This document shows positions 1 to 36,523 of a stretch of DNA of 36,523 nucleotides, piece after piece. The notes under the pieces were generated by a model. That model did not search any database, had not been told where the DNA came from, and saw only the letters and a list, made by a program, of their open reading frames with translations. The translations under genes were made by a program, and so were the position numbers. Numbering within the stretch: the stretch's first letter is position 1; each line of letters opens with the position of its first letter. This DNA comes from a virus: positions 1-36,523 of IMG/VR virus record IMGVR_UViG_3300048837_000513. One strand, 5' to 3'.

Positions 1-1
1 C

Positions 2-655
2 CCGATTTCTCACGGCCTATCTGAAGTACCTTCGCTTCAGGTTGGCTACAAGGATGCTTCAAATGACTGGCATTGGACTACGGGTGAGGGTGCGGTTCGC
101 GCTGATTCTACTCAACTCAAAGGATCGCTACAGACTTACTTCGACGCAGCGGCGACTGCGGTACGGGTTCGTGCGGTGGTTGGTGCGTCCCCTACTGGGG
201 TGAAAGAGGCGACGGCTATTGCGGCGGGGATTGTGAAAGGCGGGACGGTGCCGGGTGCTATCAATACAACTGCGGTTGGATACATCGGCGAAAATCTTAC
301 AGCAACGGCTGGCCCAACAGCAATCGGGACCAGCGAAGCCGATTTAGTAAGTTTGACTCTAACCGACGGCGTTTGGTTAATATCTGGATCTCAACAGGCC
401 GACGGTAATACAGGCGTTATAGGCACGATTGCTTATTTTTACATCAAGGGGTCAAACACTGGGACGGGTGGTAATGATCTTTTAGCGACCGTTGACGATG
501 GGGCAAGCGGTGTTCGTTTAGCAACATCTCACACATTTGCGCCAAGATGTGTGACCATTTTGACCGGCGATGCCAACAAGACAATTAAAATAAGAGCAAA
601 AACATCAACAGGAACGTCGAACATGACCGGATATTTGTCGGCTGTGAGGCTTTAA
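2..655 (+). CDS. Tail fibre protein, C-terminal fragment (5' truncated)
   Basis: The reading frame is open from base 2 to a TAA at 653-655, so the true start lies outside the window. The visible 217 residues begin PISHGLSEVPSL. The first part is rich in Ala, Val and Gly. From about residue 95 (GYIGENLTATAG) comes a beta-rich domain with the pattern 'GYIGE..T.......L.S......L.L.DGVWLISG', ending in AVRL. I know this pattern from C-terminal domains of many phage tail fibres, where it forms the trimeric tip. The next gene starts 15 nt downstream. It is probably the end of the fibre gene that leaves the window at the right edge, but direct joining of the two ends is out of frame. A separate short fibre protein is the alternative. 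Confidence 0.75.
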   Translation, partial: PISHGLSEVPSLQVGYKDASNDWHWTTGEGAVRADSTQLKGSLQTYFDAAATAVRVRAVVGASPTGVKEATAIAAGIVKGGTVPGAINTTAVGYIGENLTATAGPTAIGTSEADLVSLTLTDGVWLISGSQQADGNTGVIGTIAYFYIKGSNTGTGGNDLLATVDDGASGVRLATSHTFAPRCVTILTGDANKTIKIRAKTSTGTSNMTGYLSAVRL

Positions 656-670
656 ATTTAAAGGACACAC

Positions 671-1111
671 ATGAACCTAATTACAAAACTCGCATATAAC
701 GCATTAACGAAAACGATTCAGGCAATCGCGCCGGGTGGGGTGTCGGTTGTTATGTCTGAATCGTATTCCGGTGTTTACACACCGACTATTTCAAACACAA
801 CAAACGTAGCCGCATCAACAATGCGTCAAGCGTTTTTCACTAAAGTAAATAATGTTGTGACGGTTTATGGGACAATTGAAATTGATCCCACATCAGGTGC
901 GGCGGCCACATCGTTTAATTTGTCGCTCCCGATAGCTTCAAATTTAGCAACTTCGTATGATTTATCCGGGGTTGGTGTTGTTTATTACACGCCCGTGAGA
1001 ATCGAAGGCGACTCGCCAAACGATAAGGCGGCGTTTAGCATTCCGCCTGGAACAGCAACACCAGACAGCAATCAAGCCATGTATTATTCATTTTCTTACA
1101 CCGTAAAATAG
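671..1111 (+). CDS. Tail-fibre-associated / virion protein, hypothetical
   Basis: A 146-residue protein, ATG start after an AAGGACAC ribosome binding site. It has a short N-terminal stretch and then, from about residue 30, a beta-rich domain with 'YSGVYTPTISNTTNVAAST', a central VVTVYGTIEIDPTS and later LSLPIAS. This arrangement recurs in small proteins encoded next to phage tail fibres, and I infer a fibre-tip accessory or receptor-interaction protein. It has no signal peptide, unlike the gene after it. It lies 15 nt after the fibre end and 8 nt before the next gene, so it is part of the same late transcript. The function is inferred from position and composition; no catalytic motif is visible. 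Confidence 0.6.
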   Translation: MNLITKLAYNALTKTIQAIAPGGVSVVMSESYSGVYTPTISNTTNVAASTMRQAFFTKVNNVVTVYGTIEIDPTSGAAATSFNLSLPIASNLATSYDLSGVGVVYYTPVRIEGDSPNDKAAFSIPPGTATPDSNQAMYYSFSYTVK

Positions 1112-1119
1112 GTGACCAC

Positions 1120-1665
1120 ATGAAAAAACTTCTACTCATTCTCTGTTTCCTCCCAACAATTGCCATGGCAATTGACAGGCCAATTCCTTGCACCGGCAAT
1201 AGCTGCAAACTGCTTTTTGAAACTACCGGAAGCGGTGGGGCGAAAGTATCTGCGGGGAATGTTGACGGAACAGGCGTATGGACTATTGGGCCGAGTGGGT
1301 CTGTTGAGCACATACTTAAGGGGTCACTAAATCGGACATTGGGCAGTTCTGTATCGTCTGGCGTGAGCTTTGACAAATTTTCTGGGTCAGGGTTACTGCT
1401 TACAAACGGTTCTTCGCAAGTATTTACGACTTCGGGCAAAGCTACGCTTGTTCTCGTAAGCAACACAACAAACAACGACCATGCTTTATTTATAACAGGC
1501 GGGACAAGCACAGCGTTAATTAGTTCTTCGGGCGGTAGCTGGTCCGCAACAGACGCCGGAACGGCAACAAGATTCTTCAAAACGGCTTCGACTACTCACG
1601 AATTGAAAAACGAAACGGGCAGCTCTGTGACCTACAGGGTTCACTTCATAGTGATGGATCAATGA
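1120..1665 (+). CDS. Secreted beta-rich protein with N-terminal signal peptide
   Basis: A 181-residue protein with a typical Sec signal peptide: MKK, a hydrophobic core (LLLILCFLPTI) and an AMA cleavage site at about residue 17. The mature part is rich in Gly, Ser and Thr and lacks charged clusters. Two cysteines lie close together near the new N-terminus (PIPCTGNSCKLL), which could form a disulphide. The composition resembles the fibre-type proteins beside it, but a signal peptide is unexpected for a virion part assembled in the cytoplasm. It overlaps nothing and its stop abuts the next gene's ATG (TGAATG). Possible roles are a periplasmic or surface protein made late in infection, such as receptor masking or exclusion. 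This is inference, and the family is not recognised. Confidence 0.6.
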   Translation: MKKLLLILCFLPTIAMAIDRPIPCTGNSCKLLFETTGSGGAKVSAGNVDGTGVWTIGPSGSVEHILKGSLNRTLGSSVSSGVSFDKFSGSGLLLTNGSSQVFTTSGKATLVLVSNTTNNDHALFITGGTSTALISSSGGSWSATDAGTATRFFKTASTTHELKNETGSSVTYRVHFIVMDQ

Positions 1666-2610
1666 ATGAAAAACCTATTCCCATTATTTTTTGTGTCACA
1701 TTTTCTCGCTTGTGTAACATCGTGCAGCTACTTCCAGCGCGATAACAAGGCGGAAGACACTGCGCCTAATGAGGCTTTGGCTGCGAAGAAAGCCTTCTAC
1801 TGTGAACAGGGGAAGCGCATATTAGCGGAACGCGGCTTTATGGACGACAGGTGTGATAGTTTACTTTTCACCTCCCTTTTCGCCACGGCTTGCGGCGGGG
1901 TAGACCTTTCAGCTTGGGAAGACCCGGCGTTACCCGGAAAATGGCACCGAAACCCGCAGCGCGATTGTTTTATCAACGGTGCGCCAAACGGCTCGGCCTC
2001 TACTATCTCGCGGGATATGTTTCTCGGTCTGTTCCATCACTTGTGGAGCACGAAAGACAAACAGAACATCAGAGAGATTGTGGAATACGGCCAAGCAAAC
2101 AACTGGATCATGGGCGAGGCTAAAGACAATGAAACCTTAATCAGCCGATGTCTCATGACTCCACAGCTTATCTCTATCGCGAAGGATATGAATGGTGCAT
2201 TACTTGGACTTACGCAAGATGGGCAAGGCTCAGACGACGCGATTGGGGTCAATACGGGCTTTCGTGCGCACTTGGACGTTCTCCGCGTTCTCCTGTCTGG
2301 CCGTGTTCGCGGTGCTATATCTGATATTGAGCTAAAAACCCTGAAAGACCAAGCCGAGCGCCAACCCTTAAACGCACTGTATGTCGCAGCTTACGAGAAG
2401 TATACTGGAGGCACCAAGGCTCACAGCCTGTTGCTGGACGAAAAACACTTCCCCGGCGACAGGCTTCCTACTTCTGCCGACCACTGCATCAACTACCTCC
2501 ATTCGCGCGATGAATCTGACAGCGATTGGCAGCCTTGCCCGGAAGAAAATAAAGTACACGACGGCACCGATTTCGTTTTCGCTGCCTGGGTAGCGTTGGG
2601 TGGAAACTAG
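1666..2610 (+). CDS. Predicted phage-encoded lipoprotein, function unknown
   Basis: A 314-residue protein. The N-terminus (MKNLFPLFFVSHFLACVTSC) is a hydrophobic export signal ending in a lipobox-like VTSC, with Cys20 as the likely lipidated residue; LAC at Cys16 is an alternative. The mature part has several cysteines (C46, C63, C76) and an internal helical segment beginning RDMFLGLFHHLW, followed by NWIMGEAKDNETLISRC. I have seen this 'RDMFLGL..YLW.TKD' pattern in other phage proteins, but no function is established. The layout would suit an alpha-helical toroid fold, which is inference only. The ATG follows the previous TGA directly and the end overlaps the next gene by 11 nt, so it is co-transcribed with the lysis genes. 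Confidence 0.6.
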   Translation: MKNLFPLFFVSHFLACVTSCSYFQRDNKAEDTAPNEALAAKKAFYCEQGKRILAERGFMDDRCDSLLFTSLFATACGGVDLSAWEDPALPGKWHRNPQRDCFINGAPNGSASTISRDMFLGLFHHLWSTKDKQNIREIVEYGQANNWIMGEAKDNETLISRCLMTPQLISIAKDMNGALLGLTQDGQGSDDAIGVNTGFRAHLDVLRVLLSGRVRGAISDIELKTLKDQAERQPLNALYVAAYEKYTGGTKAHSLLLDEKHFPGDRLPTSADHCINYLHSRDESDSDWQPCPEENKVHDGTDFVFAAWVALGGN

Positions 2611-2818
2611 AGTATCGGACTTTCTGCGTCGTGACGCCGAGCGCGGGGCGGCAGACGTGGCCGATGCAATAGACAATCTAGAGAAAACCATCCGGGAAAA
2701 GCAGACAAAAGACACCATTATTATCGAATTTCCTATCAAAGCTGCAATCTTGCTATCGCTTTTTCCTGTTATAATTTCCTTATGCTTTTGCCTTTTCATC
2801 CGATGGTTTTTATCATGA
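2600..2818 (+). CDS. Small single-pass membrane protein (lysis region)
   Basis: A 72-residue protein. Residues 1-42 are polar and helical, with alternating charges (VADAIDNLEKTIREKQTKD). Residues 46-70 form one strongly hydrophobic segment (AAILLSLFPVIISLCFCLFI). A soluble N-terminal helix plus a C-terminal membrane anchor resembles small holin-like or XhlA-like phage proteins, but no family motif proves this. It overlaps the upstream gene by 11 nt and the downstream gene by 4 nt (ATGA), upstream of the peptidase, which is the expected place for a holin or its partner. Confidence 0.55.
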   Translation: METRVSDFLRRDAERGAADVADAIDNLEKTIREKQTKDTIIIEFPIKAAILLSLFPVIISLCFCLFIRWFLS

Positions 2819-3069
2819 ATGAAATTGTAGAACAAATCATCGTCATGGGTTTCGGCTCGGTTATCTCTTGGGCCGCCTGGGTGACTACTGCCCATTTTAA
2901 AATGCGGCGCGACCTTGACGCCGCTTTCACCAAAATAAGGGACTTACAAAATGCAAGACCTCGCCTTGAAACTCGCACTTGGACTTATCGCAAAATTGAT
3001 GACCGAGACATTCTTAGCCCGCGCCCTGATTGCCATGCTGGAGACGTGGTCGAAAACGACCGAAAATAA
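2815..3069 (+). CDS. Small membrane protein with coiled coil, holin-like position
   Basis: Starting at the ATG that overlaps the previous stop (ATGA) gives 84 residues (MNEIVEQIIVMGFGS...). Longer in-frame starts exist upstream, but the overlap fits the compact layout. Residues about 7-28 form one membrane segment, followed by a basic stop (KMRRDLDAAFTKIRDL) that can form a short coiled coil. The last 35 or so residues are coded in a region shared with the next gene, which starts at 2951 in another frame. A holin, holin partner or spanin-like role is possible from context only. Confidence 0.45.
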   Translation: MNEIVEQIIVMGFGSVISWAAWVTTAHFKMRRDLDAAFTKIRDLQNARPRLETRTWTYRKIDDRDILSPRPDCHAGDVVENDRK

Positions 3070-3142
3070 ACTTGACGATAAGGTCGTCAAGGCTATGGCC
3101 GATGCCCTTGGCGTACCTGTCGAGCAAATGCCTAAAGCATGA
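2951..3142 (+). CDS. Small hydrophobic helical protein, lysis region
   Basis: A 63-residue protein with an ATG preceded by AAGGG 12 nt upstream. The N-terminal half is amphipathic to hydrophobic (LALKLALGLIAKLMTETFLA). The C-terminal half is charged and ends 'NKLDDKVVKAMADALGVPVEQ'-like, a pattern found in small genes beside phage endolysins. It starts inside the preceding gene (119 nt overlap) and its stop overlaps the endolysin start by 4 nt (ATGA), so translation is probably coupled to the peptidase. The function is unknown. Confidence 0.55.
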   Translation: MQDLALKLALGLIAKLMTETFLARALIAMLETWSKTTENKLDDKVVKAMADALGVPVEQMPKA

Positions 3143-3612
3143 AAATCGAAGACTGCTATGCGCGCTATGGCAACCTTGGCGCGGTGCCCGAAGGCGGCAT
3201 GTTCTGGAAAAACGCGCCTGACTGGATTGTCCCGGTCATGGTGCCGAATGAAATCGTGCTGAGAAACTACCTGGGCAAGCCGGTCTACAGGATTTTCTGT
3301 AACAAGGACATGGTCGGGCCTTTAGGTGATGCCTTCCAAAGGCTCATTTCCTGCGGCGCACATTTGGAATTAGAGACTTTTGATGGGTGCTTTAACGTGC
3401 GTTGGATTCGAGGCGTGCCAGGCGTCCCAAGTTTCCATTCTTGGGGCTTAGCAATTGATTTTAACGCTAAGAAAAATCCGCTAGGTGGGGCCGCATCCTG
3501 GTCGCCTCTGTTTATTGCCTGTATGGAAGCGGCAGGATTTACCTACGGAGGGCGATTCTCTCGGCCCGACCCTATGCACTTTCAACTAGCGCAAATACCT
3601 AAGACCCTCTGA
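3139..3612 (+). CDS. Endolysin, M15-family D-Ala-D-Ala (VanY-like) peptidase
   Basis: A 157-residue protein with the zinc-ligand motifs of M15 peptidases: S-x-H-x-x-G-x-A-x-D as SFHSWGLAID (His100, Asp107) and a C-terminal D-P-M-H-F (His147). Enzymes of this family cut peptide cross-links of peptidoglycan, so this is the predicted lytic enzyme. It has no signal peptide and therefore needs a holin; three small membrane or hydrophobic genes lie immediately upstream. The length is about that of a bare catalytic domain, with no separate cell-wall-binding domain. The ATG overlaps the preceding stop (ATGA). It is the last gene of the rightward late operon, and the next gene converges on it 22 nt away. 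Confidence 0.85.
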   Translation: MKIEDCYARYGNLGAVPEGGMFWKNAPDWIVPVMVPNEIVLRNYLGKPVYRIFCNKDMVGPLGDAFQRLISCGAHLELETFDGCFNVRWIRGVPGVPSFHSWGLAIDFNAKKNPLGGAASWSPLFIACMEAAGFTYGGRFSRPDPMHFQLAQIPKTL

Positions 3613-3634
3613 TTTTTCAATTGTCTTAAAGACC

Positions 3635-3928
3635 TCAGCCCAAAGTTTTTCTCGCACCGGTACGCTTGTACGCTGGCGGGCGCGGATCAACGCGGTCGCG
3701 GCCTTTGATAAAAGTGTCAAGATCCTTTGCATGTTTGCTCCTTTCGTGTTCTGTGCATCTTTTGATCAGTATATCACGGGCACCGAATACAGGGCCGCCG
3801 TACCTGGAAGCGTTACCCTTACACTGGGGGCAAATGAAAATTCCCCCGTTGTCTTCTGATAGATTTTCTAAAGGTTTCTCCAGAATCCGCCGATCATTAT
3901 TTGAACCAAGACCAGGTGCGGTTTGCAT
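3635..3928 (-). CDS. Small basic hypothetical protein with a CxxC motif
   Basis: A 97-residue protein. The start was chosen at an ATG with a strong AAAGGAG site 10 nt upstream; an earlier in-frame ATG would read through a hairpin and lacks such a site. It contains ICPQCKGNASRYGG and later KRCTEHERSKH, which could supply CxxC plus Cys/His zinc ligands. The C-terminus is very basic. It is the last gene of the leftward operon and is separated from the gene before it by a hairpin. No family is recognised. Confidence 0.5.
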   Translation of the reverse strand: MQTAPGLGSNNDRRILEKPLENLSEDNGGIFICPQCKGNASRYGGPVFGARDILIKRCTEHERSKHAKDLDTFIKGRDRVDPRPPAYKRTGARKTLG

Positions 3929-3964
3929 AGCGCATATCTCCTTTACGTCGACCTTCCGTTTAAA

Positions 3965-3995
3965 ACCCTGCCTGCCCTGGGATCGCGGGCAGGGT
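3965..3995 (-). terminator. Hairpin between leftward genes, probable terminator or attenuator
   Basis: ACCCTGCC and GGCAGGGT form an 8-bp inverted repeat, with the alternative CCTGCCC/GGGCAGG also available. Read on the minus strand, the stem starts just after the stop codon of the zinc-ribbon gene (3999-4001) and is followed by GGTTTTAAA. The T run is short, so it may only partly stop transcription before the last gene. Confidence 0.5.
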
Positions 3996-3998
3996 GTC

Positions 3999-4319
3999 TT
4001 ATTTCGCTGTCCCTTCTCTGGAAGCATAAATGACCTCTGGCTTTTCTGGCTGTGAAATGTTGCTTGGATATGTCACCGCGTAGTGCTTCGGCTCTGGCTC
4101 AATCGTCAACGCCGCGACCATCTGCCTAAGCCATTCAACTTCCGACAAAATGGCTCTACCTTGCGGCGCATCTTTTTTCGGTGGGCGCATGGCCCACTGC
4201 TCTCCTGTAAATGTGTAACCACCTATAGGGCATTGTGTCTCGTGTGCCTTACCCTGTTCATGGTAGCCGATGGCATTGCATCCTCTCCCGCAAAACGGGC
4301 ATGTTATCTGGTCGCTCAT
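3999..4319 (-). CDS. Zinc-ribbon small protein (Lar-like fold possible)
   Basis: A 106-residue protein whose N-terminus carries CPFCGRGC, then HETQCPIGGYTF, giving four or more Cys/His zinc ligands in the first 35 residues. The 'CPFCG...A...W' arrangement resembles phage Lar-type restriction-alleviation proteins, but the match is limited to the zinc finger, so that name is not assigned. Its ATG overlaps the stop of the upstream gene (ATGA). A hairpin follows its stop codon. Confidence 0.6.
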   Translation of the reverse strand: MSDQITCPFCGRGCNAIGYHEQGKAHETQCPIGGYTFTGEQWAMRPPKKDAPQGRAILSEVEWLRQMVAALTIEPEPKHYAVTYPSNISQPEKPEVIYASREGTAK

Positions 4320-4810
4320 TTAACCCCCAGCCGCTTCGATAGCTCCGTGACAGCGTATTTCATAGCCTCATCGCATAGCTCTTTTTTTATCTTGTCAGTA
4401 AATTCTTTCTTGAAGTCAGTCATGCAGCTTTCAACGGTCGATAAAACCGCCTTTGTGAAAGCATTATTGTCTTGGCGGTGGTACTCATTTTTGAACACAC
4501 AAGATTTTTCAACAGCGTCAAGAATCCTTTTTCTTACTGACCAAGTTCCCCTTGGTTGGCCCCATGTAGCGACTTCTTGAAATTCATGGTCGATTACGTC
4601 GCTAAATATTTTAGTTAATTCTTTAGTGACTATACCTGGTGTTTCTTCATAAATCGCTGACGCAACTTGCTCTTTTGCCTGTTCAGCTACAGTTGGCCAA
4701 AGCTCGGAATAGACCTCATCAATAACAGCTCGACGCAATGCCTCTTTAGCTGTCATCCCCTTTTCACTCTCTTTAACAAATAGATCGTCTAGTCTTATTT
4801 CTATATTCAC
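4316..4810 (-). CDS. Hypothetical charged helical early protein
   Basis: A 164-residue protein with a GTG start (CAC at 4808-4810 on the plus strand) that overlaps the stop of the small upstream gene by 2 nt. It is rich in Glu and Lys with long predicted helices (KFT-type repeats near the C-terminus such as MTDFKKEFTDKIKKELCDEA). A WSVRKRI segment near residue 90 is basic. No known domain is recognised. The overlap with both neighbours shows it belongs to the coupled leftward operon. Confidence 0.6.
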   Translation of the reverse strand: MNIEIRLDDLFVKESEKGMTAKEALRRAVIDEVYSELWPTVAEQAKEQVASAIYEETPGIVTKELTKIFSDVIDHEFQEVATWGQPRGTWSVRKRILDAVEKSCVFKNEYHRQDNNAFTKAVLSTVESCMTDFKKEFTDKIKKELCDEAMKYAVTELSKRLGVK

Positions 4811-4968
4811 TGCACCGCCTCCTGTTTCATGGCCCCTTTAATTTTCTCAAGTTCTTCATTATTTACCGAATGTGCCTTACGGAAAAACTTTTCGGCTATT
4901 TCTTCATTGTGAAACATTTTGAGAACGTCGTGAACCATTACAGGCACGCCGCGCTTATCGTGCAACAT
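4807..4968 (-). CDS. 53-residue early protein sharing a C-terminal module with the 219-residue protein at 6077-6736
   Basis: A short gene starting MLHDKRGVPVMVHDVLKMF. A strong ribosome site (GGGAGGTGG) lies about 6 nt before the ATG, inside the end of the preceding repeat gene (14-nt overlap). Its stop overlaps the next gene's GTG. Residues 24-50 read EEIAEKFFRKAHSVNNEELE and then KIKGAMK. This nearly matches the C-terminus of the 219-residue protein (AEIAEKFFRKAYSVNNDDLE, then KIKEAVT), and the DNA also matches closely. The strong Shine-Dalgarno, the overlaps and the paralogy support a real gene; the function is unknown. Confidence 0.65.
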   Translation of the reverse strand: MLHDKRGVPVMVHDVLKMFHNEEIAEKFFRKAHSVNNEELEKIKGAMKQEAVQ

Positions 4969-5404
4969 CGTTTACCACCTCCCTCAACTTCTCAATTTGT
5001 TTTTCACGCGCAGCAGCATCAGCAGCAGCAGCAGCAGCATCAGCAGCAGCATCAGCAGCAGCAGAAGCAGAAGCAGAAGCAGAAGCAGAAGCAGAAGCAG
5101 AAGCAGCCAGCTCCTCTTTTGTCGACCTGCCGTTCGCAAATCGCTCGGCTACATCACAAGCGTTTATACTTCTAGGGTCTGGATTCTTAACCAGCTTCAA
5201 AGCCACACGAGCGCACCATACTGCAAAAAGCCTATTCGTTTTATCGTCGAGCAGTTTAGTGGCTACCCAAATACGATCAGCAGGTTTTGCTTTTTCGACA
5301 TTTAAAATATCAAGCAAAGTACCCGACCAATCTTCAGCGACAAAATCGCGCGGATTAGAACATGGATTTAAATCGTCGATGTCTTTTAGGGTGTAGGTTT
5401 TCAT
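4955..5404 (-). CDS. Early protein with an Ala/Ser and Ala/Asp low-complexity expansion
   Basis: A 149-residue protein. The non-repetitive part (residues 1-98) begins MKTYTLKDIDDLNPCSNPRD and contains DKTNRLFAVWCARVALKLV and a block resembling 'NPDPRSI.AC.VAE.FA.G..T.EEL', a layout I have seen in phage and prophage proteins that carry Ala-rich repeats. Residues about 99-130 are (AS)n followed by AAAD-type repeats; the last 18 residues are a charged helix. The repeat is encoded by seven exact AAGCAG hexamers and adjoining CAG/CAT triplets. Unit lengths are multiples of three, so copy-number change keeps the frame. The ATG overlaps the upstream stop (ATGA). The function is unknown. Confidence 0.65.
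   Translation of the reverse strand: MKTYTLKDIDDLNPCSNPRDFVAEDWSGTLLDILNVEKAKPADRIWVATKLLDDKTNRLFAVWCARVALKLVKNPDPRSINACDVAERFANGRSTKEELAASASASASASASASAAADAAADAAAAAADAAAREKQIEKLREVVNDVAR
5012..5106. repeat. CAG-type triplet and hexamer microsatellite inside a gene
   Basis: On the plus strand, runs of CAG with scattered CAT (5012-5064) are followed by seven consecutive copies of AAGCAG (5065-5106). On the coding minus strand these read as Ala/Asp and then Ala-Ser repeats. Such tracts can change length by strand slippage without breaking the frame. Confidence 0.85.
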
Positions 5405-5772
5405 CGGGCTAATTCTTTTATGACTTTGTAGCCGCTGCCGTAGCCGCTGCCGTAGCCGCTGCCGCTGCCGTAGCCGCTGCCGTAGCCGCTGCCGTAGCCG
5501 CTGCCGCTGCCGTCGCCGCTTCCGTAGCTGTAGCCGTCGCCGTTGCCGTCGCCGTTGCCGTAGCCGTTGCCGCTGCCGTAGCCGCTGCCGCTGCCGTCGC
5601 CGCTTCCGTAGCCGTAGCCGTCGCCGTTGCCGTCGCCGTTGCCGTAGCCGTTGCCGCTGCCGTAGCCGCTGCCGTAGCCGCTGCCGTAGCCGCTGCCGTA
5701 GCCGTCGCCGCTTCCGTAGCCGCTGCCGCTGCCGTCGCCGCTTCCGTAGCCGTCGCCGCTTATCTTGCCCAT
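5401..5772 (-). CDS. Gly/Ser/Tyr/Asp repeat protein (YGSG and DGSG units)
   Basis: A 123-residue protein that is almost entirely repeats: after MGKIS come about 110 residues of Gly alternating with Tyr, Ser, Asp or Asn (units YGSG, DGSG, NGYG, DGNG), ending YKVIKELAR. No hydrophobic core is visible, so a disordered or glycine-loop structure is likely. Similar GDGYGSG repeat tails occur in phage and prophage proteins where they follow a globular N-terminal domain; here that domain is absent, so the gene may be a reduced form. Its start overlaps the upstream gene by 13 nt and its stop overlaps the downstream ATG (ATGA). The function is unknown. Confidence 0.6.
   Translation of the reverse strand: MGKISGDGYGSGDGSGSGYGSGDGYGSGYGSGYGSGYGSGNGYGNGDGNGDGYGYGSGDGSGSGYGSGNGYGNGDGNGDGYSYGSGDGSGSGYGSGYGSGYGSGSGYGSGYGSGYKVIKELAR
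5431..5760. repeat. Minisatellite of GCCGCTGCCGTA-type 12-bp units with an 84-bp higher-order duplication
   Basis: The tract is built from GCCGCTGCCGTA and variants (GTC, GTT, TCC at the changed triplet). Within it, 5521-5604 is repeated head-to-tail from 5605 with a period of 84 bp and one mismatch (5529/5613) over the next 70 or so bases. It encodes the Gly-rich protein on the minus strand. Confidence 0.85.
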
Positions 5773-6080
5773 GGCTTCACCACTTCAATTGACGCTCGAG
5801 CCACATCGGTACAATCAATCATTTCGCATGCCTCAAAGATTTCTACTAGACCCACTGGAGCGGGAAACTTGCAATTCTCAGGCGAATTCGTTCCTTCCAT
5901 AGCAAGCTGCGAAAGACTGGCGGCCCCATCCCAGTACCAGATCCGTCTAGCGTTTTTCAAAGTCACCGACGGCCCTTTGCAGGACACCAGCACGCCAGCA
6001 AAAACCCCAGCCTGTGCGCTTCGGACGATTACGTATCTTTCTGATTTTTTCGCTGCCTTCTTAACAGTTTTCTTTTTCAT
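5760..6080 (-). CDS. DUF6948-like phage protein
   Basis: A 106-residue protein with a lysine-rich start (MKKKTVKKAAKKS), then RYVIVRSAQAGVFAG, LKNARRIWYWDGAASLSQLA, a short charged linker, and NCKFPAPVG. The 'VIVR...AGVFAG......V.L..AR.LWYWDGA.SL.QLA' signature matches, from memory, the phage family DUF6948, which has no established activity. Its neighbours (the repeat proteins) are often found with it, which suggests a conserved early cassette. The start overlaps the upstream stop (ATGA). The assignment rests on the visible motif, not on a search. Confidence 0.7.
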   Translation of the reverse strand: MKKKTVKKAAKKSERYVIVRSAQAGVFAGVLVSCKGPSVTLKNARRIWYWDGAASLSQLAMEGTNSPENCKFPAPVGLVEIFEACEMIDCTDVARASIEVVKPWAR

Positions 6081-6736
6081 TTGTTTTCCTTTGTTACTGC
6101 TTCTTTAATTTTCTCAAGGTCGTCGTTATTTACTGAATATGCTTTGCGGAAAAACTTCTCTGCAATCTCAGCGTCGCCGTTTGACAATTCTTTGTAATAG
6201 CGAAAATTAGCGATGTGTTGCTTTAGCAGGCATTCTTGCCGCATGTGGTCATCATAAACGTGCATAACCTCATCGCGCGAGCACGCTACTTCCTTTTCGT
6301 TTTTCTCCCATTCCTCTAGCTGTTTTTTGTACTCAGTCTTCTCTTTTTCGACGTCCTGCAATTTGCCTTTCAGCGTTGCGTATTTTTCGCGGGAGAAGCA
6401 TTTGCGCGGGGAGATTGGATACAAATCATTGTCAGCCAGAGGATTGCTGTACTTGTAATGCGACCCTGTTTGCCAGTCGTAATCTAGTTTGACGATAGTT
6501 TCTGACGAATTTAAGAAATCGCAGAACTGCGCCGCTTCATCTTGGCAAGTGAAATAAAAACCACCGGCTTCATAAACAACATAGTCAAAGTCTGGAATAA
6601 AAGCCTCCGGCTGCACCGGCCTCGGCAGGTTCTTCACACCATTTTCAGCGCATCTGTATTTCACCAGCCAATCTAATTGCTCTGGTGTCAGTGCTATGAT
6701 TTCTTCGTGTGTCATTTCGTTTATGTTGGTTTTCAT
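6077..6736 (-). CDS. Coiled-coil early protein, function unknown
   Basis: A 219-residue protein. Residues 8-30 contain MTHEEIIALTPEQLDWLVKY, a short acidic helix pair. The middle (FYFTCQDEAAQF) is followed by a long coiled coil from about 120 to 150 (KGKLQDVEKEKTEYKKQLEE). The C-terminus (residues 186-216) is the module shared with the 53-residue protein at 4807-4968. Proteins with this architecture occur among phage early genes without a known role. The start overlaps the upstream stop (ATGA), as does its own stop with the next gene. Confidence 0.65.
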   Translation of the reverse strand: MKTNINEMTHEEIIALTPEQLDWLVKYRCAENGVKNLPRPVQPEAFIPDFDYVVYEAGGFYFTCQDEAAQFCDFLNSSETIVKLDYDWQTGSHYKYSNPLADNDLYPISPRKCFSREKYATLKGKLQDVEKEKTEYKKQLEEWEKNEKEVACSRDEVMHVYDDHMRQECLLKQHIANFRYYKELSNGDAEIAEKFFRKAYSVNNDDLEKIKEAVTKENK

Positions 6737-6981
6737 TCCACCTCCTCATAAGTTTCTTCAAACACTTCTTTTTTCACCGGGTACAACTCGCCTCTGGTTC
6801 CCTTGACTATGTAATCCCCGATTTCGTAGCGTATCCATGTCGAATGTAAGTAGTCATACACCTCCGTTAAATTAAGCCTGACCATGTCGTCTTTTTCGGC
6901 CTGCAAGATCCAATCAGGCATACACCCAAAAACCGCTTGCCACGCCTCTACCACTACCGGCTTTTTGCGATATTTTTTCAT
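6733..6981 (-). CDS. Small phage protein with a GDYIVKG..GE.YP signature
   Basis: An 82-residue protein beginning MKKYRKKPVVVEAWQA and containing IGDYIVKGTRGELYPVKKEV then FEETYE. The pattern 'YRKKPVVVEA ... GD(Y/W)I(V/I)KG..GE.YP......F..TYE' is one of the commonest small hypothetical proteins of tailed phages. No function is established. It is coupled to both neighbours by 4-nt overlaps. Confidence 0.7.
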   Translation of the reverse strand: MKKYRKKPVVVEAWQAVFGCMPDWILQAEKDDMVRLNLTEVYDYLHSTWIRYEIGDYIVKGTRGELYPVKKEVFEETYEEVE

Positions 6982-7181
6982 TTACTCACCGCCTTCAGTA
7001 GAGCCTCGGCCCATTTTTCCATAATGTCGTTGTGGCGCTTTGTTGCTGCGTTAAATTCTTGCCGCCATTTAGTGTGTCCTGAGTCTACTTTCCACAACCT
7101 GTCACTGAGTACATTCAGAAGTCGCTCTAACTCCGCCACCCGATTCTCAAGGTCTGTTTTGCGTTTGAAGAATTTCACCAC
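6978..7181 (-). CDS. Small coiled-coil protein
   Basis: A 67-residue protein with a GTG start (two in-frame GTG codons in a row) after GGGGAAG. Residues 8-30 (TDLENRVAELERLLNVLSDR) show a heptad-like pattern typical of a coiled coil, and the rest is a charged helix. The stop overlaps the next gene's ATG (ATGA). The function is unknown. Confidence 0.55.
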   Translation of the reverse strand: MVKFFKRKTDLENRVAELERLLNVLSDRLWKVDSGHTKWRQEFNAATKRHNDIMEKWAEALLKAVSK

Positions 7182-7186
7182 TTCCC

Positions 7187-7393
7187 CTATCTTTTAAATT
7201 TTAAAATTTTATTCAGTCGTTGAATCGCTGGGAGCAACTTTTTTGCATACTTTTCCGTGCGCTCATTATCGGGGTCGTAGTGTGCCTCAATCCAAATATC
7301 TCTGTACAGGGCGCAAAGCAGCTCACCAACTTCGCCCTCGGTAGACAGGTGTACAGTTTTTTCTGTTCGCTCGGTCATCTCTATCTGTGTCAC
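7187..7393 (-). CDS. Small acidic hypothetical protein
   Basis: A 68-residue protein. The start was chosen at the GTG that overlaps the MazG-like stop (GTGA); another GTG is 3 nt earlier and an ATG 15 nt later. It contains EGEVGELLCALYRDIWIEAH and ends ILKFKR. It is mostly helical with no recognised domain. Tight coupling to the upstream pyrophosphohydrolase gene suggests co-expression only. Confidence 0.5.
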   Translation of the reverse strand: MTQIEMTERTEKTVHLSTEGEVGELLCALYRDIWIEAHYDPDNERTEKYAKKLLPAIQRLNKILKFKR

Positions 7394-7764
7394 CACTTCC
7401 CCCTATCCAGACATTCGATCATGCTCACCGCCACCGCTGCGACCTGGATCAGCTCAGCGCGGTAGTCTTTTAGTTTCTTTTTGTCGTAAGCAACCAAGGG
7501 GTTTTCTCCACACCAGAATGAATCATTAGCGGCTTTTGCCACCTCGCCAACCTCTTCTGATAAAATGGAAATCCACTTAAAAGGGTCATGGTTCTGGATA
7601 CCCCACTTAGCATCCTGCTTCTCGCGCTCTGCTGCAATCTCCTCAAAGAGGCCAGCTCTTTTCCAGAACACCTCAAACTCAGCATCAAATTGATCTGGGG
7701 TCATGGTGGGACGTCCCTCGTTGTACGCTCTAATCTCGGCTGCCAGTTTGTTTTCCAGGCTCAT
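7390..7764 (-). CDS. MazG-like NTP pyrophosphohydrolase
   Basis: A 124-residue protein. The segment EREKQDAKWGIQNHDP then ILSEEVGEVAKA carries the EE-x-x-E metal-binding motif (Glu70, Glu71, Glu74), and YRAELIQVAAVAVSMIECLDR supplies the second conserved helix. This matches MazG-like all-alpha nucleotide pyrophosphohydrolases, which hydrolyse (d)NTPs or signalling nucleotides. The second helix has Gln107 where many members have an acidic residue; this variant is common in phage homologues. A role in cleaning the nucleotide pool or lowering stress nucleotides during infection is plausible but inferred. It is coupled to both neighbours by 4-nt overlaps. Confidence 0.85.
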   Translation of the reverse strand: MSLENKLAAEIRAYNEGRPTMTPDQFDAEFEVFWKRAGLFEEIAAEREKQDAKWGIQNHDPFKWISILSEEVGEVAKAANDSFWCGENPLVAYDKKKLKDYRAELIQVAAVAVSMIECLDRGKW

Positions 7765-7991
7765 CCCTCTTTCGCTCCCGTCTTTCTTCTGAGTCTTTCC
7801 ACGTCAAGATGCAGGCGCAGGATATCGACAATCTTATCCGCGCAATTACACGCAGCGTTGACGGTGTCCGCTGAAATGTCCGTGTCTGTGACGCGGGTCA
7901 TCAGGCCTTCGAGGGTTTGGACTACACGACGGGTATCGAATATCTCGTCTTTTACCGCGACTTCTGTTTGATTCTTTTTAACCAACGCCAT
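7761..7991 (-). CDS. Small hypothetical helical protein
   Basis: A 76-residue protein (MALVKKNQTEVAVKDEIF...) with two helices, the second LHLDVERLRRKTG. It overlaps the upstream zinc-ribbon/HTH gene by 14 nt and the MazG-like gene by 4 nt. Repeated small polar helices suggest a structural or adaptor protein, but no family is recognised. Confidence 0.55.
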   Translation of the reverse strand: MALVKKNQTEVAVKDEIFDTRRVVQTLEGLMTRVTDTDISADTVNAACNCADKIVDILRLHLDVERLRRKTGAKEG

Positions 7992-8784
7992 TTAGATTTC
8001 CCTCCAGTATGTTTTGGATGCTTCTTATGCAATCGCGCCCATGGACCCAACGTTGAAATTTTGCCATTGCATGAATTGCCGACGCCAAATGATCAGGCAC
8101 ATCGGGTCGAAGGTGAGCGGCCACATCCACCCACAGCGCTATAGTTCGCCTTTGCTCGGTAAGGCCACGCTCTGTTACCCAATATCCGGTTTCATAATAA
8201 GGGCAGCTAAATTTGACGAAGTGGCGGGCCATCCAGTGCGACAGGCCGTTAATCGACCCACCAGAAGACTTAAAGATTTTCATCCAAGCAGATTTGATCG
8301 ACCCAGCTTGAGCATTGGGACGATTGAAAAATAGCGCCTGGTCTTTGTGAGAAATTAAACCGGCAATCTTGACCAGCGCAATTAGCTGGCCCGGTTTCCA
8401 TCTGACCCGGCGGGGCTCATGGGTGTATCGCTCGACAATCGAGCGGACTTTTACATGCGGAAACTTTTTTTGCGTCTTTATCTTTCCGTGCTTGACGTAA
8501 TACTCGCAGACGTCTTGCACAAGCTTTGGCGGGTATCGCAATCCGTTGATGTCTACCCCGTTTTGTCTGGCCCATCGATCGAGGTTCGAATTTGATGATC
8601 CGACCTCCTTTGCTAGCTGATCGATTAGCATCGTCCCGGCCAGGCGTCTTACCTTGCGCTCTTGGCTGGGCGTCAATCTGCCTACGGGCTGTTTTTTTAA
8701 AGCTTCGGCACAAACAGAGCACCATTTCGCATTGAGATGCTTTTTCTTTGGCCTGATGTTGCACTTCGGACAGATCGCCTTCAT
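7978..8784 (-). CDS. Zinc-ribbon and helix-turn-helix DNA-binding protein
   Basis: The start was chosen at the ATG overlapping the sigma-like gene's stop (ATGA), giving 268 residues; an upstream ATG would add seven. The N-terminus has a four-cysteine ribbon (CPKC at 5-8, CSVC at 22-25). A helix-turn-helix-like segment follows at about 48-76 (LIDQLAKEVGSSNSNLDRWA). A second region near 130-190 has LIALVKIAGLISHKDQA and SHWMARH, and the C-terminus has ALWVDVAAHLRPDVPDHL. I recall this architecture from other phage early regions beside sigma-like genes. A role in transcriptional regulation is inferred. Confidence 0.65.
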   Translation of the reverse strand: MKAICPKCNIRPKKKHLNAKWCSVCAEALKKQPVGRLTPSQERKVRRLAGTMLIDQLAKEVGSSNSNLDRWARQNGVDINGLRYPPKLVQDVCEYYVKHGKIKTQKKFPHVKVRSIVERYTHEPRRVRWKPGQLIALVKIAGLISHKDQALFFNRPNAQAGSIKSAWMKIFKSSGGSINGLSHWMARHFVKFSCPYYETGYWVTERGLTEQRRTIALWVDVAAHLRPDVPDHLASAIHAMAKFQRWVHGRDCIRSIQNILEGNLNGVG

Positions 8785-9344
8785 ATCGTTATCCAATCCA
8801 CACACAGCTTTGAGTAATCAGGGTCATCTTGGTATTCGCTTAGTTTCTCCGAAAGGAGCGCTGCTTTTTCAATTTCCTTCCCCACGGTACGTATTGCTTG
8901 GGAAACGGCCGCCTCTGTCACTCCAAATATTTCACTGATGTCCTTATTCCGCATATCGTGATCAAAGAAGAGGCTCGCTATCACCTCTTGGCGCAAACTT
9001 AAATCTACGTGATCTCGCCAACCGCTTCTGTCAGGTCTTGAATCTGCTGGAGCATCTCCGAGAGTGTCCAGGAAAGATGGGCCGTCCACTCCATCCTTCG
9101 GCGCGTAGATACTGACGTCTCGATGGCGACAACCTGATCCAGGGCGATAGATGCCATGCCTTGAATCACCATGGCGTCCCCGTAGATAGTCGATAAAAAG
9201 CTGTTTAATTGTCGTCTTTCGTCCTCGGATAAACGCGATAGCAGCTTCTTGAGCAAAATCGTCTGCTTCATGAGCGTATCCTCGACTTCTTGCAAAAGAA
9301 CCGCATCTAACTTGGAAGCTTCTGATTTCGTCATCATCGATCAC
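8781..9344 (-). CDS. Sigma-70-like transcription factor
   Basis: The frame is open from a TTG at 9365 (194 residues). I prefer the GTG at 9344 (187 residues), which has TGGGG just upstream. Numbering from the TTG, residues about 18-62 resemble sigma region 2: SFARSRGYAHEADDFAQEAA followed by FIDYLRG. Residues 125-165 are a region-4-like helix-turn-helix (RNKDISEIFGVTEAAVSQAI). The linker is polar and variable, as in ECF-type factors. Such proteins redirect host RNA polymerase, and this one is a candidate activator of the late operon. It is coupled to the zinc-ribbon/HTH gene by ATGA. Divergence from true sigma factors keeps the call tentative. Confidence 0.65.
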   Translation of the reverse strand: MIDDDEIRSFQVRCGSFARSRGYAHEADDFAQEAAIAFIRGRKTTIKQLFIDYLRGRHGDSRHGIYRPGSGCRHRDVSIYAPKDGVDGPSFLDTLGDAPADSRPDRSGWRDHVDLSLRQEVIASLFFDHDMRNKDISEIFGVTEAAVSQAIRTVGKEIEKAALLSEKLSEYQDDPDYSKLCVDWITI

Positions 9345-9414
9345 TATTGCCCCATGTAAGGTCAAGGCCAGGCGCGGCGTGTTCGATGATTTTTATTGAA
9401 TAATACTTTTTCAT
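9334..9414 (-). CDS. Possible 26-residue peptide gene
   Basis: ATG overlaps the stop of the small zinc-ribbon gene (ATGA) and the frame codes MKKYYSIKIIEHAAPGLDLT then WGNSDR. The 4-nt overlap matches the rest of the operon, and the sequence reads like a protein rather than random codons. It overlaps the start of the sigma-like gene and may serve as a translational link to that gene's weak GTG or TTG start. Confidence 0.35.
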   Translation of the reverse strand: MKKYYSIKIIEHAAPGLDLTWGNSDR

Positions 9415-9548
9415 TCATGATCCCCTTCCTCATCAAAATAGGTCACGAAAATCTCACCGCCGCATTTGCATATCGACGGCGTTGGTTCTTTTAAACTTGG
9501 AAAATAGGATAGACCGCATTTTGTGCAAATGATTTCGGTGCAACTCAT
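9411..9548 (-). CDS. 45-residue zinc-ribbon protein
   Basis: A short gene starting MSCTEIICTKCGLSYFP. It has two CxxC- or CxC-type knuckles (CTKCG at 8-12 and CKCGG at about 27-31), so it can fold as a rubredoxin-like ribbon with four cysteines. The ATG overlaps the stop of the upstream gene and the stop overlaps the next ATG. It is too short for common gene finders. The function is unknown; such ribbons often bind nucleic acid or protein partners. Confidence 0.6.
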   Translation of the reverse strand: MSCTEIICTKCGLSYFPSLKEPTPSICKCGGEIFVTYFDEEGDHE

Positions 9549-9772
9549 AGTTTTATTTTTTTTCTCCATTCTTTAATTTCTTCATCTTTACAAGGCACAA
9601 AAAGCATAGTTGTAGATGTTTGTTTTTCATCATTATCATATTCAATATTTTTAAAAATCAAACCACCAGGCACGACTACTACAGCAAGTTTATAGTCAAG
9701 ACATTCATACTCATGGTTATACCCTTTGCTTATTGTATGAAAATGACGCCTTATTTCAGACATTGAAATCAT
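9545..9772 (-). CDS. Small hypothetical protein
   Basis: A 75-residue protein with an ATG that overlaps the stop of the 32-residue membrane peptide (ATGA) and a GAGGCGG site upstream. The frame is also open back to a TTG at 9820, which I consider less likely. It contains MSEIRRHFHTISKGY and VVVVPGGLIFKNIEYDND, a basic helix and a beta hairpin. No family is recognised. Confidence 0.5.
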   Translation of the reverse strand: MISMSEIRRHFHTISKGYNHEYECLDYKLAVVVVPGGLIFKNIEYDNDEKQTSTTMLFVPCKDEEIKEWRKKIKL

Positions 9773-9867
9773 ACCCGCCGCCTCATTTCCCGAAACATTA
9801 CGATAAATAATGGTAAGCAAACTGTGACCGCGACAACTCGGATAATAAAATCAATCTTTTTTTTCAT
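9769..9867 (-). CDS. 32-residue predicted membrane peptide
   Basis: The frame MKKKIDFIIRVVAVTVCLPL then FIVMFREMRRRV has positive ends and a 19-residue hydrophobic middle, the form of a single-pass membrane peptide. The ATG lies in the end of the previous gene (17-nt overlap) and the TGA overlaps the next ATG. The protein-like composition and the overlaps favour a real gene, but no family is known and a chance frame cannot be excluded. Confidence 0.4.
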   Translation of the reverse strand: MKKKIDFIIRVVAVTVCLPLFIVMFREMRRRV

Positions 9868-10090
9868 TTTCAATACTCGCTAAAAAGTTGCCGATTTCTG
9901 CCGCTTTTTCAAGATCGGGAATATTTATTATTGCCCGGCGTAGATAATAGGTAATGACCTCTGGCGGCGGGTGTGCGTAGCCATATTCTTTAAACCATGG
10001 CGGCATCCCGCGCGCCTCATGCTCGGCGGGAGACATGCTATAATATTCACGCGCCTCGCGGTCGCGGCGTTCGTCGCGTTCATCAAACAT
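9851..10090 (-). CDS. Small charged hypothetical protein
   Basis: A 79-residue protein whose start is strongly charged (MFDERDERRDREAREYYSMS), followed by PAEHEARGMPPWFKEYGY and VITYYLRRAI. The start overlaps the annealing protein gene by 8 nt. Composition suggests a partly disordered N-terminus and a helical C-terminus. The function is unknown. Confidence 0.55.
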   Translation of the reverse strand: MFDERDERRDREAREYYSMSPAEHEARGMPPWFKEYGYAHPPPEVITYYLRRAIINIPDLEKAAEIGNFLASIENEKKD

Positions 10091-10595
10091 CTATTACCTC
10101 GCCAGATTCGTTGACCTGTGCGCCCATTTCTTCGGGTGTGTATGATATACCTCCGATGGCGTCGGGGAAAAGTGTCCTAGCCATTTCAGAAAAGCAGCGC
10201 GCGAAAAGCATTGCCTTCGGGTATTTCTGCCAGGAGGGGTTAGCTAAAAGTGCAGCGCGTTTTGCATCGTCCATTGTGAAAGAAAATAAAACCGGGGCTT
10301 CGTCGCTATGCCGTTGCGCTTTTATTTCGCAGACCGAATCAGTTCTTTTCAATATGGAAATTCGTGCGCGTGGGTGAGTTTTTCTGATTAAGTAGTTCAT
10401 TCCCTCGGCAGAGATAGCTGGCTTCCCGTTGATTACGTTTATATGACTAAACGCCTGCATTGGTGGAAACCCGACCTCTTTCCCTTTGAGAATTATCGCG
10501 ATCGCTTGCTCTGTAGTTTTAATTGAAGCGGGGAGAAACCCCGATTTCAATAGGCTGTCTGCCTGTTCTTTATACACTGTTAAATCTGTACTCAT
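10083..10595 (-). CDS. RecT-like single-strand annealing protein (putative)
   Basis: A 170-residue protein from the ATG at 10595, which has AAAGGG just upstream; an in-frame extension would enter the promoter. The block TTEQAIAIILKGKEVGFPPM, then AFSHINVINGKPAISAEGM and the C-terminal FPDAIGGISYTPEEMGA match a widespread phage protein usually placed with RecT-type recombinases, based on recalled family patterns. Such proteins anneal complementary single strands during replication and recombination. No nuclease partner is adjacent in this operon; the VRR-NUC gene lies in the divergent operon. It is the first gene of the leftward operon, about 30 nt after the predicted promoter start. Confidence 0.6.
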   Translation of the reverse strand: MSTDLTVYKEQADSLLKSGFLPASIKTTEQAIAIILKGKEVGFPPMQAFSHINVINGKPAISAEGMNYLIRKTHPRARISILKRTDSVCEIKAQRHSDEAPVLFSFTMDDAKRAALLANPSWQKYPKAMLFARCFSEMARTLFPDAIGGISYTPEEMGAQVNESGEVIDV

Positions 10596-10622
10596 GATTG
10601 CCCTTTTTTGGTAAAGAGTTAT

Positions 10623-10651
10623 TTGACAAAAAATATACCCTGTAATATTTT
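10623..10651 (+). promoter_or_regulatory. Rightward early promoter
   Basis: A perfect -35 TTGACA (10623-10628) is followed after 17 bp by a weaker -10, TATTTT (10646-10651). It sits 29 bp before the ATG of the ribbon-helix-helix gene, which has a GGAG ribosome site. Spacing and orientation fit a sigma70 promoter for the replication operon. Confidence 0.6.
10632..10649. promoter_or_regulatory. Possible operator: AATAT-N8-ATATT inverted repeat
   Basis: The arms AATAT (10632-10636) and ATATT (10645-10649) cover both predicted -10 elements. A ribbon-helix-helix protein is encoded 31 bp away. Such dimers bind short symmetric sites, so autoregulation is possible. The AT-rich arms could arise by chance. 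Confidence 0.3.
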
Positions 10652-10661
10652 TTTTCAACAA
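10632..10661 (-). promoter_or_regulatory. Leftward early promoter overlapping the rightward one
   Basis: On the minus strand, TATATT (10637-10632) matches the -10 in five of six bases. The -35 candidate is TTGTTG (10661-10656, 18-bp spacer) or TTGAAA (10658-10653, 15-bp spacer). It would start transcription near 10625, about 30 nt upstream of the annealing protein ATG. Confidence 0.5.
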
Positions 10662-10679
10662 TTTTCACGGAGAAATTCA

Positions 10680-10835
10680 ATGGAATATGAAACGCTCGCG
10701 GTACGGTTGCCAATAGCAACCAAAAAGAAACTGGTAAATAAGGCGAAAAAAGACGGTTTAAATGCTTCTATTGTGCTTAGAAATCTAATTAACCTATGGC
10801 TGAAAGGTGGCGAAAAAAATGGCGTTGCAAAATAA
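10680..10835 (+). CDS. Ribbon-helix-helix (Arc/CopG-like) regulator
   Basis: A 51-residue protein from the ATG at 10680, with GGAGA 7 nt upstream. It reads MEYETLAVRLPIATKKKLVN, then KAKKDGLNASIVLRNLINLW. A short beta strand (TLAVRLP), a first helix (ATKKKLVNKAKKDG), a turn and a second helix (NASIVLRNLINLWL) follow the fold of Arc, CopG and MetJ-type DNA-binding dimers. As the first gene of the rightward operon, next to the divergent promoters, it is the natural candidate for early regulation. It overlaps the next gene by 17 nt. Confidence 0.7.
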   Translation: MEYETLAVRLPIATKKKLVNKAKKDGLNASIVLRNLINLWLKGGEKNGVAK

Positions 10836-11277
10836 CAAAAATTACGCGGCAAAGATTTCTGGGTATGGTGCAGGAGTCGGGAAAAATAGCAACAAGGGTT
10901 ATTTTTTCATTGACTTTGATGTCGATTTTGAAACTGTTCGCTGGATGGGAAGCCCAATTAAAGGCGACGGGAATATAAACGATATGTTCCTGGATCAGAT
11001 CGCCGAAGCTGGATTTGATGGCGAGAAACATGCTTTAGCAGATATCGCGCTCGGCAAGGGCAGTAATGTCCTGAATGAAACTGGCGACGTTATGGTGCGG
11101 GTCGCGCAAAAAATGGATGGAAAAGGCGAAATGGTTTGGTCGATAGCCTGGATCGGGGAAACGAAAACTATTTCTAAAGATGAATTAATGAAAGCACTTC
11201 CTTCAAATATTAATGACATGCTAAAGGGCCGATTCAAAAAGGCCAAGCGCGATGCCTTGGGTGATGTTCCATTTTGA
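10819..11277 (+). CDS. Possible single-stranded DNA-binding protein
   Basis: A 152-residue protein from the ATG at 10819; an in-frame GTG 12 nt earlier is an alternative. Beta-rich segments (KGYFFIDFDVDFETVRWMGS, GDVMVRVAQKMDG, MVWSIAWIGE) would suit an OB-like fold. The last residues, GDVPF, resemble the acidic DDIPF tip of bacterial SSB proteins. It lies between the annealing protein and the helicases, where phages often place their SSB. The family is not recognised from motifs alone, so this is inference. Its stop overlaps the helicase start (ATGATGA). Confidence 0.45.
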   Translation: MALQNNKNYAAKISGYGAGVGKNSNKGYFFIDFDVDFETVRWMGSPIKGDGNINDMFLDQIAEAGFDGEKHALADIALGKGSNVLNETGDVMVRVAQKMDGKGEMVWSIAWIGETKTISKDELMKALPSNINDMLKGRFKKAKRDALGDVPF

Positions 11278-12680
11278 TGATACTCAGACCATATCAGAAT
11301 TTAGCTATCGAACAGGTTAGCGCGGCGTTTCGTCGGAAGACACGCCGCGTTATCCTGCAAATGCCGTGCGGTTCTGGCAAGACTGTAATATTCACAACCA
11401 TGATGCAGCGTGCGCTCGCGCGGGGTGTGTCGTCGCTAATGGTTGTTCGCGGAAAAGAATTAGTCCACCAGACCGCGCGGCGTTTTGATTTTCCCGTCAA
11501 CATCTACCAAGGCGCAAACACGTTAGAAGCGCAATCAAACGTGACCATTGCCAGTATAGCAACGCTCTATTCGCGGCGACATATCCCGCCCGCCAGGCTT
11601 GTGATTGTTGATGAGGCGCACCTTTCATTTGGCGAAAGCTATGAATGGCTCTTAGAGAATCTACCAGCCGATACATTCATCGTAGGAACGACCGCGACGC
11701 CGTATAACCGCAAGGGTTTCAAGCATATCGCTGATGAGATAATTTATCCGATTTCGATAACAGAACTACAAGAGCAAGGCTACCTTGTGAAGGGTCGCTA
11801 TTTCTCTGTCGAACGGCCTGACCTTTCGCAGATTAAAATGGTAGGCGACGACTTTAATAATGGCGATCTTAGCCGGGTCATGCAAACCAGACTTTGCGCC
11901 GATACTGTTTCCTCATGGCGAAAACATGCGGAAGGTAGACCAACAATAGTTTTTTGCGTGAACGTGAGACACGCCGAAAAATTGGCAGCACTTTATAATT
12001 CAAGCGGCATAAAAACCGCAGTGATAGAAGCCACAACACCGGACGACATGCGGCGACAATTATTTTCTGACCTCGCCGCTGGCAGAATCAATTGTCTGTC
12101 TTCGGTCGGCGTGCTGACTACTGGAGTTGATATCCCCGAAGTCTCTTGTCTTCAGATCCTTAGACCAACCATGAGCGAAGCCCTTTGGTTTCAAATGCTG
12201 GGACGCGGGACGCGCACAGCGCCAGGGAAATCTGATTTTTTAGTTCTCGACCATTCAACCAATACCGAACGATTTGGTTTTATAGAAGATGAGCGCAAGG
12301 GCGATTTAGAAGCGCAACCAAAAATATCTCGGCGTGAGGCTCAGATAAATATCTCGACCTGCACAAAATGCGGCGCAATATATCGCGGGCGCGGCGCGTG
12401 CCCTTGCTGTGGTGAAGAAATAGAAATCATCAAAAAAGAGCCTGAAATAAAGCCAGGTGAGTTAAAAGAAATCAAGCGTCAAGAGGCGCAAATGAAAAAA
12501 ATAAATTATCTTGTAAGTAAGGCTTTACAGCGCGGATATAAACGTGGTTGGGTTATGTATCAATTGCAAGAAAAATTCGGTGTTGATGCAGGGATGGAAC
12601 TTTACCGGAAGCATGTTAAAAATATCTCATGGCCGGATCAGCCGCAAAACATAACCGACTCGTTACCGAAATCCTTTTAG
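11274..12680 (+). CDS. SF2 DEAH-type helicase with C-terminal zinc knuckle
   Basis: A 468-residue protein with the full set of superfamily 2 motifs: Walker A GSGKT (33-37), DEAH (113-116), TAT (140-142), motif V TTGVDIP (282-288) and motif VI QMLGRGTR (307-314). It resembles phage DNA helicases such as those replacing or loading replicative helicases, and UvsW-like repair helicases. After the helicase core, four or five cysteines (363, 366, 376, 378, 379; CTKCG and CPCCG) form a zinc knuckle. The charged tail runs to the end. The start overlaps the previous gene, and its last 52 nt are shared with the nuclease gene. Confidence 0.9.
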   Translation: MMILRPYQNLAIEQVSAAFRRKTRRVILQMPCGSGKTVIFTTMMQRALARGVSSLMVVRGKELVHQTARRFDFPVNIYQGANTLEAQSNVTIASIATLYSRRHIPPARLVIVDEAHLSFGESYEWLLENLPADTFIVGTTATPYNRKGFKHIADEIIYPISITELQEQGYLVKGRYFSVERPDLSQIKMVGDDFNNGDLSRVMQTRLCADTVSSWRKHAEGRPTIVFCVNVRHAEKLAALYNSSGIKTAVIEATTPDDMRRQLFSDLAAGRINCLSSVGVLTTGVDIPEVSCLQILRPTMSEALWFQMLGRGTRTAPGKSDFLVLDHSTNTERFGFIEDERKGDLEAQPKISRREAQINISTCTKCGAIYRGRGACPCCGEEIEIIKKEPEIKPGELKEIKRQEAQMKKINYLVSKALQRGYKRGWVMYQLQEKFGVDAGMELYRKHVKNISWPDQPQNITDSLPKSF

Positions 12681-12970
12681 CCATCGGCCAGCGCAGCGAT
12701 TGTCGTGTATGGTCAAATGAAACAGGCGCCGCCTACCGCGATGGGCAATTGATACGCTACGGACGTAAAGGCTCAAGCGATATTATCGGCCTTACCTCTG
12801 ATGGGAAAATGCTTTGTATAGAGGTCAAGACCGGCAAAGCAAGTCAACAAGAAAATCAGATTTTTTTTGAAAAAATGATCAAAAAATTTAACGGGCGCTA
12901 TTTTCTCGCGCGCGATGTTGACTCGGTCATTAAATTTTTAGATGATCTTTGTCTAACTTCCGCAGCTTGA
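12629..12970 (+). CDS. VRR-NUC domain nuclease
   Basis: A 113-residue protein with PD-(D/E)xK nuclease residues: Asp51 in GSSDIIG, Glu65 and Lys67 in CIEVKTGK, then the helix ASQQENQIFFE. This is the VRR-NUC arrangement, a nuclease fold found with phage helicases and, in eukaryotes, FAN1. Stand-alone forms are thought to cleave flaps or Holliday-type junctions. The 52-nt overlap with the helicase gene suggests that the two work together in replication or resolution of branched DNA. No separate ribosome site was noted beyond the A-rich upstream sequence. Confidence 0.85.
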   Translation: MAGSAAKHNRLVTEILLAIGQRSDCRVWSNETGAAYRDGQLIRYGRKGSSDIIGLTSDGKMLCIEVKTGKASQQENQIFFEKMIKKFNGRYFLARDVDSVIKFLDDLCLTSAA

Positions 12971-12980
12971 TAGGTAATAA

Positions 12981-13736
12981 ATGCGCTTCATTTCCCGCAG
13001 CAAGTCGGATTCCGATTTGCTTTCAAATCATACTCAATTTTCTACCTGCACAATTAAAACCCTGAGAGACATGGCAGAGGTAGCGACAAAAAAAGTTTGG
13101 TCGCCGATCATTTGGAAAGATGGCGCGCGCAACACGAAAAATTATTTGTTCTCCGATTATTGTGTTCTCGACTTTGATAGCTCAATGCAATTGCCAGAGG
13201 CTTATGATTCATTCAAGGATTACCAGTGTTTCATCGCCACAACAGTAAGCCACCAAAAGCGAAAGAATGGACACATAAGCGACCGCTTTCGTGTTGTGAT
13301 CCCTTGGGAGAAAAGAATAGACGACGTAAATCTATACCGCGCGAACATGGAAAATCTAATTAATCATTATGAATCAGATGAAGCATGTAAGGACGGCGGC
13401 AGGCTTTACAAGCCGTCACCTAAAATCGTTTTTGTAAATGAAGGCGATCTCATGCCGGTTAAAAATATAAAGCTGAAAGAGTATGCCGATAATGTGATAC
13501 CGATGGCACCTCCTAAGATCATGCCAGGATGGTTGCAAGACAAAATAAATCGTGGCGTATGCGGTAATGAAGGACGCAATGCAGCGGGGTTTAAAATCGC
13601 GGCTGATTTATACAGACATGGTTATTCAGAAAATGAAGTGTTTTTCTGGCTGAAAAAATCTTTCGGCGTAAATGAATTAAATGATAGGGAGCTAAAAAGC
13701 ATAGCGCGGAGTGCAAAAAAAATCACGGCCAGGTAG
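12981..13736 (+). CDS. Archaeo-eukaryotic-type primase (AEP) protein
   Basis: A 251-residue protein. The catalytic pattern of AEP primases is visible: two aspartates in VLDFD (Asp64, Asp66), SHQ (90-92), and DRFRVVIP (101-108). The C-terminal part (GNEGRNAAGFKIAADLY then SENEVFFWLKKSFGVNELND) looks like a primase C-terminal helical domain. The helicase is encoded by a separate gene 46 nt downstream, so the usual primase-helicase fusion is split. An intrinsic hairpin terminator overlaps the stop codon, which could reduce helicase expression. The start ATG has a TAGG box 8-9 nt upstream. Confidence 0.7.
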   Translation: MRFISRSKSDSDLLSNHTQFSTCTIKTLRDMAEVATKKVWSPIIWKDGARNTKNYLFSDYCVLDFDSSMQLPEAYDSFKDYQCFIATTVSHQKRKNGHISDRFRVVIPWEKRIDDVNLYRANMENLINHYESDEACKDGGRLYKPSPKIVFVNEGDLMPVKNIKLKEYADNVIPMAPPKIMPGWLQDKINRGVCGNEGRNAAGFKIAADLYRHGYSENEVFFWLKKSFGVNELNDRELKSIARSAKKITAR

Positions 13737-13747
13737 GCCGTGATTTT
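13719..13747 (+). terminator. Perfect 12-bp hairpin with T tail between primase and SF3 helicase
   Basis: AAAATCACGGCC, loop AGGTA, GGCCGTGATTTT: a perfect inverted repeat that includes the primase stop codon. An A run precedes it and the arm ends in TTTT, so it could act in both directions. The helicase ATG is 36 nt further on. Confidence 0.75.
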
Positions 13748-13782
13748 CCCTAACTTCAAGCCAATAAGGCAATGAGGCGAGT

Positions 13783-15051
13783 ATGGCAGGAATCAAGGCA
13801 GCAATCAAGCCCAGTAAAGACAAATTAACTAAGGCGATTTACAACGCCATGGAGGGCAAGGGGACATTTAAAGCGACGTTCAAATATAAGCTAAAAACTG
13901 CATCGGTAAATGGCACAAGAATGGTATTCCGACAGCAAGAGTGCCTTGAATTAGTGCCAGCCAAAAGAGATGAGCTAATAGCTGCGGTCACTAATTTCTG
14001 TGAGGAAATGTCTGAAGTTGATCCAAGGTATTTTGTCAAGAAAAAAGAGGCAGAGGAAATAATTGAAAGCTGGAAATACAGAGGCGATGCAATAGAAGTA
14101 AAAAACCCTATTCTGTTTAAAGATCAACTTGGTTACTGCTTTCGTCGCGTGCCGTTTTACCCCGAGCCGGGGGCAACGCCTACCTGGGATAGCGTCATTA
14201 GCCGAATGACTAACGCCGACGCCTTCAAAATGTTCATTGCTTCAATGTTCCATACTAACTCTTACATGCAACAATACATCTGGATTTATGGCGAAGGCGG
14301 TGAGGGCAAAGGGTCAATTGGTCGCTGGCTACAAAAGGTTTTTGGGCCTACATATTTTTCTTTATCATCAATCCCAAAATCACAATTCTGGAAAGCCAGC
14401 CTAGTCGGAAAGCGGTGCGTTGTTTTTTCCGATTGGTCAAGTTCGTATTTCGTCACGGGCGGCGAGTTTAAAACCATGGTCGGCGGCGACCCTCAAAGTA
14501 TCGAAGAAAAATACGAGCGACCATACAACATGATTTTGAGTTGCAAATATATTTTCTTCTCGAATGAACGCCCTGCTGTGGCTTCTGAGGCTTCGGACAT
14601 GCGTAGGTTGATCTATTGCCATATCGACCCTATCGACGAATCTAAAAAGGAATACGACGCTTTCGAGGCCAAATTGTGGGACGAATCGGCGGCGTTTATC
14701 CATTCCTGCCTGGCCTTATACCGTGAAAATTGCCCAAATCATGAGCCGATTCCATTTGACCATGGCCAAAGTAAAAACCTGGCCGCTGAAAATGAATCGG
14801 AATATGAGGGATTGCTGCAAGGATCGTTCAAAGAAGGTGGCTACGTCACGTCGGCGGAGATGGTTGATTGGTACAGACGGCGGGGGTTGCAGCGTCAAGA
14901 AAAAATAGAATGGAAAAAATTCCTACAACGGCGCGGGATTAAGTACGGCTCAGTAAAAAGAAGCGGTAAGGTATTTGATGCATTTAAAGGTATCTCTTTT
15001 AGGGACGATTATTCGACCGTTGACGCTGAAAGCTTACTGGAGCAAAGGTAA
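13783..15051 (+). CDS. SF3 (D5-like) replicative helicase
   Basis: A 422-residue protein with superfamily 3 motifs: Walker A GEGGEGKGS (170-178), Walker B CVVFSDW (212-218), and a motif C with a sensor asparagine (IFFSNERP, Asn261). The N-terminal 110 residues resemble a D5-N-type region, and the C-terminal helix-turn-helix-like part includes MVDWYRRRGLQRQEKIEWKK. These proteins melt origins and unwind DNA, usually with an AEP primase; the likely partner is encoded immediately upstream. The last codons (AGG TAA) lie inside the first copy of the downstream iteron, so the origin region begins at the stop codon. Confidence 0.85.
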   Translation: MAGIKAAIKPSKDKLTKAIYNAMEGKGTFKATFKYKLKTASVNGTRMVFRQQECLELVPAKRDELIAAVTNFCEEMSEVDPRYFVKKKEAEEIIESWKYRGDAIEVKNPILFKDQLGYCFRRVPFYPEPGATPTWDSVISRMTNADAFKMFIASMFHTNSYMQQYIWIYGEGGEGKGSIGRWLQKVFGPTYFSLSSIPKSQFWKASLVGKRCVVFSDWSSSYFVTGGEFKTMVGGDPQSIEEKYERPYNMILSCKYIFFSNERPAVASEASDMRRLIYCHIDPIDESKKEYDAFEAKLWDESAAFIHSCLALYRENCPNHEPIPFDHGQSKNLAAENESEYEGLLQGSFKEGGYVTSAEMVDWYRRRGLQRQEKIEWKKFLQRRGIKYGSVKRSGKVFDAFKGISFRDDYSTVDAESLLEQR

Positions 15052-15437
15052 GTATGTTTCAGAAAAGCGCCTTAAAATAGCTTAGAATCTTTTAACCAAT
15101 TTCCTTAAAATACAAGTTATCCACAGGGCGGATTCTCATAAATCTGCCTTTTTTTTAGGCAAAAATTAGGGTCGAGACATGCTTACTAAATAACAGATAA
15201 GCACCAAGGTAAGTATGTCTAAAAAAAAAAAAATAAATAAAATCAATCATGTAAGTATTTAAGTAGGTAAGTATGTTTACCCTTTTTCTTTTAAATATAG
15301 AAGAAAGAGAATAAATAAGAGATACAAGATATATATATATAGGAAAAAAAAATATATATACTTACCTGCTTACTGTGTTGATATTATTTATTATGATTAA
15401 AAAATAAACAGACATACCTCGGAGGAAAATACTTACT
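15046..15437. repeat. Iteron family AGGTAAGTATGT
   Basis: Exact direct copies lie at 15046-15057, 15207-15218 and 15265-15276, with a partial direct copy GTAAGTAT at 15251-15258. Inverted copies lie at 15358-15367 (ATACTTACCT), 15429-15437 (ATACTTACT) and, with one change, 15177-15187 (ACATGCTTACT). Spacing is irregular. Copies occur at both edges and within the gene-free segment. Confidence 0.75.
15117..15125 (+). promoter_or_regulatory. DnaA box TTATCCACA
   Basis: This is a perfect match to the bacterial DnaA-binding consensus TTATNCACA. It is the only such copy I noticed in the region. Its place among the iterons suggests host DnaA helps open the phage origin. Confidence 0.6.
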
Positions 15438-15439
15438 AA

Positions 15440-15748
15440 ATGGACGAAAAAATTTTTCAAATCGCAGTCGATTGGATCAAAGCAAACATCGTTACCGCCA
15501 GTGGACTTGCGGGAAAAATTGCTAAAAACCCTGTCTGCGTCCGTTGGGCAATTGAAACAGCAACAGGATATTTGCCGACCGCCGAGGTTTTATTTAGGGC
15601 CCTGGACCATTGCGGCTACCCGCCGGTTGACGATCTTGGGTGCCGCCTCATCAAGTTCGGAAATTCAAACGCCTGGCTGGCATATAACGGCCAGAAACCG
15701 AGCGCCGAGGATGTGCATAGACACACCACGGCGCGGACGGCAGATTGA
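15440..15748 (+). CDS. Hypothetical protein at the origin edge
   Basis: A 102-residue protein (MDEKIFQIAVDWIKANIVTA...). GGAGG lies 14 nt upstream of the ATG, longer than usual spacing, and an inverted iteron covers the gap. Residues 18-45 (NIVTASGLAGKIAKNPVCVR) are helical with several small residues, then WAIETATGYLPTAEVLFRAL. Possible DNA-binding helices are visible, but no known domain. An origin-associated or regulatory role is suggested only by position. Confidence 0.6.
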   Translation: MDEKIFQIAVDWIKANIVTASGLAGKIAKNPVCVRWAIETATGYLPTAEVLFRALDHCGYPPVDDLGCRLIKFGNSNAWLAYNGQKPSAEDVHRHTTARTAD

Positions 15749-15796
15749 TTTAAAGCGGTTTTAGGAATCACAACTTACCATAACCACTAATGTCGC

Positions 15797-15811
15797 AGGT
15801 TGACTTAACCT
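15797..15811. repeat. Short hairpin AGGTT-GACTT-AACCT upstream of the late genes
   Basis: A 5-bp inverted repeat with a 5-nt loop, containing a weak -35-like TTGACT (15800-15805). No good -10 follows at 17 bp (ATACCT). It lies in the 134-bp gap before the late genes. Only weak support for a promoter or protein-binding site. Confidence 0.25.
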
Positions 15812-15840
15812 CCCAAAGTCCGATACCTTCAATAAATAAC

Positions 15841-15857
15841 CCAATTTTGTAAATTGG
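15841..15857. repeat. Hairpin CCAATTT-TGT-AAATTGG
   Basis: A perfect 7-bp inverted repeat with a 3-nt loop lies 26 bp before the small membrane gene. There is no T run after it, so a terminator is unlikely. An RNA structure in the late leader or an operator are possible. Confidence 0.4.
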
Positions 15858-15882
15858 CGCACCGGCCCTGAGGGTAAACGGG

Positions 15883-16023
15883 ATGATTGAGATCGCAATT
15901 CTCTGCTTTACGCTTTTCAATTCTATTCTTTCCGTACTCACCCTCCTAATGCTCGCACCTATTGTGGCCGAGAAACCTACGTCTCTACAGAATGAAAGAC
16001 CGGAGAAAAGGCAATGCTTATAG
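15883..16023 (+). CDS. 46-residue predicted membrane peptide
   Basis: The ATG follows AGGGTAAACGGG. The frame codes MIEIAILCFTLFNSILSVLT, then LLMLAPIVAEKPTSLQNERP and a basic end. The first 30 residues form one hydrophobic membrane segment. The stop overlaps the start of the ParB/methyltransferase gene by 10 nt, as with other small genes here. It is the first gene of the late operon. The function is unknown. Confidence 0.5.
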   Translation: MIEIAILCFTLFNSILSVLTLLMLAPIVAEKPTSLQNERPEKRQCL

Positions 16024-17297
16024 AATCCGTGCCCATTGGCAGCTTATTGCCAGATCCGTCAAACGTAAGGCGTCACGACGATAAGAACCTGGCAGCGATC
16101 AAAGCCAGCCTCAAACGCTTTGGACAAAGAAAACCGATTGTCACGCGAAATGGAATTGTCATTGCCGGTAATGGCACCTTGGCAGCGGCTCAGGCGCTCG
16201 GCTGGTCTGAGATCCAGGTAGTAAGGGCCGACGACATGACAGCGACCGACGCCGCAGCGTTCGGGATTGCAGATAACCGCACGACTGACTTGTCCACGTT
16301 CGATATGGAAGCCCTCGGGTCAACACTCCAGGCGCTCAGGGAAGATGGAACGGATTTGGCAGATATTGGTTTCGATGTCGGGGATTTGGATGACATTATA
16401 CCAGACACCGAAATAACAGGACTAACCGACGAAGACGAAGTGCCTGAGAATGTAGAGACTCGGTGCAAGCCCGGTGACTTGTGGACGCTTGGGAATCACC
16501 GTTTGCTTTGCGGCGACTCCACAAATATTCAGCATGTTGAGAGACTGATGAATGGCGAGAAAGCGGATATATGCTTTACCAGCCCGCCTTACGGGCAACA
16601 GAGGTGTTATGGAGTCGGAAGGGTAAACGATTGGTACGAATTACTTGCGGGAGTTTTTAGCATTTTGCCTGTCTCAGATGCCGCGCAAGTTTTGGTCAAT
16701 CTTGGCTTGATACACAAAGATAACGAGTGGCATCCCTACTGGGCGCAGTGGCTCGAATACATGCAAAGCATGGGCTGGCGGCGTTTCGGCTGGTATGTAT
16801 GGGATCAGGGCCCCGGTTTACCGGGCGATTGGAATGGTAGGTTGGCCTCCGCGTTTGAGTTTATATTTCATTTCAATAAGAAATCCATCCAGGCAAACAA
16901 AACTAAAGCTTGTAAATATGCTGGTACACAGAACAGTGGCTCTGGCCTTCGTGGTAAAGACGGCGTAGTGGGCGGGTACACCGCTATATCTGACACGGTA
17001 CAAGCGACAAAGATACCTGATTCGGTTATCCGCGTCATGCGTCATAAAGGCCGTGGCATAGAGTGCGAGCACCCAGCAGTTTTCCCTGTCGATCTTGCGA
17101 CAGAGTTGCTCGAGGCGTTCAGTAAAAGAGCGGAATCGGCTTACGAACCTTTCCTCGGCTCCGGCTCAACTCTAATCGCGTGCGAAAAGACAAACCGCAA
17201 GTGCTACGGCATGGAAATAGACCCTAAGTATTGTGACGTAATTCTTGAGCGATGGGAAAAATTCACAGGAAAAAAGGCGGCACTAAGTGACAGATAA
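16014..17297 (+). CDS. ParB-like N-terminal domain fused to DNA methyltransferase
   Basis: A 427-residue protein. Residues 1-110 form a ParB/Srx-type domain (VPIGSLLPDPSNVRRHDDKN, then VIAGNGTLAAAQALGW). The rest carries class-beta methyltransferase motifs: motif IV TSPPYG (189-194) first, and the AdoMet-binding motif PFLGSGS (379-385) near the C-terminus. The family includes N4-cytosine and N6-adenine enzymes; the TSPPY variant is more usual for N4-cytosine, but the base cannot be fixed from sequence. Such fusions are common just before phage terminases, probably to mark phage DNA or protect it from host restriction. It overlaps the small terminase by 11 nt. Confidence 0.85.
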   Translation: MLIESVPIGSLLPDPSNVRRHDDKNLAAIKASLKRFGQRKPIVTRNGIVIAGNGTLAAAQALGWSEIQVVRADDMTATDAAAFGIADNRTTDLSTFDMEALGSTLQALREDGTDLADIGFDVGDLDDIIPDTEITGLTDEDEVPENVETRCKPGDLWTLGNHRLLCGDSTNIQHVERLMNGEKADICFTSPPYGQQRCYGVGRVNDWYELLAGVFSILPVSDAAQVLVNLGLIHKDNEWHPYWAQWLEYMQSMGWRRFGWYVWDQGPGLPGDWNGRLASAFEFIFHFNKKSIQANKTKACKYAGTQNSGSGLRGKDGVVGGYTAISDTVQATKIPDSVIRVMRHKGRGIECEHPAVFPVDLATELLEAFSKRAESAYEPFLGSGSTLIACEKTNRKCYGMEIDPKYCDVILERWEKFTGKKAALSDR

Positions 17298-17679
17298 ACC
17301 AAAACGCAAAGCAGGTCGCCCGAAGGGGTCGGGTGCGATTGTCTGGAACGAAAAAGAAAAAGAGCAGGCCGGTAAACTGGCGGGGATCGGCTGCAACCTT
17401 AATCAGATCGCAAATATCATGGGTGTTTCACCGAAGACTTTAGATAGAATGATCGAAAAAGACCCTACGATATCTGACGCCATATCAAAGGGACGCGATA
17501 GCGGGATAGGCCAGGTAATGAAGACCGCTTATGCGATGGCAGTTAGCGGAAAGATTCCCGCAATGACGATATTTTTCCTAAAGACCAGGGCACGCTGGGC
17601 CGAAGCGCGCGATCTTGCGCCTGAAGAATCTGACGAAAATAAAAATGAGTTTACGCTGAATTATTCGGTGAATAAGTGA
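17287..17679 (+). CDS. terS: Terminase small subunit
   Basis: A 130-residue protein with a GTG start overlapping the methyltransferase gene. The basic N-terminus (RKAGRPKGSG) resembles an AT-hook. The helix-turn-helix LNQIANIMGVSPKTLDRM follows, and then the oligomerisation region MKTAYAMAVSGKIPAMTIFF, LKTRARWAE typical of phage small terminases. It recognises the packaging site and recruits the large subunit. The homing endonuclease gene overlaps its stop by 4 nt (GTGA). Confidence 0.8.
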   Translation: MTDKPKRKAGRPKGSGAIVWNEKEKEQAGKLAGIGCNLNQIANIMGVSPKTLDRMIEKDPTISDAISKGRDSGIGQVMKTAYAMAVSGKIPAMTIFFLKTRARWAEARDLAPEESDENKNEFTLNYSVNK

Positions 17680-18206
17680 GTGAAATTTGGCTAGACGTGA
17701 AAGATCAGGGCGGCGTTTACCAGGTAAGTAGCACCGGCAGGGTTAGGTCTAAACTAAAACGTGGCGCAAGGCGGGTGCAATGGGAAAATTGGTTTTATCT
17801 GAAATTAGGGTTAAATAAAAATGGCTACCCGATGGTGCATCTATATAACCAAAAAACAGGAAAGCGACGCGTCTCAACGGTTCATAGATTAATGCGAGAG
17901 ACTTTCTTTTATTGGTCGATGAAGCCTTGTGTGAACCATAAAAATAGTATTAGGCATGACAACAGAATAGAAAATCTGGAGCCGTGTACTTATAGCGAGA
18001 ATAGCAAACACGCATATGATTTCGGATTTAGCGATGGGCCGCCCAAAACGAGGAAACTTACAGATGAGCAAGTTTTGGCGATATATTCGGACAAAAGAAT
18101 TAATAGCAACCCCTCCATTGCTAGGGAGTTTGGGATTGATACAAGCAGTGTTTGTAGAATAAGAAACGGCGAAAATTATGGGTGGCTTACAGGAAAAAAT
18201 AATTAG
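17676..18206 (+). CDS. HNH homing endonuclease (NUMOD4-HNH type)
   Basis: A 176-residue protein. The N-terminus (IWLDVKDQGGVYQVSSTGRV) is a NUMOD4 motif. The HNH core covers about 70-103: VHRLM, VNHKNSIRHDNRIENLEP. A C-terminal DNA-binding helix pair (SIAREFGIDTSSVCRIRNGE) follows. Free-standing endonucleases of this class cut a matching gene in competing phages and spread by copying. Its place between the two terminase genes, overlapping both (4 nt and 29 nt), leaves packaging genes intact. No intron or intein is apparent around it. The GTG start is coupled to the small terminase stop. Confidence 0.85.
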   Translation: MSEIWLDVKDQGGVYQVSSTGRVRSKLKRGARRVQWENWFYLKLGLNKNGYPMVHLYNQKTGKRRVSTVHRLMRETFFYWSMKPCVNHKNSIRHDNRIENLEPCTYSENSKHAYDFGFSDGPPKTRKLTDEQVLAIYSDKRINSNPSIAREFGIDTSSVCRIRNGENYGWLTGKNN

Positions 18207-19551
18207 TAGGCCCACATTTTGTGGCTTTTCCCCCGATGTGCTTCCCTATCATAGAGAAGTTGTACAACTCGTCTATAATTTTGATTATTCAAAATCAAAC
18301 ATAGAGATACTTCTATCAGGGTCATACGGCAGCGGAAAATCCTTGCTCATGGCGCATTTGGCTGTAAGCCATTGCTTGCGTAATAAGGGTGCTCGCGTTG
18401 CGCTTGGACGTAGGGCTATGCCTGATTTGAAGCGCACCATTTGGCGCGAGATTTTAGATCATATTTCAGAGGATTTTAATGAGGGCGAGCACTACGAAAT
18501 AAATAGAGCCAGCCACACTATCACCTGGTGCAATGGTTCGGAAATAATTTGTTTATCGTGGGCCGATCAGCTTTATGCAAAATTTCGATCCCTTAAGCTG
18601 TCCATGTTTGTCGTAGAAGAAATTATAGAGTCAAACGACGATGAGATGGAGGCATTTAAACAGATAAAGGCGCGGTTGCGTCGTATCCCACATGTCAAAG
18701 AAAATGTATTGATAGCGGCGACCAATCCAGATTCGCCGGGATCTTGGGTTTATAAATACTTTATTGAAGGCTCTGAGAAATATGACTCTCGCCGGATTTT
18801 TTATAGTCGAACGGAACTAAACCCATTTCTAGATCCGGCGTATATTAACCAACTTAAACAGGATTTAAGCCCGAAAGAGGCCGAGAGATACCTCGAAGGC
18901 AAGTGGATCGAAATCGCTGGCGAGGTTGTCTATTACGAGTACCGCACCAGCGAACAATTCCGCCGCTATGACTATAAGGTCGACCCTTCGCACCCGGTGA
19001 TTTTTTCGTGGGATTTCAATATCGGAGAAGGAAAACCAATGTCACTCGTGCTCATGCAATATATCGCAGATGAGTTGCATGTATTCGATGAGGTAATCGT
19101 CCACGGCGCGCGCACTGCTGACACATTAGACGAGGCAGCGGCCAAGGGGTATTTTCGGCCCGAGTGGGAATATATGATTTGCGGCGACGCTGCGGGAAAG
19201 AATCGCGACACGAGATCAGTCAAATCCGATTATGATATCATCCGTGGCGACTTCGACCGTCGCGGCCTCAAATATCAATACCTGGTGCCGCCGGCCAACC
19301 CGCCGATCCGCACAAGGCATAATCGCGTCAATGCCTACTGCCGCAACGCTGCGGGTCAGACAAGGCTATGGGTTTACGAGAAGGCTAAGACCGTTGATGA
19401 AGGTTTGCGACTTGTAAAAATGAAAAAGGGTGCGAATATTATAGAAGACGATTCGAAATCTTACCAGCATTGCACCACGGCCCTCGGCTACGCCCTGGTC
19501 ATGATATCGACCCAGGCGACAAGACCAGAACAAAGGACAACCATTTTATGA
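18178..19551 (+). CDS. terL: Terminase large subunit
   Basis: A 457-residue protein. The ATPase part has Walker A GSYGSGKS (48-55) and Walker B MFVVEE (143-148). The C-terminal nuclease has acidic residues in FSWDFN (Asp279), CGDAAG (Asp337) and a final DDSKSYQHCTTALGYAL (Asp424/425, His431). It is the motor and headful or site-specific nuclease for packaging. The first 29 nt overlap the HNH gene, so the start may have been shifted by that insertion; another ATG nearby in frame was not identified. The stop overlaps the portal ATG (ATGA). Confidence 0.9.
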   Translation: MGGLQEKIISRPTFCGFSPDVLPYHREVVQLVYNFDYSKSNIEILLSGSYGSGKSLLMAHLAVSHCLRNKGARVALGRRAMPDLKRTIWREILDHISEDFNEGEHYEINRASHTITWCNGSEIICLSWADQLYAKFRSLKLSMFVVEEIIESNDDEMEAFKQIKARLRRIPHVKENVLIAATNPDSPGSWVYKYFIEGSEKYDSRRIFYSRTELNPFLDPAYINQLKQDLSPKEAERYLEGKWIEIAGEVVYYEYRTSEQFRRYDYKVDPSHPVIFSWDFNIGEGKPMSLVLMQYIADELHVFDEVIVHGARTADTLDEAAAKGYFRPEWEYMICGDAAGKNRDTRSVKSDYDIIRGDFDRRGLKYQYLVPPANPPIRTRHNRVNAYCRNAAGQTRLWVYEKAKTVDEGLRLVKMKKGANIIEDDSKSYQHCTTALGYALVMISTQATRPEQRTTIL

Positions 19552-20951
19552 TTACCGCGCAACAGGCTTTAGATTTAGTCAATGATCGGAAGCCCTACCT
19601 TGCTCACAACCATGTGCTCCTCGACATCTTCAACGGCAACCTGGCCGATTACGTAATTGCCGATCTTAAAAAGTCTCTTTCGCCGCAAGTGTTCGAGCAA
19701 CAAATGTTCCGGCTCGCGCCGATCAATATCCTACCTAAGATTATCGACAAGCTGACAAACATTTACCAGACAGCAGTAACGCGGCAAGTAGTCGACGGGT
19801 CGATGACCGATAAAGAATTGCTCGACTGGTACGTCAAAAGCTACTCAGCGAACGACAAAATGAACAAAGCTAATGAGCTATTCAACCTAACGAAGACATC
19901 TTTAATTTACCCTTATGTCGCGCAAGGGATGCCGCGACTTCGCGTGATAAAGAACGACCGCTTCGTCGTCTATTCGTTCGACCCTATCGAGCCGGAAAAG
20001 CCTACAGGTGTAATCGTCTATGGTGGCAAGCGCGGCGACGTTGATATCTATTGGGTGTGGGATGCCTACAGCTTTATGGTCATAGACAGCGAAGGCAAAA
20101 CGCGCCTGGACATCATGGCAGAGTTTAACAACGTCGAAGGCGTGAATCCTGTGGGCCGCTTGCCTTTCGTCTATATCAACAAATCGGACGATTGCCTTTA
20201 TCCGCAGCAAGATACCGACATCGTGAGAATGGTAAAGCTATTGCCGCTCATGACATCTGACCTGAACCTCTCGGCGATGTTCCAGTGCTTCTCAATCATT
20301 TACGGGATCGACGTAAACGACGAAAATATTAAGTTTGCGCCTAATGCTTTCTGGTCTTTAAAGTCAGATCCGACCTCTGACAAAAAGCCTGAGATCGGCA
20401 CCATCAAACCGCAAGTTGATTATCAGCAAGTGCTCGGACTGATTCAATCGCAGCTTACTATCTGGCTTTCTACGCAGGGTATACGCGCGGGCGCCCTTGG
20501 CGATCTTTCGGCAGAGAATTTTGCATCCGGTATATCGAAGTTGATCGACGAAATGGACACCTATGAGGCACGTCAGAAGCAAACGACCATATTCCAAAAG
20601 GCCGAGGTGGAGTTATGGGATTTGACCCTTAACGCGATGCACCCATATTGGTCTGAAACCGGCATGATCGACAACCCGGCACGCTGGACGCCGACCGCGA
20701 CCGTAGCGACGAAGTTTGCAATTCAGCTTCCGCAGCAATCGCGCGGCCAGACTGCACGCGATTTGAAAGAGGAATACGCGGCGGGGTTTATCTCCAGGCG
20801 GCGCGCGCTGATGAAGCTGAATCCTGAAATGGGCGATATGGAGATAGATGAACTGATTGCCGAGATCGAAGCTGAAAGAGGGGTAATCAATGCCGAAGGT
20901 GACGGAAATCCCGCTGACCCTGCCGAAGACGCTAACGAAAGCGCAACGTGA
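19548..20951 (+). CDS. Portal protein
   Basis: A 467-residue protein from the ATG overlapping the terminase stop (ATGA), with AAAGGA 10 nt upstream. The frame is open further back, but the upstream part is terminase coding. It begins MITAQQALDLVNDRKPYLAH, and the C-terminal half carries LSTQGIRAGALGDLSAENFA, then KLIDEMDTYEARQKQTTIFQ and LWDLTLNAMHPYW, the stem and crown pattern of phage portals. Position after the large terminase supports this. The acidic tail (GDGNPADPAEDANESAT) is coded within the start of the next gene in another frame. Confidence 0.85.
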   Translation: MITAQQALDLVNDRKPYLAHNHVLLDIFNGNLADYVIADLKKSLSPQVFEQQMFRLAPINILPKIIDKLTNIYQTAVTRQVVDGSMTDKELLDWYVKSYSANDKMNKANELFNLTKTSLIYPYVAQGMPRLRVIKNDRFVVYSFDPIEPEKPTGVIVYGGKRGDVDIYWVWDAYSFMVIDSEGKTRLDIMAEFNNVEGVNPVGRLPFVYINKSDDCLYPQQDTDIVRMVKLLPLMTSDLNLSAMFQCFSIIYGIDVNDENIKFAPNAFWSLKSDPTSDKKPEIGTIKPQVDYQQVLGLIQSQLTIWLSTQGIRAGALGDLSAENFASGISKLIDEMDTYEARQKQTTIFQKAEVELWDLTLNAMHPYWSETGMIDNPARWTPTATVATKFAIQLPQQSRGQTARDLKEEYAAGFISRRRALMKLNPEMGDMEIDELIAEIEAERGVINAEGDGNPADPAEDANESAT

Positions 20952-21324
20952 GGCGGTCGCTGACCTTGTGATAGAGCACATGGTCGACCGCACCATGGGT
21001 GGCAAGGACATCAACGGCAAGCGGTTTCCAAAATATTCAAAGTCGTATATCGAAAGCCTTGACTTTAAGAACGCCGGTAAGTCTGCGGGCAAGGTCGACC
21101 TTCAATTATCAGGCGACATGCTGGCTTCGATTTCCCTTCTGAAGGATAAGCCAGGGGAAATCATCGTAGGCATCCCCAGCGGCACCGAGGAAGCCGACCG
21201 CGCCGAGGGTAACATTCTTGGCAGCTACGGCGGCGACCCAGACCCTAAGAAGGCGCGGCGCTTCCTCGGGATCAAACGAGCCGACCTTAAGAAAATCATA
21301 GAAATGGTTGAAAATGACCGCTGA
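20890..21324 (+). CDS. Virion morphogenesis / head-tail joining protein (copy 1)
   Basis: A 144-residue protein with AGAGGGG before the ATG and a 62-nt overlap with the portal. It contains GKRFPKYSKSYIESLDFKN, LQLSGDMLASISLL and RRFLGIKRADLKKI. This is the 'L.LSG.ML.S ... (F)LG(I/L)' layout of phage virion morphogenesis (neck or tail-completion-like) proteins. The following gene has the same layout, so the two may be ancient paralogues. The exact role, neck ring or minor capsid, is not resolved. Confidence 0.6.
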   Translation: MPKVTEIPLTLPKTLTKAQREAVADLVIEHMVDRTMGGKDINGKRFPKYSKSYIESLDFKNAGKSAGKVDLQLSGDMLASISLLKDKPGEIIVGIPSGTEEADRAEGNILGSYGGDPDPKKARRFLGIKRADLKKIIEMVENDR

Positions 21325-21814
21325 AACAGACCTTAAAAAAGTCTTTAAAGGCTTGCAGGAGAAGCTAGGCAAAGCTGTCTCACGCCGAGAAATGGAGGCG
21401 CTTGGTGCGGTCGCCGTGGGCCTTATCGTAAAGCGCACGCGCCTCGGCTATGGGGTCAAGACGTCATTCGGTTCCAGGTTTGCACTTTCCTCTATCAAAT
21501 GGTCAGACCGCTACGCCAAGCTAAGAAAAACTTACCCGCTCGACCCGACGACGCGCCCGAAGAAAAGCAACCTCACCTTGACCGGCCAGATGCTACGCTC
21601 TGTAAGGGTTCTGACCGTTACCGACGGCAGCGTGACCCTTGGGCCTAAAGGTTCTCGCTACGATACCGACAAAACAAACGAACAGATCGCCGAGTACAAC
21701 GCAAAACGTGGCCGAGTGTTTATGAACCTCAGCCAAGCCGAGCACGGGCAACTGGTGCGATACTACCGGCGACGGTTCACCGATCTCTTGAAAAGGCTTG
21801 CGCGGATATCTTAA
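21308..21814 (+). CDS. Virion morphogenesis / head-tail joining protein (copy 2)
   Basis: A 168-residue protein overlapping the previous gene by 17 nt. It shares the plan of that gene: basic helical start (TDLKKVFKGLQEKLGKAVSR), KSNLTLTGQMLRSVRVLTVT, a loop, then AEYNAKRGRVFMNLSQAE and a helix YYRRRFTDLLKRLARIS. This fits a tail-completion or neck-type fold. After it comes a 47-nt gap before the scaffold, the first such break since the methyltransferase. Confidence 0.6.
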   Translation: MKMTAETDLKKVFKGLQEKLGKAVSRREMEALGAVAVGLIVKRTRLGYGVKTSFGSRFALSSIKWSDRYAKLRKTYPLDPTTRPKKSNLTLTGQMLRSVRVLTVTDGSVTLGPKGSRYDTDKTNEQIAEYNAKRGRVFMNLSQAEHGQLVRYYRRRFTDLLKRLARIS

Positions 21815-21861
21815 AGGCCATTAAGATATTGAAAACTTCCCTTTTTAAGAGGTAACATAGA

Positions 21862-22446
21862 ATGACCACTGAAAACGTTGACCCTGCGGGTCAATCCGGC
21901 GGCGAGGGTTCTGCGAACACTCCCAACCAGTTGAAAGAATCCGTTTCGTATGACACGCACCGGAAACTTCTCGACGAAAAGAAAAAGCTACAAGCGAAAC
22001 TTGAACAGATCGACGCCGACCGCAAGGCCGCTGAGGAAGCAGACCTGGCGAAAAAAGGCGAACTGCAAAAACTTCTCGACTTAGAACGTGAGAAGGCAAA
22101 AGCGGCTTCAGATCAACTCAAGGCGTTTGAGGATAAAGAGCGTTCAGCAAGAAAGCTAGGCGCAATTGTCCGAGGGCTTGGCGCGCCGGTAGATCAAAAG
22201 TGGTATTCGGTTCTGGGCGGGCATATCGACGATGTTGTGTTGAACGAAGACGGCGAAATTGAGCCGATGTCTGTCACCAAAATTGTTGAGAATGTCAAGA
22301 AAGAATGGCCGGAAATGTTACGAAAGCCAGGGGCAGGGATGCCAAATCATGCGCCTGGTAATGGTGCTACTACTATTTCCCACGAGGAATGGAAAAAGCT
22401 ACCACTTAAAGATATGAAAAAGTGGAAGCCGGAACAAATAACATAA
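21862..22446 (+). CDS. Head scaffolding protein
   Basis: A 194-residue protein with GAGGTAACATAGA before the ATG. The middle is a long charged coiled coil (HRKLLDEKKKLQAKLEQIDA through DLEREKAKAASDQLKAFEDK), followed by a C-terminal WPEMLRKPG and basic LKDMKKWKPEQIT. Its position directly before the capsid gene and high Lys/Glu/Ala content are those of phage scaffolds, which are removed during maturation. No protease gene was seen nearby. Confidence 0.75.
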   Translation: MTTENVDPAGQSGGEGSANTPNQLKESVSYDTHRKLLDEKKKLQAKLEQIDADRKAAEEADLAKKGELQKLLDLEREKAKAASDQLKAFEDKERSARKLGAIVRGLGAPVDQKWYSVLGGHIDDVVLNEDGEIEPMSVTKIVENVKKEWPEMLRKPGAGMPNHAPGNGATTISHEEWKKLPLKDMKKWKPEQIT

Positions 22447-22464
22447 ATCATGGAGTGATTTAAA

Positions 22465-23322
22465 ATGTCAGTTACAACGCTTTCAGAAGTCCAACAGCAG
22501 ATTCAAAAGTATTGGTCGCCGCTTTTTACTAAGCAACTCCGCGAAAGCCTGTTGCTTGGTGGTTTGGTGTCCAAGCAATATCAAGGCGCGATTGCTCGCC
22601 AAGGCGATACCGTTAAGGTGTCACAGGTCAACGCGCCTAACGGACAACTTCTGACCGTTGGGACTAACGCAGATAGCTTTTCCACCGAAACCATTTCGAC
22701 TTCTTATGTCGATATCAAAGCCGATAAGCGTGCGGTTGCAGCCTATGAGTTTCAAGACCTCGTGGAATTGCAATCGCAAATCAGCCAGGACAACCCGGAA
22801 GTCATGGCTGCTTTGCTTTACGCGATGAATAAGCAAATCAATGACTACCTTTATTCATTGGTAGCACCTTCGACATCTGCGCCCGATCATGATGTGTCTG
22901 GAGTCACTGACTTTAACGCATCGCAACTATCCGCAGCCCGCATTTTGGCAGCAAAAGCAAAATGGCCAGATATGCCAGGGTGGTATTGCCTTCTCGACCC
23001 GCAATATTATGGAGACGTATTGAACGCCGCGACTCTGACTAGCTCCGATTATGGCGCAACCGATGCCCCTGTTGTCGGCGGCAAGGTCGGATTGAAGCGT
23101 TTCGGGTTTAGCATCTTTGAAGACAACAGCCGCAGCGCTGATTATGGCCTGTTGTTCCACCCTGATTTTATGCACATGGTAAGCCAAACCGAAGTACAGA
23201 TTAAATTATCCGACCTTCACAGCCAGAAGAAATTTGGCGTTGTGATGTCGGTCGATATGGTGTTCGGCGCGAAACTTGGCATCAACGGCGATGTTAAGCA
23301 CATCAAGGTCTATAACAGCTAA
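22465..23322 (+). CDS. Major capsid protein
   Basis: A 285-residue protein with GGAG before the ATG. The start (LSEVQQQIQKYWSPLFTKQL) and WYCLLDPQYYGDVL, then GKVGLKRFGFSIFEDNS and GLLFHPDFMHMV match phage coat proteins of the HK97 fold, of the P22-coat-like branch. It has no N-terminal delta domain, in keeping with the separate scaffold. Position after the scaffold and before the decoration protein supports the call. Its stop overlaps the next ATG (TAATG). Confidence 0.85.
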   Translation: MSVTTLSEVQQQIQKYWSPLFTKQLRESLLLGGLVSKQYQGAIARQGDTVKVSQVNAPNGQLLTVGTNADSFSTETISTSYVDIKADKRAVAAYEFQDLVELQSQISQDNPEVMAALLYAMNKQINDYLYSLVAPSTSAPDHDVSGVTDFNASQLSAARILAAKAKWPDMPGWYCLLDPQYYGDVLNAATLTSSDYGATDAPVVGGKVGLKRFGFSIFEDNSRSADYGLLFHPDFMHMVSQTEVQIKLSDLHSQKKFGVVMSVDMVFGAKLGINGDVKHIKVYNS

Positions 23323-23537
23323 TGCAATTTGATTCCTTAAATCCTTACGAGTCGCTTGCGGTAATCATGTCGGATTCACCGCAAGCCCTCGTAGACGACT
23401 TGAAAAAAATCAGGACGCCGATCAAAATTGTATCCATAGTTCAAGTGGGCAACAGATCGGCGGCGTATATCATGGGCGATATACGCACAACAAAAACTAA
23501 GAAGGTGAAAAAAGATGGCAGCGATCAAAACATATAA
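23322..23537 (+). CDS. Small hypothetical protein between capsid and decoration genes
   Basis: A 71-residue protein (MQFDSLNPYESLAVIMSDSP...) coupled to the capsid stop by TAATG. Residues 20-52 (LVDDLKKIRTPIKIVSIVQV) are helix and strand, and the C-terminus is basic (TTKTKKVKK). It overlaps the next gene by 23 nt. No known domain; a head accessory role is suggested by position only. Confidence 0.5.
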   Translation: MQFDSLNPYESLAVIMSDSPQALVDDLKKIRTPIKIVSIVQVGNRSAAYIMGDIRTTKTKKVKKDGSDQNI

Positions 23538-23943
23538 AAAAGTTGGCCCTACGTTTACCATGGCAAAAGAGATTGTCGCAGCCGAATGGGATTTCTCCCA
23601 GGACGGCGGCGCGGTCGGCTCCCTTGATGTTTTCGAGGCGGGTTCTGATATCGTCATTACCCACTTTCATTCATCCGTTCAAACCGCTTGTACCTCCGGC
23701 GGGTCGGCGACCCTTAAGGTCGGCACGTCCGGCGACGACGACGCCTTTATGACGACGACCCAAGGCGCGGTAGCGTCCCTAACCGCTGGCGCAGTGGTTT
23801 TGCCACTCGCTATCGAAGGCACGCCGAACACGCTTTCGGTCCCTGTGAAACTTGCGAGCGGCTCTAAGGTTGTCATGGCAATCGGCACCGCCGCAATGAC
23901 CGCAGGCAAAGTCAAGTTTGTAATCGAATACATCAAAGCCTAA
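23515..23943 (+). CDS. Capsid decoration / minor head protein (putative)
   Basis: A 142-residue protein with AAGGTG upstream of the ATG. It is beta-rich with small residues: EWDFSQDGGAVGSLDVFEAG, THFHSSVQTAC, TLKVGTSGDDDAFMTTTQGA and KVVMAIGTAAMTAGKVKFVI. This 'TLKVG...D...........VVMTIGTAALTAGK' pattern occurs in phage head decoration-type proteins. Position after the capsid gene fits. A strong terminator follows it, so capsid-level expression may end here. Confidence 0.6.
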   Translation: MAAIKTYKKVGPTFTMAKEIVAAEWDFSQDGGAVGSLDVFEAGSDIVITHFHSSVQTACTSGGSATLKVGTSGDDDAFMTTTQGAVASLTAGAVVLPLAIEGTPNTLSVPVKLASGSKVVMAIGTAAMTAGKVKFVIEYIKA

Positions 23944-23956
23944 TCCAAAAGTGGTC

Positions 23957-23996
23957 GGGACTTGGCGTTATTAAGTTAACGCCTAGTCCCTTTTTT
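23957..23996 (+). terminator. Strong intrinsic terminator after the capsid module
   Basis: GGGACT-T-GGCGTTA pairs with TAACGCC-T-AGTCCC (13 pairs and one T/T mismatch) around the loop TTAAGT, followed by TTTTTT at 23991-23996. It separates the packaging and capsid genes from the connector and tail genes. Confidence 0.85.
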
Positions 23997-24012
23997 GCTT
24001 AGAGTGAAGTGA

Positions 24013-24393
24013 ATGGCGCTACCTGAACAAATTACAACGCGCGAATACCAGAAATTTATCGACCATGCGCCAGGTCAAACTGCTGTCAGAGTTGACGGGC
24101 AAGTAAAGCCTTCCGGCCTTAATATTGGCGGTTTAAATTCTACAGTGACTTTAAATGCGGTAACCTGGACGGCATTACCAGCTACACCGCTGCCAAACCG
24201 AAACGCCATAGCCATACAAAATGAATCAAGCGTGAAGGTTAAACTTAACTTTGACGGTAGCGCAGCTGGATTCGTAGGCATGACAATCCAGCCCGACGGC
24301 GGGGAGAGGCAATACGACATAACCGACGGCATATTGATCTACGGAAAATGCGAAACCGGAACGGTTAGCGTGAACGTGGAAGAGATAGCATGA
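24013..24393 (+). CDS. Structural protein, hypothetical (1)
   Basis: A 126-residue beta-rich protein. After an N-terminal helix (PEQITTREYQKFIDHAPGQT) comes VTWTALPATPLPNRNAIAIQ and KVKLNFDGSAAG. The 'W.ALPATPLPNRNAI.IQN.S' pattern recurs in phage structural proteins near head-tail or fibre genes. Position just after the terminator and before the connector suggests a virion accessory protein. Its stop overlaps the next ATG (ATGA). Confidence 0.5.
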   Translation: MALPEQITTREYQKFIDHAPGQTAVRVDGQVKPSGLNIGGLNSTVTLNAVTWTALPATPLPNRNAIAIQNESSVKVKLNFDGSAAGFVGMTIQPDGGERQYDITDGILIYGKCETGTVSVNVEEIA

Positions 24394-24797
24394 CGGTAAT
24401 TAATTCATCTTCGCCGTCTACTGGTTTATGGGCGCGGGTGTCTTCTTCTATTCCAGCGGGGACAAGCGTTGACGTTGACACTGTTCCGCTCTCTGGATTC
24501 TCTTCGACAAAATATTACGTCCAATTAAAAAACCCAACAAATACGGCTTTTAAAGCTTTTGAGATTTATTGTTACCGTAAAGGTTCAAGTGACGTTTCCG
24601 ATACCCTTTACGCAAGGATAGGCGACGCTTTGGATGTTGCAACGTCTGTGATTGTTTCCATGGGCAATGTTAAACTTTCACTAACGAACAACGAGGCGTT
24701 CACTGTTTCTTGCGAGGTAATCAAATTGAATCGCGACGCGATAGGTTTTGCGTGGAATTTGCCGCCGAGATTTGCTTGGGCGAACGCGGTAGCATGA
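24390..24797 (+). CDS. Structural protein, hypothetical (2)
   Basis: A 135-residue beta-rich protein, coupled to the previous gene by ATGA. It has IPAGTSVDVDTVPLSGFSST, KYYVQLKNPTNTAFKAFEIY and DATS-type strands later. It looks like a small beta-sandwich structural protein, possibly bound to the capsid or neck. No catalytic residues or known family are recognised. Confidence 0.5.
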   Translation: MTVINSSSPSTGLWARVSSSIPAGTSVDVDTVPLSGFSSTKYYVQLKNPTNTAFKAFEIYCYRKGSSDVSDTLYARIGDALDVATSVIVSMGNVKLSLTNNEAFTVSCEVIKLNRDAIGFAWNLPPRFAWANAVA

Positions 24798-24880
24798 TGA
24801 CACCAGGTCAATTTAAGAATAAACTATTAGCGAAAGGCTGGAAGCCGTGCAAGATCAGCGAGTCCTTTACAACTCTATAG
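24794..24880 (+). CDS. Possible 28-residue peptide gene
   Basis: ATGATG overlaps the previous stop and the frame codes MMTPGQFKNKLLAKGWKPCK then ISESFTTL. It overlaps the connector gene start by 34 nt. The 4-nt overlap fits neighbouring genes, but the length gives little statistical support; it may just be leader sequence. Confidence 0.25.
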   Translation: MMTPGQFKNKLLAKGWKPCKISESFTTL

Positions 24881-25656
24881 ACATCTCGCCGAAGGTAAAC
24901 GACTTCCGCGCTGGGGTTCAGGCTTTCGCCTATACCTCTGGATCTTACCTTTATATCGGCTCAATCGCCCCATTCAATAATCTGTGGTTTGAGTTTGGCA
25001 CGCTGAATACAAATCAGCTTGCGCCGACTATTCAAGTTTGGTGGGGCAACGCTTGGCAAAACGTCGTCGACATTATCGACGAAACCGACGGCGCGTTAGC
25101 CTCTGGTCGCATTACCTGGTCGACGGATAGGCTTAAAGGCTGGGATCTTGAGCAAACTACCGAAGATGTGGCGGGCTTGACCGCATATAAAATCTATTGG
25201 CGTTACTGGCTCAGGATTTCATGGCCGGGAAACTTTTCTATCGGGACAACTTTAAAATACGTCGGGCAACGCTTTTCAAGCGACGATGTGCTTTACAGCT
25301 TTTACCCTGACCTTTCCCTTGCCGACATAAAAGCAGGGTTTGAGACAGGCAAGACAACCTGGGATGAGCAACACTACATGGCCGCCGAGCACATTATCCG
25401 CGACCTGAAAAAGCGCGACGTGATCCGCAGCCGATCAGAATTACTTGACTGGGCCTTACTCCAGGACGCCGCTTGCCATAAGGTCGCTGAATTGGTTTAC
25501 ACTTCGTTCGGTACACCTTACGCCGAATTGCGGGCGGCAGCTGGCAAGGACTACAATGCAGCCCTGAATATCAAATATTTCAACACTGATAAAAATGCGA
25601 ACGCGAGGCTAGAACCCTGTGAACGCGAAATTACAACCCACTTTGGGCGCAGGTAA
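24847..25656 (+). CDS. Head-tail connector / neck protein (putative)
   Basis: A 269-residue protein with a GTG start after AAAGGC. Residues 20-150 are a beta-sandwich (YTSGSYLYIGSIAPFNNLWF, IQVWWGNAWQNVV, YWRYWLRISWPGNF). The C-terminal third is helical (LADIKAGFETGKTTWDEQHY, IIRDLKKRDVIRS, ELLDWALLQDAACHKVAEL), resembling gp6-like head-tail adaptors. The combination and position between head and tail genes support a connector, with the beta domain as an external decoration. This is inference. Confidence 0.5.
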   Translation: MQDQRVLYNSIDISPKVNDFRAGVQAFAYTSGSYLYIGSIAPFNNLWFEFGTLNTNQLAPTIQVWWGNAWQNVVDIIDETDGALASGRITWSTDRLKGWDLEQTTEDVAGLTAYKIYWRYWLRISWPGNFSIGTTLKYVGQRFSSDDVLYSFYPDLSLADIKAGFETGKTTWDEQHYMAAEHIIRDLKKRDVIRSRSELLDWALLQDAACHKVAELVYTSFGTPYAELRAAAGKDYNAALNIKYFNTDKNANARLEPCEREITTHFGRR

Positions 25657-26108
25657 TGACGAAAATTTCCGACATTTATGACGCTTTGGTCACGGTCGTA
25701 TCGACCGAGCTACCCGATTACATGCGGTTTCCAAATCCCTACGTTATAGATACCAACACGTTTTTGCATCAGCGGGCGGGTTTTGGGATTTCGATCGGCC
25801 CCGGCACCGACACGCAACGCTATTTAGGTTGCCTCGTGACATGGCAGAGAGACTTTACGATAACCTTGGTTCGCCAGGTATTGACGACCCAGAACAATAC
25901 TGGGATCAGGGCCGATCTTGAAAAAGAAATACTAGACGACCACGACAAATTGAGAAAAGCTATTTACCTGAGCAATACGCTATCTGGTAACGCTATTAAG
26001 TCAACGCTTATCGCCGATTCTGGTTTAAACTTTATCGACGGCGACAGGCTGAAATTTTTGGCTTTAGAAATGACCGTACAAGTAGAATACGAAGAAACGC
26101 CTAGCTAA
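25656..26108 (+). CDS. Tail terminator / minor tail protein (putative)
   Basis: A 150-residue protein beginning MTKISDIYDALVTVVSTELP, with RAGFGISIGPGTDTQRYLGC and TFTIT-like strands, then helix RADLEKEILDDHDKLRKAIY and a final FLALEMTVQVEYEETPS. This alpha/beta layout and the final strand are those of tail terminator (gpU-like) proteins, and it stands directly before the tail tube gene. It starts at the previous stop (TAATG). Confidence 0.6.
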   Translation: MTKISDIYDALVTVVSTELPDYMRFPNPYVIDTNTFLHQRAGFGISIGPGTDTQRYLGCLVTWQRDFTITLVRQVLTTQNNTGIRADLEKEILDDHDKLRKAIYLSNTLSGNAIKSTLIADSGLNFIDGDRLKFLALEMTVQVEYEETPS

Positions 26109-26123
26109 CAGGGAGTTTAAGCA

Positions 26124-27632
26124 ATGGCAAATATTCAGACCAGATCGACCGTCGTAGCGGTTAAAAAAGAAGTTACAGAAGGCGTGCCCGTTGTCCCAAC
26201 AAGCGGGGCTGATGCCATTGCGATCCAGGACGATTTCACCATGGAGCCAGCTTTTGACACGCTGGATAATGCCGAAGTAAAGGCATCCATCGGCGCTGCA
26301 AAGACTATCCTTGGGAATGAAAACCCAACGGCATCACTATCTCATTACCTCAAGGCTTCCGGCACGGCTGGAACGGCACCAAACTATGGCGAGTTGGTTG
26401 AGTCGTTTATGGGTGGCGTATCAGCAGCAGTTGCCGAATATGATACCGTTGCGGCATCGACGACGACCGTCGTTAAAGTTGATACCGGAGAAGGCGCAAC
26501 CTTTGAGCGCGGGGAATTTCTCCTTATCAAAGACCCGACCAACGGATATCGCGTTAGGCCTATTGATTCGATCGCAAGCAATGACTTATCGATCGGGTTC
26601 CAGCTTCCGACCGCACCCGCTGCGGGCGTGAACCTCGGGCAATGCGTCCTTTATAAACCGGCAAACACCGGGCACCCCACCGTTAACCTTTGGGCGTACC
26701 TCGGTAACGGCGGCGCGATTGAAATGATGGCTGGCGGGCGCGTTACGTCAATGAATATCGACGCCGCAGCCGGTGAGTTTATCAACGCAAACTATTCTAT
26801 TGAGGGCCTTTCGGCCTATTTCAACCCGATCCAAATCACTGCCACGTCTAAATATTTGGACTTCACAGATGACGGCGGGACATTCGCCGCAGTGGTTTCG
26901 GAGAAGTGGTTTAAAGACCCGCATCAATTGGCCGACGCTCTACAGTCGGCTATGAATGACGTTTCAGCCGAAGACTACACAGTGACCTACTCCGATACGA
27001 CCGGCAAATTCACCATTGCCACGGCAACCTCTGCGGTGCTTTCTCTCCTTTGGAACACCGGCACCAACGCCGCAAATTCCATCGGCACGAAACTGGGTTT
27101 CCTGGTCGCGGCAAACGATACGGGTGCTTTGACTTACACCTCTGACAACGCGCAAAACTTCGCGTTCCCGTTCACCGCAAGCTATGATCCAGTTGATCCG
27201 AACGTGGCCAAAAATATTGAAGTCATGGTTGGCGACACGGCTGATTATCTCTGCTTTGAGGCTTCAAACGTATCTATTTCAGGGTCGAACACCAAAGCCG
27301 ACCTGACCAGCCTTTGCGCAGAATCCGGCAAGTCGGGGTCGATCATTACCGAGCGCACCTTCGAGATCAACATTACCGCACGCCTTAGCCAATACGACGC
27401 CGATATGTGGCGCCGCTTCCGCGAAGGCTCTAACACCAAATTCCAAATGACCTGCGGCCCGAAGACCGGCACCAATTGGACGCCCGGAAAGGTCGCGGCG
27501 GTATATTGCCCGACCGCAACGGTGACCAGTTTCGCAGTCGCCGACGCCGATGGCCTTGCGGTTCTGGAAATGACCTTGACCGCCTACGTCAATGACTCAG
27601 GCGAGGGTGAGTTTTATATCGGCTACGTTTAA
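26124..27632 (+). CDS. Major tail tube protein with an inserted domain
   Basis: A 502-residue protein with GGGAG before the ATG. It opens TRSTVVAVKKEVTEGVPVVP and continues with IQDDFTMEPAFDTLDNAEVK, typical of long tail tube proteins. The C-terminal part has ITERTFEINITARLSQYDAD and a final strand region. Residues about 237-350 (from SKYLDFTDDGG to TYTSDN) look like an added domain, related to one in the distal tail protein at 30931. It forms the tube through which DNA passes; the added domain probably projects outward. Confidence 0.75.
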   Translation: MANIQTRSTVVAVKKEVTEGVPVVPTSGADAIAIQDDFTMEPAFDTLDNAEVKASIGAAKTILGNENPTASLSHYLKASGTAGTAPNYGELVESFMGGVSAAVAEYDTVAASTTTVVKVDTGEGATFERGEFLLIKDPTNGYRVRPIDSIASNDLSIGFQLPTAPAAGVNLGQCVLYKPANTGHPTVNLWAYLGNGGAIEMMAGGRVTSMNIDAAAGEFINANYSIEGLSAYFNPIQITATSKYLDFTDDGGTFAAVVSEKWFKDPHQLADALQSAMNDVSAEDYTVTYSDTTGKFTIATATSAVLSLLWNTGTNAANSIGTKLGFLVAANDTGALTYTSDNAQNFAFPFTASYDPVDPNVAKNIEVMVGDTADYLCFEASNVSISGSNTKADLTSLCAESGKSGSIITERTFEINITARLSQYDADMWRRFREGSNTKFQMTCGPKTGTNWTPGKVAAVYCPTATVTSFAVADADGLAVLEMTLTAYVNDSGEGEFYIGYV

Positions 27633-27645
27633 TCAAAGGGGATTT

Positions 27646-28032
27646 ATGAAGGTTAAATTTACGCCAGAACTATGTTCTGGCAAGGACTACAGCGGGCACG
27701 TCATTTTGAAAATGCCGAGCTACGCCGAGCGTCTATCCTTTTACAGCGACGACTTGATAGACGAAACCATGGGCGAACCCGGTAAAGAGCCGATCAGCGA
27801 TGCCGAAAAGGCGTTAGCTCAGAAAAGAATGACCGCACGCGGCAGGAAGCTTATGCAGTCTATCGGCGAAAAACTGGGTGACTACATTGCAGAGGTCGCT
27901 ATCAAAAGGGAAAAGGACGGTTTCGAGTTTAAGACCTTCGACCAATTGAATTACGATTCTGATATGGTGGCGGTATTGACCGAGTGCGCCCAGCGCGTGA
28001 TCGGCAAATACGAGGTCGGTTCCCCTCTGTAG
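27646..28032 (+). CDS. Tail assembly chaperone (gpG-like)
   Basis: A 128-residue protein from the ATG with GGGG upstream (MKVKFTPELCSGKDYSGHVI). It is acidic and helical with SDAEKALAQKRMTARGRKLM and FKTFDQLNYDSDMVAVL. Position between the tube and tape measure genes is that of gpG. It stops at 28030-28032, three nucleotides after a TCC CCT slip site, and another frame continues. Confidence 0.7.
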   Translation: MKVKFTPELCSGKDYSGHVILKMPSYAERLSFYSDDLIDETMGEPGKEPISDAEKALAQKRMTARGRKLMQSIGEKLGDYIAEVAIKREKDGFEFKTFDQLNYDSDMVAVLTECAQRVIGKYEVGSPL

Positions 28033-28277
28033 CCTCGATACGGCAAGCGGTGCGCGCCGGTTATCACGGATTGCGTGGGTTTAATGGTGTCGAGGCGACG
28101 GAAGTAATCAACCTGTACTCTGAGAGAAAACGGCTTGCGGCGTTAGGGATTACTCTGCAAGCCGACCAGATACCGGCCTGGATGTGTGATGCGTTTCTTA
28201 CTATTGAGGCAACAATAGACACAATCCAAGCCGAAGAAGCTGCCAAGGCAAAAAAGAAAACCGCAAGGAAGCGTTAA
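27646..28277 (+). CDS. Frameshifted tail chaperone (gpGT-like), -1 frameshift near 28024
   Basis: A -1 shift at TCC CCT (28021-28026) would bypass the TAG at 28030 and continue in the next frame through SVASIRQAVRAGYHGLRGFN to a stop at 28277, adding about 83 residues. The second frame has no ATG with a ribosome site before its middle (only an internal GTG at 27984), which fits a read-through product. Lambda-like phages make G and GT this way. The slip motif is not a classic XXXYYYZ heptamer, so the exact site is inferred. Confidence 0.6.
28018..28032 (+). other. Predicted -1 slippery sequence GGT TCC CCT CTG TAG
   Basis: A CCCC run lies directly before the stop codon. A Pro tRNA on CCT can re-pair with CCC one base back. 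The new frame then reads TCT GTA GCC. No clear stimulatory pseudoknot was worked out by eye. Confidence 0.5.
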
Positions 28278-28279
28278 TC

Positions 28280-30934
28280 ATGGCCGACGATGTTTCTCTA
28301 AAAGTAGGGATAGACACCGAAGCGGCGATCAAATCCTTAGCCAACCTAGAAAAGAATGCGGTAAATTCCACTAAAAGAATGGAATCGGCCTTTTCTGCTT
28401 TAAAGGGTGTCGCGGTTGCTGCGGTAGGGTTTCTTGCCGCGCGCGGGGTGCTTAACTTTTTCGAGGAAGGAATTGCCGGTGCAGTAGCTCAGGAGCAAGC
28501 CTTCGCGCGCCTTGAAGCGCAGATGATCGCCACAGGTGAGAACACCGAGGAAGCCGCTAAGGCTTTTAATGATCTTGCCAGCGAGTTAGAAAGCACGACT
28601 AAATTCGGTGACGACGCCGTATTAGCCGCAGCGGCTCTGGCTAAATCCTACGGGATCACGAATCAGCAAGCTTTAGAATTGACACGCACCGCAGCCGATT
28701 TGGCGTCCGCTACTGGTGTCGAGCTAGAAGCGGCAGTCGAGCAACTTACCGCTTCGTATTCCGGCAACGTCAAAGCACTTGGTAAGCTTGTGCCGGAGGT
28801 GAAAGGGCTCACCAAAGAGCAACTTGCCGCTGGCGAGGCTGTTGAGTTGCTTGGGAAGCGTTTTTCCGGCGCGGCAAATAAAGAAATTCAGACCTATGCG
28901 GGCGCGGTCAAGCAGGCGTCTAATGCTTTTGAGAATTTCCGCGAGGCGTTTGGGACGCTTATAACACAAAATAAAGCGGTCGTTGCCGTTATAAATGGCA
29001 TCGGCAAATTGTTTCAAGCCTTGCAAAAGGTAGTCGAAGACAATCAAGAGGCGTTTACCGAGTTTATAAATTTCGGCGTAAAGGCTTTAGTAGTCGGCAT
29101 ATCTATCGCGGTAGATTCTTTGCGCGCCTTGGTTGCAGGGTTTGGGTTTGTAGCAGAATCGGCACTTCAAACCGCCGCCGCCGTATTCGCAGCCTTTGGA
29201 GACATTGCAAGAGCGATAGAAAAGGTCACGGGCCGCTCAGCATTCTCCGAGTTTTTCGACGAAGCTGCCCTAAAAGCTGCAAACTTCTCAGAAGACACGA
29301 CCGAATCTATATCTAAAATCGACGCGGTTTTTGAAAAGGTTTCAGTGGCAGTTGACGAGTTCTCGCAGGGCGTATTCGACGCGACAGAGGCGGTTGATAC
29401 AGGTGCAAAAAAGGCTGAAAAATCTACTGCGGCGCTCGGTCGCCAAATCGTCCAAACGGCAAAAGACACCGAAAAGCTACGCGAGGAAGGCGAGAAGTTT
29501 CTAGCCGACCTAAAAAAGACCGGAGCAACCGACACCCAAAAGGTTGTTCTGGATGCAGAGGAAGCATTTAAAAAGCTAGGTCAACTTGTAAAAGAAGGTG
29601 CGCTAACTGCAAATCAGGCACGCGAAGCCTCTTTACAGATCACAAAAAATCAAATCCTTAAAGAAATTGAATTACGCGACAAGGCAAATAAGCAGCTAAT
29701 CGAGGATGCGAAGAAAGCTGCCGAGGAAGCGCGCAAAAGAATCGCTGATATTGCTGCCGACCCCGTTACTTTTACGGTGAAGAAACTCGATATTCAGCCT
29801 TTGGACATCAGCCAGCAAGCGCAAGAATCGGCGGCCCTTGGCGTTGGTTTTGTTTCTAAGGTTCTTGAGGGTGCGGCGGGCGCAAAATCCCTGATATCTG
29901 CGGGCGCGGGCGCGTTTGCCGATTCATTGCTGCCCGGTATCGGCGGGGCGGTTGGCGGCCTGATTTCAAAACTCGCCGAAGGGCCGGACGCTACTAAAAA
30001 ATTCGTGAAAGAGTTTACGGCAGCGGTTCCGGTCATAGTGGAAGCTATCGCAGAATCCGCGCCGGTATTTGTTGAGGCGCTCATTGACAGCCTTGTAAAT
30101 AAAGGCGGCGCGGTCAAGATCGGTATAGCTATAGCGCGCGCGATGAGCGGCGAGGCTATCGCTAAGAACATCGGTAAGCAGATCGGCGTGCAATTCGGCT
30201 CGTCTTTCAGCCCTGAGACTATCGGCTCTAAGATAGCGTCCGGCTTTGTCACGGTTGGGGATAAGCTGTTAGCAACTTTCACCAATATTGGAAGCCTACT
30301 TTATAACAGCATTTTCGGCGCATTCATCGCGGGCGGGCAACAGATAATATCATTCTTCGGCCAAGCTTTAGCACAAATCCCACAGGCTTTCGTGACCGCT
30401 GGCGAGGCGATATTGGCGCCGATCCGCGACTTTTTTACGATAGACTTTTCAAGCCTGATTAGCGGCGCATTTGCTTCGGTAATAGATTTTTTCAGGGGCG
30501 CAGGGCTTTTTGACGGTGTAAATGCCGCATTTAAGCCGATTATCGACTTCCTCGACGCATTTAAAATCGAAGTACCTGGCGGTTCAGGCCCGCAAAAATC
30601 AGGCGGCCTTATCTCAGGCACCGGCACGCCTCTGGATTTCCTCGCAAAAGGCGGGATCGTTTACGCTGCAAATGGCTTCGTTCCACGTGGAACTGATACT
30701 GTGCCAGCCATGCTGACCCCTGGGGAAATGGTCTTGAATCGCAGCCAGCAATCGAGCCTATTCAACTTAGCAAATAGCGGCGGCGGCGGCTCGGAGGTCG
30801 TAGGGTTACTTGGTCAACTTATCGACCTGCTTTCGGTGCCCATGACGACCGAAGTAAGTGCAGAGGTCAATGGCAAGACGATCGCTGATATCGTGTTGCA
30901 ACAGTCGCGGCAGCGTGCGAGGCTTTCAGTATGA
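28280..30934 (+). CDS. Tape measure protein
   Basis: An 884-residue protein and the largest complete gene. It begins ADDVSLKVGIDTEAAIKSLA, has helical blocks rich in Ala, Glu and Lys (KAFNDLASELESTTKFGDDA), hydrophobic membrane-like segments in the last third (SLISAGAGAFADSLLPGIGG) and the typical C-terminal GGIVYAANGFVPRGTDTVPA then LTPGEMVLN. It sets tail length; at 0.15 nm per residue this gives roughly 130 nm. The codons for FVPRGT contain a parS-like palindrome. Its stop overlaps the next ATG. Confidence 0.9.
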   Translation: MADDVSLKVGIDTEAAIKSLANLEKNAVNSTKRMESAFSALKGVAVAAVGFLAARGVLNFFEEGIAGAVAQEQAFARLEAQMIATGENTEEAAKAFNDLASELESTTKFGDDAVLAAAALAKSYGITNQQALELTRTAADLASATGVELEAAVEQLTASYSGNVKALGKLVPEVKGLTKEQLAAGEAVELLGKRFSGAANKEIQTYAGAVKQASNAFENFREAFGTLITQNKAVVAVINGIGKLFQALQKVVEDNQEAFTEFINFGVKALVVGISIAVDSLRALVAGFGFVAESALQTAAAVFAAFGDIARAIEKVTGRSAFSEFFDEAALKAANFSEDTTESISKIDAVFEKVSVAVDEFSQGVFDATEAVDTGAKKAEKSTAALGRQIVQTAKDTEKLREEGEKFLADLKKTGATDTQKVVLDAEEAFKKLGQLVKEGALTANQAREASLQITKNQILKEIELRDKANKQLIEDAKKAAEEARKRIADIAADPVTFTVKKLDIQPLDISQQAQESAALGVGFVSKVLEGAAGAKSLISAGAGAFADSLLPGIGGAVGGLISKLAEGPDATKKFVKEFTAAVPVIVEAIAESAPVFVEALIDSLVNKGGAVKIGIAIARAMSGEAIAKNIGKQIGVQFGSSFSPETIGSKIASGFVTVGDKLLATFTNIGSLLYNSIFGAFIAGGQQIISFFGQALAQIPQAFVTAGEAILAPIRDFFTIDFSSLISGAFASVIDFFRGAGLFDGVNAAFKPIIDFLDAFKIEVPGGSGPQKSGGLISGTGTPLDFLAKGGIVYAANGFVPRGTDTVPAMLTPGEMVLNRSQQSSLFNLANSGGGGSEVVGLLGQLIDLLSVPMTTEVSAEVNGKTIADIVLQQSRQRARLSV
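30680..30693. promoter_or_regulatory. parS-like palindrome GTTCCACGTGGAAC inside the tape measure gene
   Basis: A perfect 14-bp palindrome matching the core of the conserved bacterial chromosomal parS site (TGTTCCACGTGGAACA in several proteobacteria); only the two outermost bases differ (C and T). Host ParB proteins bind this sequence. It encodes part of the conserved FVPRGT motif, so its origin may be coding constraint. Confidence 0.45.
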
Positions 30935-32019
30935 GCGGGATTCGGTTCGGTAATAATAATTTTCTGCCTACGTCTATTCTTTCGAGTAGCACGTTTAATT
31001 CCTCATACCCGATTGCCAACATTTACGACGATAGGCGCGGGGTTTACGGACTTTTTCGCGGCAACTTCATTGTGTCGGCAACTGAAAACAAGATTTACAT
31101 TAACGACGGCACGGATAAGACGATAACCTTGACGAGTGCCGAATACACCGGGACGACGCTTGCGAGCCATATCCAGACGCAGCTTAATGCGTCGTCGTCA
31201 AGCTGGACTTGCACCTATTCCACCACGACATATCGCTTCACTATAGACCGTTCCAGCGGTACAAAGGTTGTCAGGGTGTCTCAGACTACCGATGCGGCAT
31301 GGGATATGATCGGCTTCACTTCCGCGACCGATACGGCAGGGCCTTACACATCTGATGAGGCGCGGATTCATCACTATGAGTATCTGACTTTAGACCTCGG
31401 CATAAATCAAGAGATCGGATTTGTCGGAATCGTCGGCCCTATCGCCGAGGCGTTTGGGTTTTCAGGCGCGGCAGATATCAGGATTCAAGGTAACAATTTA
31501 AACGTATGGACTGCGCCGCCTACCGATGAGGCTTTGAGTGTTGACGGCACCGGGGCCTTCGCTTTTCCGGATGCATCACACAGGTATTGGCGGCTCCTTA
31601 TAAAAGACCGCGCAAATCCAGGCGGCCCGACCGCACTAAAAATCGGATTTGCTTCGGTGTCTACCGCGATAAAATTTGAGAGCACTTCTATATCCAACGG
31701 CTTTAACGTGCGGTATCAGGATAATTCAACCGTTTTAGTGTCTGAAAACGGCGCGAAATATTTCGACCTGCGGCCTAAAGTCTGGACGCTATCAGGTGAA
31801 ATTCAATTCATTTACGACGATGAGCGCCGGGACGTGGAGCAATTCTTTTACGATAACGGCATACATGACCCATTTTTTATGTCGATCGACCCCGAGTTGC
31901 TGGTGTTTGGCGGCCATTCTGAAGTGACTAAGCTCGTGCGATTTACTGAGACGCCTTCATTGACTCATATCATTCGAGGCTATTTCTCGGCTTCGCTCAG
32001 CGTTGACGAGGTTGTATGA
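30931..32019 (+). CDS. Distal tail / minor tail protein (putative)
   Basis: A 362-residue protein following the tape measure with ATGA overlap. It opens with GIRFGNNNFLPTSILSSSTF, and residues 45-140 (from SATENKIYINDGTDKTITLT to YTSDEAR) form a domain similar to the one inserted in the tail tube. The later part (EYLTLDLGINQEIGFVGIVG; RYWRLLIKDRANPGGP) is beta-rich with carbohydrate-binding-like features. The end has IQFIYDDERRDVEQFFYDNG. It fits a Dit-type baseplate protein by position. Confidence 0.6.
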   Translation: MSGIRFGNNNFLPTSILSSSTFNSSYPIANIYDDRRGVYGLFRGNFIVSATENKIYINDGTDKTITLTSAEYTGTTLASHIQTQLNASSSSWTCTYSTTTYRFTIDRSSGTKVVRVSQTTDAAWDMIGFTSATDTAGPYTSDEARIHHYEYLTLDLGINQEIGFVGIVGPIAEAFGFSGAADIRIQGNNLNVWTAPPTDEALSVDGTGAFAFPDASHRYWRLLIKDRANPGGPTALKIGFASVSTAIKFESTSISNGFNVRYQDNSTVLVSENGAKYFDLRPKVWTLSGEIQFIYDDERRDVEQFFYDNGIHDPFFMSIDPELLVFGGHSEVTKLVRFTETPSLTHIIRGYFSASLSVDEVV

Positions 32020-32471
32020 GCTATTACCAATTCCCTGCCGTAAACAAATTGAAGGTGATTGATGCACCCGGCGAGCACATCGGCGCGTTCCAGGTGGCAG
32101 TAAATCAGGAATTAATTCACTTGACGCTAGGTGTTTACGTCGCTGGCGTGCCTTCATCTAATATGAAAATGAGGCTCAAGATTTACGGCGCGACCCGTTA
32201 TGACAGCCCATTTGCGGTATCGGAGTGGGTAGAATTTAACTCCGACTCCGGCCTTTACGCTGGCGATTGGATCGGCAACGTGCGGTTTGACTTTGACAAC
32301 GTACCTCTGGATTCTGACCTGACCTATCAAATGCGCCTCGAGACTTCAGGCTATACCCGCAACGGCGTTGTCCATTACATCGCGGCAGTTTGCGATTACG
32401 GATCATCTGTTAGTAACAGAATTTCCGGCAATGACGTTGCCGTTTATATGACCGTGGCAGGTGCTCATTGA
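32016..32471 (+). CDS. Minor tail protein, hypothetical
   Basis: A 151-residue beta-rich protein coupled by ATGA overlap (MSYYQFPAVNKLKVIDAPGE). Segments VNQELIHLTLGVYVAGVPSS, MKMRLKIYGATRYDSPFAVS, and NVPLDSDLTYQMRLETSGYT indicate a beta-sandwich. Position between the distal tail and hub genes suggests a baseplate or tail-tip part. Confidence 0.5.
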   Translation: MSYYQFPAVNKLKVIDAPGEHIGAFQVAVNQELIHLTLGVYVAGVPSSNMKMRLKIYGATRYDSPFAVSEWVEFNSDSGLYAGDWIGNVRFDFDNVPLDSDLTYQMRLETSGYTRNGVVHYIAAVCDYGSSVSNRISGNDVAVYMTVAGAH

Positions 32472-34540
32472 CTTTTGCGACTGAAAAAGAAAAGCCAGCG
32501 AGTGAGCGGTTTATGCTCATTCGTATAGGTATAAGGAAGGAAATAACTAGCTCTCTTGTGCATGTCGGCGGCGGGATCTATCGCTATGCCTATACAAAAT
32601 TTCCGGGTGAAGTCTATAGAAGTTACCCATCAGATTTGGCTATTAACACGCCAAGCGACACAAAATTAACAAAAGTCTTGAGCTACCCTCCAGCGACCAA
32701 TGAATACACATTAGACGAATCAGAAAATGAAATTTTCGTAGAGAAGTCCAGCGGGCTTTATAAGTTTTTCACTGTTGAGTATCTTCATTTTACAGGGACG
32801 GCACAAAAAGACGCACCGCGCGACCCGACAACGGCAGAGACTTCTGTGCCGTGGCTGGCGCTTGTTTCATCATATCCATCGGTCACAATGTCCATCGCAG
32901 ACATTACTGCCGGTGTATTTTCTATTTCAGATACCGAAATCGAATTGGTAAACGATGGGAACTGGATCGCAGAGTATACAAGTGGAAGTTCGACTCTGTA
33001 TCGACAAGAGGTAAAGATTTGGCTTTGCATTAATGACAGTAGCAATTCAAAGCTGGTCTTTACTGGTGAGACTGCATCAATTGCAATATCAAACGGTAAG
33101 GTGAAGATAAATGTTCTCGACTCATTTAACAAGCTACAAAAAAAAGCACAATTCCAAACCATAAACAGTAAGTCGGTAGCCAATGTAGATTATTATTACC
33201 CGTCTTACACAGTTTCTTTCCGTCCACAAGACGACGGGAAACCCTTTTTAAGGCACTTGCAAAAGGTAGGCATCCATGATTTCGGTTTGAATGTCGGGAC
33301 AATTTCAGAGACTTCAAAATTCTTTAACGGCATTTACGGTTCAGGATTTCAGCCTTTTGTTGGCGCTTTTCGCCGAGTATATTGTGGGTTCCTCAACGCG
33401 AATGACGCATCTCCGACAACTCTTAAGGTTCAAAGTATAGGCTCTGTCACGTCAACAAGCACATCCGGCCTGATAAGGACTTTCAACGTAACGTCGCACA
33501 GCAATCTCTACTATGGGCAGAATGTGGAGTGGGTTGAATCCTCGGTAACGTACTACGCGGTGATTGTAGAAATCGTCTCTTCTACTCAATTTCGCGTTTT
33601 CGGTACTTACCCTGCATCGACTTCTAGCGTATTTACGGCAAGAAAGGCTTTTGCCCTTTATCTTCGTTCCGGTAATACCACAGTAAACCTAATTCAAAAC
33701 AGAGATTACACTTTATCGGACAGCGGCGGGTTTATTGTCGCGAGTTTATCTGCGACTTTCGAAAGTAATTTTTCGTCGATATTCACGCCAGACCCATTCG
33801 ACCCCAATAAAGATACTTTTGCATATTATGCGGTATCTAATGAAGATTTAAATCATGCGAACGTGCTTAAAAAACTGGTAGAAGCGTCGGGCATGGCAAC
33901 GAATTCGGCGTCATTCTCCGCTGCCGCCAGCGCGCTTGTCGTGAATACATGCTTTACAGTCCCATTTATGGGCAGCGGTGATATCGGCACATATACTGAC
34001 TACGCCAGTAAAATACTTGAGAGCACGGGCGGGTATTTGACGGTAAATGATTCAAACGAAATAGAGTACAAATTTTTCGAGGCTCTTTCGCCTACGATTA
34101 CACTTGAGAAGAAAGACTATAGCGATTTTTCCGCTTTGGTCGAATACCAGGATATCTATTCAACAATTGAGGCGACTAATCCACACTTCAACAACTCTCA
34201 ATTGTTGTACTCATCGTCTGGCGGCGACACTTCCAGGATTATAAAAATAGACGAAAGCAGCGAGCTAATTTACCGCGCCGGAAAAACAAAATATATTACT
34301 CATGTTCTTGAGAGCATGAGCGGGTCAATGGATAGAGTTTCTAAATTAAATTCGGCAAGGCGTGCGAAATATTCTTTTACTGTTGCCGCGTCAATTTCTG
34401 ATTTAAAGTTGGGCGATCAGTTGAGAATTTACAATGATAAATTGCCGAACAATCAGCCATATGTAGATTGTATGATAGTATCGAAAACGATAAGTGCATC
34501 ATCATCGTCATTCGAGGCGATAGACTTGCCTAATTTCTAG
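32468..34540 (+). CDS. Tail-tip / baseplate hub protein (putative)
   Basis: A 690-residue protein with a TTG start that overlaps the previous stop (TTGA). It is mostly beta structure: PWLALVSSYPSVTMSIADIT, LYRQEVKIWLCINDSSNS, YTDYASKILESTGGYLTVND and AARRAKYSF-like strands near the end (KLGDQLRIYNDKLPNNQPYV). Size, position before the fibre, and a final part resembling hub beta-barrels (SDLKLGDQLRI) fit a Tal or gpJ-like tail tip. The family is not certain. The next gene starts 9 nt later. Confidence 0.6.
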   Translation: MTFATEKEKPASERFMLIRIGIRKEITSSLVHVGGGIYRYAYTKFPGEVYRSYPSDLAINTPSDTKLTKVLSYPPATNEYTLDESENEIFVEKSSGLYKFFTVEYLHFTGTAQKDAPRDPTTAETSVPWLALVSSYPSVTMSIADITAGVFSISDTEIELVNDGNWIAEYTSGSSTLYRQEVKIWLCINDSSNSKLVFTGETASIAISNGKVKINVLDSFNKLQKKAQFQTINSKSVANVDYYYPSYTVSFRPQDDGKPFLRHLQKVGIHDFGLNVGTISETSKFFNGIYGSGFQPFVGAFRRVYCGFLNANDASPTTLKVQSIGSVTSTSTSGLIRTFNVTSHSNLYYGQNVEWVESSVTYYAVIVEIVSSTQFRVFGTYPASTSSVFTARKAFALYLRSGNTTVNLIQNRDYTLSDSGGFIVASLSATFESNFSSIFTPDPFDPNKDTFAYYAVSNEDLNHANVLKKLVEASGMATNSASFSAAASALVVNTCFTVPFMGSGDIGTYTDYASKILESTGGYLTVNDSNEIEYKFFEALSPTITLEKKDYSDFSALVEYQDIYSTIEATNPHFNNSQLLYSSSGGDTSRIIKIDESSELIYRAGKTKYITHVLESMSGSMDRVSKLNSARRAKYSFTVAASISDLKLGDQLRIYNDKLPNNQPYVDCMIVSKTISASSSSFEAIDLPNF

Positions 34541-34549
34541 GGGTAAACA

Positions 34550-36523
34550 ATGGCCGGTGAAATTAAAAAAGTTCAATTCGCAGAGGGTACAAACGTATCG
34601 ACTCCTGCCGATGTTCCCTTCGGCCCTGCCGATTTCGTCGGGATCTTGCCGACGACAAAAGGCGGCACAGGTGTAAACGGCTCGGCGACGTTTCCTACAT
34701 CTGGGACGGTGGCGACGACTGCCGATATCACGGCTGCCTTTGAGGGCAAGAAGTTTAAAGACCCTGTAGATGTAGCGACAACTGCAAATATCACCCTTTC
34801 AGGTGAGCAAACGATTGACGGGTTTTTGACTTCTGCCAGTCGCGTCCTGGTTAAAAGCCAGAGCACGCCGTCGCAAAACGGCATTTACGTTTCAGCGGCG
34901 GGCGCATGGTCGCGGTCGAGTGATGCTAACGCATGGGATGAATTGACGACGGCAGTTGTCGCCGTGGAAAAAGGCACCCTTTATGAGGATACAGTCTGGC
35001 TTTGTATCTCTGACAGCGGCGGCACCCTCGGTAGCTCTGCAATCGCCTGGGAGCAACGCGCGGGATCTGGCGCAGTAGATTTGACTTCGGACGTAACTGG
35101 GGTTTTGCCTATCGGGAGCGGCGGCACCGGGTCTGGTACGGCCTTGGGCGGGTATGACGCATTGTCCCCCGCAGCAAACAAGGGTGATATCGTAAGTCAC
35201 GACGGATTGACTGCTTCCGCTTTGGCAGTAGGGGCCGACGGTAAAGTGCTAGTTGCCGATTCGGCAGAATTGACCGGCCTTAAATGGGACGACGTGCCTG
35301 CGCCGTTGACGACGAAAGGCGATATTTATACCCATGATGCAACGGTTGCGGCCAGGCTTCCAGTCGGAGCAAATGGGCGCGTACTCGTGGCAAATAGCGC
35401 GACAGCGACCGGCCTGGAGTGGCAAGCGTCGACGGGTGGCGGTGATACTTCATTTAGAATCGAATCCATCGCAGCAAACGTCGCGACGATAAACGGCGGG
35501 TATCTAAAGCTGAATGATGGGCGCGAACTGGCAACATACAACTCGCCTACCTATGGCGTAGATATTACTGTAAACCTGCTGACGCTAAACGGTACAGCGG
35601 CGTCTCAGGTTCATTACCTCTACATCGATTTGAATACACTCGGTGCAGAACAATCTATTGGTATCGGTTCCAGGCGCGGCTATCAGATAACGCAAGCAAA
35701 CTTCGTGTTGCTGACCGCTTACCCGACCGCTGTAAACCTGTCCAGGTATGTCCCGATCGGTACGGCTCTAGGCACTGGCGGTGCCTATAGTAGCTCCGAC
35801 TTCACTACCTTTGCAGCCAAGGTTCACGCGAATAATCCGGTAGCCGTCAACCCCAAAGTCTATTCATTGTCGCAAGCGGTAGGCGCGGTGGGGAGTGCTT
35901 CGCAGATTCAGGCGGGGCATGTTCTGGGGGCGGCTTCGTTTCCTTCGGATATTACGACTAGCAAATACAGCTTTTTCAATCTTGCGGCTGATTCTCTGGA
36001 CGACAATACAGCGAACGCGAAAGACCTGACTAACAACGGATCGACAGCGTTTACGGGCACCAACATTTTCGGCGGATCAAATCTTGCCGCGAATCTTGAC
36101 GGCGTGAATGACAACTTTAGTTCCACAAATGCCTTTTTCAATCCGGGCAATGGTAAGTCATGGGCATGTGGCGGGTGGTTTAAGGCTACAGATTGGACGC
36201 CGGTATCCCCTGCTTTGTTGTTTGCTCAAGAGGCATCGGCTTCAGATCGCGGTTTCAAATTAGAAAACTCAACAAACGGCGATCTTTTGTGGCAAGCAAC
36301 AAACTCCGCTTCCGCCATTGACGCTACAGTCACCATACCCAATCCCGGATTTACTAATGGGACATGGCATCATTTGGCCATGGTGTACGATTTTTCAACT
36401 CTGTTACTTAAAGCATATATCGACGGCAAAATTGTAGGTTCGACCACGCTCGCTAATCAGCGGGCGGTTACGTCAGCTACCTTTAGAATTGGGGCACAAC
36501 GCGCTGGCTCGGAGTTTTTCACA
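34550..36523 (+). CDS. Tail fibre protein, 3' truncated, with LamG-like domain
   Basis: The frame is open for exactly 658 codons to the window end. After the N-terminus (MAGEIKKVQFAEGTNVSTPA) comes a module with VDVATTANITLSGEQTIDGF, LVKSQSTPSQNGIYVSAAG and a linker ending AIAWEQ, common in phage fibres. Two 36-residue KGDI repeats follow, then a beta-rich shaft (VHYLYIDLNTLGAEQ). The last 170 residues (SLDDNTANAKDLTNNGSTAF, GVNDNF, WACGGWFKATDW, TWHHLAMVYDFSTLLLKAYI) form a concanavalin/LamG-type domain, likely for sugar binding. The fibre may continue at the left window edge. Confidence 0.85.
   Translation, partial: MAGEIKKVQFAEGTNVSTPADVPFGPADFVGILPTTKGGTGVNGSATFPTSGTVATTADITAAFEGKKFKDPVDVATTANITLSGEQTIDGFLTSASRVLVKSQSTPSQNGIYVSAAGAWSRSSDANAWDELTTAVVAVEKGTLYEDTVWLCISDSGGTLGSSAIAWEQRAGSGAVDLTSDVTGVLPIGSGGTGSGTALGGYDALSPAANKGDIVSHDGLTASALAVGADGKVLVADSAELTGLKWDDVPAPLTTKGDIYTHDATVAARLPVGANGRVLVANSATATGLEWQASTGGGDTSFRIESIAANVATINGGYLKLNDGRELATYNSPTYGVDITVNLLTLNGTAASQVHYLYIDLNTLGAEQSIGIGSRRGYQITQANFVLLTAYPTAVNLSRYVPIGTALGTGGAYSSSDFTTFAAKVHANNPVAVNPKVYSLSQAVGAVGSASQIQAGHVLGAASFPSDITTSKYSFFNLAADSLDDNTANAKDLTNNGSTAFTGTNIFGGSNLAANLDGVNDNFSSTNAFFNPGNGKSWACGGWFKATDWTPVSPALLFAQEASASDRGFKLENSTNGDLLWQATNSASAIDATVTIPNPGFTNGTWHHLAMVYDFSTLLLKAYIDGKIVGSTTLANQRAVTSATFRIGAQRAGSEFFT
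35180..35422 (+). repeat. Two tandem KGDI-type fibre repeats
   Basis: Codons 35180-35287 and 35315-35422 each encode 36 residues with the pattern KGDI-x-x-HD ... A-x-L-x-VGA-x-G-x-VLVA-x-SA ... TGL-x-W, separated by 27 nt. The DNA has diverged, so the duplication is old. Confidence 0.75.

Follow-up and report, generated by a model that had tools for sequence, protein, structure and literature searches.

A candidate iteron-type replication origin directly behind the SF3 helicase gene of an uncultured phage lineage

The window considered here is the whole of IMG/VR virus record IMGVR_UViG_3300048837_000513, a contig of 36,523 nts in which no terminal repeat was found. Its replication genes follow one another in the order helicase (11274-12680), VRR nuclease, PriCT-1-type primase (12981-13736) and SF3 helicase (13783-15051). 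The primase, a prim-pol-like protein of 251 amino acids encoded on the plus strand (PHROG primase, E=7.6e-14), is the proposed partner of the SF3 helicase; it is 41% identical to the syntenic protein of a related phage, L006, and Sfi21 has the same gene order. The SF3 helicase (422 amino acids, plus strand; Pfam DUF5906, E=5.9e-18; PHROG primase/helicase families) has GEGGEGKG as its Walker A motif and is the proposed initiator. It had no match at all to phages by tblastn, and single-sequence searches of viral contigs, genome contigs and phages returned no close relatives. The next open reading frame, of 102 amino acids (15440-15748, plus strand), is without Pfam, PHROG or phage match, has no DNA-binding domain detectable with Pfam or PHROG, and found no close relatives in single-sequence searches of viral contigs and phages. 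The gap between the two, 15052-15439, is non-coding with a GC content of 0.28, against about 0.48 in its flanks, and no known RNA or tRNA was found in it.

Further 3′, 16014-17297 encodes an N6/N4 DNA methyltransferase with a fused ParB-like domain; its best phage match, in Acidithiobacillus phage AcaML1, is 44% identical. The stretch 15838-16020 of the window is near-identical to 7458-7640 of L005 (terminase 80%), DNA which there lies just upstream of the methyltransferase gene. All that is further upstream differs, and in L005 consists of a DNA polymerase/SNF2-type replication module on the opposite strand. This comparison of the window with L005 points to a sharp module-exchange junction behind the putative origin and the 102-residue reading frame. 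Because its replication module is a different one, the equivalent region of L005 is not comparable and L005 was rejected as a comparison locus.

Three exact copies of the 12-mer AGGTAAGTATGT are present on the plus strand, at 15046-15057, 15207-15218 and 15265-15276, together with about six degenerate or inverted copies within 15046-15440. The SF3 stop codon TAA (15049-15051) is inside the first of them. Between the first and second exact copies is a degenerate iteron, AGTAAGCATG, on the minus strand (15178-15187). The third is the last unit of a plus-strand tandem, GTAAGTAT-TTAAGTAG-GTAAGTAT-GT (15249-15276), in which the iterons recur at 8-bp spacing over 15251-15274. On the minus strand GTAAGCAG-GTAAGTAT forms an inverted tandem at 15356-15375, also at 8-bp spacing (over 15358-15373, with GTAAGCAG at 15366-15373), and is followed by the degenerate inverted iteron AGGTATGTCTGT (15408-15419, minus strand). 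The last iteron, the inverted TAGTAAGTATTT (15427-15438, minus strand), sits between the ribosome-binding site CGGAGG and the ATG at 15440. The first-pass annotation had described three exact repeats with partial and inverted copies in a gene-free AT-rich segment, the first copy holding the helicase stop codon and the last placed in the spacer before the next ATG, and every one of these elements is there. Control of the neighbouring genes by the repeats is plausible from their position.

With one mismatch allowed, AGGTAAGTATGT gains a single site (15356-15367, minus strand), and sites with two mismatches start at 15249 (plus) and 15408 (minus). At two mismatches or fewer the 36.5-kb window has seven sites, six of them within 15046-15419, against 1.3 (maximum 5) in shuffles, which for all repeat statistics were dinucleotide-preserving. 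A search of the whole IMG/VR record for AGGTAAGTATGT with at most one mismatch gave nothing beyond the copies in the segment. That the repeat might be equally common elsewhere, a point which the first-pass annotation had raised, can be dismissed, with the core GTAAGTAT occurring exactly six times in the segment and nowhere else in the 36.5 kb. The looser GTAAGYA is found eight times in the segment and nine times in the remaining 36.1 kb, and the density of the iteron core is about 80-fold that in the rest of the contig. Scored for repeated 8-mers, the 400 bp that follow the SF3 stop reach 41, where the shuffle mean is 2.8 (maximum 13). It is true that the spacer is 72% AT with runs of A and T, and repeats arising by chance in such low-complexity DNA had to be considered. 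This reading was rejected on the shuffle scores, which are far exceeded, and on the core density; repeats at the same position in many other phages also count against it, and its probability is vanishingly small. In a contig-wide 8-mer repeat scan the segment is outscored only by GC-rich low-complexity repeats at 5.0-5.8 kb. These tandem repeats (5010-5107 and 5428-5758; units GCAGCA and 12-30 bp of GTAGCCGCTGCC type) are the strongest repeat signal of the contig and overlap leftward reading frames which likely encode low-complexity proteins.

The iterons surround an AT-rich core (15285-15364), the proposed unwinding element, within which duplex stability has its contig-wide low for stretches of both 60 and 80 bp. 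The 60-bp minimum, 15305-15364, is at 0.974 kcal/bp (contig mean 1.406, sd 0.10), and the 100-bp minimum of the contig (15309-15408) overlaps the core. One of the iteron blocks which flank this minimum is mostly in plus orientation and the other wholly in minus: four of five iteron cores to the left are plus and all three to the right are minus, an asymmetry that is only suggestive, since p=0.047 by itself. A pRN1-type large stem-loop origin devoid of iterons was rejected, as the iterons dominate here and the folding of the segment DNA, better than that of shuffles (z -3.4), is due to long-range pairing mostly of inverted iterons and AT tracts. An intrinsic-terminator-like hairpin with a T run (15125-15157, plus strand) closes off the replication gene cluster.

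It had also been proposed that the segment has a cluster of DnaA boxes and that DnaA takes part. The cluster reduces to one exact box, TTATCCACA at 15117-15125 (plus strand), the sole exact copy in the window, where about 0.005 would be expected in the segment. Participation of DnaA has this one box as its basis, and most compared loci lack it. Since an exact box is present in only two of 15 comparable regions, those of the window and of P4, it may be incidental. Replication of P4 is DnaA-independent. DnaA as initiator was rejected on the grounds that the box is single and is not a shared feature, and a DnaA-dependent (oriC-like) origin was set aside likewise, there being one box in place of a cluster. 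Nor is the cumulative GC-skew minimum at the segment, as had been anticipated; it is near 10 kb, where gene orientation flips, and because skew tracks gene strand it is not diagnostic for an origin.

The C-terminal part of the SF3 helicase is predicted to be a winged helix. In an AlphaFold model of residues 318-422, made with an alignment of the window protein and four relatives, residues about 338-407 have the topology H-E-H-H-E-E with a core pLDDT of 84-91 (a single-sequence fold of the entire protein, with a pLDDT of 45, was unusable). Foldseek gave RFX5 on the nucleosome as the best PDB match of the model (prob 1.00, with a weak E of 0.033) and an SF3 helicase protein as its best viral match (prob 1.00, E 9e-4). 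A profile of the C-terminal ~100 residues of 14 SF3 proteins matched RFX1 (1dp7, E=0.0039), RFX5 (8zjr, E=0.023) and primase C-termini. An HMM built from other SF3 proteins did not find the winged helix of the window above shuffles, and hhalign of the window C-terminus with that of P4 alpha alone was not significant, so the assignment of this domain rests on structure prediction. The C-terminus of P4 alpha, a winged helix, is a solved domain (1ka8), and it is through this equivalent domain that alpha binds origin repeats (PMC4234260). Both the predicted domain and the P4 precedent bear on the suggestion that the origin is real but that host DnaA or another phage protein is its initiator, with the SF3 helicase merely being loaded. 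In plasmid RSF1010 the iterons are bound by a protein of their own, RepC (as described in PMC4234260), and an exact box at 15117 is hardly expected by chance. However, the box is solitary and rarely has an exact counterpart in comparable regions, while the SF3 protein itself ends in a putative DNA-binding fold of the type which P4 alpha uses. An initiator other than the SF3 helicase is thus unlikely, and the SF3 protein is the preferred candidate, with the 102-residue protein or a host factor as less probable binders of the iterons.

Relatives of the phage lack the exact repeat and have other iterons at the same place, so that of the expectation that the repeats would recur there it is the location which stands. 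L006, found via terminase relatives (terminase 55%), shares the replication cluster, its SF3 protein being 31% identical, and directly past its SF3 stop are three copies of ATATACCG, an AT core and CGGTATAC/CGGTATAT, at 8-bp spacing. In L052, which has the nearest SF3 relative found (40% across the helicase core), the stretch from the SF3 stop to the next gene carries GTTACTAGGTTACTAG, a TA-rich core and GGTAACCTGGTGACCCAGTAACTG, as judged by inspection and not by shuffle statistics. The compact locus of L051, a 30% relative, is without iterons. On these comparisons the exact repeat of the window is lineage-specific, and what is shared is position and layout. Other repeats in these phages are in reading frames: one with alanine/aspartate-rich repeats in L052 (269-919), and a pentapeptide-repeat frame with about 40 copies of 15-bp units in L051 (5662-6621).

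A survey of 28 SF3 genes compared the repeated-8-mer score of the 400 bp past the stop with 200 shuffles; the genes were taken at even steps down the BLAST ranks, with selected references added, and are not a random sample. Since non-coding iterons can exist only where there is a gap, the counts show what fills gaps and not the frequency among phages: where the gap measures 200 bp or more, 14 of 14 loci (the window, Sfi21 and P4 included) are repeat-rich at p<=0.005, the floor, and one of the ten with a known gap below 100 bp reaches that level (L042, in GC-rich coding DNA), with L046 at p=0.02. Four loci have no defined same-strand next gene; among them Microcystis phage Mel-JY03 scored positive, and in BPP-1 the 400 bp behind the SF3 gene had no iteron enrichment over shuffles. 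Several SF3 phages have no iterons in this position, so the layout, though common, is not universal. Dense arrays (AGTGAAACA, ACTGCAACA, GGTAACAGCA) occur elsewhere in such phages, in or near non-coding DNA, at about 10050-10500 in L031, about 11600-12000 in L028 and about 10900-11350 in L024 (just 5′ of the SF3 gene), and are possible displaced origins. The iteron GTAACAGA of Paenibacillus phage Wanderer also spans the helicase TAA stop. Among 512 five-mers, GTAAC ranks fourth or higher in six of 16 regions (noticed post hoc), the window having GTAAG instead. Across SF3 lineages, then, repeat sequences differ, and position and layout recur.

This recurrence has consequences for the idea that the repeats are operators at which a regulator, the 102-residue protein or a repressor, controls transcription of the following gene and of the last part of the replication operon, any origin being elsewhere. 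Repeats overlapping the spacer before the ATG at 15440, the terminator inside the segment and, weakly, a promoter-like TTGATA-N16-AAAAAT at 15378-15405 are what such an arrangement would have. However, that promoter-like site is the only one, fewer than in shuffles, and nine copies over about 390 bp around a stability minimum exceed typical operators. Behind other SF3 genes unrelated repeats occupy the corresponding position, an annotated origin among them, and the 102-residue protein is without a detectable DNA-binding domain. Operators with an origin elsewhere are accordingly quite improbable.

In the reading preferred here, 15046-15438 is probably the phage's own theta-type origin, directly behind the gene for its initiator; the SF3 protein would bind it, the AT core would be melted and a separate primase would serve it. 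It rests on direct observations: the anatomy of the segment, iterons that are enriched in it and unique to it, the stability minimum between their blocks and a layout that recurs 3′ of other SF3 genes. With the predicted winged-helix fold, and a position and layout like those of Sfi21 and P4, the initiator-bound phage origin of the first-pass annotation is well supported. By analogy with established knowledge of P4 alpha and with the downstream-binding model for pRN1 (PMC4234260), the SF3 helicase would bind the iterons (core GTAAGTAT, in tandem 8 bp apart) through its C-terminal winged helix. The oppositely oriented iteron blocks around 15285-15364 would load helicase rings facing the core, and these would melt it. 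The separate primase (12981-13736) would then prime and host polymerase extend.

The segment provides a concrete candidate origin and initiator for an uncultured phage lineage whose replication proteins have no close sequenced relative. The wider regularity is of more interest than the single origin. As the Sfi21/P4 layout recurs in very diverged phages with different iterons, origins should be predictable in many unannotated phages, and the code by which the winged helix recognises its sites is open to comparative study. A general rule, to which slightly less than even weight is given, may be that SF3 initiators, whether of phages, satellites or plasmids, carry along an origin fused 3′ of their own gene, its inverted iterons placed round an AT core and drifting with the winged helix around GTAA(C/G). 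If so, the helicase gene by itself would show where the origin lies, and co-variation of iteron with winged helix would be expected.

Among known systems, pRN1 requires the region downstream of its prim-pol/SF3 gene for replication, and in the proposed model its replication protein binds DNA lying 3′ of the gene that encodes it (PMC4234260). pRN1 and phage BIP-1 resemble the window, as read here, in having the cis-acting region just past the gene for a replication protein of the prim-pol/SF3/winged-helix type (PMC4234260), but have a large stem-loop and no iterons where the window has iterons and an AT core. The P4 record places crr, with type 1 repeats (ori type 1), directly 3′ of alpha and past the alpha terminator. 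As in the window, short iterons (GGTGAACA, in tandem at 9 bp) directly follow a primase-helicase gene with a terminator in between, one exact DnaA box is present, and the protein has an SF3 helicase domain. Alpha, however, is one polypeptide with a bacterial-type primase, whereas the window has separate genes for a PriCT-1-type primase and the SF3 helicase, and P4, unlike the window, divides function between crr and a separate ori1. In Sfi21 (NC_000872) an 'origin of replication, 302 bp non-coding region, phage inhibitory sequence' is annotated at 34487-34784, with its start in the last part of the SF3 gene (33367-34515); this element has been described as origin-like and inhibits phage (PMC6356513). 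The genes before it are those for an annealing protein, helicase, SSB, primase and SF3 protein. The window shares the order annealing protein-helicase-primase-SF3, though with its RecT gene on the opposite strand and a VRR nuclease inserted, and in both the segment in question immediately follows an SF3 gene that has primase and helicase genes before it. AGTAAC iterons in both orientations surround the AT core of Sfi21 as iterons do that of the window, and in each case the first overlaps the TAA stop and the last abuts the ribosome-binding site of the next gene. The iterons themselves differ, AGTAACTA/GTAACCG in Sfi21 and GGTAAGTAT in the window. The segment is best read as an origin of the Sfi21/P4 kind with a private iteron sequence.
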